Shown in pieces: positions 1-64,000 of a DNA stretch of 64,000 nt (the first letter of the stretch is position 1; the number at the start of each line of letters is the position of its first letter). Origin of the DNA: Hydrogenophaga taeniospiralis (GTDB lineage Bacteria > Pseudomonadota > Gammaproteobacteria > Burkholderiales > Burkholderiaceae_C). The DNA is taken from the NCBI RefSeq assembly GCF_020510445.1, contig NZ_JAHBAG010000001.1, forward strand, positions 3,820,501 to 3,884,500. Reading direction: 5' to 3'. The position numbers and the translations under genes are program-made. The notes beneath the pieces were generated by a model. The model was given only the letters and a program-made list of their open reading frames with translations. It did no database searches and was not told where the DNA came from.

Positions 1-340
1 GATCAGCCGGTACTGCGGGCGGCAGCACGAACTGGGCGCGCTGCCCGGTCGGAAACGTCAGCGATACCACCGGGTCCACGTTGGTGATGCGCTGCCCCGT
101 CTTGCTCTCGTTGACCACCGTGGTGCAGAACTGGCGCGCCCGGTCGAACGTGAGACCGGGCACGTCCATCCGTTGCCAGCCCGCCGCCGTTTCCAGGAAC
201 ACCTCGCCTGGGCGGTTGATGCAGATTTCGGTGACGTTGGGGTCGCTCAGGTAGCCGGAAATCCCCAGCACGTGGTACTGGTACTCCAGAAACTCCGTTG
301 AAATGTTCGCAATCGGTTCGTCGTTCGGCTGTTCCGTCAT
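1..340 (-). CDS. virB11: VirB11-type T4SS ATPase (N-terminal part, cut by window edge)
   Basis: About the first 113 residues of a VirB11 hexameric traffic ATPase, which sits at the cytoplasmic face of a type IV secretion system and powers pilus assembly and substrate transfer. I translated from the ATG at 340; the segment has the N-terminal-domain signature of the family (TEICINRPGEVFLE, then a Trp-containing strand and a stretch ending FPTGQRAQFVLPP). Walker motifs would lie beyond the window. It follows virB10 after only 19 bases, as in most virB operons. Assignment rests on the N-terminal domain and operon position. Confidence 0.85.
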   Translation of the reverse strand, partial: MTEQPNDEPIANISTEFLEYQYHVLGISGYLSDPNVTEICINRPGEVFLETAAGWQRMDVPGLTFDRARQFCTTVVNESKTGQRITNVDPVVSLTFPTGQRAQFVLPPAVPAD

Positions 341-359
341 GTTGTGCAAACGCCCGCGA

Positions 360-1439
360 TCACCGCATCACGCTGGAGAAGTCGACGTCGCGGGCCGCAA
401 AGATGTTGATCACCGTGCCGTTTAGCACGGTCACCGTGGCCTTGCGGTTGGCCGATCGGGCCAGCATGTCCGAAGCCGCCTTCTTCACCGTGGTGGCGGT
501 CTGGGACTCCCAGGGGTCGACCCGCGTACTGGCCAGACGACCATCGCTGTCGTATTGAGACGTCTCACGCCCGCGAATGTCGTTGCGGTCCGCGAACTTC
601 TGCGCGCCAGCATCAATGCCGTCCGCGAGCAGACTGACCAGCAGAGCCGAGCCAATGCGCTCCCCCCAGTGACCGTCGTAGTGGCCAGGAACCCCGGTAC
701 CGCCCAGCGCGTCCGTGCCGGCGCTGTCGATCCGCACGTCCAGACCGGTCGTGGTCAGCACACGGGTCCAGACGATACCGACACGGTCGTAGTGCTCATC
801 GGCGTATTTGTATTCACCCGTGACCTTGGAGCCCTTGTCGATCAACAGGCGTCGACCGTTCACCGAATAGATCGGCTCGGTGACGATGCACGAGGTCATG
901 CCGGGCAGGGTGGACACCACCTTCGTTTCCAGCGAGCAACGGATGAAGGTGCCACGCGTCAGGGTGAAGTCGGCGTTGGCCAGAACCTCCACGGCGCCCC
1001 GCTTCACGGCGGAGAACTCGTCTTCGAAGAACGGGTTCTTTTTGCCCTTGTCGGTCGCCGCGGTCAGGTTGTCCCGACTGGCCATGCGCCGCTCCAGCAG
1101 ATCGTCCCGGGTTGCGGGCGCGTCGGCCATGGCCGCCGATTCTGGCAATGGGGGCGCCACGGTCGGCGCAGCCTGCGCCACCGGAGGGGGCGGCAGCTTC
1201 AACACCGGTTTCTCTGGCACCGTCACCTCTTCAAAGGTGACCCGCTTCTTGTCGTCGCCATCGGCGGAGAACGCATTGCTGGCCACCCACAGCGTCATGC
1301 CGATGGTGGCCAGCGACACCAGGACGATGTAGGCCACCGCCGTCTTGTTCACGCCGCGCGTAAGGCCCGCCGACAGCTTGGGCATGTTGTCCGACAGCGC
1401 CGGGCCCGGGGCACTCCCATTGGGAAATTGCATGCTCAT
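360..1439 (-). CDS. virB10: VirB10/TrbI-family T4SS core protein
   Basis: VirB10 spans the inner membrane and reaches the outer-membrane cap of the T4SS core complex. The 359-residue protein has a short cytoplasmic N-terminus, one membrane helix at about residues 33-58, a Pro-rich periplasmic linker (about 75-100) and a C-terminal TrbI-type beta-barrel domain (GTFIRCSLETKVVSTLPGMT, then the DRVGIVWTRV and GLDVRIDSAGTDALG segments). Length is normal for the family. Its start overlaps the virB9 stop by four bases, indicating translational coupling. Confidence 0.92.
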   Translation of the reverse strand: MSMQFPNGSAPGPALSDNMPKLSAGLTRGVNKTAVAYIVLVSLATIGMTLWVASNAFSADGDDKKRVTFEEVTVPEKPVLKLPPPPVAQAAPTVAPPLPESAAMADAPATRDDLLERRMASRDNLTAATDKGKKNPFFEDEFSAVKRGAVEVLANADFTLTRGTFIRCSLETKVVSTLPGMTSCIVTEPIYSVNGRRLLIDKGSKVTGEYKYADEHYDRVGIVWTRVLTTTGLDVRIDSAGTDALGGTGVPGHYDGHWGERIGSALLVSLLADGIDAGAQKFADRNDIRGRETSQYDSDGRLASTRVDPWESQTATTVKKAASDMLARSANRKATVTVLNGTVINIFAARDVDFSSVMR

Positions 1440-2242
1440 TTGTTCCTCCTCAATCCAACCACATCGTTGCCCAGGCGCATCACCAGGTACGGGTAGACGC
1501 CCAGGACCACCATCACGTTCTTTTCGCTTTTGGTGTTCACCAGAAACTCCTCACCGGCACGCTCGTGGCGGCCAAAAACCGCTGGGAAGTTCGCCATGGG
1601 TGGCAGATGGATGTAGGTGAACTGCTGGTTGTCATAGACCCGCGTCGGCACGATGGTGGAGTCCTCGCGAACCGCCGAATAGTCGTAATTCAGGTGGTAG
1701 TTGTTCTGCGAGTTCAGCGCACCCGGCGACGGCGACAGCACCGCATTCACCGCCGCCATGCTGCTCGCCTTGTCGGGCTCATCGCTGCCATAGACAAAAC
1801 GCACCTTGTAGAAGACCCCCGCGCTCTTCGCTTCCTCCAGCGTGCGCCACTTGGTGGCCGACACCCGCAGATCCAGCAGGTACGAACGCATGTTCGTGCG
1901 GATGTACATGTTGGTGTCGACGTCCACATTCTTCGGCCGGATGTAGAAGATGTTGTCGCGCCGCACCAGCTCCCAGCCGTCGCTGAAACCCGTGCCGAAG
2001 TCCTTGATCTGTTCCTGGGCGCTGATTTCGATCTGAGTGGCAATGCCCAGACCGGTGTTGACGCGGACCACCTGGTCGGGTCGATAGACCACATCGCGCA
2101 CTTCTTGCGCCAGGGCCACGCCCGGCCCCGTTGCGCTGAAAGCGGCCATTGCGGCCCAAAGCCATCGAAAGCGAGTGTTTTTGATCATCTTTTGGCGGTC
2201 CCTGTCTGTTCGAAAGTATTTGCCTGGTTGTGTCGACATCAT
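1436..2242 (-). CDS. virB9: VirB9-family T4SS outer-membrane core protein
   Basis: VirB9 joins VirB7 and VirB10 in the outer-membrane ring of the T4SS. The protein has a hydrophobic export signal ending near VALAQ, an N-terminal beta domain and the conserved C-terminal domain (TRVYDNQQFTYIHLPP) that contacts VirB7. The ATG at 2242 overlaps the virB8 stop and has AGGGG just upstream; a second possible start at 2188 would give a more typical short signal peptide. The overlaps with virB8 and virB10 make this a tightly coupled trio. Confidence 0.92.
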   Translation of the reverse strand: MMSTQPGKYFRTDRDRQKMIKNTRFRWLWAAMAAFSATGPGVALAQEVRDVVYRPDQVVRVNTGLGIATQIEISAQEQIKDFGTGFSDGWELVRRDNIFYIRPKNVDVDTNMYIRTNMRSYLLDLRVSATKWRTLEEAKSAGVFYKVRFVYGSDEPDKASSMAAVNAVLSPSPGALNSQNNYHLNYDYSAVREDSTIVPTRVYDNQQFTYIHLPPMANFPAVFGRHERAGEEFLVNTKSEKNVMVVLGVYPYLVMRLGNDVVGLRRNK

Positions 2243-3135
2243 TGCCCCTGGGTTGGCGTGGCAGGTGCACCTGGCAGGCTGGTCCTAGCGTCTACCGCGG
2301 GGGTCGGTTGCGAGGTCTGTGTGGCCTCAGCCCCCCGATGCAACACGCCTTCTTCTTCCGTGAGCAAGGGCATGCCCACATCCTGTTCTGCGGCCTTGAA
2401 AACCGGCGCATTGAACTCGTCGTCCACCTTGAAGGCCGTGACCTGAAAGCCCAATGGGTTGCGCAAGCGCAGGTTGTCCTCCATGCGCAGATTGGCCTTG
2501 TACTCATAGCGCAACGTGCCAACATGGCTGCTCAGGTATTCGCTCTTGCCCGTGCTCTTGTCGAATTTCCACTTCTCGAACCGCACCGTCGCAGCCGTCG
2601 GACGCGCACCGCGCTCCTCGTCCAGGCCATTGAACACAATGCTGTTGACCTTGATACGGATCGCAAAATTGCGGCCCCATTTCTTCTCCGGGCTGTTGTC
2701 GGTGCCGTCAAACTGCTTCACGAACAAACCCTTGACCTGATCGTTCGACATCGCTGCCACGTACTCCCAGTCGTGTTCGTTGATCGTGTCGTAGTCGTAG
2801 CCCTCGCGCGCCTGCACAAAGCGCGCCACATGGCTTCGGTTCAGCGCTTCGCTGGCATAAATGCCGGTCGCAGCCACGTTGTCACGCAGGTGCGACACCG
2901 TGCTCGTGCTGCGTTTCAAATCCACCGTCACCAGATAGGGCACCTTCTCCTTGAGGGGCAGCATGTACGCGATGCTGACCACCAGACACACCGTGACGGC
3001 CATCGAGCAAAACGCCACGATCCAGGCCCGACGCTCACTGCGCTTGACCATGGTGATCACGTTCGATTCGAAATCCATCGACTTCTTGAGAATCTCCTGC
3101 GAAGCCGGCGACAACTCGCGCTTGAAAAATGCCAT
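2239..3135 (-). CDS. virB8: VirB8-family T4SS inner-membrane protein
   Basis: Bitopic inner-membrane assembly factor of the T4SS. A cytoplasmic N-terminus of about 36 residues is followed by one membrane helix (about 38-60) and the periplasmic NTF2-like domain, with typical segments such as KEKVPYLVTVD and the NDQVKGLFVKQF region. The C-terminal 45 residues are Pro/Thr/Ala rich and probably disordered. At 298 residues it is longer than classical VirB8 (about 240) because of that tail. It is the first of three overlapping genes, virB8-9-10. Confidence 0.92.
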   Translation of the reverse strand: MAFFKRELSPASQEILKKSMDFESNVITMVKRSERRAWIVAFCSMAVTVCLVVSIAYMLPLKEKVPYLVTVDLKRSTSTVSHLRDNVAATGIYASEALNRSHVARFVQAREGYDYDTINEHDWEYVAAMSNDQVKGLFVKQFDGTDNSPEKKWGRNFAIRIKVNSIVFNGLDEERGARPTAATVRFEKWKFDKSTGKSEYLSSHVGTLRYEYKANLRMEDNLRLRNPLGFQVTAFKVDDEFNAPVFKAAEQDVGMPLLTEEEGVLHRGAEATQTSQPTPAVDARTSLPGAPATPTQGQ

Positions 3136-3191
3136 ATCAGCCCTGAAAACCTAGTTGATCCGTAACCGTCATGTCTGGCTCGATGCCGCGC

Positions 3192-3650
3192 TCAGGGCAT
3201 CTTGGTCACCAGCATCGACTTGTTGGCTGTCACCTGAACCCGCAGCTTCTGCGCTGCGTAAATGCGGCGAACCGTGTTGAGCGCCCGCTGCAAGTTGTTG
3301 TCCTTGACGGACTCCAGACCGCTCACCAGCGTCAGGTCGCTGGGGTACTGCCAATCCAGCGAACCGCCGTACTCCTTCGCCCAGCGCTCCAGCATGTGAC
3401 GCAGGGTCGGGTCGGTCGGCAGCATCTGAAACTTGGGCAACTCGGCTTCCTCCTTGAGCGGAATCTCCTGAGGAACGCCGCTGAGCGTGTTCACCGGTTT
3501 CCAGTTGTCCGCCATGTCCACCGCCTGAGGCGTGGTACACGCCTGGAGAACGACCAAAAGGGCGAGTAAAGACAAACGGGGTGTGACAGACGGTGTTTCT
3601 TTTGAAATCATTCTTTGTATGGCTCGTTTAAAAATGGATTTCCTATCCAC
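3192..3650 (-). CDS. VirB7-like lipoprotein with secretin N0/TcpQ-like C-terminal domain
   Basis: A lipoprotein immediately before virB8, the position of virB7. It has a hydrophobic signal and a lipobox LQAC (Cys38; Cys25 if the Met at residue 14 is the start). Unlike the classical VirB7 of about 55 residues, it continues for 110 residues with a folded-looking C-terminal part (about 75-150: LRHMLERWAKEYGG ... LQRALNTVRRIYAAQKLRVQV) resembling TcpQ or the N0 domain of secretins. Large VirB7 proteins with an N0 domain are known from Xanthomonas-type T4SS. The family assignment is inferred from motif shape and position. Confidence 0.7.
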   Translation of the reverse strand: MDRKSIFKRAIQRMISKETPSVTPRLSLLALLVVLQACTTPQAVDMADNWKPVNTLSGVPQEIPLKEEAELPKFQMLPTDPTLRHMLERWAKEYGGSLDWQYPSDLTLVSGLESVKDNNLQRALNTVRRIYAAQKLRVQVTANKSMLVTKMP

Positions 3651-3662
3651 GTAGCAGCGTGC

Positions 3663-4061
3663 TCAGAAGTCATCTCCATGCTCACAAGTGGACATGCCAT
3701 CCTGGCTTTTTGGGTCGCCTTTTGTGCTCAATGGTTGATGACTGCTGGTCGCTTTCCAGGCCCCCATCGTCTTTCCATGAACACATACCTCTTCGAATTT
3801 TGGAATCCATTTGGTATTGAGGTAATAACAGGTCTGGGTCCAGGTTCCCGGTCCAGTAGGTGCCCAGCAATGCGCCGGAATGCCGATGGTGCAAAACGAA
3901 AAAACGTCTTCCTCATATGGGACACCTTGGCTGAAATAAGCCCCTCCAGTGCTTCCCCCTTGCGCCACTCCCCCGCATTTGGATGCCCAAGCGACATGAT
4001 TCCAGAATGCAGAACCCATCATCAGGAGCGCAACAAACGATTTCCGATAGGTGATGTTCAC
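3663..4061 (-). CDS. secreted Cys-rich protein of unknown function in the T4SS operon
   Basis: 132 residues with a clear Sec signal peptide (cleavage probably after AWA at residue 26) and no lipobox. The mature part has six cysteines (29, 57, 65, 78, 93, 126), enough for three disulfides, and is rich in Gly, Trp and Thr. It lies between virB4 and the virB7-like gene, where virB5 or virB6 is found in many systems, but it has neither the helical pattern of VirB5 nor the membrane helices of VirB6. The DNA is less GC-rich than the surroundings. No family was recognised; a surface, pilus-tip or substrate role is only a guess. Confidence 0.6.
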   Translation of the reverse strand: MNITYRKSFVALLMMGSAFWNHVAWASKCGGVAQGGSTGGAYFSQGVPYEEDVFSFCTIGIPAHCWAPTGPGTWTQTCYYLNTKWIPKFEEVCVHGKTMGAWKATSSHQPLSTKGDPKSQDGMSTCEHGDDF

Positions 4062-4091
4062 TTCATGTTCTCCCTGTGCAATATGTTCATA

Positions 4092-6560
4092 TCAATCAAG
4101 CTCGTTGGCCGCCGTCGGCGCATGACGCAAAAACTCATTGCTGTTGGCCATCACAGCCTTGCGATGGGTGCGCAGCCCTTTGCGTCGCACGTGAAATTCC
4201 GGCAACCATGTATCCGGTTGCTCAGGTGTCGGATGCTCCCTGAGCAATTCACCGAGAATTTCGACGTTGTCGCTGGAACCTGATAGCACCGCCAGTTCGT
4301 CGTCCATGCCGTTGAGATTGAGTTGGCACAACACGGCGTTGTGCCCTTGCTTGACCAAAAAACAGCGGCTGCGCTCGTCCAGTCCAACCACCAGTTCGAA
4401 CTCGGCCTGGGTGAGTTTGAGTCCGTCGAGATAGTCCTTGGCATCTGCGTTCGGATTGGGCAACAGGATCAGCGTCGCGGTCTGCTCAACGAGCGCGGCC
4501 GAAATATCGCTATTAAGCGCATCCTGCGGGCTCTGGGTAGCAAAGATTCCCAGACCATTTTGCTTCCGGATGGTCTTCTGTTTATTTTTAGCGAAGTCCT
4601 TGAGGCCACCCTTGCCCTCAAGAACTTTCCAGAATTCGTCCATGACGTAGATGAATGGCCTGCCGTCGATCAGGCTCTCCATCCGGTGCAGAAGGTATTG
4701 GATGATGGGTTCGCGGGTCCTGCTGTCCTCGATGATTTCCGTGTAATCGAAACCAATGATATTGGAACCGGAGAAATCGATCCTGTCCTTGGCATTGTCG
4801 AACACCCAGGCAGCTGGCCCGCCCTTGCACCAGACCGAAATGCATTCAAAGAGACTGCCTTCACCCATGTTGGGCAGGCTCTTTTGAAGGTTGGTCATGG
4901 TCCTCAGGTGCAGCGGAGTGTCGAGAATGGCGCGCACGGCACGAATCAAATCCTCCTGCTCTGACGCGCTGTATTTTTCTTTTCCACAAAGCGTCTGCAT
5001 CAATTCCACCAGAAACTGCTCATTCTCTGGCGTGTTATCGCATTGCAGCGGGTTGAACCCTGTGGGGCGCCCTTTCTCCAGCGTAAAGTACCTCCCGCCA
5101 CAAGCTCGGATAAAGATCTCGGCACCGCGGTCCTTGTCAAAAAAGAAGATTGTGGGTTCGGGTTGAATTTTTTGCACTTGAGCCAGCAAAAAATTGATCA
5201 ATGCCGTTTTACCAGTACCCGATTTTCCAATCACCATGGTATTGGCAATGGCTTTTTCACCCAGCGAATACTCGTGCGACTTGGTTGCATGAAAATTAAA
5301 ATGGTACGCTTGATTGTTCAGGGTCTGCAAGATGCTGACCGATGGGCCCCATGGATTGAAGTTAGGCTTTCCGGTAGCAAAATTGTGCAGAGGGCTCAAA
5401 CCAAGAAAATTGAGCGAACTCAGATTGGCGATGCGGGGACGGAAACGCCAATTACAGGGCAGTTGCGCATAAAAAGCTGCAGGGATGGCAACGTCTTCTT
5501 TGACCGTAACAAAACTGGCACCCGACAACTGCGCCCGAGCTTGCGACACATTGTTGTACAGCTCCTCCTGATTGGAGGCAAAGACAGCCATATTGAAATG
5601 GTATTGGCCCAAAACAAAATTACCCGATGCCAGTTGATCCATCGCAAAATCAAGCTCCACGATTTGACTGACAGCCTTATCCTCCGAAGAAAGCATCGCC
5701 CCCTTGGTTCGTTCCAGGGCCTTCATGGAGTCGTAGCGACTCATGGGCGTGAACGAATGCGTGACAATATACTCAAATTCCAAATATTTCAGACCGTTCA
5801 GAATGCCAGGCCAAGAGCTGTCCGAGTATTCCTTGATATTCAGGATCGCGCCATAAAAGTTATCGCCATTGGCGGTTCGAATCGCAAAGTCACCGCTCCC
5901 AGTTGAAAACATGTGTTTACTGGTGGGAAGATAGTTGTAAATGGGTGCTGACAACACCGGCACGGGTTCATCCACATGATTGACCACGTAGCCAAAGAAC
6001 TCGAGGTTCTCGGAAAAGACTTGCTTGTGAATGCTTTCGTAGAGGCCGAGACGATACGGAGCATAGTCTTGCAGCAAGGCCTCGACGTTTCCAACCAGTT
6101 CGTAGATCTTTTCGAGATAGGCTTTTTCCTCACGACGCAGGACCTCAGTATCCCTGGAGAGTGCAGCGAACTTCTTTCCGCTGACCATGGGCCGATAAAT
6201 CATCGTCAGGTACAGCTCGTTCTGCATCAGTCGTTTGCTGGAAAGACGTTCAATGTATGTGTCGTGCAATGCTTGGCAGAAGCGGTGTTGAAATCTGGCT
6301 TCGGCCCGAACCGGACGGCGCCGGCGCACGTCGTGCGCCCAAAAAGCAACATTTTCAAAGTCCGGCGCACGAAGACTTTGGAGCAGGCTGTTGAATGTCT
6401 TGTGGCGATGTTCCAGCTCCCAATCTTCGCGCCCCACAAACGGGAATCCACTGAGCAACCATGTAATGGTGTAATCGCCCTCCCTCGACTTCACCACATG
6501 TGTGTCAACGTGGGTACTGAAAGGAATGAAATTGCTGTAATCAGCATCTGGCGAAAACAT
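4092..6560 (-). CDS. virB4: VirB4-family T4SS ATPase
   Basis: The largest T4SS ATPase, at the inner membrane, required for pilus biogenesis and secretion. The 822-residue protein has the CagE/TrbE/VirB4 N-terminal domain (signatures TWLLSGFPF, VTVKEDVAIPAAFYAQLP), Walker A GKSGTGKT at about residue 444, and a Walker B region IYVMDEFWKVLE followed by FATQSPQDAL typical of VirB4. Length is normal. It follows virB3 after 49 bases and precedes the Cys-rich secreted gene. Confidence 0.95.
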   Translation of the reverse strand: MFSPDADYSNFIPFSTHVDTHVVKSREGDYTITWLLSGFPFVGREDWELEHRHKTFNSLLQSLRAPDFENVAFWAHDVRRRRPVRAEARFQHRFCQALHDTYIERLSSKRLMQNELYLTMIYRPMVSGKKFAALSRDTEVLRREEKAYLEKIYELVGNVEALLQDYAPYRLGLYESIHKQVFSENLEFFGYVVNHVDEPVPVLSAPIYNYLPTSKHMFSTGSGDFAIRTANGDNFYGAILNIKEYSDSSWPGILNGLKYLEFEYIVTHSFTPMSRYDSMKALERTKGAMLSSEDKAVSQIVELDFAMDQLASGNFVLGQYHFNMAVFASNQEELYNNVSQARAQLSGASFVTVKEDVAIPAAFYAQLPCNWRFRPRIANLSSLNFLGLSPLHNFATGKPNFNPWGPSVSILQTLNNQAYHFNFHATKSHEYSLGEKAIANTMVIGKSGTGKTALINFLLAQVQKIQPEPTIFFFDKDRGAEIFIRACGGRYFTLEKGRPTGFNPLQCDNTPENEQFLVELMQTLCGKEKYSASEQEDLIRAVRAILDTPLHLRTMTNLQKSLPNMGEGSLFECISVWCKGGPAAWVFDNAKDRIDFSGSNIIGFDYTEIIEDSRTREPIIQYLLHRMESLIDGRPFIYVMDEFWKVLEGKGGLKDFAKNKQKTIRKQNGLGIFATQSPQDALNSDISAALVEQTATLILLPNPNADAKDYLDGLKLTQAEFELVVGLDERSRCFLVKQGHNAVLCQLNLNGMDDELAVLSGSSDNVEILGELLREHPTPEQPDTWLPEFHVRRKGLRTHRKAVMANSNEFLRHAPTAANELD

Positions 6561-6609
6561 AAGAAAACATCCAAGTCATCAAAAAGAATCAGGCAAAGGC
6601 AAATACAAA

Positions 6610-6936
6610 TCAGATCTCATAACCAGTCTTTTTTATCGAATTTTTCTTGTACCTGGACGATCCAAACACCCAGGCACCGCCATATTGCTGGCGATTCCTG
6701 GGCAAAAATCGAAAGACAAGATTCAAACCGATCAAACGAAATATCATTTCATCCTTCTTGGCCATGACTCTCATCACAAAGACAGATACCGGAATCAAAA
6801 GCAAAAAATACAACGAAAAATACATGGCCATCATGAGTGGAACACCGGTGCCGACCACAAAAGGCAGGTAAGGCACACCCACAATCATTGGTGGACGGGT
6901 ACAGCCACGAAAAAGAACATCCTTCTTCACAAACAC
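6610..6936 (-). CDS. virB3: VirB3-family T4SS inner-membrane protein
   Basis: Small membrane protein that works with VirB4 in T4SS assembly. The N-terminus VKKDVLFRGCTRPPMIVGVPY is characteristic of VirB3 (polar start, then an RP-P motif), followed by a long hydrophobic region with two helices (about 20-60) and a basic C-terminus. 108 residues, normal for the family. The DNA from here through virB2 is noticeably AT-richer than the housekeeping genes. Located between virB2 and virB4, the canonical order. Confidence 0.9.
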   Translation of the reverse strand: MFVKKDVLFRGCTRPPMIVGVPYLPFVVGTGVPLMMAMYFSLYFLLLIPVSVFVMRVMAKKDEMIFRLIGLNLVFRFLPRNRQQYGGAWVFGSSRYKKNSIKKTGYEI

Positions 6937-7017
6937 CCCCCGAGATAGCGACTACACACCGAAGCCATTGAACGCACCAAATGCCATCTCAACGACTTCA
7001 GAATCAGGCCACCCAAT

Positions 7018-7362
7018 TCAACAACCAGCCGCCGCAGTGTTTCCCACAAACCATTTTGCAATTTCCGCAGCGCCACCAATCAAAAGACCGCCAATCAACA
7101 CCGGAGCAATGTCCGTAAATCTCTTATGAGCAAATGCAATCTGGTATCCAGCAAAAATAATGGCTATCGTCACCACACCGACCGAAATAACGCGCAACAA
7201 AGTCAGCAGCGTGGTGACGAATGTATTCACATTCTCACAGGCTTCAGCAAACGCCTCTGCAGCGAACAAGTCAGGTGAAGTTGCACAAAGGGAAAATGCA
7301 CAAAATCCAATTGCCAGTATTTTCAGATCAACCATTGAAAAACAAAAAATCGATTTACGCAC
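7018..7362 (-). CDS. virB2: VirB2-family major pilin
   Basis: Major subunit of the T4SS pilus. The 114-residue precursor has a long signal sequence (likely cleavage around FAA-EAF near residue 36) followed by two hydrophobic helices (TLLRVISVGVVTIAIIFAGY and IAPVLIGGLLIGGAAEI) separated by a short positively charged loop (HKRFTD), the classic VirB2/TrbC pilin topology. Positioned between virB1 and virB3. AT-richer than flanking chromosome. The Met at residue 10 is an alternative start. Confidence 0.88.
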   Translation of the reverse strand: MRKSIFCFSMVDLKILAIGFCAFSLCATSPDLFAAEAFAEACENVNTFVTTLLTLLRVISVGVVTIAIIFAGYQIAFAHKRFTDIAPVLIGGLLIGGAAEIAKWFVGNTAAAGC

Positions 7363-7389
7363 GATGAAGTCCCTTTTCTACACAAGTGG

Positions 7390-8475
7390 TTAAAACACAA
7401 ATGATTTGTCCGATATTTCGGATTTACCCTGTTCAGGTGTTGAGTCATTGCTGTTCGGCCCAGCCGCAGCAGCGCTTTCGGATTTCCCAGACGACTCACG
7501 GACCTGCAACAAGCTCCCACCCTTGCGGACGGGGATGGCCTGCGGCTTGCGCGGATTGGTTTCCGCTGCGGAGCTGGGTGAAAACGGATCGGGCAAAGGC
7601 AACCGATCGGCCGGCAGACCAGCTGTCGCGGGTGGCAAGACGCGCGTTTGATAGGGATCGCCATTGATGCCAATGACTTGGGTCGGAATGTGGCTCAAAC
7701 CGCCCGAAGAAGGCTTGCTTGACACAGGCATCACAGCACCGGGCCCCGGAACAGGAATCGCCGGTCGGCGCTCAGCCGTTTCGACTGCGGCATCCACGGA
7801 ATGGCCTGTTGGTACCTGAGCATTGGCCATCGCCGCAGCCGTCACGGACAAGGGTGTTGATGGCTGGTACTTGCGAATGGCGTAGGGCTCAGGATAGGCA
7901 GATGAAGTAGCCTGCTCGGCCAGTCCAGTCACGGCCGCGTGTGCCTGCCGCAAAGGCAGGCCGTCTTCACGCGCGAGCTTCCGAGGTGTGTTGTTGTAAG
8001 GAATGACCTTGACCGGCTCTGGCTCACCGGTCAGACCGAATTGAGCCTTGCGCATGGAAGCAAATATCTTCTGCACATAGCCGTGATTGAATCCGGTGAC
8101 GAAATTGCCGGAGTAGTAACAGCTGAAGGCTTTGCCCCAGTCCTGGGCGCGGTCGTAGCACTCACGGAGAATGCGGGAACCGGCCTTCAGGTTGGCGCAG
8201 ACATCGAACGCCTCGGCATAGGTGGCCAAGCCGTATTTGGCGAGGTTGTAACGGTTGACCTGTGCAATGCCAACGGAGAAGTTGTAGCCCTCCCGTTTGA
8301 GCTGCCGCACTGCGGTGAGCGCTTCTTCCAGACTGCGTGGCTGCCGGGCCAGATAGCCACCGACCACACCGATGGCAAAGGGATTGCGCGAGGATTCCAC
8401 GTGCACGACGTGCTGAATCACCACTTTGGGAACGGCGAGATCCTGGCAGTCCTGCATATCCATGAAAGTCAGCAA
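7390..8475 (-). CDS. virB1: VirB1-family lytic transglycosylase
   Basis: Peptidoglycan-cleaving enzyme that opens the wall for T4SS assembly. The N-terminal ~150 residues form a lysozyme-like SLT domain: catalytic Glu in HVESSRNPFAIGVVGG, then NFSVGIAQVNRYN and an AFSCYYSGNF motif. The remaining ~210 residues are Pro/Ser/Ala rich and low complexity. No obvious signal peptide. The frame opens at a TTG (8475) with an ATG at 8463; the N-terminus fits other VirB1 proteins with a cytosolic-looking start. A short leader frame with a strong Shine-Dalgarno site overlaps this start. First gene of the T4SS operon. Confidence 0.9.
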   Translation of the reverse strand: MLTFMDMQDCQDLAVPKVVIQHVVHVESSRNPFAIGVVGGYLARQPRSLEEALTAVRQLKREGYNFSVGIAQVNRYNLAKYGLATYAEAFDVCANLKAGSRILRECYDRAQDWGKAFSCYYSGNFVTGFNHGYVQKIFASMRKAQFGLTGEPEPVKVIPYNNTPRKLAREDGLPLRQAHAAVTGLAEQATSSAYPEPYAIRKYQPSTPLSVTAAAMANAQVPTGHSVDAAVETAERRPAIPVPGPGAVMPVSSKPSSGGLSHIPTQVIGINGDPYQTRVLPPATAGLPADRLPLPDPFSPSSAAETNPRKPQAIPVRKGGSLLQVRESSGKSESAAAAGPNSNDSTPEQGKSEISDKSFVF

Positions 8476-8540
8476 ATCGTGCCGAAGCGATACGGGCGCG
8501 ACGAGCGCGCGCGCCGAACGTCCTGATCAGGCACTGACAT
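8469..8540 (-). CDS. possible 23-residue leader peptide overlapping virB1
   Basis: An ATG at 8540 lies ten bases after a perfect AAGGAGG (8551-8557) and opens a 23-codon Arg/Ser-rich frame whose TGA (8471-8469) overlaps the TTG start of virB1 (8475-8473). virB1 has no good ribosome-binding site of its own, so translation of this leader could deliver ribosomes to it. The alternative is that the frame is not translated as a gene and the site merely serves virB1 weakly. No conservation evidence is available. Confidence 0.35.
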   Translation of the reverse strand: MSVPDQDVRRARSSRPYRFGTIC

Positions 8541-8582
8541 GCTGGCTACCCCTCCTTGAATGTTTTTTTGATAGCGCAGGTT

Positions 8583-8612
8583 ATTGTAACTTAGGCACTA
8601 CAAGCATTGCAA
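8583..8612 (-). promoter_or_regulatory. candidate sigma-70 promoter of the virB operon
   Basis: On the minus strand TTGCAA (8612-8607) and TACAAT (8588-8583) are separated by 18 bases, giving a plausible -35/-10 pair about 40 bases upstream of the leader ATG. The local DNA is AT-rich. The remainder of the 8541-8743 gap, up to the folP stop, shows only a weak inverted repeat (CCCGCTC 8650-8656 / GAGCGGG 8681-8687). Confidence 0.45.
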
Positions 8613-8743
8613 CATCATTCAAGAGTGAAGCATTTTGATACACATTTCGCCCGCTCGTCTTATGCCTTCCGGATGGGAAAGAGCGGGATGACAGGCCTTT
8701 GCATCCCAGCGGACCGATGATCGCCGGGCACCCCAGAGGGCAC

Positions 8744-9568
8744 CTATCCCAGAGCAGCGAGAACAGTCAGCGCATCCACCGTTTCGCGCACGTCATGCAC
8801 CCGTACCACGCGTGCACCACGCTCAACCACCAGCAACGCCGCAGCCACGCTGGCCGAGACACGTTCTGCGGGCACCTCGCGACCGGTCACGCTACCGAGC
8901 GAGGACTTGCGGGACCAGCCAGCCAGCAGCGGGAATCCCAGGGCGAGCAATTCAGCTTGGCGCGCGAGCAAGCTGAAGTTCTGCGCCACCGTCTTGCCAA
9001 ACCCGATACCAGGATCCAGCACGATCCGTGCGCGGGCCACGCCCACTGCATGCATTGCATCGATCCGTTGCTCAAGGAAATGGATCACCTGTGGCAACAC
9101 GTCGCCGTCCATGGGTGCAGTCTGCATGGTCTGAGGGTCACGGTGCATGTGCATCAGGCACACACCGCAGCAAGGGTGTGAAGCCACCGCCTGCAGCGCC
9201 CCACGCTGGCGCAGGGCCCAGATGTCGTTCACGATATCGGCGCCTTCGTCGAGCACCGCCCGCATGACGTCGGGCTTGTAGGTGTCGACCGACACCGGCA
9301 CCCCCAGCTTGACCGCCTCGCGCACCACTGGCAACACGCGCGCCAGTTCCTCGTCCAGCGGAACAGCCGGGCTGCCCGGTCGGGTGGACTCACCACCTAT
9401 GTCCAGGATGTGGGCGCCATCCTTGATCAGTTGCTCGCAGTGCGCGAGAGCTGCCGAGGTGGCGGCAAAGTGCCCACCGTCCGAAAACGAGTCGGGCGTC
9501 ACGTTGACAATGCCCATCACCTTGGGTTGGGTCAGATCGATATCAAAACGGGAGGTTTGCCAATGCAT
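8744..9568 (-). CDS. folP: dihydropteroate synthase
   Basis: Condenses 6-hydroxymethyl-dihydropterin pyrophosphate with p-aminobenzoate in folate synthesis; target of sulfonamides. 274 residues with the family signatures MGIVNVTPDSFSDGG, ILDIGGESTRPGS, and the C-terminal GWSRKSSLG and RVHDV motifs carrying the phosphate- and pterin-binding Lys and Arg. Follows ftsH on the same strand, with a terminator-like hairpin between them, in the conserved rlmE-ftsH-folP order. The usual next gene, glmM, is absent here; the T4SS operon follows instead. Confidence 0.97.
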   Translation of the reverse strand: MHWQTSRFDIDLTQPKVMGIVNVTPDSFSDGGHFAATSAALAHCEQLIKDGAHILDIGGESTRPGSPAVPLDEELARVLPVVREAVKLGVPVSVDTYKPDVMRAVLDEGADIVNDIWALRQRGALQAVASHPCCGVCLMHMHRDPQTMQTAPMDGDVLPQVIHFLEQRIDAMHAVGVARARIVLDPGIGFGKTVAQNFSLLARQAELLALGFPLLAGWSRKSSLGSVTGREVPAERVSASVAAALLVVERGARVVRVHDVRETVDALTVLAALG

Positions 9569-9580
9569 AAGGAAGACCCG

Positions 9581-9609
9581 AAAAAAACAACGGGGCCCAA
9601 AGGCCCCGT
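9581..9609 (-). terminator. terminator-like hairpin after ftsH
   Basis: On the minus strand an 8-bp GC-rich stem (ACGGGGCC / GGCCCCGT, 9590-9597 and 9602-9609) is followed by a run of seven T after three bases (A-run 9581-9587 on the plus strand). It falls between the ftsH stop and the folP start and should end or attenuate ftsH transcription. Confidence 0.75.
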
Positions 9610-9641
9610 GTGGTCAAAGCAGGCACCCACCTGCAGAAGAT

Positions 9642-11558
9642 TCAAGCTGCGGTTGGCGCAGGATCGGTGCTGACAGCGGGCGTCCCCCCACTGCCGCCGC
9701 CCCCCACCGAGGGATTGCGCGGCGTCCAGTCCTTGGGCGGACGGGGTGGCTTGCCGGCCATGATGTCATCGATCTGGTCGGCATCGATCGTTTCCCATTC
9801 CAGCAATGCGTTGGCCATGGCATGCATCTTGTCGCTGTGCTCTTCGATCAGCTCGCGCGCCAGCTTGTACTGCTGGTCAATGATGCGACGCACCTCAGAG
9901 TCGACCTTTTGCATGGTGGACTCGCTCATGTTGGTGGTCTTGGTGACCGAACGACCGAGGAAAACCTCACCTTCGTTTTCGGCATACACCATGGGACCCA
10001 GGGCATCCGTCATGCCATAACGCATCACCATGTCGCGGGCAATGGTTGTCGCACGTTCGAAGTCGTTGGATGCCCCGGTGGTCATCTGGTGCATGAAGAC
10101 TTCTTCAGCGATGCGACCACCGAACAGCATGCTGATCTGGTTCAGCATGTAGTCCTTGTCGTAGCTGTAACGGTCCTGCGCCGGCAGGCTCATGGTCACG
10201 CCCAACGCACGACCACGGGGAATGATGGTGACCTTGTGCACCGGATCGCACTTGGGCAGCAATTTGCCGATCAGCGCGTGGCCCGACTCGTGATAGGCGG
10301 TGTTGCGACGCTCTTCTTCGGGCATCACCATGCTCTTGCGCTCTGGGCCCATGAAGATCTTGTCCTTGGCCTTCTCGAAGTCCTGCATTTCGACCACGCG
10401 CGCATTGCGACGCGCGGCCATCAGGGCGGCCTCATTGCACAGGTTGGCCAGATCGGCACCACTCATGCCTGGCGTGCCACGGGCGATCACGCTCGGATTC
10501 ACGTCCGTGCCCAAAGGCACTTTTCGCATGTGCACATTCAGGATCTGCTCGCGGCCACGGATGTCGGGCAGCGTCACATAGACCTGACGGTCGAAACGGC
10601 CTGGACGCAGCAGCGCGGCGTCCAGAATATCAGGTCGGTTCGTGGCCGCGACCACGATCACCCCCAGATTGGTCTCAAAGCCGTCCATCTCCACCAGCAT
10701 CTGGTTCAAGGTCTGTTCGCGCTCGTCGTTGCCACCACCCAGACCCGCGCCGCGCTGACGACCCACTGCGTCGATTTCATCGATGAAGATGATGCAAGGG
10801 GCATTTTTCTTGGCGTTTTCGAACATGTCGCGCACGCGGGCCGCGCCCACGCCGACAAACATCTCCACGAAGTCGGAGCCCGAAATGCTGAAAAACGGCA
10901 CCTTGGCTTCACCAGCAATGCCCTTGGCCAGCAACGTTTTGCCAGTTCCCGGAGGGCCGACCAGCAACAAGCCACGCGGAATGCGACCGCCCAGCTTCTG
11001 GAATTTGGCCGGATCCTTCAGGAAGTCCACAACTTCCTTGACCTCTTCCTTGGCCTCGTCACAGCCGGCAACATCGGCAAAAGTCACGGTGTTGTTGTTC
11101 TCGTCCAGCATGCGCGCCTTACTCTTGCCAAAACTGAACGCACCACCCTTGCCACCGCCTTGCATCTGTCGCATGAAATATATCCATACACCAATGAGCA
11201 GCAGCATCGGGCCCCAGCTGACCAGCAGCGTCATGAGCAAGGAGCTTTCCTCGCGCGGACGCACATCGAACTTGACGTTGTTGTTGATCAGGTCGCCCAC
11301 CAGGCCACGGTCGAGGTAGGTGGCCGTGGTGCGAATGCGACGGTCGTCCTGGGTCACGGCCACGATCTCCGTGCCACCCTGGCCCTCCTGAATGGTGGCG
11401 CTCTTGATGCGTTGCGCCTTGACCTCGTCGAGGAATTCAGAGTACCCCATGTAGCCTGCGCCAGCAGAGGCACGGCCGTCGAACTGCTTGAAGACGGTGA
11501 AAAGCACCATGGCGATGACCATCCACACGGCGATTTTCGAGAACCACTGGTTGTTCAA
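9642..11558 (-). CDS. ftsH: ATP-dependent zinc metalloprotease FtsH
   Basis: Membrane-anchored AAA+ protease that degrades misassembled membrane proteins and regulators. Two membrane helices flank a periplasmic domain (about 5-25 and 100-120); then Walker A GPPGTGKT, Walker [12 protein letters not shown], the SRH region, and zinc motif HESGH near residue 420. I place the start at TTG 11558 because it has AGGAG seven bases upstream and yields the conserved MNNQWFSK N-terminus; the frame stays open further upstream. 638 residues, close to the E. coli protein. Downstream of rlmE as usual. Confidence 0.97.
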
Positions 11559-11696
11559 ATGCAGCTCCTGGCTAGAACAATGACTGAATTGGACATGTTG
11601 AGCCCATTTTAGGACTTTCAAGCACCCCCGCCTTGATTAATGACTTGGCAATGTCAATCAAGGGGGTAGGCAAAATTTTGTAACCCGACGTGTGAC

Positions 11697-12380
11697 TCAC
11701 GCGCGGGATCTGTCTTTCAGACCCATGCCCACCAGAAAGGTTTCAGAAGACTTGTCCCGTGAGGCTTTGGGCTTGAACGGCTTGACCACCCGGAACGTCT
11801 GGCGAAACAGCGCCACCATCGGGTCGTACGCCCCGCCATGAAAGAGCTTGACCACCAGCGCACCATCGGGTTTGAGGTGGTTGACCGCAAATTCCACCGC
11901 CAGCTCCACCAGGTCGATGATGCGGGCTGCGTCGGCGGAGCCAATGCCTGAGAGATTGGGCGCCATATCGGACACCACCACATCCACGGTCTGGATGCCG
12001 CGGTCGACCAGCGCCTGCTCCAGCTCGGCCAGCACCGCCGGTTCGCGAAAATCGCCCTGGATGAAGTGGACACCCTCGACCGGCTCCATGGGCAACAGGT
12101 CCAGCGCGATGATGGTGCCCTGCAACGCCCCGACGGCCGCGCCCTGAGGACTCAGGCGGCGGCGCGTGTACTGGCTCCAGGCACCCGGCGACGAGCCCAG
12201 GTCCACCACGCAGTCGCCCGGGCGGATCAGCCCCAGCGTTTCGTCGATTTCCTTGAGTTTGTAGGCGGCGCGCGCGCGATACCCCTCGCGGGTCGCGAGC
12301 TTCACATAAGGGTCGTTGACGTGGTCGTTCAACCACGCCTTGTTGACCTTCTTGCTCTTGGTTTTGACTTTCATGCCCAT
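11697..12380 (-). CDS. rlmE: 23S rRNA 2'-O-methyltransferase RlmE
   Basis: FtsJ/RrmJ-type methyltransferase that modifies U2552 in the 23S rRNA A-loop. The basic N-terminus precedes the SAM-binding motif [14 protein letters not shown]; the K-D-K-E catalytic tetrad is consistent with [18 protein letters not shown] and the later VVKLFHGG and ETFLVG segments. 227 residues (223 if ATG 12374 is used). Divergent from yhbY and upstream of ftsH, the standard arrangement. Confidence 0.95.
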
Positions 12381-12418
12381 GAGGGACGCCCGCCGTCTGT
12401 GTAAACGATAATTGTCCC

Positions 12419-12889
12419 ATGCCCCAGATCACACTCACACCCGCCCAGCGCAAAGTCCACCGCGCTGACGCCCACCACCTTGATCCCGTCGTCCTCGTCG
12501 GCGGCGATGGCCTGAGCGCCTCGGTTAAAAAAGAGATTGACGCCGCGCTCAAGGCCCATGGCCTGATCAAGGTCCGCGTCTTCAGCGATGACCGCGCCGC
12601 ACGCGAGGCCATGCTGCAGACCCTGGCCGACGAACTGGATGCCGCACCGATTCAACACATTGGCAAGCTGCTGGTGCTTTGGCGCCCGGTACCAGAGAAG
12701 GTCAAGGCCGCCGATGAAGACCGCCTGCCCGGACCACGCGACGTGAAAGTGCTCAAATTCAGCAAACGGGGCGGTCAGCGCCCCGAGGTCAAGGTCGTGC
12801 GCGTGCTGGGCAACCAGCGGCTGACCACCGGTGGTCAGGTCAAGCGCGCCAAGGTCATGAAGAAGAGCATCAAGAAAAGCGCCCGTTGA
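12419..12889 (+). CDS. yhbY: YhbY family RNA-binding protein (CRM domain)
   Basis: CRM-domain protein associated with pre-50S ribosomal subunits in E. coli. The CRM domain fills residues 1-95 with the GxxG loop region (VLVGGDGLS), the HGLIKVRV strand and the GKLLVLWRP ending. The protein runs to 156 residues against about 97 for E. coli YhbY, with an extra tail that becomes strongly basic ([12 protein letters not shown]), probably another RNA-contacting extension. Divergently transcribed from rlmE, a conserved pairing. Confidence 0.92.
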
Positions 12890-12974
12890 CCCCCCCCCCG
12901 AGGCACGGGCACCCGGTGTGCCCGCTGGATCTTCCCAGCTTGAACTTGGCGAACCGCGCCGCATCTGAGAACGC

Positions 12975-15068
12975 ATGAACGACCGCACCGACACCATCGC
13001 ACACAACCCGTTGCTGGACTTCACCGATCTGCCAGTCTTTGACGCGATCCAGCCTGCGCTGGTGTCGCCCGCCATTGACAGCCTGCTGCAGGACGCCAGT
13101 GCCGCACTGGAGCGGGTTACCGCGAGCGACTTCCCCGCCCACTGGACACAGATTTCATTGGCTCTGGATGTGCCCACCGAGCGGTTGTCGCGGGCCTGGG
13201 GGGCGGTGAGTCACCTCAACAGCGTGGCCGACACCCCCGAGCTGCGCGCTGCCTACAACGAGGCCCTGCCCAAGGTCACCGAGTTCTGGACCCGCCTGGG
13301 GGCCGACGAGCGGCTGTACGCGAAATACAAGGCGATGGACCCGGCCAGCCTGACGCCCGAGCAGACCCAGGCCCACAAAAATGCCATGCGGAGTTTTGTG
13401 CTGGGTGGCGCGGAGCTGCAAGGCGAAGCCAAAACCCGGTTTGCCTGGCTGCAGGAACGCCAGGCCGAACTGGGCCAGAAATTCAGCGAAAACGCACTCG
13501 ATGCCACGGACGCGTTTGCCCTTTTTGTACCCACCGAAGAACTGACCGGGGTCCCCGAAGACGTGCAGCAAGCCACGGCCGCGGCCGCCCAGGCCGACAA
13601 CAAGCCTGGCCACAAGCTCACGCTGAAGATGCCCTGCTACCTGCCTGTGATGCAGTTCGCCCACAGCAGTGCCTTGCGCGAAAAGCTCTACCGGGCGTAT
13701 GTCACCCGCGCCAGCGACCAGGCCGACAGCGACGCCGCGAAGTTCGACAACGCCGCCATCATGGGCGAGCTGCTGGCGTTGCGCCACGAGGAAGCGCGGT
13801 TGCTGGGCCACCGCCACTACGCCGACGTTTCGCTGGTGCCCAAGATGGCCGAATCCCCCGAACAGGTGATCTCCTTCCTGCACGACCTCGCCAGCAAGGC
13901 GCGGCCCTATGCGGAAAAGGATCTGGCCGACATGCGCGCCTTTGCCGCGACCGAGCTGGGTCTGAGCGAGCCACAGGCCTGGGACTGGCCCTACATCGGC
14001 GAGAAGCTCAAAGAGGCGCGCTATGCGTTCAGCGAGCAGGAGGTCAAGCCCTACTTCACCGCGCCCAAGGTGCTCGCCGGCCTGTTCCAGATTGTCGAGA
14101 CCTTGTTTGAGGTGGCGATTCGCCGCGACACCGCGCCGGTGTGGCACCCGAACGTTGAGTTCTACCGCATCGAACGCCGCACGCCCGAGGGTACGCAACT
14201 GGTGGGCCAGTTCTACCTCGACCCTGCGGCGCGCACCGGCAAACGGGGTGGCGCCTGGATGGACGATGTGCGCGCCCGCTGGCTGCGCCCGGACAGCGGC
14301 AGCCTGCAGACACCGGTGGCGCACCTCGTGTGCAACTTCGCCGAGGGGGTGGAAGTGGACGGCGTGAAAAAGCCCCCACTGCTCACACACGACGATGTGA
14401 TCACCCTGTTCCACGAGTTTGGTCACGGCCTGCACCATATGCTCACCCAGGTGAACGAGCGCGATGTCTCGGGCATCAGCGGTGTGGAGTGGGACGCGGT
14501 GGAACTGCCCAGCCAGTTCATGGAGAACTTCTGCTGGGAATGGGAGGTGCTCAAGCACATGACGGCCCACGTGGACACCGGCGAGCCGCTGCCGCGCGCG
14601 CTGTTCGACAAAATGCTGGCGGCGAAGAACTACCAGAGTGGCCTGCAGACGCTGCGCCAGGTGGAGTTCTCGCTGTTTGACATGTTGCTGCACAGCCAAT
14701 CCGAACCCGTCACCAGCGGCGAGTCCATCCTGGCCCTGCAGCAACGGGTGCGCGACGAAGTGGCCGTGCTTCAGCCACCGGCCTACAGCCGCACGCCACA
14801 CACCTTCAGCCACATCTTCGCTGGCGGTTATTCGGCCGGCTACTACAGCTACAAATGGGCCGAAGTGCTCTCGGCCGACGCGTATGCCGCCTTCGAAGAA
14901 GCCGCGCAGCGCACTGGCCACAGCACGCTGGATGTGGACACCGGGCGGCGCTACCGTCAGGCCATCCTCGAAGCCGGCGGCAGCCGCCCGGCCATGGAGT
15001 CGTTCAAGGCCTTCCGGGGCCGGGAACCCAGCATCGACGCCCTGCTGCGCCACCAGGGCATGGCCTGA
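12975..15068 (+). CDS. prlC: M3 family oligopeptidase A
   Basis: Cytosolic zinc oligopeptidase that cleaves short peptides, including signal-peptide remnants. The 697-residue protein is all-alpha in character with the zinc motif HEFGH at residues 480-484 and the distal Glu in WDAVELPSQFMENFCWEW; C-terminal FSHIFAGGYSAGYYSYKWAEV is the substrate-binding Tyr/His region of M3 enzymes. Length matches E. coli OpdA (680). Starts 85 bases after yhbY and is followed 33 bases later by a small exported redox-like protein. Confidence 0.95.
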   Translation: MNDRTDTIAHNPLLDFTDLPVFDAIQPALVSPAIDSLLQDASAALERVTASDFPAHWTQISLALDVPTERLSRAWGAVSHLNSVADTPELRAAYNEALPKVTEFWTRLGADERLYAKYKAMDPASLTPEQTQAHKNAMRSFVLGGAELQGEAKTRFAWLQERQAELGQKFSENALDATDAFALFVPTEELTGVPEDVQQATAAAAQADNKPGHKLTLKMPCYLPVMQFAHSSALREKLYRAYVTRASDQADSDAAKFDNAAIMGELLALRHEEARLLGHRHYADVSLVPKMAESPEQVISFLHDLASKARPYAEKDLADMRAFAATELGLSEPQAWDWPYIGEKLKEARYAFSEQEVKPYFTAPKVLAGLFQIVETLFEVAIRRDTAPVWHPNVEFYRIERRTPEGTQLVGQFYLDPAARTGKRGGAWMDDVRARWLRPDSGSLQTPVAHLVCNFAEGVEVDGVKKPPLLTHDDVITLFHEFGHGLHHMLTQVNERDVSGISGVEWDAVELPSQFMENFCWEWEVLKHMTAHVDTGEPLPRALFDKMLAAKNYQSGLQTLRQVEFSLFDMLLHSQSEPVTSGESILALQQRVRDEVAVLQPPAYSRTPHTFSHIFAGGYSAGYYSYKWAEVLSADAYAAFEEAAQRTGHSTLDVDTGRRYRQAILEAGGSRPAMESFKAFRGREPSIDALLRHQGMA

Positions 15069-15101
15069 GTTTTGTTCCTGTATTTGTCGATAGGAGTTGT
15101 C

Positions 15102-15752
15102 ATGACCGCCACCTTCCCCCGCGCCGCCAGTCGGTCCCCCATCCCCCTCTTGCTTGGCCTGCTGTGCGCACTGGCAGCCTCCTCCGCGCTGGCCCAGGGT
15201 GTCTACCGCATCGTGGGGCCGGACGGTCGTGTGAGCTATTCGGACCAGCCGCCACCCGCGAACGCCGAGGTCAAACCGGTGAGCAGCGGCGGTTCTGCCG
15301 CCAGCGCGAACGCCCCGTTGCCGTTTGAGCTGCGCCAGGTGGCAAGCCGCTACCCGGTCACGGTCTACACCGGCAAAGACTGCGCGCCCTGCAACAGCGG
15401 GCGCAATCTGCTCAATGCCCGCGGCATTCCGTACAGCGAAAAAACCGTGGACAGCAAGGAGGACGTGGAAGCGCTCAAACGCCTGAGCGGAGACACCTCG
15501 CTGCCCTTCATCACCATCGGAGGCCAGCAGATCAAGGGCTATTCCGATGCGGAATGGACCCAATACCTGGACGCGGCCGGTTACCCCAAACAATCGGCCT
15601 TGCCGACGACCTACCGCCGCCCGGCCGCCAGCCCGCTGGTTGCGGTGAAGCCCGCTCCAGCCCCGCGACCGGCCTCACCCGAGAATGCCAGCCGCGAGCC
15701 AGCGGCCCCGGCGGAACCCTCCGTCACGCCGCCAGCGGGCATCCGGTTCTGA
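15102..15752 (+). CDS. exported DUF4124 plus glutaredoxin-like protein
   Basis: 216 residues from ATG 15102, chosen for its AGGAG six bases upstream and the signal peptide it gives (ending SALA-QG). A DUF4124-type domain (GVYRIVGPDGRVSYSDQPPP) follows, then a glutaredoxin/NrdH-like fold at about 85-160 with CAPC in GKDCAPCNSGRNLL, a cis-Pro loop SLPFITIG and GYSDAEW. The tail is Pro/Ala rich. It would be a periplasmic or envelope thiol protein. The substrate is unknown. Converges with rpiA. Confidence 0.8.
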   Translation: MTATFPRAASRSPIPLLLGLLCALAASSALAQGVYRIVGPDGRVSYSDQPPPANAEVKPVSSGGSAASANAPLPFELRQVASRYPVTVYTGKDCAPCNSGRNLLNARGIPYSEKTVDSKEDVEALKRLSGDTSLPFITIGGQQIKGYSDAEWTQYLDAAGYPKQSALPTTYRRPAASPLVAVKPAPAPRPASPENASREPAAPAEPSVTPPAGIRF

Positions 15753-15800
15753 TGCCCGGGCCCAGAGTACCCAGCTCCGGGCTTCCACCGCGCCCGACGA

Positions 15801-16481
15801 TTAGAACGTCAGGGTTTTGACGCCATCCGATGTGCCCAACAAGCACACGCTGGCTTTCTGGTGGGCGAATACCCCCACCGTCACCACTCCCGGCCACTGA
15901 CTGACCACGCTTTCAAAAGCCAGCGGATCGGCGATCCGCAGACCGGTCACGTCCAGGATGTGTTGCCCGTTGTCCGTCACCAGCGGTGCGCCATCCTTCT
16001 GCCGGACCCGGGCCTGGCCACCCAGTGCCGCAAACTGCCTCACCAGTCGGGCCGTGGCCATGGGGATGATCTCGACCGGCAACGGGAAGGCGCCCAGCGT
16101 CGTGACCAGCTTGGATTCGTCGGCGATGCAGACGAAGCGGCGCGATTGGGCCGCCACGATCTTTTCACGCGTGAGCGCCGCGCCCCCGCCCTTGACCATG
16201 TGCCCCTGCGCGTCGATTTCGTCGGCGCCGTCGATGTAGACCGACAGCTCAGCCACGTCGTTGGCCTCAAACACGGGAATGCCCAGCGCCTTCAGACGCG
16301 CGGTGGAGGCTTCCGAGCTCGACACGGCACCCGGAATCTGGCCTTTCATCGAGGCCAGCGCATCGATGAACTTGTTGACGGTCGATCCTGTGCCCACGCC
16401 CACGATTTCGCCGGGGGTCACATACTGCAGGGCGGCCTGCCCCACCAGGGCTTTGAGTTCGTCTTGGGTCATTTGCGACAA
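15801..16481 (-). CDS. rpiA: ribose-5-phosphate isomerase A
   Basis: Interconverts ribose-5-phosphate and ribulose-5-phosphate in the non-oxidative pentose phosphate pathway. 226 residues with family signatures [13 protein letters not shown] (phosphate loop), [13 protein letters not shown] segment [19 protein letters not shown] containing the catalytic Asp/Lys region, and the GGAALTREK motif with the catalytic Glu nearby. Full length. Divergent from pyrD with a short shared promoter region. Confidence 0.96.
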
Positions 16482-16513
16482 TCACTGGTTACAAAGAATC
16501 CGCAGATTATCCA

Positions 16514-17608
16514 ATGTCCCTCTTGCCCTACGCGCTCGCCCGCCCCTTCCTGTTTGGCCTCGACCCCGAAGCCGCGCACGAACTGACCCTACACAGCATC
16601 GCAAAACTGCAGCGCTCACCACTGACCTGTCTCTACAGCGAACCCCGGGTGAACGACTCCGTCACGCTCGCCGGCCTACAGTTTCCGAACCGGGTTGGCC
16701 TGGCCGCCGGACTGGACAAGAACGCCAGTTGCATTGATGGTCTGGCCGCCATGGGATTCGGTTTCGTGGAAGTGGGCACCGTGACGCCCAGGGCACAGCC
16801 CGGCAACCCCAAGCCGCGCATGTTCCGCCTGCCCCAGGCCAACGCCCTGATCAACCGGTTGGGCTTCAACAACGAGGGGCTGGATGCGTTCATTGCCAAC
16901 GTGCAACGTGCCCAGTTCCGTCGCAAGGCCGGCGCCAGCCCCATGTTGCTGGGCCTGAACATCGGCAAGAACGCCAGCACGCCGATCGAGCGCGCCACCG
17001 ACGACTACCTGACCTGCCTGGAAGGCGTGTACCCGCACGCCGACTACGTCACCGTCAACATTTCCAGCCCCAACACGCAGAACCTGCGCAGCCTGCAAAG
17101 CGACACCGCGCTGGACGCCCTGTTGGGGGCGGTGGCCGAGCGGCGTGAACAACTCGCGCAACAGACGGGCCGGCGCATCCCCATCTTCGTGAAGATCGCA
17201 CCCGATCTGGACGACACCCAGATCGAGGTCATCGCGACCACGCTCATGCGCTACGGCACCGACAGCCAGGGACGGGCCAACAACGCTTTTGGCGTGATCG
17301 CCACCAACACCACCCTGAGCCGCGAAGCCGTGGCCGGCATGGAACACGCCAGCGAGGCCGGTGGCCTGTCGGGAGCGCCGGTGCTTGCCGCCAGCAACCG
17401 GGTCATCCGACGTCTGCGGGCCTGCCTGGGCAAGGACTTTCCCATCATCGGCGTGGGCGGCATCCTCAGCGGTAAAGACGCGGTGAGCAAGATCCAGTCG
17501 GGCGCCAACGTGGTCCAGATCTACACCGGGTTGATCTACAAGGGCCCGGCACTCGTCCGGGAAGCGGCCGAGGCGATCAAGGCCGCTGCTGCACAAGCGG
17601 CCAGCTGA
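16514..17608 (+). CDS. pyrD: dihydroorotate dehydrogenase (quinone), class 2
   Basis: Membrane-associated flavoenzyme that oxidises dihydroorotate to orotate with quinone, fourth step of pyrimidine synthesis. The N-terminal amphipathic helices (residues 1-35) and FMN-barrel signatures ([78 protein letters not shown]) are all present; Ser of NISSPNT is the class 2 catalytic base. 364 residues, slightly long because of an Ala-rich tail. Ends 14 bases before a convergent FAD oxidoreductase. Confidence 0.97.
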
Positions 17609-17621
17609 GCAACCGTTGCGC

Positions 17622-18728
17622 TCACAGCAGCGCCGCGACGTGCTCGCCGATGGCCAGGCAACTGGTCAGGCCCGGGGATTCGATGCCCAGCAGATTGACC
17701 AGCCCCGGTACGCCGTGCACGGCCGGGCCATCGATGCGGAAGTCGGCCGCCGCCTCATGAGGCCCGCTGATCTTGGGGCGCATGCCCGCATAACCGGGAA
17801 CCAAGGCCGCATCGGGCAGGCCCGGCCAGTACTGGCGCACGGCGGCGTAGAAGCCATCGGCGCTGGCCGGGTTCACGTTCAGGTCATCGGGATCGTCGGT
17901 CCATTGCACATCCGGCCCGAACTTGGCTTGTCCGCCAAGATCGATGGTCAGGTGCACGCCCAGCCCGGCCAGATGTGCCGCAGGATCGGGCGCGGGGTAG
18001 ATGAGTTGCCCGAACGGTGAACGCCCGCTCAGGGTGAAATAGCTGCCCTTGGCGTACCACGCCCGGGGCGCGTGGGCGGGGTCCAGGCCTTGGGTGTTCC
18101 GTGCGAGCTCGCAGGCCTGCAAACCGGCGGCATTGACCACAGCGCGCGCCAGCAGGGTGGTGCCATCCTGCATCAGGACCTCGACCCCGGCCCCCGTCGC
18201 TCGCAGGCGCTCCACCCCGCTGTGGCAAGCCACCAGACCCGCCGCATGTTCCAGATCGCCCTGCAGACTCAACATCAGGCCATGGCTGTCCACGATGCCG
18301 GTCGACGGCGAATGCAGCGCGGCCAGACACTCCAGTTGAGGTTCGAGTGCCCGGGCTTCGGTCCGCGTGAGTGGCTTCAGATCGGTCACGCCATTGGCCA
18401 CGGCCCGGGCCAGAATGCCGGGCAGCCCTTGCACCTGCGAGGCGGTGTTGGCCACGATCAGTTTGCCGCAACGCCGGTGTGCGATCCCGCGTTCGGCGCA
18501 GTAGGTATACAGCAGTGCCCGGCCCCGCACACACAAACGGGCCTTGAGGGAGCCCTGCGGGTAGTAGATGCCGGCGTGGATGACTTCGCTGTTGCGCGAG
18601 CTGGTGCCCGTGCCGATGGCCGCCTCGCGTTCCAGCACCATCACCTCGCGCCCCGCCAGCGCCAGCGAACGGGCCACGGCCAGTCCGACCACGCCCGCAC
18701 CGATCACCACCACATCCACGGATTCCAT
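17622..18728 (-). CDS. FAD-dependent oxidoreductase, L-2-hydroxyglutarate oxidase-like
   Basis: A DAO-superfamily flavoprotein of 368 residues. The FAD dinucleotide motif is at the N-terminus ([18 protein letters not shown]), followed by the [19 protein letters not shown] segment typical of LhgO/YgaF-like enzymes and a C-terminal [20 protein letters not shown] 18728 places the FAD motif at the usual position; the frame extends further upstream without a better start. Most likely oxidises a 2-hydroxy acid such as L-2-hydroxyglutarate to the 2-oxo acid, but a related substrate is possible. Confidence 0.8.
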
Positions 18729-18775
18729 GCAGTCATCTCCTGCCAAAGACGCGGCCCGAGAGCGCTGGGCCAATG

Positions 18776-18803
18776 AAAAAGCCCCAAGCGAAACGCTTGG
18801 GGC
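18776..18803 (-). terminator. rho-independent terminator after tRNA-Val
   Basis: A 10-bp stem (GCCCCAAGCG / CGCTTGGGGC) with an AAA/TTT loop, followed on the minus strand by TTTTT. It lies directly downstream of the tRNA and should end its transcript before the FAD oxidoreductase. Confidence 0.85.
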
Positions 18804-18809
18804 CTTGTC

Positions 18810-18884
18810 TGGTGGGCGGTGCAGGGTTCGAACCTGCGACCCCTGCCGTGTGAAGGCAGTGCTCTACCACTGAGCTAACCGCCC
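18810..18884 (-). tRNA. tRNA-Val (anticodon CAC)
   Basis: A complete 75-nt cloverleaf on the minus strand including an encoded CCA. Acceptor stem GGGCGGT/ACCGCCC, D arm GCTC-GAGC, anticodon stem CTGCC/GGCAG with loop TTCACAC (anticodon CAC, reads GTG), and T arm GCAGG-TTCGAAC-CCTGC. Located downstream of dnaQ and followed by a strong terminator. No integrated element is seen at this tRNA. Confidence 0.97.
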
Positions 18885-18969
18885 GATTGATCTGACCGAT
18901 CACTCGGAAGCCTCAAATTATAGCCTGCTTTTTCTCACTCTTTTCGCAAGCGATCGGAATTTTGTGTAC

Positions 18970-19677
18970 TCAGGCCAACTGCAGCTGACGCCACACCGCC
19001 TGGCCTTTGCAAGCCTTGTCGATCTCGGCAAGCACGGTCTCGTGGGCCAGCGCTTCCTGGTCGTTGGCGCGCAGCACCGGCAGCTCGATACCGCTCAGAT
19101 CCACCAGCACCACCTCGCCACCCTCTCCGCTGGGGGTTTCCAGGTCCATGATCAACGCGTCCTGGCCGCGCGTCATGTTGATGTACACATCGGCCAGCAG
19201 CTCGGCGTCGAGCAAGGCGCCGTGCAGCGTGCGCCCCGAGTTGTCCACGCCCAGCCGATCGCACAACGCGTCCAGGCCATTGCGCTTGCCCGGGAACATT
19301 TCCTTGGCCATCACCAGGCTGTCGATGACCGAACCGATCACCGTCTTGAGCGGCGGCCGCCCCAGGCGGTCCAGCTCCTTGTTGAGGAAGCTGATGTCGA
19401 AGGGCGCGTTGTGGATGATCAGCTCGGCGTCGCGCAGGTAGTCCAGCAACTCGTCGGCGATCTGCCCGAACTTGGGTTTGTCGCGCAGAAACTCGTTGCT
19501 GATGCCGTGCACCTTGAGCGCGTCTTCGTGGCTGTCGCGCTCGGGATTGACGTAGAAGTGCAGGTTGTTGCCGGTGAGCTTGCGGTTGAGCAGCTCCACG
19601 CAGCCGATTTCAATGATCCGGTCGCCACTGTCGGCGGACAGGCCGGTGGTTTCGGTGTCGAGGACGATCTGGCGCAT
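18970..19677 (-). CDS. dnaQ: DNA polymerase III epsilon subunit
   Basis: The 3'-5' proofreading exonuclease of the replicative polymerase. Exonuclease motifs are all visible: DTETTG (ExoI), IHNAPFDISFLNKEL (ExoII) and HGALLDAELLADVY (ExoIII, DEDDh type). After the 180-residue nuclease domain the C-terminal tail, which contacts the alpha subunit, is present. 235 residues, normal. Situated between the isc operon and tRNA-Val on the same strand; 94 bases separate it from fdx. Confidence 0.96.
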   Translation of the reverse strand: MRQIVLDTETTGLSADSGDRIIEIGCVELLNRKLTGNNLHFYVNPERDSHEDALKVHGISNEFLRDKPKFGQIADELLDYLRDAELIIHNAPFDISFLNKELDRLGRPPLKTVIGSVIDSLVMAKEMFPGKRNGLDALCDRLGVDNSGRTLHGALLDAELLADVYINMTRGQDALIMDLETPSGEGGEVVLVDLSGIELPVLRANDQEALAHETVLAEIDKACKGQAVWRQLQLA

Positions 19678-19771
19678 GTTCTTCCCTCAAATCTGTGCTG
19701 TGACATCAGCGGCGGTGCGGTGCCGGGTCGCGGCACCCAGGCCGGATCGGCCCCTTGACCCACGCAGCGGG

Positions 19772-20110
19772 TCAATGATTCTCTTTGGCGTGGTTGATCG
19801 AGTACTTGGGAATTTCCACCGTCACATCCTGCTGCGCCAGGATGGCCTGGCACGACAGGCGTGAGTTGGGTTCCAGACCCCAGGCGCGATCCAGCAGGTC
19901 TTCCTCGTTTTCGTCGAGTTCGTTGAGGCTGTTGAAGCCCTCGCGCACGATCACATGGCAGGTGGTGCAGGCGCAACTCATGTCGCAGGCATGCTCGATG
20001 GGGATGTGGTTGTCCAGCAGCGCCTCACAGATCGAGGTGCCGGCAGGCGCCGTGATGGAGGCCCCTTGCGGACAGTATTCGGGATGGGGCAGGATTTTGA
20101 TCGTGGGCAT
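19772..20110 (-). CDS. fdx: ISC-type 2Fe-2S ferredoxin
   Basis: Electron donor for iron-sulfur cluster assembly and the last gene of the isc operon. 112 residues with four cluster cysteines at 42, 48, 51 and 87 (HACDMSCACTTCHVI and RLSCQAI), the same positions as in E. coli Fdx; Cys46 is an additional one. The C-terminal acidic/hydrophobic ending is typical. Follows hscA after 53 bases. No iscX is visible downstream; dnaQ is next. Confidence 0.96.
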   Translation of the reverse strand: MPTIKILPHPEYCPQGASITAPAGTSICEALLDNHIPIEHACDMSCACTTCHVIVREGFNSLNELDENEEDLLDRAWGLEPNSRLSCQAILAQQDVTVEIPKYSINHAKENH

Positions 20111-20163
20111 GGCGTGTGATGCATCGGGGTTGGATGGACGGGCCCCGAAAGGTGTGGGCGGTT

Positions 20164-22038
20164 TCAGACTTCTTCGAGTTTTTTGCCAGCCAGGGCTTGC
20201 TGGATGCCCCGGTTCATGCGCAGTGCGGCGAAGGCTTCGGTCCCCTTGGCCAGCGCCTGGGTGGCGGCCTCCACCGTGGCGGCGTCGGTGCTCGCCAGGG
20301 TCTGGGCCAGATCGGTGATCAGGGCCTCGATGGCCGCGAGTTCGGCGGGTTCCAGCAGGTAGGCGTCGGCGCTGAGTGCACTGCGGGTGGCGGCGATCAT
20401 GCGCTCGGCGTCCACACGGGCTTCGACCAGCGCGCGCGCTTGCATGTCCTGCTGGGCGGTGGCAAAACTGTCTTTCAGCATGGCGGCGATCTGCTCGTCC
20501 GACAGGCCGTAGGCGGGCTTGACGTCGATGCTGGCTTGCACACCGCTGCCCTGCTCCTTGGCGCTGACCGACAGCAGGCCGTCGGCGTCGACCGTGAAGC
20601 TCACGCGGATGCGCGCGGCACCCGCGGCCATGGGCGGAATGCCACGCAGCGTGAACCGGGCCAGGCTGCGGCAGTCGGCCACCAGATCGCGCTCGCCCTG
20701 CACCACGTGCAACGCCAGCGCGGTCTGGCCGTCCTGGTAGGTGGTGAAGTCCTGCGCCAGCGCGGTCGGAATGGGGCTGTTGCGCGGCACGATGCGCTCG
20801 ACCAGTCCCCCCATGGTTTCGATGCCGAGCGAAAGCGGGATCACGTCGAGCAGCAGCAGATCGCCATCGCGGCTGTTGCCGGCCAGAGCATTGGCCTGGA
20901 TGGCAGCGCCCAGCGCCACCACCTCGTCCGGATTCAGGTTGGTCAGCGGCGCCTGGCCGAAGAACTCCCCCACCGTGCGGCGGATCACCGGCATGCGGGT
21001 GGAGCCACCCACCATCACCACGCCCTTGACGTCTTCCTTGGTGATGCGGGCGTCGCGCAACACTTTGCGCACCGCCGTCATGGTGCGCACGGTGAGCACG
21101 GTGGTACAGGCTTCAAACTGGGCCGGGGTGATGAACTGCGTCAGCGTGCGCCCACCGATCTGCGCGTCGAACCGCACCACATCCTGGCTGGAGAGCGATT
21201 CTTTGCAGCGACGCGCTTGCGCGTGCAGCGCGGCACGTTCGGAAGGGGTCAGGTCCTCTGCGGTCACACCCTGCTGGGAGAGCACCCAGGCGGCCAGTGC
21301 CTGGTCGTAGTCGTCGCCGCCCAGCGCAGAGTCACCGCCGGTGGCCATGACCTCGAACACGCCGCGCGTCAGGCGCAGGATGGAGATGTCGAAGGTGCCA
21401 CCGCCCAGATCGTAGATGGCATAGATGCCTTCGGAGCCGTTGTCCAGGCCGTAGGCGATCGCCGCCGCGGTGGGCTCGTTGATCAGGCGCAGCACGTTGA
21501 TGCCCGCGAGCTGGGCCGCGTCCTTGGTGGCCTGGCGCTGTGCGTCATCGAAATAGGCCGGCACAGTGATGACCGCGCCGAAAAGCTCGTCGTCAAAACT
21601 GTCTTCGGCCCGGAAACGCAGGGTGGCCAGGATCTCGGCGCTCACTTCCATCGGCGTCTTGCGACCCGCCACGGTCTCGATCACCGCCATGCCGTTGTCT
21701 TCGACCACAGAATAGGACAGCTTGTCCACATCGGCCACCTGGGCACGGGTGCGGCCCATCAGGCGCTTGACCGAACTGATGGTGTTGGCCGGGTCCTGCA
21801 CCTGGGCTGCGAGGGCCTCGAAGCCGATCTGACGACCCGCCCCGCCCTGCTGCGGATCCAGGTAACGCACCACACTGGGCAGGATCACGCGGCCATCCAC
21901 CGCAGGCAGGCATTCGGAGACGCCATGGCGCACCGCGGCCACCAGCGAGTGCGTGGTGCCCAGGTCAATGCCGACCGCCACCCGGCGTTGATGCGGGTCG
22001 AGGGACTGGCCGGGTTCGGATATCTGCAGGAGCGCCAT
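20164..22038 (-). CDS. hscA: Fe-S assembly chaperone HscA
   Basis: Specialised Hsp70 that, with HscB, acts on IscU to promote cluster transfer. ATPase domain motifs: [41 protein letters not shown]; then a substrate-binding beta domain and helical lid. Start taken as ATG 22038, giving 624 residues (E. coli 616); an upstream in-frame ATG adds 13 residues. Sits between hscB and fdx, which separates it from the general DnaK. Confidence 0.96.
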
Positions 22039-22098
22039 GGAAACGAGTGATGGGGAAGAAGGATCAGCGCCCGACATCGGTCGGGCCTGGAGCAGGGT

Positions 22099-22617
22099 CT
22101 ATTGTCCCAGCTGATCGAGCCGGTTCTCGACGTCGCGTGCAAAGCGCTCAACAAACATAAGGGCTCTGACCTGCTGGGCCAGCGCGGCGTAGTCACGCAA
22201 TTCGTCGGCCGTGTGCTGCAAGGCCTGCAGTTTCTCCCGGTGCGCGGCGGCCACCTCGTCGGCCATGCGCTCGAGCGCTTCGCTGCCGTGGGCATCTTCA
22301 AGCTCTTCGCGCCATTGCATCTGCTGCATCAGGAACGCCGTGGGCATGGCGGTGTTGTTCTCGGCTTCGACTGGCACGCCGTTGAGTTCACACAGATAGG
22401 CCGCGCGCCGCAGCGGATTTTTGAGGCGTTGATACGCCTCGTTGATGCGCACCGACCATTGCATGGCCAAGCGCTGAGCCTGCGCGTCCGATGCGGCAAA
22501 GCGGTCTGGGTGGGCCTCGCGCTGCAGGTCTTTCCAGCGCGCATCGAGCGCGTCGCGGTCCAGGGCGAAAGCCGGCGTGATGCCGAAGATTTCAAAGTCG
22601 GTGGATTGCAGGTTCAT
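22099..22617 (-). CDS. hscB: Fe-S assembly co-chaperone HscB
   Basis: J-domain protein that delivers IscU to HscA. 172 residues from ATG 22617: J domain with the HPD motif (REAHPDRFA) and the conserved KNPLRRAAYLCEL helix, then the C-terminal three-helix IscU-binding domain. The frame extends upstream into a repeat element and that extension is not protein-like. Between iscA and hscA as in the standard operon, but separated from iscA by a GC-rich repeat. Confidence 0.95.
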   Translation of the reverse strand: MNLQSTDFEIFGITPAFALDRDALDARWKDLQREAHPDRFAASDAQAQRLAMQWSVRINEAYQRLKNPLRRAAYLCELNGVPVEAENNTAMPTAFLMQQMQWREELEDAHGSEALERMADEVAAAHREKLQALQHTADELRDYAALAQQVRALMFVERFARDVENRLDQLGQ

Positions 22618-22660
22618 CACCGGATCATAGGAACAACGGGGCCGGGAGGGAAAAGTCCGG

Positions 22661-22748
22661 TCAAGCTCAGCGCGGAACCGGCTTCGCCGGGCCGCCGCCG
22701 ACGCCCCTTGAGGGCGTTGCGCCGAAGGTGGCGCAGGGGGGGGGGAGA
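22661..22748. repeat. GC-rich multi-hairpin chromosomal repeat between iscA and hscB
   Basis: The 130-base gap inside the isc operon holds consecutive GC-rich hairpins: ACCGGCTTCGCCGG, then CGCCCCTTGAGGGCG, then TTGCGCCGAAGGTGGCGCA, ending in a run of G. The same order of modules, including a GGCGGCCCGGCGAA-type block, occurs at 43606-43690 in the other orientation. I recall elements of this form as common between genes in Comamonadaceae. Its effect on expression of hscB-hscA-fdx is unknown. Confidence 0.6.
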
Positions 22749-22750
22749 AC

Positions 22751-23074
22751 CTATATCCTGAAACTCTCGCCGCAACCACAACGGTCGCGTTCGTTGGGGT
22801 TGTTGAAGCGGAAGCCTTCGTTCAAGCCTTCGCGCACGAAATCGAGCTGCGTGCCATCGATGTAGGCCAGGCTTTTCGGGTCCACCAGCACTTTCACACC
22901 GTTGTCCTCGAACACCACGTCTTCGGGGGCGATTTCATCGGCGTATTCCAGCTTGTAGGCCAGACCGGAGCAACCTGTGGTTTTGACCCCCAGGCGCACG
23001 CCCACGCCCTTGCCGCGCTTGGCGATGTAGCGGGTGACGTGCCGTGCGGCGGCTTCGGAAATCGAGATGGCCAT
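22751..23074 (-). CDS. iscA: A-type iron-sulfur carrier IscA
   Basis: 107 residues from ATG 23074. HesB/IscA fold with the three cluster cysteines: one in [14 protein letters not shown] and two in the C-terminal [10 protein letters not shown]. Receives or carries Fe-S clusters in the ISC pathway. The start fits the conserved [12 protein letters not shown]; the frame remains open upstream but that part reads as the end of the iscU region. Between iscU (23 bases away) and hscB. Confidence 0.96.
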
Positions 23075-23097
23075 GGTGCTGGAACGGTTGCTGGAAA

Positions 23098-23484
23098 TCA
23101 GTTCAGGTGCTTCTTGCGGTAGTCGTCCACCGCGGCCTTGATGGCGTCTTCGGCCAGGATGGAGCAGTGGATCTTCACGGGCGGCAAGGCCAGTTCTTCG
23201 GCGATCTCGCTGTTTTTCAGCGCGGCGGCCTGATCCAGCGTCTTGCCCTTGACCCATTCGGTCACCAACGACGACGAGGCAATCGCAGAGCCACAGCCAT
23301 AGGTCTTGAAGCGTGCGTCTTCGATCACGCCCGTGGTCGGGTTCACCTTGATCTGCAGCTTCATCACGTCGCCACAGGCGGGCGCGCCCACCATGCCGGT
23401 GCCAACCGATTCGTCGCCTTTGTCAAAAGAGCCGACGTTGCGGGGGTTTTCGTAGTGGTCAACCACTTTTTCAGAATAAGCCAT
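23098..23484 (-). CDS. iscU: Fe-S cluster scaffold IscU
   Basis: Scaffold on which 2Fe-2S clusters are built from IscS-derived sulfur. 128 residues with the cluster ligands Cys37, Cys64, Cys107 plus His106, the conserved N-terminus [18 protein letters not shown], and the HscA recognition peptide LPPVK at 100-104. Twelve bases downstream of iscS. Confidence 0.98.
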
Positions 23485-23496
23485 GGTCTTTCTCCT

Positions 23497-24714
23497 TCAG
23501 TGTGCGGCCCATTGAATCGTGGAGATATCAATGCCGTCTTTGAACATTTCCCACAAGGGGGACAACTCGCGCAGCTTCGCCACGTTTTCCTTGATGGTGC
23601 CGATCGCGTAATCGATCTCCTCTTCGGTGGTCCAGCGGCCGATGGTCATGCGCAGGCTGCTGTGGGCCAGCTCATCGCTGCGGCCCAGGGCGCGCAGCAC
23701 ATAACTGGGCTCCAGACTGGCCGAAGTACAGGCCGAGCCCGACGACACCGCCAGGCCCTTGATGCCCATGATCAGCGACTCGCCCTCGACGTAGTTGAAG
23801 CTCATGTTCAGGTTGTGCGGCACGCGCTGCGTCTCGTGGCCGTTGATGAACACCTCTTCGATGTCCTTCAGGCCGGCGACCATGCGGTCGTGCAACGCGC
23901 GGATGCGCACGTTCTCGGCGTGCATCTCTTCCTTGGCGATGCGGTAGGCCTCGCCCATGCCCACGCACTGGTGCGTGGGCAGCGTGCCCGAGCGCATGCC
24001 GCGCTCGTGGCCGCCACCGTGCATTTGCGCCTCGATGCGGATGCGGGGCTTGCGGCGCACATACAGAGCACCAATGCCCTTGGGGCCGTAGGTCTTGTGG
24101 CTGGTCAGACTCATCAGATCGACCGGCAGGGTCTGCAGGTCGATGTCGACCCGGCCCGTGGCCTGGGCGGCGTCCACGTGAAAGATCACGCCCTTTTCGC
24201 GGCAGATTGCGCCGATGGACGCAATGTCCTGAATGACGCCGATTTCGTTGTTCACGAACATGACCGAGGCCAGGATGGTGTCCGGGCGGATCGCAGCCTT
24301 GAAGGCCTCCAGATCAAGCAGGCCGTCTGCCTGCACGTCGAAGTAGGTCACCTCGAAGCCCTGGCGCTCCAGTTCGCGCATGGTGTCGAGCACGGCCTTG
24401 TGCTCGGTCTTCACCGTGATCAGGTGTTTGCCCTTGGTCTTGTAGAAGTGGGCGGCTCCCTTGAGAGCCAGGTTGTTGGACTCGGTGGCGCCGCTGGTCC
24501 AGACGATTTCGCGTGGGTCGGCGTTGATCAGCGCGGCCACCTGCTCACGGGCGGTTTCCACCGCTTTTTCGGCTTCCCAACCCCAGGCATGGCTGCGCGA
24601 CGCCGGGTTGCCGAAATGCTCGCGCAACCAGGGAATCATGGCGTCCACCACCCGCGGGTCGCAGGGATTGGTGGCGCTGTAGTCCATGTAGATGGGAAAG
24701 TGTGGTGTGCTCAT
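23497..24714 (-). CDS. iscS: cysteine desulfurase IscS
   Basis: PLP enzyme releasing sulfur from cysteine for Fe-S clusters, thiolated tRNA and cofactors. From ATG 24714 it is 405 residues: [14 protein letters not shown]-terminus, PLP Lys in [14 protein letters not shown], and the mobile catalytic-loop Cys in [16 protein letters not shown]. The C-terminal IscU-binding tail (ISTIQWAAH) matches the IscS subgroup. The frame extends upstream into the iscR-iscS gap without a convincing start. Confidence 0.97.
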
Positions 24715-24847
24715 GGCTGGCGATGCGTGGGCTGGCTGAATGGATGGGAGATGGAATGCTGTGGGCAACGGCTGACAGACGCCTGAAAGCGGCACCGTGG
24801 GCCGGCACGACCGGCCTCTGAGCCGAGCTCCAGGCGGGTCACCCGCA

Positions 24848-25384
24848 TCATTTCGAGTATGCGGTCGCTCCCAGAGCAAACACCGAGTTGGGCGCATTCA
24901 CCCGGATCGGCTTGACCACCGGTGCGCTGGAAATGGCCCGCTTGATCATGGGGGCGTTCTCCACCACCACGCCTTTGGCGAGCTGATCGTCCACCAGCGA
25001 CTGCAGGGACACCGAGTCGAGAAAATCGACCATCTTGGCGTTCAGGGCTGCCCACAGTTCGTGCGTCATGCAGCGGTGGCCTTCGCCAAGGCAGTTTTCC
25101 TTGCCGCCGCACTGGGTGGCATCGATGGGTTCGTCGACCGAGACAATGATGTCGGCCACGGTGATTTCCGCAGCCTTGCGGCCCAGGGTGTAACCACCGC
25201 CGGGCCCACGGGTGGACTCGACCAGTTCGTGACGGCGCAGCTTGCCAAAGAGCTGCTCCAGGTAAGACAGCGAAATCTGCTGGCGTTGGCTGATGGCCGC
25301 GAGCGTGACGGGGCCATTGTTCTGGCGCAGGGCCAGATCGATCATGGCAGTGACCGCGAAGCGGCCTTTGGTCGTGAGGCGCAT
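24848..25384 (-). CDS. iscR: Fe-S cluster-sensing regulator IscR
   Basis: Rrf2-family repressor of the isc operon that binds a 2Fe-2S cluster. 178 residues from ATG 25384: winged-helix N-terminal domain ([33 protein letters not shown] recognition helix) and candidate cluster ligands Cys92, Cys98, Cys105 and His108 in the [17 protein letters not shown] segment, one residue wider than in E. coli. First gene of the operon, with an IscR-type operator about 115 bases upstream, implying autoregulation. Confidence 0.97.
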
Positions 25385-25499
25385 TTTCAAGCTCCTTGAA
25401 GTGTTGGCTTGACCGTCGTTGGACGATTCGCAGGCCCAAAAGCCCACAAATCCCAGCTCCGCCCACCCCGCCCGACTTCCGGGTCGATGCGTTGAAGGC

Positions 25500-25524
25500 T
25501 TTCCCGACTATTTTTGTCGAGTAT
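25500..25524 (-). promoter_or_regulatory. IscR type 1 binding site upstream of iscR
   Basis: Read on the minus strand this 25-base site fits the E. coli type 1 IscR consensus (ATASYYGACTRWWWYAGTCRRSTAT with spaces removed is 25 long; I compared position by position) at 22 of 25 positions, including the GAC and AGTC half-site cores (CTCGAC and TAGTCGGG). A TATACT (25525-25520) overlapping its upstream edge could be the -10 element, so a bound holo-IscR would block the promoter. The rest of the 25385-25650 gap shows nothing else clear. Confidence 0.75.
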
Positions 25525-25650
25525 ACCGCAAAGCCGAGCGATTTGATCGACATTGTACGGCGCTCACGACTCGTGGCCCGGGAAAGAACGGCCCTTCCGG
25601 ACGCCCACCGATCCCATGCGCCGGACGCCGTCCGTGCACGGCGATCAGGC

Positions 25651-27561
25651 CTAGGCCGCTCCGACCATGGGACCTTCATGGGCAAAGCTGAAGGTCACCC
25701 GGGTGCCGGGGAGCGCGCCGGAAAACCACACCTCGGCACCGATTTCAGCCGCGCGCAAACGGATGTTGCTGATACCGCGACCCCCTTCGCGGTATCCCGA
25801 ATCCGGTGCATCACCCAGCCCGACGCCGTTGTCGGTCACGCTCAGGCAGATGCGTTCCCCGTGTTGCCAGGTGCGCACCGCAACCCGGCTGGCATGCGCA
25901 TGCTTGACCACATTGGCAAACACCTCCTGCAGACAGCGAAACAGGTGCATCACGCCCCGCGCTTCCAAGCCCGGAACCGCCGGCACCTCCTGCACCTGCC
26001 AGTCGAGCTCGATGCTGGCGGCTTTCAGTGCGGGCGCGATGCGTTGGCGCAAGGTGCCCAGGATGGTGGGCAGGTCGCCCCCCATGGGTTCGAGCGAATC
26101 CAGCGTCATGCGCAGTTCTTCGAGCGCATGGTTGAGCATGAAAGCGATGGCCGCGCTCTCGACACGCTCACCGCTGCTGTGCACCAGATTGAGCGTCTGG
26201 ACCAACTGGCTGCCCAGGCCATCGTGCATGTCCCGTGTGAGCCGCCGACGCTCGGTCTCCAGCACACGCTGGCTTTCCACCGCACGCAGCCGGCTGAACA
26301 TGGCGTGCAGTTCTTCCTCGCGCTCGCTCACCTTGTGGGCCAGTTCGGCATTGAGCCGCTCCACCTGCTCCATCGACTGCGAGGTGCGCTGCACCAGCAC
26401 CCACCCCATGGCGAACATCAGCACCAGGCTGCCCGCGGTCATCCAGCGGATGTCCACGTCACCGGGCAAGCCCACCTGGACGACCAGGAAGTCGCGCAGC
26501 CCCGTGACCATGGTGGCCAGCCCGACCACGACCATCAGCCGCTGGTTCACGTCCATGCCCCATCGCGCGCGGTGGATCACCTTGAGCAGGGCCAGCACGC
26601 ACACCAGCACGATCACCCCGGTCCACAGGCGGTAGAGGTTGTAGTTCTGCGTCCAGACCAGCACGCCCAGCCAGACCGGGCCGATCACCATCATGACCTT
26701 GACCAGCTTGCGGACCACGCTCTGGCGAAAGTCGAACAGCTCGGAGATGAACAGGTACAGGAAGCCGCAGTAGAGGGTGAACGTCAGCTTGTGCAGGTAG
26801 TCCCAGGCCAGGAACGGCCCCGGCAGGAACAGCGGCGTCGACAGGTACAGGCGCAGGGTCAGCACCAGCAGGCCCGCGGCAAGCAGGCCCAGCAGCCGCT
26901 CCTCCGACATCATCCAGATCAGCAGCGAGAGCAGCCCCATCATCAGCGCCGAGGCCGCCACCATCCAGGTCAGGTGAACCTGCCACCAGATGAGCCGCTG
27001 GTGCCGCTCCTGCAAGGCGTCCCTGGCGCCGATCCACACCGGCGCGAGCCCGCTGATGCGCAGGGCCTGGGGTTGCAGCTGGATCTCGACGCGGTTGTCT
27101 TCCCACAGCGGCTTGCGCAGGCTTTGCGGCAGCGGCACCAGGTGCGCGTGGGTGCCCGTATCGAAATAGCCAGGGCCGCGTCGCCAGGCCTGGGACTCGA
27201 CCTCCTGCCCATTGAAGAGCACACGAAACCGCACACCGACCCGGGGCAGCAGCAGTGCCAGTTGCGGATCGCCGGGGGTGGCTTCAGGCGGCGTCGGGGG
27301 CAGACGAAGACGGTACTGGACCTCATTCCCCCAGGTTTGCGTTCCGTCGTCCCAGAGGTGCGGCAGGGCCACGGCCTGAACCGTCTCGACCCCGTTCCTG
27401 ACCGTGACCCGATCGGCCCGGGTCACCTGTGCTGCGCCCTTCGGAGCGCTGCCCTGGGTGACCATGGCGAGCAACACGAGCAGGATCACCAACAGGACCC
27501 CAGCCCAAAGGTAGGCCGGAACGCGGCTGAGGGTCTGGCGCACTCGGGCCCTGGGACTCAC
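25651..27561 (-). CDS. membrane sensor histidine kinase (7TM plus HisKA_3)
   Basis: A 636-residue NarX/DesK-type kinase. One N-terminal helix (about 15-35) precedes a periplasmic beta-rich domain (about 50-200, resembling the extracellular part of 7TMR-DISM proteins), then about seven hydrophobic helices (about 205-400), a coiled coil, HisKA_3 with the phospho-His in RRLTRDMHDGLGSQL, and a HATPase domain (SVTDNGVGLG, GRGISNIRLRAAEIG). Overlaps the upstream response regulator by four bases, so they form a pair. The signal is unknown. Confidence 0.88.
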   Translation of the reverse strand: MSPRARVRQTLSRVPAYLWAGVLLVILLVLLAMVTQGSAPKGAAQVTRADRVTVRNGVETVQAVALPHLWDDGTQTWGNEVQYRLRLPPTPPEATPGDPQLALLLPRVGVRFRVLFNGQEVESQAWRRGPGYFDTGTHAHLVPLPQSLRKPLWEDNRVEIQLQPQALRISGLAPVWIGARDALQERHQRLIWWQVHLTWMVAASALMMGLLSLLIWMMSEERLLGLLAAGLLVLTLRLYLSTPLFLPGPFLAWDYLHKLTFTLYCGFLYLFISELFDFRQSVVRKLVKVMMVIGPVWLGVLVWTQNYNLYRLWTGVIVLVCVLALLKVIHRARWGMDVNQRLMVVVGLATMVTGLRDFLVVQVGLPGDVDIRWMTAGSLVLMFAMGWVLVQRTSQSMEQVERLNAELAHKVSEREEELHAMFSRLRAVESQRVLETERRRLTRDMHDGLGSQLVQTLNLVHSSGERVESAAIAFMLNHALEELRMTLDSLEPMGGDLPTILGTLRQRIAPALKAASIELDWQVQEVPAVPGLEARGVMHLFRCLQEVFANVVKHAHASRVAVRTWQHGERICLSVTDNGVGLGDAPDSGYREGGRGISNIRLRAAEIGAEVWFSGALPGTRVTFSFAHEGPMVGAA

Positions 27562-28259
27562 AGCAGACCACGCTCCTGCGCCGCCCTCACCACCTGCACC
27601 CGGCTGTGCACCGCGAGCTTGCGGTAGAGGTTCTTGATGTGGGTGCCGACGGTGGTCGGGGAGATCGCCAGCTTGCTGGCGATCTCCTTGTTCACATACC
27701 CCTGGGCGACCAGCTTGAGCACATCGGTTTCCCGCTCGGACAGCAGCACCTCTTCGCGCAGCGCGACCACCGGGATCACCGGCAGCGCCTCCTGCACCAG
27801 GCGAAACTGCTTGAGCAACATGCGGGCGAGCAGGGGCGAGATGGGCGCCCCGCCCTCGCGGATCTGCTCAATCGCGGCCGTCAGGTCCTCGCCCGTGCAG
27901 CCCTTGAGCACATAACCTGTGGCGCCGGCCTCCAGCGCGCCCACCAGCCGGGACTCCTCACCAAACACGGTGAAGACCAGCAGTTCGGCGCCAGGCTTCT
28001 CCCGTGCCAGCAGGTGCAGAAGGTCTTCCCCCCGGCCATCGGGCAGGCCCAGATCCACCAGAAAGACGTTGGCGTCGGCGCGCAAGGCGTGCACGCGGGC
28101 GTGGGCCATGCTGTCCGAATGACCGAGCAGGCGCCAGTGCGGCCGGGACAGCAGCGCCTGCCGCACGAACTGCAGAACCGTGGGATCGTCCTCGATCAGG
28201 TAGATGCGTGTGTTGTCCGCCGGTCCGTCGCCGCTGCGCGGTTCATCCTGAGCTTGCAT
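27558..28259 (-). CDS. LuxR/NarL-family response regulator
   Basis: 233 residues: receiver domain with acidic pocket EDD (IYLIEDDPTVLQ), phospho-acceptor Asp in VFLVDLGLPDGRG, conserved Thr/Lys (VFTVFGEE, YVLKGCTG); then a LuxR-type HTH (LSERETDVLKLVAQGYVNKEIASKL, written here as separate helices LSERETDVLKL and NKEIASKLAISPTTVGTHI). First gene of the two-component pair and presumably the DNA-binding output of the downstream kinase. Targets unknown. Confidence 0.92.
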   Translation of the reverse strand: MQAQDEPRSGDGPADNTRIYLIEDDPTVLQFVRQALLSRPHWRLLGHSDSMAHARVHALRADANVFLVDLGLPDGRGEDLLHLLAREKPGAELLVFTVFGEESRLVGALEAGATGYVLKGCTGEDLTAAIEQIREGGAPISPLLARMLLKQFRLVQEALPVIPVVALREEVLLSERETDVLKLVAQGYVNKEIASKLAISPTTVGTHIKNLYRKLAVHSRVQVVRAAQERGLL

Positions 28260-28340
28260 GTGCGAATCTGGTGCTGGTGTGCCCCGCGTCCCGGCCGTTC
28301 TGGCCGGCCCCTGCGCGGTTGCTTGTGCACCGATTGTGCG

Positions 28341-30428
28341 TCAGGCCAGGTTGTCCACCCCGGGGGCGCCAAACACCTGGGCCTTCAAGTGGTGCAACTG
28401 GTCCCGCACCCCGGCCGCCTTCTCGAATTCGAGGTTGCGCGCGTGCTCCAGCATGAGTTTTTCCAGCCGCTTGATTTCACGCGCCACGTCCTTCTCGCTC
28501 ATGTCTTCCACGCTGGCGCGCTGCGCGCTCTCGGCGGCCAGGCGGTCGGCTTCCTTACCGGCCTTTTCGCTGTAGACGCCGTCGATCAGGTCCTTGATGC
28601 GCTTGTTGATGCTGCGCGGCTCGATGCCCTGCGCCAGGTTGTGCGCCACCTGTTTGGTGCGGCGGCGCTCGGTTTCGCCCATGGCCCGGGCCATTGAGTC
28701 GGTCACGCGGTCGGCGTACAGGATGGCACGGCCCTGCAGGTTGCGCGCCGCGCGGCCAATGGTCTGGATCAGGCTGCGCTCGGAGCGCAGGAAGCCTTCC
28801 TTGTCGGCGTCCAGGATTGCCACCAGCGAGACCTCGGGAATGTCCAGCCCCTCGCGCAGCAGGTTGATGCCCACCAGCACGTCGAAAGCACCCAGCCGCA
28901 GGTCGCGGATGATCTCCACCCGCTCCACGGTGTCCACGTCGCTGTGCAGGTAGCGCACCTTGACGCCGTTTTCCGTCAGGTAGTCGGTCAGTTGCTCGGC
29001 CATGCGCTTGGTCAGCGTGGTGATGAGCACGCGCTCGTTCTTCTCCACCCGGATGCGGATTTCCTGCAGCACGTCGTCCACCTGGTGCGTGGCCGGGCGC
29101 ACCTCCACCTCCGGGTCCACCAGGCCGGTGGGACGCACCACCTGTTCCACCACCTGGCCCGAATGCGTCTTTTCGTAGTCGGCCGGCGTGGCCGAGACAA
29201 ACACCACCTGGCGCATGCGCTGCTCGAACTCTTCGAGCTTGAGCGGCCGGTTGTCCAGCGCGCTGGGCAGACGGAAACCGTACTCCACCAGCGTGGTCTT
29301 GCGCGCCCGGTCGCCGTTGTACATGCCACCGAACTGCCCCATGAGCACGTGGCTCTCGTCCAGAAACATCACCGCGTCTTTGGGCAGGTAGTCGGTCAAA
29401 GTGGACGGGGGCTCGCCCTCGGCCGTTCCGGCCAGGTGGCGCGAGTAGTTCTCGATGCCCTTGCAGTGGCCCACCTCGCTGAGCATTTCCAGGTCAAACC
29501 GGGTGCGCTGTTCCAGCCGCTGGGCCTCCACCAGCTTGCCCATGCCAACCAGTTGCGCCAGGCGCACGCGCAGTTCCTCCTTGATCAGTTCCACCGCATT
29601 GAGGACCTGCTCGCGCGGCGTCACGTAGTGGCTGCTGGGGTAGACGGTGAAGCGCGGGATCTTCTGCCGCACCTTGCCGGTGAGCGGGTCGAAGAGTTGC
29701 AGGGTCTCGACCTCGTCGTCGAACAGCTCGATGCGGATCGCCATCTCGCTGTGTTCGGCCGGGAACACGTCGATGGTGTCACCACGCACGCGGAACTTGC
29801 CACGCGAGAAGTCGGCCTCGTTGCGCGCGTACTGCATGCGCACGAGCTGGGCGATCAGGTCGCGCTGGCCGATCTTGTCGCCGGTGCGCAGCGTCATCAC
29901 CATCTGGTGGTAGCTCTCGGGCTTGCCGATGCCGTAGATGGCGGAGACGGTGGCCACGATCACCACGTCGCGCCGCTCCAGGATGCTCTTGGTGCAGCTC
30001 AGGCGCATCTGTTCGATGTGCTCGTTGATCGCGCTGTCCTTTTCGATGAACAGGTCGCGCTGCGGCACATAGGCCTCGGGCTGGTAATAGTCGTAGTAGC
30101 TGACAAAGTACTCGACCGCGTTTTTCGGAAAGAACTCGCGGAACTCGCTGTAGAGCTGCGCGGCCAGGGTCTTGTTGGGCGCGAACACGATGGCCGGACG
30201 CCCCAGACGGGCGATCACGTTGGCCATGGTGAAGGTCTTGCCCGAGCCGGTCACGCCCAGCAGGGTCTGAAACACCTCACCGTCGTTGATGCCCTCCACC
30301 AGTTGCTCGATGGCGGTGGGCTGGTCGCCCGCTGGCGGGTACGGCATGAAGAGTTCGAACGGCGAACCGGGAAAACGGATGAATTCACCCTGCTGTGTTT
30401 CCGGTATGACTTCTGCAATTTTTGGCAT
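28341..30428 (-). CDS. uvrB: excinuclease ABC subunit B
   Basis: Damage-verifying helicase-like subunit of nucleotide excision repair. From ATG 30428, 695 residues: Walker A GVTGSGKT, the beta-hairpin region [19 protein letters not shown]-like DESH (MFLDESHVL), helicase motifs ([20 protein letters not shown] split as [10 protein letters not shown] and [19 protein letters not shown]), and the C-terminal UVR domain that binds UvrC. The frame continues upstream through the tyrB promoter and into antisense sequence, so the upstream starts are rejected. Divergent from tyrB. Confidence 0.97.
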
Positions 30429-30533
30429 GGCGCGCTCGGCAGGCCCGGGTAGGGGCCGGGTAAAATCATGGATAACCCGCAAGGCTAACCGAGCCCCGAA
30501 AATCCCGCTACTGACAACTTCCAAAGGATATTC

Positions 30534-31742
30534 ATGTCTTTGTTCACCGCCGTCGAAATGGCCCCGCGCGACCCGATCCTGGGTCTGAACGAACAGTTCG
30601 CCGCCGACACCAACCCCAACAAGGTCAACCTGGGCGTTGGCGTGTATTTCGACGACAACGGCAAACTGCCGCTGCTGCAGTGCGTGCAAGCTGCTGAAAA
30701 GACCATGATGGAAAAGCCCACCGCACGCGGCTACCTGCCCATCGACGGCATCGCGGCCTACGACGCCGCCGTCAAGGGCCTGGTGTTTGGTGCCGACTCC
30801 GACGTCGTGAAAAGCGGCCGCGTGGCCACGGTGCAGGCCATCGGCGGCACCGGTGGCCTGAAGATCGGCGCCGACTTCCTGAAAAAGATCAGCCCCAGCG
30901 CCAAGGTGCTGATTTCCGACCCGAGCTGGGAAAACCACCGCGCGCTGTTCACCAACGCCGGCTTCACGGTGGAAAGCTACCCCTACTTCGACCAGAGCGC
31001 CAACGGCGGCCTGGGCGGCATCAACTTCGACGGCATGCTGGCCGCGCTGAACGCCGCCGCCCCCGGTACCATCGTGCTGCTGCACGCCTGCTGCCACAAC
31101 CCCACCGGCTACGACATCACCCCCGCCCAGTGGGACCAGGTAATCGCCGTGGTGCAGGCCCGCAACCTCACCGCCTTCCTCGACATGGCCTACCAGGGCT
31201 TTGGCTACGGCATCGCCGAAGACGGCGCCGTGATCGGCAAGTTCGTGGCCGCCGGCCTGAACATCTTCGTCTCCACCAGCTTCTCCAAGAGCTTCAGCCT
31301 GTACGGCGAGCGCGTGGGCGCCCTGAGCGTGGTGGGCAGCAGCAAGGAAGAGACCGACCGTGTGCTGAGCCAGCTCAAGATCGCGATCCGCACCAACTAC
31401 TCCAACCCGCCCACCCACGGTGGCGCCATCGTGGCCGCGGTGCTGAACAACCCCGAGCTGCGCGCCCAGTGGGAAGGCGAACTGGGCGAAATGCGTGTTC
31501 GCATCAAGGCCATGCGCCAGAAGCTGGTGGATGGCCTCAAGGCCGCCGGCGTGCAAAAGGACATGAGCTTCATCACCACCCAGATCGGCATGTTCAGCTA
31601 CTCGGGCCTGTCCAAGGACCAGATGGTGCGCCTGCGCAGCGAGTTCGGCGTCTACGGCACCGACACCGGCCGCATGTGCGTGGCCGCGCTCAACAGCAAG
31701 AACATCGACTACGTCTGCCAGGCGATCGCCAAGGTCATCTGA
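30534..31742 (+). CDS. tyrB: aromatic amino acid aminotransferase
   Basis: Class I PLP aminotransferase of the AspC/TyrB subgroup, transferring amino groups between aspartate or aromatic amino acids and 2-oxoglutarate. 402 residues; N-terminus [24 protein letters not shown] ([11 protein letters not shown]), [10 protein letters not shown], and PLP Lys in [14 protein letters not shown], plus the C-terminal substrate-binding Arg in [11 protein letters not shown]. Aspartate versus aromatic preference cannot be read with certainty. Divergent from uvrB; ends in a strong terminator. Confidence 0.92.
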
Positions 31743-31760
31743 TCGGGCCGCCCCTCGCAG

Positions 31761-31788
31761 AAAAGCCGCTCGTTGAGCGGCTTTTTTG
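31761..31788. terminator. bidirectional rho-independent terminator
   Basis: A 9-bp stem AAGCCGCTC / GAGCGGCTT with loop GTT, followed by TTTTT on the plus strand and, reading the other way, also by T residues. It lies between convergent tyrB and the dioxygenase gene and can serve both. Confidence 0.88.
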
Positions 31789-31811
31789 TTTCCGGGAGCG
31801 CTCGGAACCGG

Positions 31812-32759
31812 TCACCCCCAGATCACGGAGCGCATGGAGATCGAGGCCGCCTGGAAGCTGTCGTTGAAGAAGCGCGGTGCTTCGCCCTCGTGCACGGCAC
31901 CGGCCGCGTACAGAAGCGGCAGGTAGTGGTCCCAGGTGGGGTGCGCGAGCTGGGCCAGGGCGCCCAGCGCACGGAATTCGCTCAGCGCGTCCAGGCGGCC
32001 CTGCGCGATGTGCTCCCCTGTGATGCGGTCGAATTCGATCGCCCAGTCGTAGGCCTGGTTGTCCGCCACCTCCCGGCGAATGGCGCGCAGGTTGTGCACG
32101 ATGTTGCCGCTGCCCACGATCAACACCCCGCGGTCCCGCAAGGCCTTGAGTTGCTGCCCCAGGGCGTGGTGCTCGGCGGGCGGGCGGCCGTAGTCCATGC
32201 TGAGCTGGATCACGGGAATGCTGGCGTCCGGGAACATGGGCTTGAGCACCGACCAGGCGCCATGGTCCAGCCCCCACGCCTGGGCGTCCAGCCCCAACGG
32301 GACGTCCGAGCCCGGCTGCCGCACCGCCTGGCTGATGGCGCTGGCCATGGCCGGCGAACCGGGGGCTGGGTACCGCTGGTCGAACAGTGCCTGGGGAAAG
32401 CCCCCGAAATCGTGAATGGTGCGCGGATCGTCCATGGCGGTGAGCTGCCAGCCCTGGGTGAGCCAGTGCGCCGACACGCACAGGATCAGCCTTGGCCGGA
32501 TGCCCCGCGCGAGCAATTCGCGGCCCAGGGCCTGCCAGCTGCGCCGGTATGCGTTGTCCTCGATGGCGTTCATGGGGCTGCCATGGCCCACGAACAGCAC
32601 CGGCAAACGCTCACTGGCCGGGAGGCTCTGCAAGGCGTCCAGACGGGAAACGCTCGCCACGGAAGCAGCGGGAGCTTGGGCGGAAGAAAGGCTCATGTGG
32701 GTTCCCAGGGCGGCGGCGAGCACGGCACCGGCGCCCAGGTAGAAGTTGCGACGTTGCAT
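31812..32759 (-). CDS. ygiD: DODA-type extradiol dioxygenase with exported-looking N-terminus
   Basis: Class III extradiol ring-cleavage dioxygenase of the 4,5-DOPA dioxygenase family. Non-heme iron ligands fit the family: His in LFVGHGSPMNA, His in CVSAHWLT, and the later SGNIVHNLR region; ends with AAGAVHEGE. From ATG 32759 it is 315 residues with an N-terminal hydrophobic leader starting MQRRNFYLGAGAV, which looks like a twin-arginine-type or Sec signal and is unusual for a usually cytosolic enzyme; an upstream ATG at 32822 would add 21 residues. Physiological substrate unknown. Confidence 0.82.
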   Translation of the reverse strand: MQRRNFYLGAGAVLAAALGTHMSLSSAQAPAASVASVSRLDALQSLPASERLPVLFVGHGSPMNAIEDNAYRRSWQALGRELLARGIRPRLILCVSAHWLTQGWQLTAMDDPRTIHDFGGFPQALFDQRYPAPGSPAMASAISQAVRQPGSDVPLGLDAQAWGLDHGAWSVLKPMFPDASIPVIQLSMDYGRPPAEHHALGQQLKALRDRGVLIVGSGNIVHNLRAIRREVADNQAYDWAIEFDRITGEHIAQGRLDALSEFRALGALAQLAHPTWDHYLPLLYAAGAVHEGEAPRFFNDSFQAASISMRSVIWG

Positions 32760-32897
32760 GTGCGATGGGTAAAGGGAGGTTTCCGCTGAGCCCGGCGGCG
32801 TGCGAAAAGTTCCAGGCTGCATTCTTTCACGAAGGTGACAAAACGCTTGGGGTTTTAAGTGTTTCCACTCTCACACCTGCCCCGTCATGCTGCTATA

Positions 32898-32908
32898 TTG
32901 CACTGCAA
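32898..32908. promoter_or_regulatory. candidate PhaR-type operator upstream of phaZ
   Basis: The 11-base palindrome TTGCACTGCAA lies 25 bases upstream of the phaZ start codon and overlaps a TATATT that could be a -10 box. TGC-rich palindromes of this form are what PhaR, the PHB-responsive repressor, is known to bind in related bacteria. Assignment is by resemblance and location only. Confidence 0.4.
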
Positions 32909-32933
32909 CATAACCATTCAGGTCCCACCCACC

Positions 32934-34412
32934 ATGCTCTACCAGATTTACGAAACGCAGCGCTCAGTGATGGAGCCTTTCGCTGACCTGGCCGAAGTCG
33001 CCTCCAGGCTCTACCTGAACCCCATGCTGCCGCTGGCGCAGTTTCCACTGGCGCAGCGCATCTCCGCCGGCTACGACCTGATGCACCGGCTCGGCAAGGA
33101 CTACGAAAAACCGGTGTTCGGCATCCACAAGGTGGACGTGGACGGGGTGGACATCGCGATCCACGAGCGGGTCGAGATCGACAAACCCTTCTGCGAGCTG
33201 CGGCGCTTCAAGCGCTTCTCGGACAACACCGACACGCTGGCCACGCTCAAGGGCCAGCCGGTGGTGCTGATCGTGGCGCCGCTGTCGGGCCACTACGCCA
33301 CGCTGCTGCGCGACACCGTGCGCGCCATGCTCAAGGACCACAAGGTCTACATCACTGACTGGAAAAACGCCCGTCTGGTGCCGCTGTCCGAGGGCGACTT
33401 CCACCTCGACGACTATGTGCTCTACATCCAGGAGTTCATCCGCTACCTGCAAAAGGGCTATGGCAACTGCCACGTCATGAGCGTGTGCCAGCCCACAGTG
33501 CCGGTGCTGGCGGCGGTGTCGCTGATGGCCAGCCGTGGGGAGACCACGCCCTTGTCCATGACCATGATGGGTGGCCCGATCGACGCGAGCAAGTCGCCGA
33601 CCTCGGTGAACAACCTCGCCACCGAGCGCAGCCACAGCTGGTTCGAGAACAACGTCATCTACCGCGTGCCCGACAACTTCCCCGGCGCCGGCCGCCGGGT
33701 CTACCCCGGTTTCCTGCAGCACTCCGGTTTCGTGGCCATGAACCCCGGCCATCACGCCACCAGCCACTACGACTACTTCCAGGACCTGATCAAGGGCGAC
33801 AACTCCAGCGCCGAAATCCACCGCCAGTTCTACGACGAGTACAACGCGGTGCTGGACATGGACGCCCACTACTACCTGGAAACCATCGACACGGTGTTTC
33901 AGGACTTCAAGCTGGTCAACGGCACCTGGGACGTGAAGAACGAAAAGGGTCAGCTTGAGCGCGTGCGCCCGCAGGACATTGCCCACACCGCTCTGCTGAC
34001 GGTGGAAGGCGAGCTCGACGACATCTCCGGCTCGGGCCAGACCGCCGCGGCGCACGATCTGTGCACGGGCATCCCCAAGACACACCAGATGCACTACGAA
34101 GCCAAGGGCGCGGGCCACTACGGCATCTTCAGTGGCCGGCGCTGGCGCGAAATGGTGTACCCGGTGGTGAAGTCCTTTATCCGGGCGCACCAGCCAACCC
34201 CGGAGGCCCTGGCCGTGGCATCCACCGCGCCGGCGCCGCAAGGTGTGAAAGCGGCGGCGACCTCAACCGCCGTCACGAAACCGGTCGCGAAACGGGCCAC
34301 CAAGACAACGGTCAAAGCAACGGTCAAGGCCGCGGCGAAACCGGTCCCCGCCTCCAGCGCGGCAAAGGCCCCATCCACGACAGCGCCCCGCAAGGCCCGC
34401 CAGCCGGTCTGA
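32934..34412 (+). CDS. phaZ: intracellular polyhydroxybutyrate depolymerase with basic C-terminal tail
   Basis: Mobilises stored PHB. 492 residues; the ~415-residue alpha/beta-hydrolase part matches Ralstonia-type PhaZ, with the nucleophile Cys in [14 protein letters not shown] (Cys replaces Ser of a lipase box), the catalytic Asp region [13 protein letters not shown], and His in [15 protein letters not shown]. Beyond about residue 425 there is an added tail of roughly 65 residues made almost entirely of Ala, Lys, Thr, Pro and Val (for example [18 protein letters not shown]), histone-H1/PhaM-like. Start at ATG 32934; the frame extends upstream without support. Confidence 0.9.
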
Positions 34413-34458
34413 CCGGGCCGCGCCCCGGCGGCGGTGCCCCGGGGGTATATTTCCCGGC

Positions 34459-35121
34459 ATGAACGAACTCGCCCGGCGCATCGACGCCGCCCTGCCGCAA
34501 ACGCAGTGCACGCGCTGCGGCTACCCGGACTGCGCGCGCTACGCGCAAGCCATCGCCAGCGGCGAGGCGGGCATCAACCAGTGCCCGCCCGGGGGCAGCG
34601 AAGGTGTGGCGCGTCTGGCGGCCATCACCGGCCAGCCGGCCCAGCCACTGAACCCCGCCAACGGCGTGGAAGGGCCGCTGACCGTGGCGGTGATCGACGA
34701 AGACTGGTGCATCGGCTGCACGCTGTGCATCAAGGCCTGCCCCACCGACGCCATCGTCGGCAGCAACAAGCTCATGCACACTGTGATCGAACCCTATTGC
34801 ACGGGTTGTGAGCTGTGCATTCCGGTCTGCCCGGTCGACTGCATCTCGCTGGAGATCGTCAGCGGCGAGCGCACCGGCTGGCAGGCCTGGAGCGACGCGC
34901 AGGCCACGCTCGCCCGCACGCGCTACGAGGCGCGCACCGTGCGGCTCGCGCGTGAGCAGGTGGAGCACGACCGTGTGCTGGAAGCCAAGGCACGCATGAA
35001 ATACGCCGATCTCGAAGCCCACTCGCAGCACACCGACCCGGCCGTGCTGGACAAGAAACGCGCTGTCATCGCCGCCGCGCTCGAACGGGCGCGGGCCAAA
35101 CGCCTGGCCGCGTCCGACTGA
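34459..35121 (+). CDS. RnfB-like iron-sulfur electron transport protein
   Basis: 220 residues: an N-terminal 4Fe-4S domain of RnfB type ([15 protein letters not shown] with a fourth Cys in INQCPPGG), then two ferredoxin clusters ([12 protein letters not shown] and [12 protein letters not shown]), then a charged helical tail. Standard RnfB begins with a membrane helix; this one does not, and no other rnf gene is near. It therefore may act as a soluble ferredoxin-like carrier. In several Betaproteobacteria a stand-alone rnfB-like gene of this kind occurs; its partner is unknown. Confidence 0.82.
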
Positions 35122-35143
35122 GGCCCAGCCTACGGGGCACCGT

Positions 35144-37462
35144 TCAGGCGGCCACGATCGCGGTCTTGTACACCCCGCAACCCACGTAGAGCTCGTCCAC
35201 CTTGGTCACGTACGACATCTTGGTCTGAATGACGCCGCTCTGCGGGTTGACGATGTCGTATTCGACCCAGCCCGGCTCCTGCTCCGCCTGGGCCACGATG
35301 GACTCCAGCAGCGCCTGACCGTCCACCCCGGCGATGTCCTGCACCCGGCTGCCCACCTTCTCGGGCTTGCCGCCGAACGCGCGGTAGCCCCCCTGCCGGT
35401 CCAGCGCGAACACATACATGTCGCGGTCATGGAATCCTTTGGCCGGGTCGCTCAGATCGCGCACGAAACGCTGTGGATCGGCCGTGGCGCGGAGCTCCAA
35501 GGCTTGCTGCACCAGCAGCACCGCCTCTTCGGCCGTGCCCTGCTGCAGCATGAAGGACGACACCGCCCTGGACAGATGGGCCGCACGCTCCTCCAGCTTG
35601 TTCGCCTGGATCACCGCCAGCTCCACCATCTGCGCGTTGCGCTGGGTGATCTGGTCGAGCTGGTTCACGGCCGATGAGATCTCGACCAGACCGGTGCTCT
35701 GTTCGGCGCTGGCGGCCGAAATCAGTGACATGTTGGACGCCACGCCACGCACCCCATTGACGATCTGCGTCATGTTGCTGCCGGCGGCACGGATCTGCGT
35801 CACGCTGCTGGAGACCTGGGTGGCCGATGTCTGGATGAGCTGGCGGATCTCCTTGGCCGATGCGGCCGAGCGCTGTGCCAGCGTGCGCACTTCGTTGGCC
35901 ACCACGGCGAAACCGCGCCCCTGTTCACCGGCCCGCGCTGCCTCCACCGCCGCGTTCAGGGCCAGGATGTTGGTCTGGAAGGCCAGGCTGTCGATCACGC
36001 CGATGATCTCGTTCATCTGCTGGGCGCTCTTCTGGATGAGCTCGACCGAGTCCACCGCCTTGACCATGGATTGCGCGCCCGACTCGGCCACGTCCCGGAC
36101 CTGCGCGGCCTGGGTGTCCGAGTCGCCCGCGGTTTCGGCGTTCTGGTGCACGGTGCTCGAGAGCTGTTGCACGCTGGCCGCCGTCTGCTCCAGGTTCGCG
36201 GCCTGCTGTTCGGTGCGGTCGGCCAGGTGGCGGTTGCCCATCGCCAGGCTCTTGCCCGCGTGCGCCACCAGCGCCGAGTTGCTGCGCACCTCGGCCACCA
36301 TGGCCGAGAGGTTGCCATTCATGCGCTCCACCAGCCGGGCCAGCTGGGCCAGTTCGTCGTTGCCCCGAATGCTCACGTGCGCACGCAGATTGCCGTCGGC
36401 GGTCTGCTTCATGACGTCGAAAACGTGGCGGAAATCGGTGACAAAGCTCAGATAGAACGCCTGCATCAGGTACACCAGCAGCGCCACGCCCATCAAGGAG
36501 GCCCCCAACACGGCCCACCGCGTCCACGCCAGCCGGTCGACGCGCAGGGCCAGCAGTGCATCCAGACGGGTCAACACGGCGCTTTCATAGGCCCGCAGTG
36601 CCGAAAGGGCCTGATCGCCGGCCGTGAAGTAGGCAGTGCCCTGCACGCTGCCGGGTGCACCCAAGGCCTGGCGCGCGAACTGGGCAAAGGCATCGCTGGC
36701 CGCGATCACCGACTCACCCGGCAGGCCGCTCTGGCCGTGGCGGGTGGCGAAATCCATGGCCAGGCGCATGTCCAGCACCTGGGCTTTCAGCGCTTCGGTC
36801 CGCAGACGCAGGCCACTCAAACCATCGGGCTCGGGTTGCGCCAGGCTGAGCTGCCCGGCGCCCAGTCCCTGGATCTGGCTCAAGGCGTCGCCCCAGGCCA
36901 GGGTGCGGGAAACCGCCATGTCCATCAGGAAATAGCTGGTGGGTTCGGGGTCGAACAGAAGGCCCGAGCGCTCCCCCACCGTGTAGGTGAAGCGGTGAAG
37001 CGCGTCGAGCGCGGCCGTGTGCCGCGAAAAGGCATCCCCCGGGGTGGATGCGCCCGAGGTGGCCAACCCCTCCAGACCCGACTTCACCTCGCTCCAGTCC
37101 CGCGACAACTCGAAATCGGGTCGGCGAGCCAGCGCTTCGCCCGCCGCCGTCACGGTCTGGGCCAACTGCGCTTGCGCAGCCTGCAGCGGGCCGCGGGCCG
37201 CGTCCCCGCCGGACAGCAGCACCTGGCTGTGCCCACGGCGCGCCTGCACCGCGGCGGCCACATCGGCCAGACGGGCGACGATCCGGACACCCTCGGCTTC
37301 GTTCCTGGCGGCCTGCAACTCGGCCCCCAGGCGTTGCACCAGCAAGACGCAGATCACCAGCAGCGGCACCAACAACACCGACCCCAGCAGCGCCAGTTTG
37401 GCGGGCAGCCGCATGCGCCGCATCAGCCAGATGCCGGGCAGAAAAGGTTTGGTCATCATCAT
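35144..37462 (-). CDS. methyl-accepting chemotaxis protein with C-terminal Cache-like domain
   Basis: 772 residues. One membrane helix (about 18-40), a large helical periplasmic sensor (about 41-315), a second helix (about 316-336), HAMP, then the MCP signalling domain with the hairpin tip [20 protein letters not shown] and methylation helices. After the signalling domain an extra 130-residue segment resembles a single Cache domain ([41 protein letters not shown]), ending [15 protein letters not shown]. That places a ligand-binding fold in the cytoplasm, at the C-terminus. Starts at the first of three adjacent ATGs. Confidence 0.9.
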
Positions 37463-37567
37463 GCGCGTAGGCCTCGGTGAGTTATGTCTCTGTTAGCGTT
37501 ATCGGTGCATTTCCAACCAGCTTGAGACGCCGCGGCAGCCGGCCAGACAGAAGGAGAAGGCGGCACG

Positions 37568-37906
37568 TCAATGCACGGAAGCAACCCCCGACTGCCGGCT
37601 TTCGAAATGCCGGAACAGCTGGGTCGCCATCCACCGCAAGGTGTCGTCGGCCGTGTTGTGGGCCAGCCGCAACTGCTGCAGGGCATACCGCCGGTCGCAC
37701 AGCATCTGGGCCTGGTGGATCGCCATGCCATGGCTCTCCATGCGCCGGCTGAACACATCGAGCAGGTCCTGCGGCCAGGCCAGCGCCAGTTCACGTTCGC
37801 GCCACACCGGGCGGCGTTGCGCCCATCGTTCGTCCCCCTGCGCCAGCAGCGCACTGGCCTGGGCGGACACGGGGTGGGTGGTTGGCGGGTTGGAAGCCGG
37901 GCTCAT
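37568..37906 (-). CDS. small hypothetical protein
   Basis: 112 residues from ATG 37906. No family recognised. The C-terminal two-thirds looks helical and amphipathic (WPQDLLDVFSRRMESHGMAI, LAHNTADDTLRWMATQLFRH), somewhat phasin-like in composition, but there is no motif. Located between the chemoreceptor and the propionate locus, on the same strand as both. Coding status is supported by consistent high-GC third positions and a frame free of low-complexity sequence. The gap 37907-38127 upstream holds a terminator at 38074-38106. Confidence 0.5.
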   Translation of the reverse strand: MSPASNPPTTHPVSAQASALLAQGDERWAQRRPVWRERELALAWPQDLLDVFSRRMESHGMAIHQAQMLCDRRYALQQLRLAHNTADDTLRWMATQLFRHFESRQSGVASVH

Positions 37907-38073
37907 GGCGCACTCCTGCGGTGGTGATACCGGCCCCCGGTCACGGAAAGCGCGCGGATGGCCGATCAATGCACCGAGGGTACCGACGGCGGCCGTCGCC
38001 GTTGCCGCGAAAAAACGGGGGAAACGGGGCCAAATCCGTTCATTGCGCTGGCTGGCCGCGCCAGGGCAGGCGC

Positions 38074-38106
38074 AAAAAAGCCCTGCCGGGGTGAGCACGG
38101 CAGGGC
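38074..38106 (-). terminator. rho-independent terminator of the propionate locus
   Basis: On the minus strand a 9-bp stem GCCCTGCCG / CGGCAGGGC with a nine-base loop is followed by TTTTTT. It lies 21 bases beyond the VOC gene and would end the scpA-to-VOC transcript. Confidence 0.85.
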
Positions 38107-38127
38107 CTGGCGCCAGGACGGCGCACT

Positions 38128-38619
<492 letters not shown>

Positions 38620-38622
38620 GAA

Positions 38623-39210
38623 TCAGTGAATTCCGTTGTGTGAAGCGGGCACCTGCTCCAGCGCCCAGACCGTGGCGGGCGGCAGGTTGGCCCAGACCGA
38701 GGCCGAACGCCGCCAGTGCCAGCCCGCGGGGATGCCGTTGAACGGGCGCAGATGGCGCGCCGCGTAGGTGTATTGAATGAGGCGGGAACGGGGCTGGCGC
38801 GCAATCAGCGCCAGCATGGCCTCGATGCACTGTCGCGCTTCGTCGCCCGGCATGGACAGCAGGGGCAGCGACGACACCAGCGTGACCGGGGTGTCCGCCG
38901 CCAACGTGAGCAGGTCGACGCGGGACGCGCAGTGGTTGAGCACCTCCAGCTGCGGGAACGAGGCGCGCAGCAGGTCGGCGAATTCGGGGTCGCGCTCAAA
39001 GACCACAAAACGGTCCTGCGCCACCAGGGCCGGCGCAAGCGCCCGGGTGATGGCGCCGGTGCCGGCCCCGACCTCGATCAGCACGCCCGGCTCGCTGCGC
39101 AGCACCTCGTCGCGGATGGCCCGAGCCAGGGCCCGGGACGCGGGCGCGATGGCGCCCATGCGCCGCGGATGGCGCAGACAACCCAGTGCGAATGCCAAAC
39201 CGTGCTCCAT
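38623..39210 (-). CDS. SAM-dependent methyltransferase, phospholipid N-methyltransferase-like
   Basis: 195 residues from ATG 39210. The N-terminus (LRHPRRMGAIAPASRALARA) and SAM motif I (VLIEVGAGTGAITRAL) are characteristic of the PmtA-like phospholipid methyltransferase/rRNA-adenine-dimethylase-related group; motif with VSSLPLLSMP corresponds to the active-site loop (usually S/N-LP). Three bases separate it from the VOC gene, so they are co-transcribed. Whether it methylates phosphatidylethanolamine is not provable here. Frame extends upstream to 39297, overlapping the pccA end. Confidence 0.7.
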   Translation of the reverse strand: MEHGLAFALGCLRHPRRMGAIAPASRALARAIRDEVLRSEPGVLIEVGAGTGAITRALAPALVAQDRFVVFERDPEFADLLRASFPQLEVLNHCASRVDLLTLAADTPVTLVSSLPLLSMPGDEARQCIEAMLALIARQPRSRLIQYTYAARHLRPFNGIPAGWHWRRSASVWANLPPATVWALEQVPASHNGIH

Positions 39211-39293
39211 GCGGGACCCCTGGAAGTTGCAGCGTTTGGGAGCGTATCCCATTTCCCTGCGCACGTGGCGTGTCAAGCTGCAACCGGCCCGGC

Positions 39294-41342
39294 TCACTCG
39301 AACTCGACGATGGCCTGGTCCACCACCAGCGACTCGCCCTTGCCCGCCAGCACCTTGGCCACCACGCCGTCGGCCGCGGCGAACAGCACGTTCTCCATCT
39401 TCATGGCCTCGATCACGGCCACGCGTTCACCCGCCTGCACTTTCTGGCCCACCTGCACCGCCACCTCGACCAGCAGGCCGGGCATGGGTGAGAGCACGTA
39501 CCGGCTCATGTCGGGTGGCGCCTTGAACGGCATGAGCCGGTGCAGCTCGGCCATGCGGCGCGACACCACCACGGTCTCGATGCGCGTGCCGTTGTGCTGC
39601 ACCACCAGGGCCAGCGGGTTGCGCAGCGTGCCACGCTCCACCTGGGCGGTGAAGGCCTGGCCATTGCACTCGCCGGTGATGCAGACGTCGTTCAGGCGCG
39701 AAGGGCTGCTGATGGCAAAGCGCTTGCCCTCCACCGTGACCACCGCCGAGCCGACCTGCCCCACCACCTCGTCCACGTGCACCGGGGTGTAGCGGTTCTG
39801 GCCGCCCGCGCCCAGGGTGATCACGCTGAAATCGTGGCCGACCTTGACGCCGTAACCCGGCAACTGGCCGGTCAGGCCGGCTGCGCGCTCGCGCGACTTG
39901 CGGCGCACGAACGCCGCCAGCGCGACCAGGAAGTCGGCGTCGTCGTGCGGCACGTCTTCCGCCCGGAAACCGTGGGCGTAGTGCTCGGCGATGAAGCCGG
40001 TGTTGAACTCACCGCTCACGAACTTCGGGTGCGCCAGCAGCGCCGCCTGGAACGGGATGTTGCTGCTGATGCCACGGATCACGAAGCCGTTGAGCGCCTC
40101 GCGCATCTTGGCAATCGCATCAAAGCGGTCCTTGCCGTGCACGATGAGCTTGGCGATCATCGAGTCGTAGTACATCGGAATCTCGCCGCCATCGACCACA
40201 CCCGTGTCCACGCGCACACCGTACAAAGCGTCGGTGTTGGCCTGGTGCATGCTCTGCGCGGGCGGCTGAAAGCGCACCAGGCGGCCGGTGCTGGGCAGGA
40301 AGTTGCGGAACGGGTCCTCGGCGTTGATGCGGCACTCGATGGCCCAGCCCTCGCGTTTCACGTCGGCCTGGGTGATCGGCAGCTTTTCGCCCGCCGCCAC
40401 ACGGATCATCAGCTCCACCAGATCGAGCCCGGTGATGCACTCCGTCACCGGGTGTTCCACCTGCAGGCGGGTGTTCATCTCCAGGAAGTAGAAGTCCTGG
40501 TCCTTGCCGACCACGAACTCCACCGTGCCCGCGCTCTGGTACTTCACGGCCTTGGCCAGCGCCACCGCCTGCTCGCCCATGGCCTTGCGCGTGGCGTCGG
40601 AGATGAAGGGCGACGGCGCCTCCTCGATCACCTTCTGGTGTCGGCGCTGAATGGAACACTCGCGCTCGTTCAAATAGACCACGTTGCCGTGCGCATCGCC
40701 CAGCACCTGGATCTCGATGTGGCGCGGCTCCAGCACGTATTTTTCGATGAACACCCGGTCGTCGCCGAAACTGTTGCGCGCCTCGTTGCGGCAGCTGGTG
40801 AAACCTTCGAAGGCTTCCTTGTCGTTGAAGGCCACGCGCAGGCCCTTGCCGCCGCCACCGGCCGAGGCCTTGATCATCACGGGGTAGCCGATGTCCTTGG
40901 CGATTTCCACGGCGCGCTCGGCCGTTTCGATGGCGTCGTTCCAGCCCGGAATGGTGTTGACCTTGGCCTCGTTGGCCAGCTTCTTGGACGCGATCTTGTC
41001 GCCCATGGCGGCGATGGAGAAATGGCGCGGGCCGATGAAGGCGATGCCCTCGTCTTCGCAGCGCTTGGCGAAGGCCTCGTTTTCCGACAGGAAGCCGTAA
41101 CCGGGGTGGATGGCCTGGGCGCCGGTCTTCTTGGCGGCCTCGATGATCTTGTCCGCGACCAGGTAGGACTCGCGCGAGGGCGCCGGGCCCAGCAACACGG
41201 CCTCGTCGGCCAACTGCACGTGGCGCGCTTCCTTGTCGGCTTCGGAATACACCGCCACGGTGGCGATGCCCATCTTCTTGGCGGTGGCGATCACGCGGCA
41301 GGCAATTTCGCCACGGTTCGCAATGAGAATTTTGGTGAACAT
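39294..41342 (-). CDS. pccA: propionyl/acetyl-CoA carboxylase alpha subunit (biotin carboxylase plus BCCP)
   Basis: Biotin-dependent carboxylase subunit of 682 residues: N-terminal biotin carboxylase with ATP-grasp loop (KASAGGGGKGLRVA), FIGPRHFSIAAMGDK, ECSIQRRHQKVIEEAPS and EMNTRLQVEHPVTE; a BT linker; and a C-terminal biotinyl domain with the acceptor Lys648 in EAMKMENVL. Carboxylates biotin, used by PccB to make methylmalonyl-CoA. Paired with pccB across an unusual hairpin-filled gap of 323 bases. Substrate inferred from the mutase in the same locus. Confidence 0.93.
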   Translation of the reverse strand: MFTKILIANRGEIACRVIATAKKMGIATVAVYSEADKEARHVQLADEAVLLGPAPSRESYLVADKIIEAAKKTGAQAIHPGYGFLSENEAFAKRCEDEGIAFIGPRHFSIAAMGDKIASKKLANEAKVNTIPGWNDAIETAERAVEIAKDIGYPVMIKASAGGGGKGLRVAFNDKEAFEGFTSCRNEARNSFGDDRVFIEKYVLEPRHIEIQVLGDAHGNVVYLNERECSIQRRHQKVIEEAPSPFISDATRKAMGEQAVALAKAVKYQSAGTVEFVVGKDQDFYFLEMNTRLQVEHPVTECITGLDLVELMIRVAAGEKLPITQADVKREGWAIECRINAEDPFRNFLPSTGRLVRFQPPAQSMHQANTDALYGVRVDTGVVDGGEIPMYYDSMIAKLIVHGKDRFDAIAKMREALNGFVIRGISSNIPFQAALLAHPKFVSGEFNTGFIAEHYAHGFRAEDVPHDDADFLVALAAFVRRKSRERAAGLTGQLPGYGVKVGHDFSVITLGAGGQNRYTPVHVDEVVGQVGSAVVTVEGKRFAISSPSRLNDVCITGECNGQAFTAQVERGTLRNPLALVVQHNGTRIETVVVSRRMAELHRLMPFKAPPDMSRYVLSPMPGLLVEVAVQVGQKVQAGERVAVIEAMKMENVLFAAADGVVAKVLAGKGESLVVDQAIVEFE

Positions 41343-41400
41343 GTCAGTCTCCTAGACGAGAGCAAGTGTGTTGTTTGTTCGGTGGGTTGGTGCTGAGCCC

Positions 41401-41498
41401 GCCATGGGCACGGTGTGCCTGCCTCCGCTCATGTCCCCCGCCGACCTGCGGTCGGCTCCTCCTTTACTTCGCTGCGGCAGGCACACCGTGCCCATGGC
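41401..41498. repeat. long inverted repeat with conserved internal core, element A
   Basis: Two perfect 23-base arms (41401-41423 and 41476-41498; for example GCACGGTGTGCCTGCC against GGCAGGCACACCGTGC) enclose a 52-base loop. The loop contains GTCCCCCGC (41433-41441), a small hairpin CGACC-TGC-GGTCG, then GCTCCTCCTTTAC (41455-41467). The last two blocks recur, inverted, in element B. Together A and B fill most of the pccB-pccA gap (41343-41665), in which I see no gene. Confidence 0.75.
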
Positions 41499-41542
41499 TG
41501 CGAAGGAGGTGAAGACGAAACCTGCCGAACACGCGTCACTCT

Positions 41543-41630
41543 GAATCGGGTGGTGGGGGCGTTTTGCGCAGGTAAAGGAGGAGCGCGCAGCGCGGGGGAC
41601 ACGGAGCAAAACGTCCGCGCCTCCCGATTC
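41543..41630. repeat. long inverted repeat with the same core, element B
   Basis: Arms GAATCGGG (41543-41550) / CCCGATTC (41623-41630) and CGTTTTGC (41560-41567) / GCAAAACG (41606-41613) form a long imperfect hairpin. Its loop has GTAAAGGAGGAGC (41572-41584), a short GCGC block, then GCGGGGGAC (41592-41600), exactly the reverse complement of the two core blocks of element A. The outer arms of A and B are unrelated to each other. Confidence 0.7.
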
Positions 41631-41665
41631 AGCGCCAGAGAAAACCATGGCACGCACAATGGAAA

Positions 41666-43198
41666 TCACAACGGAATGTTCCCGTGCTTGCGCCACGGGT
41701 TTTCCAGCTTCTTGTCCTTGAGCATCACCAGCGAACGGCAGATGCGCTTGCGCGTCTCGTGCGGCAGGATCACGTCATCGATGAAGCCCCGCGCGCCGGC
41801 CACGAAAGGGTTGGCGAAGCGGGCCTTGTATTCGGCCTCGCGCCCCGCCAGCTTGGCCGGGTCCTTCTTCTCCTCGCGGAAGATGATCTCCACCGCGCCC
41901 TTGGCCCCCATCACCGCGATCTCGGCGTTGGGCCAGGCGAAGTTCACGTCGCCGCGCAGGTGCTTGGACGCCATCACGTCGTAGGCGCCGCCATAGGCCT
42001 TGCGCGTGATCACGGTGATCTTCGGCACCGTGCATTCGGCATACGCGTAGAGCAGCTTGGCGCCGTGTTTGATGATCCCGCCGAACTCCTGGCTGGTGCC
42101 GGGCATGAAACCGGGCACGTCCACAAACGTCACCACCGGGATGTTGAACGCGTCGCAGAAACGCACGAAACGCGCGGCCTTGATGCTCGATTTGATGTCC
42201 AGGCAACCGGCCAGCACCAGCGGCTGGTTGGCCACGATGCCGACCGTCTGGCCGTCCATGCGCGCAAAGCCGATCAGGATGTTCTTCGCGTACTCGGGCT
42301 GCAGCTCGAAGAAGTCGCCGTCGTCCACCGTCTTGACGATCAGCTCCTTCATGTCGTAGGGCTTGTTCGGGTTGTCGGGCACCAGCGTGTCCAGGCTCAG
42401 CTCCATGCGGTCGATCGGATCGCCGCTGGGGCGCACCGGCGCTTTTTCGCGGTTGTTGAGCGGCAGGTAGTTGTAGAGCCGGCGCAGCATCAGCAGCGCT
42501 TCCACGTCGTTCTCGAACGCCAGGTCGGCCACGCCGCTCTTGGTGGTGTGCGTCACGGCGCCGCCGAGTTCTTCGGCGGTCACTTCCTCGTGCGTCACGG
42601 TCTTCACCACCTCGGGGCCGGTGACGAACATGTAGCTCGAATCCTTCACCATGAAGATGAAGTCGGTCATGGCCGGCGAATACACCGCGCCGCCGGCCGA
42701 GGGGCCCATGATCATGCTGATCTGCGGCACCACGCCGCTGGCCATCACGTTGCGCTGGAACACGTCGGCATAACCACCGAGGGAGGCCACGCCCTCCTGG
42801 ATGCGGGCGCCGCCCGAATCGTTCAGGCCGATCACCGGCGCGCCGACCTTCATGGCCTGGTCCATCACTTTGCAGATCTTCTCGGCGTGCGCTTCGGAGA
42901 GCGCGCCGCCAAAGACGGTGAAGTCCTGGCTGAACACGAACACCAGGCGGCCGTTGATCATGCCGTAGCCGGTGACCACGCCGTCGCCGGGGATCTTCTG
43001 GTCCTGCATGCCGAAGTCGGTGCAGCGGTGCTCGACGAACATGTCCCACTCTTCAAACGTGCCCTCGTCGAGCAGCACTTCCAGCCGCTCACGCGCGGTC
43101 AGCTTGCCCTTGGCGTGCTGCGCATCGATGCGCTTCTGCCCGCCGCCCAGCCGCGCCGCGGCGCGCTTTTCTTCGAGTTGTTCCAGGATGTCTTGCAT
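41666..43198 (-). CDS. pccB: propionyl-CoA carboxylase beta subunit (carboxyltransferase)
   Basis: 510-residue carboxyltransferase of the crotonase fold: acyl-CoA site motifs [24 protein letters not shown] region (SGGARIQEG and [10 protein letters not shown]), [16 protein letters not shown], and C-terminal biotin-site motifs [16 protein letters not shown] and [10 protein letters not shown]. Transfers CO2 from biotin to propionyl-CoA. Ends [14 protein letters not shown], the usual PccB terminus. Eleven bases after meaB. The methylmalonyl-CoA mutase next to it supports propionyl over acetyl substrate. Confidence 0.95.
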
Positions 43199-43208
43199 GG
43201 TCGTGTTC

Positions 43209-44371
43209 TCAGTTCTCCGAGGGGCCCGCGCCTGTCGAAGGGCGGGGGTGATGGTTCGCAGGGGCTTGGACAGGTTCGGCCCGAGCGGGTTGGGGTTCGT
43301 ACAAGGAAAGCAGTTGGCGCGCGGCGCTGCTGGCGGGCAGCGTGCCGTCCAGCACGCGGCGGGTGGTTTCGTCCAGGGCGGCGCGCACCGCCGGGTGCTC
43401 GCGGAAGTGCTGTTTCAAGCCGGCCTCGATGCGTTCCCACATCCAGGCCCGGGCCTGCTGCTGGCGGCGCGCGACGAGTCGGCCCTGAGCGGCCTGCAGC
43501 TCGCGGAAATGCGTCACCGCCTCCCAGAATCCGTCCACGCCCTGGCCATGCAGCGCGCTGATCTGGATCACCTGGGGGTGCCAGATGCGGCTGTCGTGGT
43601 GGGCATGAGAGCTGGAGCCCCCACGCTCGCTTTGCTCGCTGCCCCCCGAGGGGGCGCTCGCGTCCTTGGGGCGGCCCGGCGAACGCTCAGGATGCCCATG
43701 CAAGCCGAGCAGGCGCAGCGAAGACGTGATCTGCGCGCGCGCGCGGGTGGCGGCGTCGGGGTCGATGTCGGCCTTGTTGATGACCACGAGGTCGGCCAGC
43801 TCCATCACGCCCTTCTTGATCGCCTGCAGGTCGTCGCCCGCGTTGGGCAGCTGCAGCAGGCAGAACATGTCGGTCATGTTGGCCACCGCCGTCTCGCTCT
43901 GGCCCACGCCCACGGTTTCGACGATCACCACGTCATATCCCGCGGCCTCGCAGACCAGCATGGCCTCGCGCGTCTTCTCGGCCACGCCGCCCAGCGTGCC
44001 ACTGCTCGGGCTGGGGCGGATGTAGGCCTTCTCGTGGACGGAGAGCTTCTCCATGCGCGTCTTGTCGCCCAGGATGGAGCCGCCGGACACGGTGGATGAC
44101 GGATCGATGGTGAGCACCGCCACGCGGTGGCCCAGGCCGATCAGGTAAAGACCCAGGGCTTCGATGAAGGTGCTCTTGCCCACGCCGGGCACGCCACTGA
44201 TGCCGAGCCGGAAGGACTTTCCAGTGTGCGGCAGCAGCGCGGTCAGCAGCTCATCGCCCTGCGCGCGGTGGTCGGCGCGGGTCGATTCGAGCAAGGTGAT
44301 GGCCTTGGCCATGGCGCGGCGCTGGGCAGCACCAACGCCGGTCAGCACGCCGGCCTGCAATTCGGCAGGGG

Positions 44372-44375
<4 letters not shown>
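43209..44375 (-). CDS. meaB: methylmalonyl-CoA mutase-associated GTPase MeaB, with in-frame repeat insertion
   Basis: G3E-family GTPase chaperone that protects and reloads cobalamin in methylmalonyl-CoA mutase. 388 residues from ATG 44375, which overlaps the scpA stop: Walker [14 protein letters not shown], switch regions [30 protein letters not shown], and [12 protein letters not shown] (NKxD). At about residues 229-257 a hydrophilic Ser/Gly/Pro-rich insert is encoded by a chromosomal repeat (43606-43690); flanking sequence is normal MeaB. The insertion lies in a loop after the NKAD region, so activity may survive. Confidence 0.93.
43606..43690. repeat. GC-rich multi-hairpin repeat inserted inside meaB
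   Basis: Successive hairpin modules ACGCTCGCTTTGCTCGCTG (imperfect), CCCCCCGAGGGGG and a GGGGCGGCCCGGCGAA block follow in the same order as in the repeat at 22661-22748 (opposite orientation). Such GC-rich elements usually sit between genes; here it is translated in frame within meaB without a stop. The ends are approximate. Confidence 0.65.
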
Positions 44376-46534
<2,159 letters not shown>

Positions 46535-46607
46535 GGCGGGGCGGTAGGGGTAAGCAACAGGAACGGCGGCAAACCGGGCGTCGGGGGATTGGGGAAAAGC
46601 AGTGCTG

Positions 46608-46640
46608 ATTTTATATCATTCATAATTATTGATGCAAAAT
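46608..46640. promoter_or_regulatory. palindromic operator between scpA and gntR
   Basis: An AT-rich 33-base near-palindrome: ATTTTATATCA (46608-46618) and TGATGCAAAAT (46630-46640), arms matching at 9 of 11 positions around an 11-base spacer. It stands out in GC-rich surroundings and lies between the divergent scpA and GntR-regulator starts. It is the likely binding site of that regulator, controlling both directions. A TACAAT at 46654-46659 could be the -10 of the regulator gene. Confidence 0.6.
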
Positions 46641-46697
46641 ATTCCAGCTGCCTTACAATCAGCGCCTGTCACACAGCCTCCCGTCACTCGCCTGCCC

Positions 46698-47333
46698 ATG
46701 TCCGCCTTGTCGCTTGCCCCCCGCGCCCTGTACGAAGAAGTCGCCGAACTGCTGCGCCAGCGCATCTTCAGCCGTGAGCTGGAGCCCGGCAGCTGGATCG
46801 ACGAGCTCAAACTCGCCGAGGAATACGGCATCAGCCGCACGCCACTGCGCGAAGCGCTCAAGGTGCTGGCCGCCGAGGGCTTGGTGACCATGAAGGTGCG
46901 GCGTGGCGCCTATGTGACCGAAGTGTCCGAGAAAGACCTGGCCGATGTCTATCACCTGCTGGCCCTGCTCGAATCGGACGCCGCCGGCGTGGTGGCGGAA
47001 CGCGCCACCGACAGCGATCTGGCCGAACTGAAGGCCCTGCACGCCGAACTGGAAGCTGCGCTGGGCCAGCGCGACCGCTTCTTCGCGATCAACGAGCGGT
47101 TTCACATGCGCCTGCTCGAACTCGCCGACAACCGCTGGCGCGAACAGATGGTGGCCGACCTGCGCAAGGTCATGAAGCTCAACCGCCACAACTCGCTGCT
47201 CAAGAGCGGGCGCATCGACGAATCGCTGGCCGAACACCGCGCCGTCATGGCCGCCCTGCTCGCGCGCGACGCCGCGCTCACCCGCCAGCGCATGCAAGCA
47301 CACTTCCAGAACGGGCTGGAAGCGGCCATCTGA
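46698..47333 (+). CDS. GntR-family (FCD domain) transcriptional regulator
   Basis: 211 residues from ATG 46698; the frame is also open to an ATG at 46632, but that codon lies inside the palindromic operator and upstream of a plausible -10, so the shorter form is preferred. FadR-subfamily winged helix (ALYEEVAELLRQRIFSREL, EEYGISRTPLREALKVLAAEG) is followed by an all-helical FCD ligand domain with metal-binding-type residues (HxxxH: INERFHMRLLELAD, SLAEHRAVM). Divergent to scpA, so probably a regulator of the propionyl-CoA locus responding to an acyl or organic acid. Confidence 0.88.
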   Translation: MSALSLAPRALYEEVAELLRQRIFSRELEPGSWIDELKLAEEYGISRTPLREALKVLAAEGLVTMKVRRGAYVTEVSEKDLADVYHLLALLESDAAGVVAERATDSDLAELKALHAELEAALGQRDRFFAINERFHMRLLELADNRWREQMVADLRKVMKLNRHNSLLKSGRIDESLAEHRAVMAALLARDAALTRQRMQAHFQNGLEAAI

Positions 47334-47446
47334 GAAGCCCAGCCGGCGGCACCCGGCCCGGCGGCTGGGCGCTGGTAAATTCCGGGCTTGTGCCGTTCGC
47401 CGCTGCGCCGTGGCCACGAACGGCATACCGATCAGGAGCCCCACCC

Positions 47447-48337
47447 ATGTCTCTCGCCCGTCTGGCTCAGCCCGGCATTCTCGAACCCATTCCGGCCCAG
47501 GGCCGCTACCTCACCTGCCAGCTGAGAATGGGCGCCCAGCCACGGGCCGTGCTGCGCGCGCTGGCGCAAGAGGTCGACGGCCGCGCCACCGTGGTCGGTC
47601 TGGGCCAATCGCTGGTGCGCGAACTGGGGGTTGAACTGCCCGGCCTGCGCACGTTCCGCGGCATCGAGGGCGCGCGCACCAAGCTCCCCGCCACCCCGAC
47701 CGATCTGCTGGTCTGGCTGCGCGGCACCGACCGGGGCGATCTGCTGATCCGCAGCCGCCATCTTGAAGCCCTGCTCGCGCCCGCCTTCGACGTGACCGAC
47801 ATCACCGACGCCTTCAGCCACGACAACGGCCGCGACCTGACCGGCTACGAAGACGGCACCGAAAACCCCAAGGGCGACGCGGCGCTGGCGGCGGCCCTGT
47901 TGCCCGAGAGCGCCGGCGCGCTGGCCGGCAGCAGCTTCGCGGCGGTGCAGCGCTGGCGCCACCACATGAGCCGCTTCGAGGCCATGCCGCGCCAGCAGCA
48001 GGACCACACCATCGGCCGCGAGCGCGACAGCAACGAAGAGATCGACGACGCGCCCGATTCGGCCCATGTGAAACGCACGGCCCAGGAAAGCTTCGAGCCC
48101 GAGGCTTTCGTGCTGCGCCGCTCCATGCCCTGGGCCGAGGGCAACGAAGGCGGGCTCGTGTTCACGGCCTTCGGGCATTCGTTTGACGCCTTCGAGGCCC
48201 AGCTGCGGCGCATGTCGGGCGCCGAGGATGGCATCACCGACGCCCTGTACACCTTCACCGAACCCGAGACCGGCGCCTATTTCTGGTGCCCGCCGGTGCG
48301 CGACGGACAGCTCGATTTACGCGCGTTGGGCGTATAA
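47447..48337 (+). CDS. DyP-type heme peroxidase
   Basis: 296 residues from ATG 47447 (CAGGAG upstream). Ferredoxin-like dimeric fold with the DyP signature GXXDG in GYEDGTENPKGDAA (catalytic Asp), proximal heme His in the WRHHMSRFEAMP / QDHTIGRERDSNEE region, and a terminal TEPETGAYFWCPP. Size fits class B (P) DyPs, cytosolic with no signal peptide. No encapsulin gene is next to it, and no C-terminal encapsulin-targeting peptide is evident. Peroxide-dependent oxidase; natural substrate unknown. Confidence 0.9.
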   Translation: MSLARLAQPGILEPIPAQGRYLTCQLRMGAQPRAVLRALAQEVDGRATVVGLGQSLVRELGVELPGLRTFRGIEGARTKLPATPTDLLVWLRGTDRGDLLIRSRHLEALLAPAFDVTDITDAFSHDNGRDLTGYEDGTENPKGDAALAAALLPESAGALAGSSFAAVQRWRHHMSRFEAMPRQQQDHTIGRERDSNEEIDDAPDSAHVKRTAQESFEPEAFVLRRSMPWAEGNEGGLVFTAFGHSFDAFEAQLRRMSGAEDGITDALYTFTEPETGAYFWCPPVRDGQLDLRALGV

Positions 48338-48396
48338 CCACTAGACCGGGGACAGGAGAAGTGAGGCCCTCTGCACCCCGACTGCATACACCATAG

Positions 48397-48465
48397 GGTA
48401 TATACCAAGACACCTGCGCCTCATGGGCGCGCAATATAAGAACTTGCGAATTTAGTAATTCTTAT
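48397..48465. promoter_or_regulatory. inverted repeats upstream of the SQR-like gene
   Basis: The 159-base gap before the SQR-like gene is AT-rich for this chromosome and carries a 10-base palindrome GGTATATACC (48397-48406) and a nested inverted repeat: ATAAGAA (48436-48442) with TTCTTAT (48459-48465), and inside it GAATT-TAGT-AATTC. Either may be an operator; no known sulfide-regulator consensus was matched. Confidence 0.35.
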
Positions 48466-48496
48466 CCCACCCATCCCTTTCGACGGAGATACTTCC

Positions 48497-49774
48497 ATGG
48501 CTCGAATCGTCATTCTCGGCGCCGGTCTCGGTGGCATGCCCATGGCCTACGAAATGAAGGCACTGGCCCGCCCCGGCGACACGGTCACGGTGATCAGCGA
48601 AGCACCCAAGTTCCACTTCGTACCCTCGAACCCCTGGGTCGCGGTGAACTGGCGCACCCGCAAAGACATCGAGGTCGACATCGCCCCGGCGCTGGCGAGA
48701 AAAGGCATTGAATCCATCATCCAGCGCGCCAAACGGGTCCACCCTGAAGCCAACCAGATCGAGCTGGAAGACGGCAGCCGGGTGGACTACGACTACCTGG
48801 TCATCGCCACCGGCCCCAAACTGGCGTTTGACGAAGTCGAAGGCCTGGGCCCCTACGGCGGCCACACGCAGTCGATCTGCCACGTGAGCCACGCCGAGGC
48901 GACCCAGACGGCCTGGGACGAATTCGTGAAAGCACCCGGCCCGATCGTGGTCGGGGCCGTGCAAGGCGCCTCGTGCTTCGGCCCGGCCTACGAGTTCGCG
49001 ATGATCATGGACACCGACCTGCGCAAGCGCAAGATCCGCGACAAGGTGCCCATGACCTTCGTGACCTCCGAGCCCTACATCGGCCACCTGGGCCTGGGCG
49101 GTGTGGGCGACTCCAAGGGCATGCTCGAATCGGCGTTCAGGCAGCGCCACATCAAGTGGATCTGCAACGCCAAGACCACCAAGGTGGAAGCGGGCCAGAT
49201 GCACGTCACCGAGCACGACGACCAAGGCCGGCCCATCAAGGACCACGTGCTGCCCTTCAAGCACAGCATGATGCTGCCCGCCTTCAAGGGCGTGGACGCG
49301 GTGTTCGGCATCGAAGGCCTGACCAACCCGCGCGGCTTCATCACCATCGACGAGCACCAGCGCAACGCCAAGTTCAAGAACATCTTCAGTGTGGGCGTGT
49401 GCGTGGCGATCCCGCCGGTGGAAGTGACGCCCATTCCCTGCGGCACGCCCAAAACCGGCTACATGATCGAGTCCATGGTCACGGCCACGGCGCACAACAT
49501 CCGCGAGCTGCTCGACGGCCAGGAGCCCACGCACCACGCCACCTGGAACACGGTCTGCCTGGCCGACTTCGGCGACACCGGCGCGGCCTTCGTGGCCCTG
49601 CCGCAGATCCCGCCGCGCAACGTGAGCTGGTTCAGCGAAGGCAAGTGGGTGCACCTGGCCAAGGTGGCGTTCGAGAAGTATTTCATGCGCAAGATGCAGA
49701 AGGGCACGTCCGAGCCCATCTACGAAAAGCTCATCATGGACTTCATCGGCATCACCAAGCTCAAGGGCAAATAG
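48497..49774 (+). CDS. sulfide:quinone oxidoreductase-like flavoprotein
   Basis: 425 residues of the two-dinucleotide-binding-domain superfamily. FAD motif ILGAGLGGMPMAYEM at the N-terminus, PWVAVNW segment, second fold with VVGAVQGASCFGPAYEF, and C-terminal FSVGVCVAIPPVEVTPIPCG then KTGYMIESMV. The Cys in GASCFGP and those in the VGVC/PIPCG region fit SQR redox cysteines. The tail contains amphipathic helices for membrane attachment (LAKVAFEKYFMRKMQ). Probably oxidises sulfide with quinone; flavocytochrome or other type II dehydrogenase relatives cannot be excluded. Confidence 0.82.
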   Translation: MARIVILGAGLGGMPMAYEMKALARPGDTVTVISEAPKFHFVPSNPWVAVNWRTRKDIEVDIAPALARKGIESIIQRAKRVHPEANQIELEDGSRVDYDYLVIATGPKLAFDEVEGLGPYGGHTQSICHVSHAEATQTAWDEFVKAPGPIVVGAVQGASCFGPAYEFAMIMDTDLRKRKIRDKVPMTFVTSEPYIGHLGLGGVGDSKGMLESAFRQRHIKWICNAKTTKVEAGQMHVTEHDDQGRPIKDHVLPFKHSMMLPAFKGVDAVFGIEGLTNPRGFITIDEHQRNAKFKNIFSVGVCVAIPPVEVTPIPCGTPKTGYMIESMVTATAHNIRELLDGQEPTHHATWNTVCLADFGDTGAAFVALPQIPPRNVSWFSEGKWVHLAKVAFEKYFMRKMQKGTSEPIYEKLIMDFIGITKLKGK

Positions 49775-49836
49775 GGCCAGTGATCCGCCCGCCTCATCCG
49801 CCCGCCTCGCTGGCCCGCGGCGGGCCGGCGGCCGCG

Positions 49837-51405
49837 TCACTGGCGAGCGGGCTCCACCTCCCAGTGCTGCACCACCTTGCCATGGCGGTCCACGCTTTCG
49901 AGGCGCACCGTGAAGCCCCACAGGCGCCCCACGTGCTTGAGCACTTCCAGTGCATCGTCGCTGAGCGGTCGGTCGTGCTGGCGCGTGTGCCGCAGGGTCA
50001 GGGAGCGGTCTCCGCGGATATTGACGTTCCAGACCTGGATGTTGGGCTCGCGTTCGTTCAGATCGTGCTGGCGCGCCAGGGCCTCGCGCACGCGCCGGTA
50101 GCCCGCCTCGTCGTGGATCGCGGCCACCTCCAGCTCGGGCTGCAGGGCATCGTCAACGATGGAGAACAAGCGCATCTCGCGCATCAGCCGGGGTGAAAGG
50201 AACTGCCCGATGAAACTCTCGTCGCGGTAGTGCCGCATGGCATGGTCCAGCGTGACCTTCCAGTCCGAACCCGCGATGTCGGGAAACCACTGCCGGTCCT
50301 CATCGGTCGGGTTCTCGCAGATGCGCCGCAGATCGCTGAACATGGCAAAGCCCAGCGCATACGGATTGATGCCGCTGTAGGCCGGGTGCCCCACCGGCCA
50401 CTGGTGAATCACATTGGTGTGCGAGCGCAAAAATTCGATCATGAAACCGTCGCACAGCAAGCCCTCGTCGTACAAGGTGTTGAGCAAGGTGTAGTGCCAG
50501 AACGTGGCCCAGCCCTCGTTCATGACCTGGGTCTGGCGCTGCGGATAGAAATACTGCGCCACCTTGCGCACGATGCGCACGACCTCGCGCTGCCAGGGCT
50601 CCAGCAGCGGCGCGTGTTTCTCGATGAAGTACAGCAGGTTCTCTTCGGGCTCGACGGGGAAGCGCCGGCTGGACTTTTCCTCCCGCTTGTCGGCGGCCCG
50701 GGGCAAGGTGCGCCAGAGGTCGTTCACCTGCTGCTGCAGATAGGCTTCGCGGTCCTTGCGGCGCGCTTCCTCCTCGGCCAGCGAAGGTTTTTGCGAACGC
50801 CGGTAGCGGTCCACCCCCTGGCTCATCAGCGCGTGGCAGGCGTCGAGCAGTTGCTCCACCGCATCCACGCCGTGCAGTTCCTCGCATTCGTTGATGTAGT
50901 TGCGCGCGTAGACCAGGTAGTCGACGATGGACGAGGCATCGGTCCACATGCGGAACAGGTAGTTGCCCTTGAAGAACGAGTTGTGCCCATAACAGGCGTG
51001 CGCCATCACCAGCGCCTGCATGGTCAGGGTGTTCTCTTCCATGAGGTAGGCGATGCAAGGATCGGAGTTGATCACGATCTCGTAGGCCAGCCCCATCTGG
51101 CCGCGCCGGTAGTTTTTCTCGGTCGCGATGAACTGCTTGCCAAACGACCAGTGCCGGTAGTTCACCGGCATGCCGATCGAGGCGTAGGCGTCGATCATCT
51201 GCTCGGCGGTGATCACCTCCAGTTGCACCGGGTAGGTGTCCAGGCCATATTCACCCGCCACGCGGGCGATCTGCGTGTGGTAGAGCTCGATCAGCTCGAA
51301 GGTCCAGTCCGACGGGCAAGGCAGCGGCTCGCGCTTGCGCGGCGGGCCCACCAACGCGGGGGGCGCGTCCTCCCGAGGCGGCTCAACATCGGTGTCGTGT
51401 GTCAT
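49837..51405 (-). CDS. SpoVR family protein
   Basis: 522-residue SpoVR/YcgB family protein, named from Bacillus spore cortex work but widespread in non-spore-formers with PrkA and YeaH. Family signatures include WSFGKQF, GLAYEIVINSDPCIAYLMEEN (as GLAYEIVIN and YLMEENT), AHACYGHNSFFKGNY and MNEGWATFWHY. Overlaps the yeaH stop by four bases, forming a three-gene unit prkA-yeaH-spoVR linked to stress and nutrient-starvation signalling. Biochemical activity undefined. Confidence 0.94.
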   Translation of the reverse strand: MTHDTDVEPPREDAPPALVGPPRKREPLPCPSDWTFELIELYHTQIARVAGEYGLDTYPVQLEVITAEQMIDAYASIGMPVNYRHWSFGKQFIATEKNYRRGQMGLAYEIVINSDPCIAYLMEENTLTMQALVMAHACYGHNSFFKGNYLFRMWTDASSIVDYLVYARNYINECEELHGVDAVEQLLDACHALMSQGVDRYRRSQKPSLAEEEARRKDREAYLQQQVNDLWRTLPRAADKREEKSSRRFPVEPEENLLYFIEKHAPLLEPWQREVVRIVRKVAQYFYPQRQTQVMNEGWATFWHYTLLNTLYDEGLLCDGFMIEFLRSHTNVIHQWPVGHPAYSGINPYALGFAMFSDLRRICENPTDEDRQWFPDIAGSDWKVTLDHAMRHYRDESFIGQFLSPRLMREMRLFSIVDDALQPELEVAAIHDEAGYRRVREALARQHDLNEREPNIQVWNVNIRGDRSLTLRHTRQHDRPLSDDALEVLKHVGRLWGFTVRLESVDRHGKVVQHWEVEPARQ

Positions 51406-52676
51406 GAAGTACCTGCCTTCCTGAACAGCTCCCGGAACACCGGGTAGATGTCGGCCGCATCGGTGATCTTGCGCATCGCGAAGTTCGGCTCGGTCTCGCG
51501 CACCCGCGCGTATTCCTCCCAGAGGTTCTGCTCGTCACCGGCCACCTGCACATAGGCGAAGTAGCGCGACAGCGGGAGCAGCTTCTGCTGCAGCAGTTCG
51601 CTGCAGCGGGCCGAATCCTTGTACCAGTTCTCGCCGTCGGAGGCCTGGGCGCCGTAGATGTTCCAGTCGCCCGGCGGGTAGCGCGCCAGGATGATCTCGT
51701 GCATCAGCGTGAGGGCGCTGGACACCACCGTGCCGCCGCTCTCCGTGGCCTGGAAAAACTCGGGCTCGCTCACCTCGGCCGCCTGCGTGTGGTGGCGAAT
51801 GAAGACCACGTCGGTCCGCTCGTAGTGCCGCATGAGAAACAGGTAGAGCAGGATGAAGAAACGCTTGGCGATGTCCTTGCGCTCTTCGTCCATCGAACCG
51901 GACACGTCCATCAGACAGAACATCACGGCCTTGGCCGTGGGCTGTGGGATGCGCACCCGGTTGCGAAAGCGCAGGTCCAGCGGATCGAGGAACGGGATCT
52001 GGCGCACCCGGCGCCGCAGCACCTCGACCCGTTCCTTGAGCACGCGCAGGCTGCCCGCCGGCGTGTTCGCCTCGCTGCGTTCGGCCAGCGCCAGCTCGGC
52101 CTCGAGCTCGTGCAGCAGGCGCCGCAGCTCGGCCCCCATGGCGATGCGCCGGCCCAGCGCGGTGCGCATCGAACGCACCACATGCAAGCTGGCGGGGTTG
52201 CCCGCCGAGACGAAACCCGCGCGCTGCGACTTCCATTCGGGCGCGTCGGGCAGGAGCTGTGTGCGCACCAGGCGCGGCAAGGCCAGGTCGTCAAAAAACA
52301 CCTGCATGAACTCTTCGCGCGTGAGGCGGAACACGAAATCGTCTTCACCCACCCCGTCTTCGCTGCCCTGGTTGCCCCGGCCGCCGCCGCCCCCACTGGG
52401 CGGGCGGCCGATGTGGTCGCCGCGCACATAGTCGCGGTTGCCCGGGTGAACCGACTCGCGCATACCCCCTTGCCCATGGCCAAACACCGGCTCGGAGACA
52501 TCGCGGCGCGGCAGTGTGACGTCTTCGCCCTGCTCGATGTCGCGGATGCTGCGGCCCGAGACGGCCTTGCGCACCGCATCGCGAATCTGCTCGCGGTAGC
52601 GACGCAGGAAGCGCTCGCGGTTGCCGATGGACTTGTTCTTGCCCGCGAGCCGGCGGTCTACGATTTGCTGCAGCAT
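51402..52676 (-). CDS. yeaH: YeaH/YhbH family (DUF444) VWA-like protein
   Basis: 424 residues, DUF444. N-terminus KNKSIGNRERFLRRYREQI is characteristic; a Gly-rich segment (about 88-100) follows; the C-terminal half has a von Willebrand A-like fold with a MIDAS-type motif DVSGSMDEERKD and later SGGTVVSSAL. Works with the PrkA kinase and SpoVR in enterobacteria under starvation. Located between prkA (45 bases upstream) and spoVR (overlap). Confidence 0.94.
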   Translation of the reverse strand: MLQQIVDRRLAGKNKSIGNRERFLRRYREQIRDAVRKAVSGRSIRDIEQGEDVTLPRRDVSEPVFGHGQGGMRESVHPGNRDYVRGDHIGRPPSGGGGGRGNQGSEDGVGEDDFVFRLTREEFMQVFFDDLALPRLVRTQLLPDAPEWKSQRAGFVSAGNPASLHVVRSMRTALGRRIAMGAELRRLLHELEAELALAERSEANTPAGSLRVLKERVEVLRRRVRQIPFLDPLDLRFRNRVRIPQPTAKAVMFCLMDVSGSMDEERKDIAKRFFILLYLFLMRHYERTDVVFIRHHTQAAEVSEPEFFQATESGGTVVSSALTLMHEIILARYPPGDWNIYGAQASDGENWYKDSARCSELLQQKLLPLSRYFAYVQVAGDEQNLWEEYARVRETEPNFAMRKITDAADIYPVFRELFRKAGTS

Positions 52677-52720
52677 GGTGGCCTGCTTTCAGCGGTTCAT
52701 GGGCCAGACGCCTGCCGTGC

Positions 52721-54643
52721 TCAAGAGCTCTTGCGCACGCGCAGGTACCAATCGCAAAGCAGGCGCACCTGGCGCGTGGTGTAGCCCTTGTCGACCATGC
52801 GGTTGACGAAGTCTTCGTGCTTCTTCTGCTCGTCCACGCTGGCCTTGGCGTTGAAGGAGATCACCGGCAGCAGGTCCTCGGTGTTCGAGAACATCTTCTT
52901 CTCGATCACCGCGCGCAGCTTCTCGTAGCTCGTCCACAGCGGGTTCTTGCCCGCGTTGTTGGCGCGCGCGCGCAGCACGAAGTTGACGATTTCGTTGCGG
53001 AAGTCCTTGGGATTGCTGATGCCGGCGGGCTTCTCGATCTTTTCCAGCTCGGCGTTGAGCGAAGAGCGGTCGAAGATTTCGCCGGTGTCGGTGTCGCGGT
53101 ACTCCTGGTCCTGGATCCAGAAGTCGGCGTAGGTCACGTAACGGTCGAAGATGTTCTGGCCGTACTCGGAATACGACTCCAGGTAGGCGGTCTGGATTTC
53201 CTTGCCGATGAACTCGGCGTAGCGCACCGCCAGCGTTTCCTTGATGAAGGCCAGGTACTTCTGCTCGGTCTCGGCGGGGAACTGCTCGCGCTCGATCTGC
53301 TGCTCCAGCACGTACATCAGGTGCACCGGGTTGGCCGCCACCTCGGTGCTGTCGAAGTTGAACACCCGCGACAGGATCTTGAACGCAAATCGCGTGGAAA
53401 TGCCGCTCATGCCTTCGTCCACCCCGGCGTAGTCGCGGTACTCCTGGTAGCTCTTGGCCTTGGGATCGGTGTCCTTGAGGTTCTCGCCGTCGTACACCAG
53501 GAGCTTGCTGAAGATGCTGGAGTTCTCGGGCTCCTTCAGCCGCGTGTACACGGCGAACTGCGCCAGCATCTTGAGCGTGCCGGGGGCGCACACGGCCGTG
53601 GCCAGCGACGAGTTGCGGATCAGCTTTTCGTAAATCTTGATCTCTTCCGAGACGCGCAGGCAATACGGCACCTTCACGATGTAGATGCGGTCCAGGAAGG
53701 CTTCGTTGTTCTTGTTGTTGCGAAACGCCTTCCACTCGCTCTCGTTGGAGTGCGCCATCACGATGCCGTCGAACGGTATGGCGCCGAAGCCTTCGGTGCC
53801 CTTGAAGTTGCTTTCCTGGGTGGCGGTGAGCAGCGGGTGCAGCACCTTGATCGGCGCCTTGAACATTTCCACGAACTCCAGCAGGCCCTGGTTGGCCAGG
53901 CACAGGCCGCCCGAGTAGCTGTAGGCGTCCGGGTCGTCCTGGGCAAAGGTCTCGAGCTTGCGGATGTCGATCTTGCCCACCAGCGAAGAAATGTCCTGGT
54001 TGTTTTCGTCGCCGGGTTCGGTCTTGGCGATGGCGCACTGTTTGAGCACCGAAGGAAAACGCCGGACCACGCGGAAGCGCCGGATGTCCCCCCCGTACTC
54101 TTCGAGCCGCTTGACGGCCCAGGGTGACATGACGCGCTCCAGGTAGCGCGGCGCGATGCCGTACTGCGATTCGAGCACCTGCCCATCTTCGGTCGCGTTG
54201 AACAGCCCCAGCGGAGACTCGTTGACCGGTGAGTCCTTCAACGCATAGAACGGCACCTGCTGCATGAGCTGCTTGAGGCGCTCGGCAATGGAGGACTTGC
54301 CCCCGCCCACCGGCCCCAGCAGGTAAAGAATCTGTTTCTTTTCCTCCAGGCCCTGCGCGGCATGGCGGAAGTAGGACACCACCTGTTCGATCGGTTCCTC
54401 CAGGCCATAGAAGTCCCGGAAGGCTGGGTAGATCTTGATGACCTTGTTGCCGAAGATGCGCGAGAGGCGCTGGTCGTGCCGGGTGTCCAGCAACTCCGGC
54501 TCGCCGATGGCCACGAGCATGCGCTCGGCCGCCGTGGCGTAAACGAGCGGATCTTTCTTGCAGGCATCGAGGTACTCCTCGATCGACAGCTCGTCTTCAC
54601 GCGTCTGTTCGTAGCGTGACAGGAAATGACGGACAACATCCAT
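52721..54643 (-). CDS. prkA: PrkA family serine protein kinase / AAA protein
   Basis: 640 residues, E. coli YeaG type. N-terminal AAA domain with Walker A GPVGGGKSS, then a PrkA C-terminal domain. Signatures include RIYIVKVPYCLRVSEEI and NFDSTEVAANPVHLMYVLE (shown as SRVFNFDSTEVAANPVHL). ATG 54643 has a strong AGGAGG. Phosphorylates proteins during stress in E. coli and Bacillus. First gene of prkA-yeaH-spoVR. The 54644-54832 gap upstream should hold the promoter; no clear box pair was found. Confidence 0.95.
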   Translation of the reverse strand: MDVVRHFLSRYEQTREDELSIEEYLDACKKDPLVYATAAERMLVAIGEPELLDTRHDQRLSRIFGNKVIKIYPAFRDFYGLEEPIEQVVSYFRHAAQGLEEKKQILYLLGPVGGGKSSIAERLKQLMQQVPFYALKDSPVNESPLGLFNATEDGQVLESQYGIAPRYLERVMSPWAVKRLEEYGGDIRRFRVVRRFPSVLKQCAIAKTEPGDENNQDISSLVGKIDIRKLETFAQDDPDAYSYSGGLCLANQGLLEFVEMFKAPIKVLHPLLTATQESNFKGTEGFGAIPFDGIVMAHSNESEWKAFRNNKNNEAFLDRIYIVKVPYCLRVSEEIKIYEKLIRNSSLATAVCAPGTLKMLAQFAVYTRLKEPENSSIFSKLLVYDGENLKDTDPKAKSYQEYRDYAGVDEGMSGISTRFAFKILSRVFNFDSTEVAANPVHLMYVLEQQIEREQFPAETEQKYLAFIKETLAVRYAEFIGKEIQTAYLESYSEYGQNIFDRYVTYADFWIQDQEYRDTDTGEIFDRSSLNAELEKIEKPAGISNPKDFRNEIVNFVLRARANNAGKNPLWTSYEKLRAVIEKKMFSNTEDLLPVISFNAKASVDEQKKHEDFVNRMVDKGYTTRQVRLLCDWYLRVRKSS

Positions 54644-54832
54644 ACGACCTCCTATTGAAGCGGTCGCTATCGATGCGTCACCAACGTCAAGGCCCGCTCC
54701 CCACCGACGTCGGCGCCAGTCGGAATTTTTATCCGCCCGACCCGGGTCTGCTCCGTCCGAAACTGGTGCGCTGGGCAGACCCTGTGCTTGTGACGATAGT
54801 AGCGCTCAAAAGTTCAGGCGTCACGCGCGTAA

Positions 54833-55873
54833 TCACGCAACCATGTGCGCGGGTGTGATCTCTTTCACCACATGGGCCTGCGCCATCGCCCAGACATCGC
54901 GCGCGGGCAAGGGTTTGAGGCGGTGGTCGCTCCACACCTGGCGCCACTTGCGGGCACCGTGCAGGCCGTGGCGCAGGCCCAACATGTGGCTGGCGATCGA
55001 ATACCAGGGCGCGCCGTCGTGCGCCGCAGCGCGTTCCATGTAGTCCACCATGGCCAACTCGACCGCTTCACGCGTCAAGGCCGGTCCGCGGGATGCCTGG
55101 CCGTAGAACCGGGCATCCCATTCGGTCATCACCCAGGGGTTGTGATAAGCCTCACGGCCGATCATCACGCCGTCGAGCTGTGTCAGGTGGCTGGCGATCT
55201 GTTCGTTGGTGGTAATGCCACCGTTGACTGCGATGGTCATGTGCGGAAAGTCACGCTTGAGCTGGTACACCAGCTCGTAGCGCAGCGGAGGGATCTCGCG
55301 GTTCTCTTTGGGCGACAGGCCCTGGAGCCAAGCGTTGCGCGCGTGCACGATGAAAACACGGCAACCCGCGTCGGCCACCGTGCCCACAAAATCACGAACG
55401 AAGTCGTAGCTTTCGATCCGGTCGATGCCGATGCGGTGTTTCACCGTCACGGGAATATCCACCGCGTCCACCATGGCCTTGACGCCGTCGGCCACCAGCG
55501 CCGCGTCGGCCATCAGGCAGGCGCCAAAGGCACCGCGCAACACACGCTCGCTGGGGCATCCGCAGTTGAGGTTGATCTCGTCGTAACCGCGCTCCTCCCC
55601 CAGCTTCGCGCACCGCGCCAGGTCGGCCGGCTCGCTGCCGCCCAGCTGCAGCGCCACCGGGTGCTCTTCTTCGTTGAAATCCAGATGCTGCGCCGCGTTG
55701 CCATGGATCAGCGCGCCGGTCGTCACCATTTCGGTGTACAGCAAGGTGTTGCGGGTCAGCAGCCGGTGAAAAAAACGGCAATGGCGATCCGTCCAGCCCA
55801 TCATCGGTGCCACCGATAAAAGCCATGGGCTAAGCTGTTGATTTAATTGAATTTTTTCCACTTGTATTTGCAC
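54833..55873 (-). CDS. dusA: tRNA-dihydrouridine synthase A, 5' end remodelled by an integrated element
   Basis: FMN enzyme reducing U20/U20a in tRNA. TIM-barrel signatures APMMGWTDRHCRFFHR, EMVTTGALIHG, NLNCGCPSERVLRGAFGACLM with catalytic Cys, VKHRIGID, VNGGITTNEQ and GREAYHNPW. 346 residues from a GTG at 55873 (another GTG at 55861). The first ~13 codons are AT-rich and unlike the rest of the gene; the native start appears replaced by sequence from the element whose integrase begins 100 bases away, so dusA is now expressed from an element-derived start. The family usually has Asp where this has Gly in APMMGW. Confidence 0.92.
   Translation of the reverse strand: MQIQVEKIQLNQQLSPWLLSVAPMMGWTDRHCRFFHRLLTRNTLLYTEMVTTGALIHGNAAQHLDFNEEEHPVALQLGGSEPADLARCAKLGEERGYDEINLNCGCPSERVLRGAFGACLMADAALVADGVKAMVDAVDIPVTVKHRIGIDRIESYDFVRDFVGTVADAGCRVFIVHARNAWLQGLSPKENREIPPLRYELVYQLKRDFPHMTIAVNGGITTNEQIASHLTQLDGVMIGREAYHNPWVMTEWDARFYGQASRGPALTREAVELAMVDYMERAAAHDGAPWYSIASHMLGLRHGLHGARKWRQVWSDHRLKPLPARDVWAMAQAHVVKEITPAHMVA
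55791..55835. other. probable attL of the dusA-integrated element
   Basis: The region encoding SVAPMMGWTD at the 5' end of dusA is the known target of DusA-type integrases. Here GC-rich dusA sequence changes to AT-rich DNA at about 55831, next to the integrase gene. The exact core cannot be set from one end; the matching attR should lie right of the window. Confidence 0.65.
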
Positions 55874-55975
55874 ACGTTTTGCTCATGTGCAGGCAGAAGT
55901 GCACACGAGGTGCACAGAAAGTGATTGATCGGTGTAGCATTGGTGCAGGACTGGACACACACAGAGTGCACACGA
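55869..55975. promoter_or_regulatory. TGCACACG repeats between attL and the integrase gene
   Basis: The octamer TGCACACG occurs three times in direct orientation at 55869-55876, 55900-55907 and 55967-55974; the last two extend to AGTGCACACGA. A related TGCACAG is at 55911-55917. Placement between the crossover region and the integrase start is what is expected of integrase arm-type or Xis sites, and the last copy abuts the int ATG, so binding could also repress int. Confidence 0.5.
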
Positions 55976-57064
55976 ATGGCGACATTTTCCCATCTACCGA
56001 GTGGCAAGTGGAGAGCGCAGGTAAGGCGCGCTGGCCTGTACCGTGCCGCCAGCTTCGCAACCAAGCGCGAGGCGAAGGACTGGGCCATGGCCGTGGAATC
56101 CCAGCTTACCCATGTGTCGGCCTCTGGGTTTGCACCTATCCCAAAGTCTGCCACCCTGGCCGACCTGATCGACAAGTACACAGAGAGTCAGCTACGCGAG
56201 TGCGGCAAGACCAAGACCGCCACCCTGGCGATGCTGCGCCGCGAGTTGGGCAATGTGAAGCTGGCCAGCCTCAACGCCGTGATACTGCGCGACTTCATTG
56301 ATCAGCGTCTTAAGGCTGGCGCTGGTGGGGTGACGATCTCGGCAGATATGAGCTATCTGTCTGCGGTGCTCAAGTGGGGCCGGCATGCCCGCAATCTGGA
56401 CATCCACGACACGCTGGCCATAGAGGCAAGGGCAAGCCTCAAGCATCGCGGTGTGGCGACACGTGCCCGTGAACGCGAGCGCGAGCCTACAGATCAAGAG
56501 CTAGAACGCCTGTATGCACACTGGCAAGGCAACGCCCGCCAGCGTATCGACATGCCATTGCTGTGCCGCTTTGCTCTGGCTACCGGCATGCGCCAGGGCG
56601 AGATAGCAAGGCTGCAGGTTGAGGATATTGACAGCGACCGGCACACCGTCGTCATCCGCGACCGCAAGGACCCCAAGAAGAAGGCCGGCAACGATCAGAC
56701 CGTTCCACTCTTGCCCGACGCCTGGGCCATTGTCGAGCCACTGATTCAGGACAGGACCGAGGGCAGTCTGTTCAACGTGCGTGCGGCATCGGTATCAACG
56801 GCATTCACACGGGCGTGTCAGGACGTAAAGCCTCCCATCCTGGACCTGACCTTCCACGACCTCAGGCACCGCGCTACGGCGCAGTTCTTCCGCATGGAGC
56901 TGGATATCCCCCGTGTAGCGCTGCTCACTGGTCACAAGACCTGGACCATGCTGCGCCGATACACGGATATCAAGCCCGAGGACGTGCACGCGGCGATCAG
57001 AAAACCGGCAAGCCCCGCGCCGGACTTTGCGGGGAAAAAAAGTCGGGATGGGTCGGCGCGCTAA
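55976..57064 (+). CDS. int: tyrosine recombinase/integrase (DusA-associated type)
   Basis: 362 residues from ATG 55976. Short N-terminal arm-binding region with MATFSHLPSGKWRAQVRRAG, SAM-like core-binding domain (about 60-160) and catalytic domain with Arg206 (TGMRQGEIARL), His294 and Arg297 (FHDLRHRA), His320 (LLTGHKTW) and Tyr329 (RRYTDI). All catalytic residues are present. Adjacent and divergent to the 5' end of dusA, the arrangement of DusA-associated integrases. An upstream in-frame start at 55925 is possible but would span the binding-site repeats. Confidence 0.95.
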   Translation: MATFSHLPSGKWRAQVRRAGLYRAASFATKREAKDWAMAVESQLTHVSASGFAPIPKSATLADLIDKYTESQLRECGKTKTATLAMLRRELGNVKLASLNAVILRDFIDQRLKAGAGGVTISADMSYLSAVLKWGRHARNLDIHDTLAIEARASLKHRGVATRAREREREPTDQELERLYAHWQGNARQRIDMPLLCRFALATGMRQGEIARLQVEDIDSDRHTVVIRDRKDPKKKAGNDQTVPLLPDAWAIVEPLIQDRTEGSLFNVRAASVSTAFTRACQDVKPPILDLTFHDLRHRATAQFFRMELDIPRVALLTGHKTWTMLRRYTDIKPEDVHAAIRKPASPAPDFAGKKSRDGSAR

Positions 57065-57106
57065 CGCCTTCCCACCCCTGGCCACTTTGAAAAGAGGACT
57101 TTCATC

Positions 57107-57352
57107 ATGGTTACCTTGGACGATAGCAGAACGGCGCTTGACTACGACGACCGTGTTTTACTGAAAGTGGGTCAACTGACAACCTTGTTGACCAGTGTCT
57201 CAGGCGATAGGTCGGGGTGCTTCCACGGCTTGCCCCGCGATCTGCAGGACTCGTTTCTCGGCCTGCTGCAGGAGCTTGCCGGCGATGCCATGGCCGCCAT
57301 GGAAGAGGCCGGCAGGCTGCGGCTTGCCGCGCGGGATCAGACGGCGCACTGA
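57107..57352 (+). CDS. small hypothetical protein of the element
   Basis: 81 residues, no recognised family. Mostly helical in appearance with an acidic start (MVTLDDSRTALDYDDRVLL) and an Ala/Leu-rich C-terminal helix (LLQELAGDAMAAMEEAGRLR). A GAGG lies nine bases before the ATG. Located between int and the next unknown gene, co-directional. Confidence 0.55.
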   Translation: MVTLDDSRTALDYDDRVLLKVGQLTTLLTSVSGDRSGCFHGLPRDLQDSFLGLLQELAGDAMAAMEEAGRLRLAARDQTAH

Positions 57353-57364
57353 ACCACACGCCGC

Positions 57365-57976
57365 ATGAAGAAGATCACCAGCCAGATCGTCAGCGACGGC
57401 ATCACCGACGTGGCGCGCATAAGCCTAAGTCCTGGCGCGACGGTGAATGATGCGTTCGCGCTTTTGAAGGCCGTTGCGCGACCCACGGAATCACTCGCCC
57501 AGGAGGTGGAGCGCAGGGCCGCCGAACTCGATAAGCAGGCGGTCGGCTTGGCGAAATACTTTCAGGTTGCCGTGCGCCAGTGCACAGATGAGGCGCGGCA
57601 CATGAGCGCATCGGGAGAGTACACGCCAGCACAGGTTCGTGGGCCACTGGAGAAGGCGGAGTGGTTGATCTATCAGGGCAGCGCGGCCCCACTGATGGCC
57701 AAGGCAAAGAAGTTCGAGCCCAAAGGGAGAGGGAAAGGACCCATCCGCAAGTTGATTGCGAAGCTGTTGAAGAAGAGCCCTTCCATGAAGAATCCGGCGC
57801 TATGGGATGCGGTCCAAGCCCATCCACCGCGTGGGTACTCCGTGAAGGACAACCACCTTGGGAAGTACATCGAGGGCCCAACCCCTAGCGACAAGACCAA
57901 GGAGCGCAATGACATGGATTACAGGCGCTTTTCAAACATCTGTTCAGAGGAGCGCAAGAGCCTGAAAGGCCCATGA
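57365..57976 (+). CDS. hypothetical protein of the element
   Basis: 203 residues, no recognised family. An N-terminal helical part (about 15-110, including SLAQEVERRAAELDKQAVGL) is followed by a basic linker (KKFEPKGRGKGPIRKLIAKLLKK) quoted here in part as KGRGKGPIRKL, and a C-terminal segment with many charged residues that might bind DNA. Begins 12 bases after the preceding gene and ends just before an inverted repeat. Confidence 0.6.
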   Translation: MKKITSQIVSDGITDVARISLSPGATVNDAFALLKAVARPTESLAQEVERRAAELDKQAVGLAKYFQVAVRQCTDEARHMSASGEYTPAQVRGPLEKAEWLIYQGSAAPLMAKAKKFEPKGRGKGPIRKLIAKLLKKSPSMKNPALWDAVQAHPPRGYSVKDNHLGKYIEGPTPSDKTKERNDMDYRRFSNICSEERKSLKGP

Positions 57977-57977
57977 T

Positions 57978-58003
57978 TTTCACCGGTTAGCGAACCGGTG
58001 AAA
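57978..58003. promoter_or_regulatory. perfect inverted repeat in the element
   Basis: TTTCACCGGTT and AACCGGTGAAA, 11-base arms with an AGCG loop, directly after the preceding stop codon. There is no immediate T-run (GCGTTTT follows after three bases), so it is either a weak terminator or an operator controlling the AlpA-replication gene set that starts at 58066. The remaining gap to 58065 is otherwise featureless. Confidence 0.5.
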
Positions 58004-58065
58004 GCGTTTTGCTTTGATCACGCCGTTGCAACTACCCCGACACATCGGGAGCAAAGGCGGGTCAG

Positions 58066-58323
58066 ATGAAGCGCATACAAAGTACAGAAGACGTCGAGCG
58101 GGTCAGGCAACTGGCCGACAGCCTCGACTGCCTGACCGATGAAGACTTACAACTGCTCGCGGACGCCACGCCGTGCACCACTGATGCGTGGAGAAAGCGG
58201 GGGCAAGGTCCGGTTTACATCCGCGTAGGAAACCGCGTGCTGTATCGGCGCCAGGACGTTGCCGAGTTCTTGAACGGTCGCGTTAAACAGCGTGCTGCGG
58301 CGCCGGCCAAGGAGCTGCTGTGA
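58066..58323 (+). CDS. AlpA/MerR-like helix-turn-helix protein
   Basis: 85 residues. The segment TPCTTDAWRKRGQGPVYIRV then GNRVLYRRQDVAEFLNGR is the pattern of excisionase/AlpA-type winged helix proteins (recognition helix, then a wing with R-x-x-YRR-D). Such proteins activate or excise integrated elements. It overlaps the next gene by four bases (TGTGA-type coupling). An activating or directionality role is inferred. Confidence 0.7.
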   Translation: MKRIQSTEDVERVRQLADSLDCLTDEDLQLLADATPCTTDAWRKRGQGPVYIRVGNRVLYRRQDVAEFLNGRVKQRAAAPAKELL

Positions 58324-58751
58324 ACGGCGCCCGACTTCTGCAGTTGGAATACCGACCGCACGCTGGCGCCTGGGCCAAGGTGGTGGACTCGCTGGCTTGT
58401 GATGGACCTACGCCGCCCAAAGGTATGGACCACCACACGCTGGTGATGCTTGGCGACCGCATGGAGTTGTACGGCTACACGCTGGCCCCGTATGCGGCTG
58501 GTGGCTGGATCGCCCGTGTCGGTGGCACTGAGACGGTCTGCCCGACCCTGGAGGCGCTGGAAACGTTCGTTGATGGTCTGGCCGCAGAGAGCGCTCTCGA
58601 AGCCCGCCGCAGGTACGCACGGGACCGGTACGCAAAGTCCCGAAAAAAACGGCCAGATGAGCGCACCGCCGAACTCAAGGGCGAGTTCATGGATGCCATG
58701 GCCCGGGCGCTGGCCGGGTTCACCGTCCGACAAGCAGGGGGCGCGTCATGA
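58320..58751 (+). CDS. hypothetical protein of the element
   Basis: 143 residues beginning at a GTG that overlaps the stop of the AlpA-like gene. The first half looks beta-rich (MELYGYTLAPYAAGGWIARV), the second half is a long basic helix (SALEARRRYARDRYAKSRKK). No family recognised. Overlaps the following gene by four bases, so it belongs to the same translationally coupled run. Confidence 0.6.
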   Translation: MNGARLLQLEYRPHAGAWAKVVDSLACDGPTPPKGMDHHTLVMLGDRMELYGYTLAPYAAGGWIARVGGTETVCPTLEALETFVDGLAAESALEARRRYARDRYAKSRKKRPDERTAELKGEFMDAMARALAGFTVRQAGGAS

Positions 58752-58942
58752 CCTCGCCGAACCTCACACCCGAAGAAGCGGCACGTTTCGCGGACCTGCA
58801 GCTAGCCCTGCAGCAGCGCGGGTTCCAGTTGCGCACGGTGTCGTGCGGCGGTTTCTTCGCCAGCCGAAAAGATGGGACTGCGTACCTCGCGCAGCTTGAC
58901 GACGTGGCGGATTTCGCCCGCCGCGTGGGGGCCGTCGAGTGA
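58748..58942 (+). CDS. small hypothetical protein of the element
   Basis: 64 residues, no recognised family. A helix-rich N-terminus (EEAARFADLQLALQQRGFQL) is followed by a strand-loop region (GGFFASRKDGTAYLAQLDD). Overlaps both neighbours by four bases, which is the main evidence that it is a gene. Confidence 0.55.
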   Translation: MTSPNLTPEEAARFADLQLALQQRGFQLRTVSCGGFFASRKDGTAYLAQLDDVADFARRVGAVE

Positions 58943-59787
58943 GCAACGTCGTGACGAATGCAGCCCGGAAATGGCACGGCTCGCCTGCGCAAAAGGCCGT
59001 ACTCATGGCCCTTGCCGATGGAGCCGCAGACGATGGTGTCGTTCCTGGGTGGCGATCATCAATCACCGCGCTTTGTGAGTGGACGTGCTTGGGGCGCACC
59101 GCCGTGATTCAGGCGATGAAGGCACTGGGGTCCAGTGGCCTGGTTGAAATTGATCGCTCATTCGGTCGGGTCAGCAAGATTCGAGTGTCGTTCACCGAAC
59201 TACCGAACCAGTCCGCCACGCGTACCAGTCCGGGAAACGAACCAGTACGGGAGACGGACCCCCACCAGTCCGGGAAACGGACCGGACCAGTACGGGAGAC
59301 GGACCGGACCAGTACGGGAAACGGACCCTTAACACCTATACATCAAACACCTGAAACATCAGAGGGAGAGCGCGCACGCGCGCAACCACCCATTGATCAA
59401 CCTTCGGTCGATGACTCCAAACAGCCCAAAGCCGGACAGCCGGATACCGCCGGCCAAAAGAAGACCAAGCCCAAAGCGGACTCGTTGTACTCGATGGCTT
59501 GCCCGGACGACGTTGATGCTCAGACCTGGGGTGACTGGTTGTTGCTTCGCAGGGCGAAGCGTGCGGCGGTCACGTCAACCGTTCTCAAGGGTGCGCGCGT
59601 TGAGGCTGAGAAAGCCGGCATGGCGCTGGACGCTTTCCTGCAGTGCTGGTGCCGGCGCGGATCGCAGGGTCTGGAGGCTTCATGGCTCAAGGACACCGAG
59701 CGCAACACCGTAAGCCGCGTGAGGACGACGCAGGACTTTTCAAAAACCGACTACACAGCGGGGCACGCCAATGGCCGAATCCTGTAA
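58939..59787 (+). CDS. phage O-like replication initiator with internal iterons
   Basis: 282 residues from a GTG. The N-terminal winged-helix region (WHGSPAQKAVLMALADGA, TCLGRTAVIQAMKALGSSGL) is typical of phage replication initiators; the middle (about 90-135) is a repetitive hydrophilic linker coded by tandem DNA repeats; the C-terminal part (LYSMACPDDVDAQTWGDWLL ... DAFLQCWCRRGSQGLEASW) resembles the DUF1376/O-type C-terminus that contacts the helicase loader. Next gene is a DnaC-like ATPase, the same order as lambda O and P. Confidence 0.75.
   Translation: MSNVVTNAARKWHGSPAQKAVLMALADGAADDGVVPGWRSSITALCEWTCLGRTAVIQAMKALGSSGLVEIDRSFGRVSKIRVSFTELPNQSATRTSPGNEPVRETDPHQSGKRTGPVRETDRTSTGNGPLTPIHQTPETSEGERARAQPPIDQPSVDDSKQPKAGQPDTAGQKKTKPKADSLYSMACPDDVDAQTWGDWLLLRRAKRAAVTSTVLKGARVEAEKAGMALDAFLQCWCRRGSQGLEASWLKDTERNTVSRVRTTQDFSKTDYTAGHANGRIL
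59224..59328. repeat. iteron array inside the O-like gene, putative replication origin
   Basis: Five direct copies of ACCAGTMCGGGARACG start at 59224, 59241, 59264, 59286 and 59308, with a sixth partial copy (ACCAGTCCG) at 59207. Spacing is 17, 23, 22 and 22 bases. An AT-richer stretch (59329-59365) follows directly and could be the unwinding element. This is the layout of the lambda origin: iterons within the initiator gene next to an A+T-rich segment. Confidence 0.75.
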
Positions 59788-60496
59788 AGCGGTTGTGTGC
59801 CCGACACACGGACCGTTTGAATCGAAGCATCTTCACGCTGACCGATGGAGCGGATGCCCAGCATGTGCGCATGAGGAATTGAAATACTTTGAAGCCCAGG
59901 CCCGTGAAGCTGAGAGGCGGGAGTTTTTTGATACCGGCATACGGGAAAGCGGCCTGCTGGGCAGGTTCCGTGATGCGTCGTTTGAGACATTCAACGCTGT
60001 CACAACCGAGCAGCGCAACGCGGCGGTGGAGTGCGCCGCATTCGCTGGTGGCGCAACCTTTGGCCGGTGGGAGACGCTGACCATGATCGGCCCGCCTGGC
60101 GTTGGCAAGACGCATCTTGGCGCCGCCATGGTGAGGCAGACCATCGTTGGCGGTAGCAGGGCGAAATACACGACGTGCCGCGATCTGATCCGCGCGCTGC
60201 GTGCCACGTGGCGCCGCGATTCCCCGCAGTCCGAAGACGACGTGATCAACGGATTCGCGTACACCGGCCTGTTGGTGGTTGATGAGGTCGGAACCGGGAT
60301 GGGAACCGAGGCCGAGGTTACCCAGTTGCTCGATGTACTCGACCGTCGGTATCAGGTCGGCGGCCCGACTGCGTTTGCCACGAACCTGCAACTCCCTGAG
60401 CTGCGCGGCGTGATCGGCGATAGAGCATTCGACCGGCTCAGGGAACGCAGCCGGCTGGTGCCCATGAACTGGCCCAGCCACCGAGGCTCCGCATGA
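59771..60496 (+). CDS. DnaC/lambda P-analogue AAA+ helicase loader
   Basis: 241 residues. An N-terminal CPTHG ... CPAC segment could bind zinc. The AAA+ core has Walker A GPPGVGKTHLGAAM at about 107, Walker B GLLVVDEVGTG, and a sensor-type FATNLQLPEL, followed by the DRLRERSRLVPM box typical of DnaC/IstB-like ATPases. It would load the host replicative helicase at the iteron origin in the preceding gene, whose end it overlaps by 17 bases. Confidence 0.88.
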   Translation: MAESCKAVVCPTHGPFESKHLHADRWSGCPACAHEELKYFEAQAREAERREFFDTGIRESGLLGRFRDASFETFNAVTTEQRNAAVECAAFAGGATFGRWETLTMIGPPGVGKTHLGAAMVRQTIVGGSRAKYTTCRDLIRALRATWRRDSPQSEDDVINGFAYTGLLVVDEVGTGMGTEAEVTQLLDVLDRRYQVGGPTAFATNLQLPELRGVIGDRAFDRLRERSRLVPMNWPSHRGSA

Positions 60497-60906
60497 CCGG
60501 CCTCCCGCTCGCCGAAGCCGCCCAGGCGCTGGACGTGAGCCCGGCCACGCTGCGCCGCTGGATTCGACGTGGCTGCCCGGTTCTATGCCGTGGCTCACGT
60601 GGTCGCGGGCACCAGATGCTGATCGACCCGGCCCAGGTGGCTGCGTGGCGCCAGGCTGGCGATGCAGATGCCATGGTCATGGAGTTGTCGGCCCAGGTCC
60701 CCGAGACGCTGGCCACCGCCATGCTGCAGGCCCTACAGCAGGCCCGGGACGTAAACAAAATCCGGCTGGCCAGCATCTTGTGTGGGGCTTGGTATTTGGG
60801 AGCCAGCGGCGTGCTTGATCTATTACGCGAGCGAAACCCAGACATCGGCGTAGAGCCATTGGAACCCGAATCAATCCGCCGGCTACGGAAAATCGCTGGA
60901 ATTTGA
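60493..60906 (+). CDS. Nu1/MerR-like DNA-binding protein
   Basis: 137 residues with an N-terminal winged helix (LPLAEAAQALDVSPATLRRW, then GCPVLCRGSRGRGHQMLIDP and AAWRQ) closely resembling the small terminase gpNu1 of lambda in layout, followed by helices (SAQVPETLATAMLQALQQAR). It could be a small terminase subunit or a transcriptional regulator. It overlaps the helicase-loader gene by four bases and precedes the capsid gene by 59. Confidence 0.6.
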   Translation: MTGLPLAEAAQALDVSPATLRRWIRRGCPVLCRGSRGRGHQMLIDPAQVAAWRQAGDADAMVMELSAQVPETLATAMLQALQQARDVNKIRLASILCGAWYLGASGVLDLLRERNPDIGVEPLEPESIRRLRKIAGI

Positions 60907-60965
60907 TCGATTTTAATCAATGCGAGTATCTTAAAAATTCCAACCACCCACCCGAAGGAAACATC

Positions 60966-61976
60966 ATGGATGATCTCGAATTTGCATACGCAGCCCGGGC
61001 ACAGAGCGCATTGGGTCTGTTGACCGGCCAAGACAACCGCGCCGGCCCCACGGCAAAGAAGGCCCAGGCTTTTGTCGAAATCGCGCGGACGATGATCACG
61101 CACAGGCAAAAGGAAACCGCGCTCAATGTGATGCGCAACAGTAACAACGAGCTGGTGAAAAAGTCCGTGGCCGAAACCATCGACGCCGATGGCGTGTTTG
61201 CTGGCGAACTGGCGCAACTGCTGGCGGCTTCATATATTCAATCCATCGCGCAATACAGCCTGCTGGACATGCTGATGAAATACGGGCGGACCATTCCAGC
61301 CGCTTTGCGCCAGGTGCTGATTGCATCCGACTCGACCGGCAATAGCGTCGCCGAGGGCGGCCCGAAACCGATCATCAACCTCGGCCTGAGTCTCGGCGAC
61401 GTGACGCCGATCAAATCCACGGCAATGGTCGTATTGAGCGATGAATTGGCTCGATTCACGGGACCAGAGGGAGAGGCACTGTTTGAGCGCGAATTGCGCC
61501 AGGCTGTTTTGCGCGCGGTAAATCAAGGTGTGTTGGATGCATTCAGCGATTCGGGTTCTTCAACTATCGCAGCCGGTTCTGATGCCCTGGCCAGCTTGCG
61601 CGCCGGCCTCGCTGCTGCTGGAGGCAGTGAGGGCTACATCGTCGCCATGGGCCAGGCGGATGCAACTTTCTTGACAACCCATGAAGCTAATCGCGGAATG
61701 GGTCCACGCGGTGGCGAATTCGCGCCAGGCGTTCACGTCGTGACCGTTGATGGATTGACCGGCCAACGTGTTTTCCCGGCTTCGCAATTCGCAATCTGGG
61801 ACAACGGCCTCACCGTCAAATCAAGCAACGAGGCATCGGTCGACCTGCGCGCCAGCCCATCGGCGCCTTACGAGCAGACCAGCCTTTTTCAAACCAATTG
61901 CACCGCGATTCTCGCCGAACGCAGTTGGAACATCGTCGCGCCCGCCAATTCCGTGATCTTTGTCGAGGGGGCATAA
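60966..61976 (+). CDS. HK97-fold phage major capsid protein
   Basis: 336 residues from ATG 60966 (AAGGA upstream). The N-terminal ~120 residues are helical (delta/scaffold-like), followed by the HK97 core: EGGPKPIINLGLSLGDVTPI, TAMVVLSDELARF, a spine-helix region, and a P-domain/C-terminal strand run ending AILAERSWNIVAPANSVIFV. No portal or prohead protease gene precedes it, which is unusual since these normally come before the capsid gene. The DNA is of similar GC to flanking element genes. Confidence 0.82.
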   Translation: MDDLEFAYAARAQSALGLLTGQDNRAGPTAKKAQAFVEIARTMITHRQKETALNVMRNSNNELVKKSVAETIDADGVFAGELAQLLAASYIQSIAQYSLLDMLMKYGRTIPAALRQVLIASDSTGNSVAEGGPKPIINLGLSLGDVTPIKSTAMVVLSDELARFTGPEGEALFERELRQAVLRAVNQGVLDAFSDSGSSTIAAGSDALASLRAGLAAAGGSEGYIVAMGQADATFLTTHEANRGMGPRGGEFAPGVHVVTVDGLTGQRVFPASQFAIWDNGLTVKSSNEASVDLRASPSAPYEQTSLFQTNCTAILAERSWNIVAPANSVIFVEGA

Positions 61977-61979
61977 GCC

Positions 61980-62495
61980 ATGGCGGGCATTGACAAACAA
62001 ACCCGAGCGGCGCTGCAGGCTGAAATTGACGACCCGGGCACCGACAGGCACCGAGCGATGATGTTGAAAAACATTCTCGCCCGTGAGCCAGAGGCCGACG
62101 ATGCAGATGACCAATCGCGCGAGAAGGAATTCAATCTAGAGCTTGCTGCACTCCGGCATAAGTTCGAGAAAAGCGGCGTCAAATGGACCGACCGAGCCAC
62201 CAATGGCTTTGTGCTGGCGATGAAGTTGATGATTGAGATTGAAGCTCAGAAAGCATTAACCAATCACCGCGACGGAATCCGGGCGTTGAAAAAACAGGTT
62301 GCGGAATTGAAAGAAGCCACCGGCCACACCGAGAAACATTACGTTAAATTCGGCGGCAATTTCGATTTGGAAAATCACTATTCCGAAAGCACGATTGTTT
62401 TATTCAAAGGCTTGGTATTCATCGCCGGACGGGATATCGCCGCCAACAAGGCCGACCCGCCAAGGCAGGGCAGCGGCTGGGTTCGTTTGTTTTAA
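61980..62495 (+). CDS. hypothetical phage protein with coiled coil and C-terminal module
   Basis: 171 residues starting four bases after the capsid stop. Residues 1-55 are polar; 60-120 look like a coiled coil (LMIEIEAQKALTNHRDGIRA ... LKKQVAELKEATGH); the C-terminus (STIVLFKGLVFIAGRDIAAN then GSGWVRLF) resembles small carbohydrate-binding-like modules found at the end of phage structural proteins. Probably a virion-associated or scaffold protein; not proven. Confidence 0.6.
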   Translation: MAGIDKQTRAALQAEIDDPGTDRHRAMMLKNILAREPEADDADDQSREKEFNLELAALRHKFEKSGVKWTDRATNGFVLAMKLMIEIEAQKALTNHRDGIRALKKQVAELKEATGHTEKHYVKFGGNFDLENHYSESTIVLFKGLVFIAGRDIAANKADPPRQGSGWVRLF

Positions 62496-62512
62496 CCACA
62501 CAGGAGAACGCA

Positions 62513-62722
62513 ATGGGTTTTGAAGTTGACCGCGAGTACATCCGCAGCAACCTGATCGGCCATGTGAGCGATTGGCTCAAAGAGGAAGTTGCAGCCGGCA
62601 AGCTCACGCAGCGTGAGGCAGATTCTGGCATGCGGCAATTCATGGCATCTGGAGCGTTGGAGAAGATGACCGATGACGACTGCGCAATGATCAATGCGTT
62701 TAAAAATGGTCAGGTGCACTGA
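62513..62722 (+). CDS. small hypothetical phage protein
   Basis: 69 residues, no recognised family. Helical (MGFEVDREYIRSNLIGHVSD, KLTQREADSGMRQFMASGAL), ending near a possible zinc-less polar tail. ATG 62513 follows a CAGGAG. Its stop is immediately before the next start (62724). Confidence 0.6.
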   Translation: MGFEVDREYIRSNLIGHVSDWLKEEVAAGKLTQREADSGMRQFMASGALEKMTDDDCAMINAFKNGQVH

Positions 62723-62723
62723 C

Positions 62724-62930
62724 ATGGCCGGCTACGCAGGGCGCCGCAGTGCGCGCGAGAACGATATTGGCCGCGTCATTGATCTGGCCAGGGTGCAGCG
62801 GATTTACGTCCACGAGAAGGCACCGGATTGGGTCGAACTGCAGGATACCCGGACAAAGACAACGCTATTTGAGGGCACGCCAACAGCAGCATGTCGATTC
62901 CTCAAGGGGCGTGATGGGGTCCAGCAATGA
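62724..62930 (+). CDS. small phage protein, first of a duplicated pair
   Basis: 68 residues. The segment VIDLARVQRIYVHEKAPDWV then ELQDTRTKTTLFEGTPTAAC matches the next gene product in order and spacing (VIQL..., VQLEDTRSHKIVFDG...), so the two appear to be tandem paralogues. No outside family was recognised. Overlaps the following gene by four bases. Confidence 0.6.
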   Translation: MAGYAGRRSARENDIGRVIDLARVQRIYVHEKAPDWVELQDTRTKTTLFEGTPTAACRFLKGRDGVQQ

Positions 62931-63184
62931 GCGCGCCTAAAGGAAGATGGAATCCCGAGGTCGCCAAGGTGATCCAACTATGCATTGGTAATTCGTTGTA
63001 TTGCCACAATGCCGGCCATCCCGAATCCGTGCAGCTGGAAGACACGCGCAGTCACAAAATCGTGTTCGATGGCACTTGCCGGGAGGCACGCGCATTCATC
63101 CGGGCACGGATAGCCGAGCAGGCCACCACACCCCCAAGCCCGAGGCAACCAAGCGGGCACCAGACAACCGAGGCCGCATCATGA
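62927..63184 (+). CDS. small phage protein, second of a duplicated pair
   Basis: 85 residues. Its core (KVIQLCIGNSLYCHNAGHPE, VQLEDTRSHKIVFDGTCREA) is a diverged copy of the upstream gene. A Pro/Ser/Thr-rich tail follows. It overlaps the HNH gene start by four bases. Function unknown. Confidence 0.6.
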   Translation: MSAPKGRWNPEVAKVIQLCIGNSLYCHNAGHPESVQLEDTRSHKIVFDGTCREARAFIRARIAEQATTPPSPRQPSGHQTTEAAS

Positions 63185-63402
63185 TCGACTTGGACAACCC
63201 AGACCCGCCGAGCTTCTATAAGAGCGCCGTTTGTGAGCGCGACCGATGGACTTGCCAGGTGTGCGGAGTGGCTACACCAAAGTCTGCCAACTGGACCAAC
63301 GAACCGAACGCACCAGAGATCGGGCACAAGGTTCCACTGCACGAGGGTGGGCTGCACGCCTACGAGAACTTCCAGTGTGTCTGCCGTAGCTGCAACGTGT
63401 AG
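63181..63402 (+). CDS. HNH endonuclease-like protein, short
   Basis: 73 residues. CQVCGV, EIGHKVPLHEGGLHAYENFQ and a terminal CVCRSCNV form the HNH/zinc pattern (CxxC ... H ... N ... CxxC). It stops straight after the final CxxCNV; full-length relatives usually continue with a few basic residues (CNxRKG-type). HNH proteins next to a small terminase are known helpers of DNA packaging in HK97-like phages, matching the small-terminase-like gene that follows. Confidence 0.7.
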   Translation: MIDLDNPDPPSFYKSAVCERDRWTCQVCGVATPKSANWTNEPNAPEIGHKVPLHEGGLHAYENFQCVCRSCNV

Positions 63403-63552
63403 ATCGACGCAGGAGACGCGCGGGTGCATCGAAGCCACACGACCATCACCCCGCCAGATAAACCCCCGGGGGGCCGATCACGGGCCACGGACACGCACCC
63501 AGGACACCGCCGTCCAAGTCTTCCATCGCTAACCCGTAACAAAAGGCCCACC

Positions 63553-63984
63553 ATGCCACGACAATCCGCCGCCAGCCTGAGCGTGGCCACCCCCTCACTC
63601 GGGGCGCGCCCACCGCCACCCCGTGAGCTTAGCGACCGACAAAAGGCCCTGTGGTTGCAGTACACCGCATGCAAGCCGGTCGGCTGGTTTACAGATGAAA
63701 GCCTGCCCCTGTTGGTCGCCCTGGTTGCACACGTCGAGGGCTTCGAGGTGCTCGAACGGGAGTTTCGCGCCGTCACCGATCTGGCCGACATTGATAAGTT
63801 GAAGTGGTACGACCAGTTGGCCAAGCTGCGTCAAAGGGAATCGGCGGCCATCGCCAGCCTGAGCACCAAGCTGCGGCTCACACCCCAAAGCCGGTACACG
63901 CCACAGAGCGCAGCCACAGCATCACAAAGGCGGCCGGGCTCAGCACCATGGGAAACCAAGGGCACCACCCGCAGGACCGGCTAA
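63553..63984 (+). CDS. small terminase subunit-like protein
   Basis: 143 residues from ATG 63553; the frame also extends upstream to 63424, but that part is Pro/Arg rich and lacks a good start. The helical centre (LSDRQKALWLQYTACKPVGW, LPLLVALVAHVEGFEVLERE) and the tail with low complexity resemble P27-type small terminases. Together with the HNH gene it marks the start of a packaging module that continues beyond the window. Family assignment is tentative. Confidence 0.6.
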   Translation: MPRQSAASLSVATPSLGARPPPPRELSDRQKALWLQYTACKPVGWFTDESLPLLVALVAHVEGFEVLEREFRAVTDLADIDKLKWYDQLAKLRQRESAAIASLSTKLRLTPQSRYTPQSAATASQRRPGSAPWETKGTTRRTG

Positions 63985-64000
63985 GGCCACATACCCAGGG

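Follow-up and report, generated by a model that had tools for sequence, protein, structure and literature searches.

E1, an element integrated in the dusA gene of Hydrogenophaga taeniospiralis (contig NZ_JAHBAG010000001.1), is most probably, as judged from its sequence, a helper-dependent phage satellite that would work like a Gram-negative phage-inducible island (PICI) with a capsid gene. An initial annotation had hesitated between a satellite and a compact prophage; the former is favored because the right attachment site follows after 9.2 kb and the interval yielded no gene for TerL, portal, tail or lysis. Coordinates are given on the scale of the window, the whole 64,000-nucleotide stretch of DNA analyzed.

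Boundaries and insertion site of E1

E1 measures 9,168 bp from attL core to attR core. The attL core, CCCATCAT (55797..55804), lies within the host dusA ORF (54833..55873, minus strand); the first codons of that ORF, as far as the att core, now come from E1. The part of the element in the window (55797..64000, plus strand) continues to the attR core at 64965-64972 (L002:10965-10972), placing the right end 972 bases beyond the window edge. An exact 14-mer search found no attR, which was located by a 20-mer search with mismatches; from the core onward, 16 of 20 bases match between the two ends. The minus strand at attR still encodes the former dusA start, LSVAPMMG, and in a relative of the same genus (L125) the dusA site is empty, with both flanks joined at the att core. 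The dusA gene is a common prophage integration site. It was present in all 16 genomes searched, including the own genome, the matches in G1152 being weak only. The host genes beyond attR were identified by visual inspection as phaB, phaA and phaC. Three exact copies of TGCACACG (55869..55974, plus strand) between attL and the integrase gene are possible arm-type sites of the integrase; a fourth copy occurs in E1 at 63726.

Gene content of E1

All named E1 genes lie on the plus strand with the integrase gene at the left end, as in Gram-negative PICIs. The tyrosine integrase (55976..57064; phrog_1, E = 4e-56; PF00589, E = 4e-20) closely resembles the integrase of the element at dusA in G1175 (680 bits, 82% identity, dN 0.14, dS 1.08). 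It is followed by a small protein, o2 (57107..57352), which lacks a PHROG match and is retained in the sister element E2 (phmmer E = 1e-18 to L035), and by o3 (57365..57976), also without a PHROG match. An AlpA- or MerR-type regulator, another feature of Gram-negative PICIs, is present as an AlpA-like helix-turn-helix (HTH) protein (58066..58323), although its match is weak (phrog_66, E = 5e-4; PF12728 below cut-off); its homologue in E3 gave E = 4e-28. The small ORFs o5 and o6 (58320..58942) have relatives in E2 and E3, respectively.

A lambda-like, O-like replication initiator (58939..59787; phrog_678, E = 7e-18) contains an iteron array (59204..59327, plus strand) with 17- to 23-bp steps and the full units ACCAGTMCGGGARACGRACC. 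Three scans recovered it, as six copies of 23 nt, as 3.9 copies of 22 nt (score 130) and as four full matches. In lambda, the origin iterons lie inside the O gene, and the E1 array is probably the replication origin. A DnaC-like helicase loader follows (59771..60496; phrog_50, E = 9e-52; PF01695, E = 4e-17). The pri-rep module of Gram-negative PICIs, with an iteron origin 3′ of pri-rep, is absent from E1, which has instead the O-like and DnaC-like genes, with iterons inside the former. Immediately 5′ of the major capsid protein (MCP) gene lies a Nu1/MerR-like HTH gene (60493..60906; phrog_57, terminase small subunit, E = 3e-8); in Pfam its product matched PF12728 above the cut-off and Nu1 (PF07471, E = 0.006), PF00376 and PF13411 below it. 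Its homologue adjoins the MCP gene in E2, E5, E6 and E7, and was unmatched in E3 and E4.

Downstream of the MCP gene, o11 (61980..62495) was read by eye as a coiled coil with a small C-terminal domain and has a homologue in E2 (E = 4e-33); the o11-like domain of E3 matches phrog_1289 (E = 2e-13) and the ORF next after the portal gene in phage cousins. The small ORFs o12, o13 and o14 (62513..63184) have relatives in E2. They are followed by an HNH endonuclease (63181..63402; PF01844, E = 8e-7; HNH PHROGs, best E = 2e-10) and by the small terminase TerS (63553..63984; phrog_12559, E = 3e-18; no Pfam match), which shares 31% identity with its counterpart in phage PAJU2 (tblastn E = 9e-13). Beyond the window edge, after TerS, o17 (L002:10106-10393) is a second TerS-like small protein with a weak match (phrog_641, E = 0.02); its relative in E4 (E = 6e-7) matches a TerS family, phrog_18735 (E = 6e-21). 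The integrase, AlpA-like, O/P-like replication, capsid, HNH and TerS-like genes that the initial annotation had read on one strand were thus all recovered.

The capsid protein

The MCP (60966..61976, plus strand; 336 aa) is assigned to the HK97 fold (phrog_10, major head, E = 3e-7). With tblastn, the protein had no match at E 1e-5 in 50,697 phage records, and Pfam gave none at E up to 0.1. Support beyond PHROGs comes from a profile made from the protease-MCP of PAJU2 type together with its cousins, which matched with E = 3e-11, and from the protein's own-family profile, which among PDB chains matched the major capsid protein of Bxb1 (E = 1e-8). The best Foldseek matches of its AlphaFold2 model (pLDDT 75.5) were HK97-fold shells, among them the Bxb1 capsid (E = 3e-9), with low TM-scores (0.40 and 0.44), and encapsulins made up much of the list. 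In the model, the parts of an HK97 subunit and an N-terminal helical region are retained. Third-position bias was evident in the gene (dN/dS 0.36/1.39 for E1/E2 and 0.083/0.63 for E6/E7). Neither the E1 capsid as lone query nor the Hydrogenophaga-type alignment A3 found a match among viral contigs. The two protein searches made with the capsid scored the best 8000 candidates. Alignment A4 yielded 121 relatives, of which 80 were retained: 79 distant cousins (L043-L121, 25-33% identity), which served as phage-like controls, and L042, on the same contig as L012. Later capsid alignments omitted P0024 (middle unalignable) and P0003 (a fragment identical to the query).

A tree was built from a sample of the cousins (16 of 79) and of the database homologues (18 of 37, presumed to be satellite proteins), with PAJU2 represented by its fused protein from residue 301 onward. 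Six of the seven element MCPs fell in one clade (support 100/100) apart from the phage-like cousins, the branch on the clade's side of the drawn root measuring 1.18 changes per column; the E3 MCP is a long branch whose placement is unsure. The MCPs of E4 and P0025 grouped with phages, and capsid genes were therefore captured at least twice on this tree.

Genes not found in E1

Just three E1 frames reach 300 aa: those of the MCP and the integrase, and one antisense shadow. Neither TerL nor portal was detected by profiles that were positive in 64 and 70, respectively, of the 79 cousin loci, and no frame is long enough for either. The protease-MCP profile matched the MCP alone, and no PHROG protease matched. 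Connector profiles found no match in the seven elements, a result to be read with the many cousins they missed (adaptor found in 45/79, closure in 29/79) and with the small unassigned ORFs of E1. In line with the initial annotation, none of the 17 ORFs up to attR was recognized as a repressor, lysis or tail gene; eight of these lack a PHROG match (E up to 0.1) and could hide a further function.

The observation that no portal or protease gene precedes the capsid gene also stood, and none follows it. In PAJU2 the order is TerS, TerL, protease-MCP, two small genes, portal, and since the capsid gene normally comes before the portal in this MCP lineage, the lack of a portal ahead of it is ordinary; the real oddity of E1 is the absence of portal and TerL. 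For a satellite, extension to attR had been expected to reveal a 10-18 kb element with terminase, portal and protease genes and without tail or lysis genes. The attR and TerS were found and tail and lysis genes were not, but the element is 9.2 kb long and TerL, portal and protease were not found. In the own genome, the profiles phrog_12 (portal), PF03354 (TerL) and phrog_2 (which we take to be TerL) had no match, indicating no resident helper of these types.

Related elements

Six further loci (from Hydrogenophaga, Xanthomonas, Luteimonas and IMG/VR) share a related plan, so E1 is not a lone wreck. The four in which both att sites were found span 8.4-11.9 kb. With the cousin-validated profiles, TerL was found in none of the seven elements, portal in two and protease in two relatives (E4 and E5). 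E2 (9,480 bp) lies at tRNA-Lys, and its integrase is unmatched by that of E1. Its gene run comprises the Nu1-like HTH, MCP, o11 and small genes, then TerS and HNH, the last two being in the order HNH, TerS in E1. Its replication gene has no PHROG match, and its AlpA-like gene matched an excisionase only, weakly (E = 0.002). E3 (10,016 bp, dusA) and E5 (8,379 bp, tRNA-Ala) carry an MCP gene too, and TerL and portal were not found in them. No PHROG matched the E3 MCP at E 0.01, and its identification comes from two profiles, that of the family (E = 1e-74) and the PAJU2-type one (E = 7e-8); the AlpA-like gene of E5 has no PHROG match. Primase/helicase-type genes occur in E3, E4 and E5. No att repeat was found for E4; about 16 kb is a guess at its size, and the above range does not cover this element. 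The family is not uniform, since E6 and E7 carry portal and tail-assembly genes; E7, whose left end is a contig end, also has a neck1-like gene, and a tape-measure gene is also among the relatives' genes. None of 10 short IMG/VR contigs had terminal repeats marking circular contigs.

An order-level search matched five genomes beyond the own (best E = 1e-9), and a family-level search 15 beyond the own and G961; every match of the latter search was partial, the best having E = 1e-19. Among 28 loci from these searches and the E4 locus, the same profiles detected TerL in six and portal in 11; 26 of the 28 are short pieces (2.9 to 3.8 kb), in which absence is uninformative. In L037 (14 kb), both were unmatched. 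L036 (16 kb) was discarded as a satellite candidate: it is an ordinary prophage with TerL and portal beside the capsid gene, on which the profiles thus also work. The E4 match (E = 2e-17) is no stronger than some of the others, so further E4-like elements may exist among them.

Mode of life and alternative explanations

The att cores, the empty site, the shared plan of E2, E3 and E5, the MCP clade and the PAJU2-related TerS all point to a satellite. The packaging motor, portal, tail and lysis functions would most likely be borrowed from a helper, as none was found in E1. A helper of the PAJU2/HK97 cos type (we take PAJU2 to be a cos phage) would enter or be induced, and the AlpA-like factor would turn E1 on. 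E1 would then excise and start replication at the iteron array inside the O-like gene, its DnaC-like protein loading host DnaB. Its TerS and HNH would pass E1 DNA to the helper TerL, its MCP would join in a head, probably small, on the helper portal with a helper tail, and the helper would lyse the cell. Counting against this reading are the weak AlpA and o17 matches, the eight ORFs without a PHROG match, a replication set unlike the primase type of PICIs, and the portal and tail-assembly genes of E6 and E7.

Within the satellite reading, the MCP could be either a shell builder or a modifier of the helper's shell. The capsid gene of the PICI EcCICFT073 is dispensable for transfer of that element (available part of PMC6092414), so the role of the E1 MCP may be small. 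There is an appreciable chance, short of even, that the protein co-assembles with the helper capsid protein and alters head size, in the manner of SaPIbov5 Ccm, a satellite-encoded MCP homologue located at pentamers (PMC8569155, in part). That no portal or protease gene was found in E1 and that MCP-gene-bearing PICIs are known (PMC10111431, in part) fit such a role; the HK97-subunit parts and N-terminal helical region predicted by the model, the portal in two relatives and the protease in two speak against it. The long branch separating the protein from helper-type MCPs also disfavors tight co-assembly, but this distance is no proof, because Ccm and the corresponding helper protein share just 23% identity (PMC6893505, in part). 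More speculatively, E1 may belong to an "own shell, borrowed vertex" satellite lineage of Burkholderiales and Xanthomonadales, a type not met in the literature searched. Its MCP would form a whole small capsid around the helper portal and motor, proteins of two long-separated lineages fitting at one vertex; members would exchange individual virion genes (protease, portal, neck, tail-assembly, tape measure), and some might set the length of a helper-made tail and the head size.

A decaying prophage that has lost portal, TerL and tail genes is improbable. The descent of MCP and TerS from a PAJU2-like phage lineage and the failure of three profiles to find a resident helper would suit it; both att cores are kept, however, the frames are open, MCP and integrase genes show third-position bias, and the same small set in sister E2 at a different site argues strongly against decay. 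HK97 shells include encapsulins, frequent in the Foldseek list, yet a small, tailless virus able to act alone, or a compartment of encapsulin type, is very unlikely, as TerS and HNH tie E1 to tailed-phage packaging and the relatives' portal, tail-assembly and tape-measure genes make the same tie. The initial suggestion of a capsid-forming island was not supported in its published sense, which comprises the element's own MCP, protease, portal, connectors, TerL, TerS and HNH (available text of PMC10690885). E1 has the MCP, TerS and HNH of this set and no tail genes were found, but TerL, portal, protease and connectors were not found either, making a strict capsid-forming PICI extremely unlikely.

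Significance and comparison with known systems

Satellites are described, in the excerpts available, as using the helper's head (classical PICIs, P4) or making a whole head (capsid-forming PICIs), and a lone capsid gene is also known from PICIs. The E1 family, outside the hosts named in the 2018 paper on Gram-negative PICIs, holds graded sets of head and tail genes, its relatives combining different virus parts. Such sets would make it possible to test which parts of the virion a satellite has to encode itself, which can come from a helper, and whether a foreign portal can serve as the base for a shell. An MCP invisible to Pfam and to tblastn among phage records also illustrates how such elements escape notice.

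The published descriptions compared here were available in part. Gram-negative PICIs (EcCICFT073, PmCI172; PMC6092414) resemble E1 in their integrase, alpA/merR-type regulator, own replication and single gene direction, in an MCP gene in most reference elements and terS in some, and in their small size (10-20 kb; PMC10111431). E1 differs in its lambda-like O and DnaC-like loader in place of pri-rep (E3, E4 and E5 being of primase type), in the dusA site, in an MCP of the PAJU2/HK97 lineage, and in the family's hosts, Burkholderiales and Xanthomonadales as against Enterobacteriaceae and Pasteurellaceae (PMC6092414). Capsid-forming PICIs share with E1 a satellite-coded MCP, TerS and HNH, and also have MCP clades apart from phages (PMC11389934); they differ in TerL, portal, protease and connectors, none of which was found in E1. 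SaPIbov5 Ccm is likewise an MCP homologue in a cos-type satellite (PMC8569155), whereas E1 has its own TerS and HNH, and a Ccm-like action of its MCP is putative. The Vibrio satellite-plasmid PISP TG93 (PMC13230959) is an 11-kb element with a capsid protein, TerS and a MerR-like regulator; its protease recalls E4 and E5, and portal and TerL are unnamed in the available text. Unlike E1, it is a plasmid without integrase, and its capsid belongs to PF03864. Phage PAJU2 (NC_011373) has a TerS homologue and the same MCP lineage, with the portal after the MCP, but is a 46.9-kb phage with TerL, portal and connectors. MCP-bearing PICIs have already been published, and the E1 type is a variant of these, not a separate kind.

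Boundaries and gene content of the dusA element

Because the element integrated at dusA (E1) extends over the right edge of the window, the adjoining stretch to the right was examined (L002; window position = L002 position + 54000). The window itself corresponds to G000:C1:3820501-3884500 of a 5.28-Mb source genome, which comprises 3 contigs and is 100% complete according to its record. At attL, dusA reads LSVAPMMGW on the minus strand, and LSVAPMMG, the former start of dusA, occurs a second time at L002:10965. The rightward extension to a second dusA core proposed in the initial annotation thus reached attR, giving a core-to-core length of 9,168 bp and a full gene list. In G1154, a genome of the same genus, the region upstream of dusA matched the sequence to the right of E1 (79.8% over 193 columns), the dusA gene matched the dusA side of E1 (85.6% over 209 columns), and both flanks joined at ATGATGGG; this locus (L125) is an empty dusA site. 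The host genes to the right of E1 were assigned by eye as phaB, phaA and phaC. Near attR, past the window edge but on the window scale, GTTTATGCGGGTTCC is found three times, twice in direct orientation (with 2 mismatches and 1 mismatch, respectively) and once as a perfect inverted copy, at 64413-64427, 64507-64521 and 64932-64946, and CGGTTTTGATAC forms an inverted pair at 64434 and 64531. Both repeats are possible candidates for integrase, excisionase or packaging sites.

E1 contains 17 ORFs, all on the plus strand, in the order int, o2, o3, AlpA-like, o5, o6, O-like, DnaC-like and Nu1/MerR-like HTH, followed by the major capsid protein (MCP), o11, o12, o13, o14, HNH, TerS and a second TerS-like protein. 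Since only the MCP and integrase frames exceed 300 aa, an antisense shadow aside, a hidden TerL or portal is impossible in E1 (505 and 464 aa, respectively, in phage PAJU2, NC_011373). An iteron array lies within the O-like gene, and the lambda origin likewise sits inside gene O. The Nu1/MerR-like HTH had 137 relatives; in 25 of the 120 listed, the longest contig measured 7 to 11 kb, close to the element size, and this protein may be a better family marker than the MCP.

Identity and distribution of the capsid protein

The capsid assignment was tested further because the PHROG match of the E1 MCP was modest (E 3e-7) and a Pfam match was absent. When the PAJU2 protease-MCP and its cousins from IMG/VR were combined into a profile, this profile detected the E1 MCP (E 3e-11); another profile, of 27 family members, detected the Bxb1 MCP in PDB (E 1e-8). 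In the structure predicted by AlphaFold2 (23 sequences, pLDDT 75.5, pTM 0.71), helices and strands follow the order expected for an HK97 MCP, and Foldseek ranked phage capsids at the top and encapsulins next. Because the TM-scores for the top match were low (0.40 and 0.44), the predicted model establishes the HK97 fold but not its details. The two profile matches and the structural comparison together bear out the capsid gene claimed in the initial annotation.

MCP homologues were rare: a collection of 5.8 billion proteins, searched twice, yielded at least 25 homologues in one search and at least 30 in the other, as counted among the best 8000 candidates of each. The comparison with phage records that the initial annotation had called for, run by tblastn, matched none of 50,697 records, and six plasmid records matched at 23-24% identity. 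The MCP was present in 3 of 67 genomes of the genus, counting the source genome. Strong matches were obtained in 2 of 399 genomes of the family (the source genome and G961), along with 15 weak ones; in the order, 6 of 399 genomes matched, strongly in the source genome only, and in the class the source genome alone matched (1 of 369). Scans of genomes and viral contigs added Xanthomonas hortorum, Luteimonas wenzhouensis and one IMG/VR contig.

Related elements

Six related MCP-bearing elements (E2-E7) were placed beside E1. E2 (G961, tRNA-Lys; 9,480 bp between 51-bp repeats) carries an integrase, which the E1 integrase does not match, o2, an o5-like gene, Nu1-like HTH, MCP, o11, o12, o13, TerS (phrog_83) and HNH. 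E3 (G1175, dusA; 10,016 bp) carries a twin of the E1 integrase, AlpA-like, primase-like and helicase-like genes, MCP, an o11-like domain and a repressor-like HTH; neither TerS nor HNH was recognised in it. E4 lies in the same genome near tRNA-Leu, with no ends found, and encodes primase-type proteins, AlpA-like HTH, MCP, protease, o11-like protein, HNH, TerS and tape measure. G1175 thus holds two distinct MCP-bearing elements (L040, L041), which have in common a small protein starting MATLKSIPATPADLA. E5 (Luteimonas, tRNA-Ala; 8,379 bp between 15-bp repeats) encodes integrase, primase, helicase, Nu1-like HTH, MCP, a protease ending in an o11-type domain, and TerS. E6 (Xanthomonas, tRNA-Val; 11,945 bp between 48-bp repeats) encodes integrase, Nu1-like HTH, MCP, a portal split into two frames with other sequence in between (L010:11270-13938), a tail-assembly protein and a tape measure. 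E7 (IMG/VR contig L012, tRNA-Val; left end cut) encodes integrase, an O-like protein, Nu1-like HTH, MCP, an intact portal, and tail-assembly and neck proteins. The tape-measure-like genes of E6 (L010:14522-16771; phrog_2854, E 3e-94) and E4 (L041:4186-6324; phrog_1538, E 4e-23) would, if they set tail length, represent an unusual activity for a satellite.

Between element copies, third positions differ most often. For MCP, dN and dS were 0.083 and 0.63 between E6 and E7, and 0.36 and 1.39 between E1 and E2; for the integrases of E1 and E3 they were 0.14 and 1.08, dS values above 1 being rough. In an MCP tree of 42 rows, E1, E2, E3, E5, E6, E7 and 17 database proteins formed a single 100/100 branch, within which the position of E3, a long branch, is unsure; E4 and one database homologue (P0025) grouped with phages.

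Terminase and portal genes

Distant phage-like MCP loci (79 cousins; L043-L121, 25-33% identity) served as controls, and profiles for virion genes were made from PAJU2 genes and cousin loci. TerL was detected in 64 of the 79 cousins versus none of the seven elements, and portal in 70 of 79 versus two of seven (E6 and E7); many of the cousin sequences are short contigs or fragments, which may account for missed TerL or portal genes. Among the elements, protease was detected in E4 and E5 only. Three IMG/VR cousins (L060, L064 and L105) yielded neither TerL nor portal by profile; a Luteimonas-type TerS follows the MCP in L064, and an integrase-like ORF lies upstream in L060 and L105. These three may be satellites, possibly of further lineages. 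In another family of the order, a locus with a weak capsid match (L037, G100:C53:1-14000) had neither TerL nor portal within 14 kb.

Proposed mode of action and comparison with known systems

HK97-type cos packaging uses TerS together with HNH. Because E1 encodes this set and its TerS resembles that of PAJU2 (31% identity), the natural reading of the sequence is that TerS with HNH would redirect the TerL of a helper. The role of the MCP is the most doubtful step of this mechanism. The helper would have to arrive from outside, because the source genome contained no match to portal phrog_12, phrog_2 or PF03354.

The kind of element is already known from published systems. A capsid gene is frequent in Gram-negative PICIs (21 of 29 reference elements; PMC10111431); it is dispensable in EcCICFT073, and PmCI172, which has an MCP homologue, makes small heads (PMC6092414). 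SaPIbov5 Ccm is an MCP homologue located at pentamers (PMC8569155), capsid-forming PICIs carry a full set of their own head and packaging genes (PMC10690885), and a Vibrio satellite-plasmid carries capsid, protease, TerS and a MerR-like gene (PMC13230959). No report of the E1-E7 lineage was found in a search of titles and abstract openings that covered few subscription journals. The E1 family differs from the published satellites in the replication set of E1, in its hosts, in its MCP lineage and in its graded complement of virion genes.
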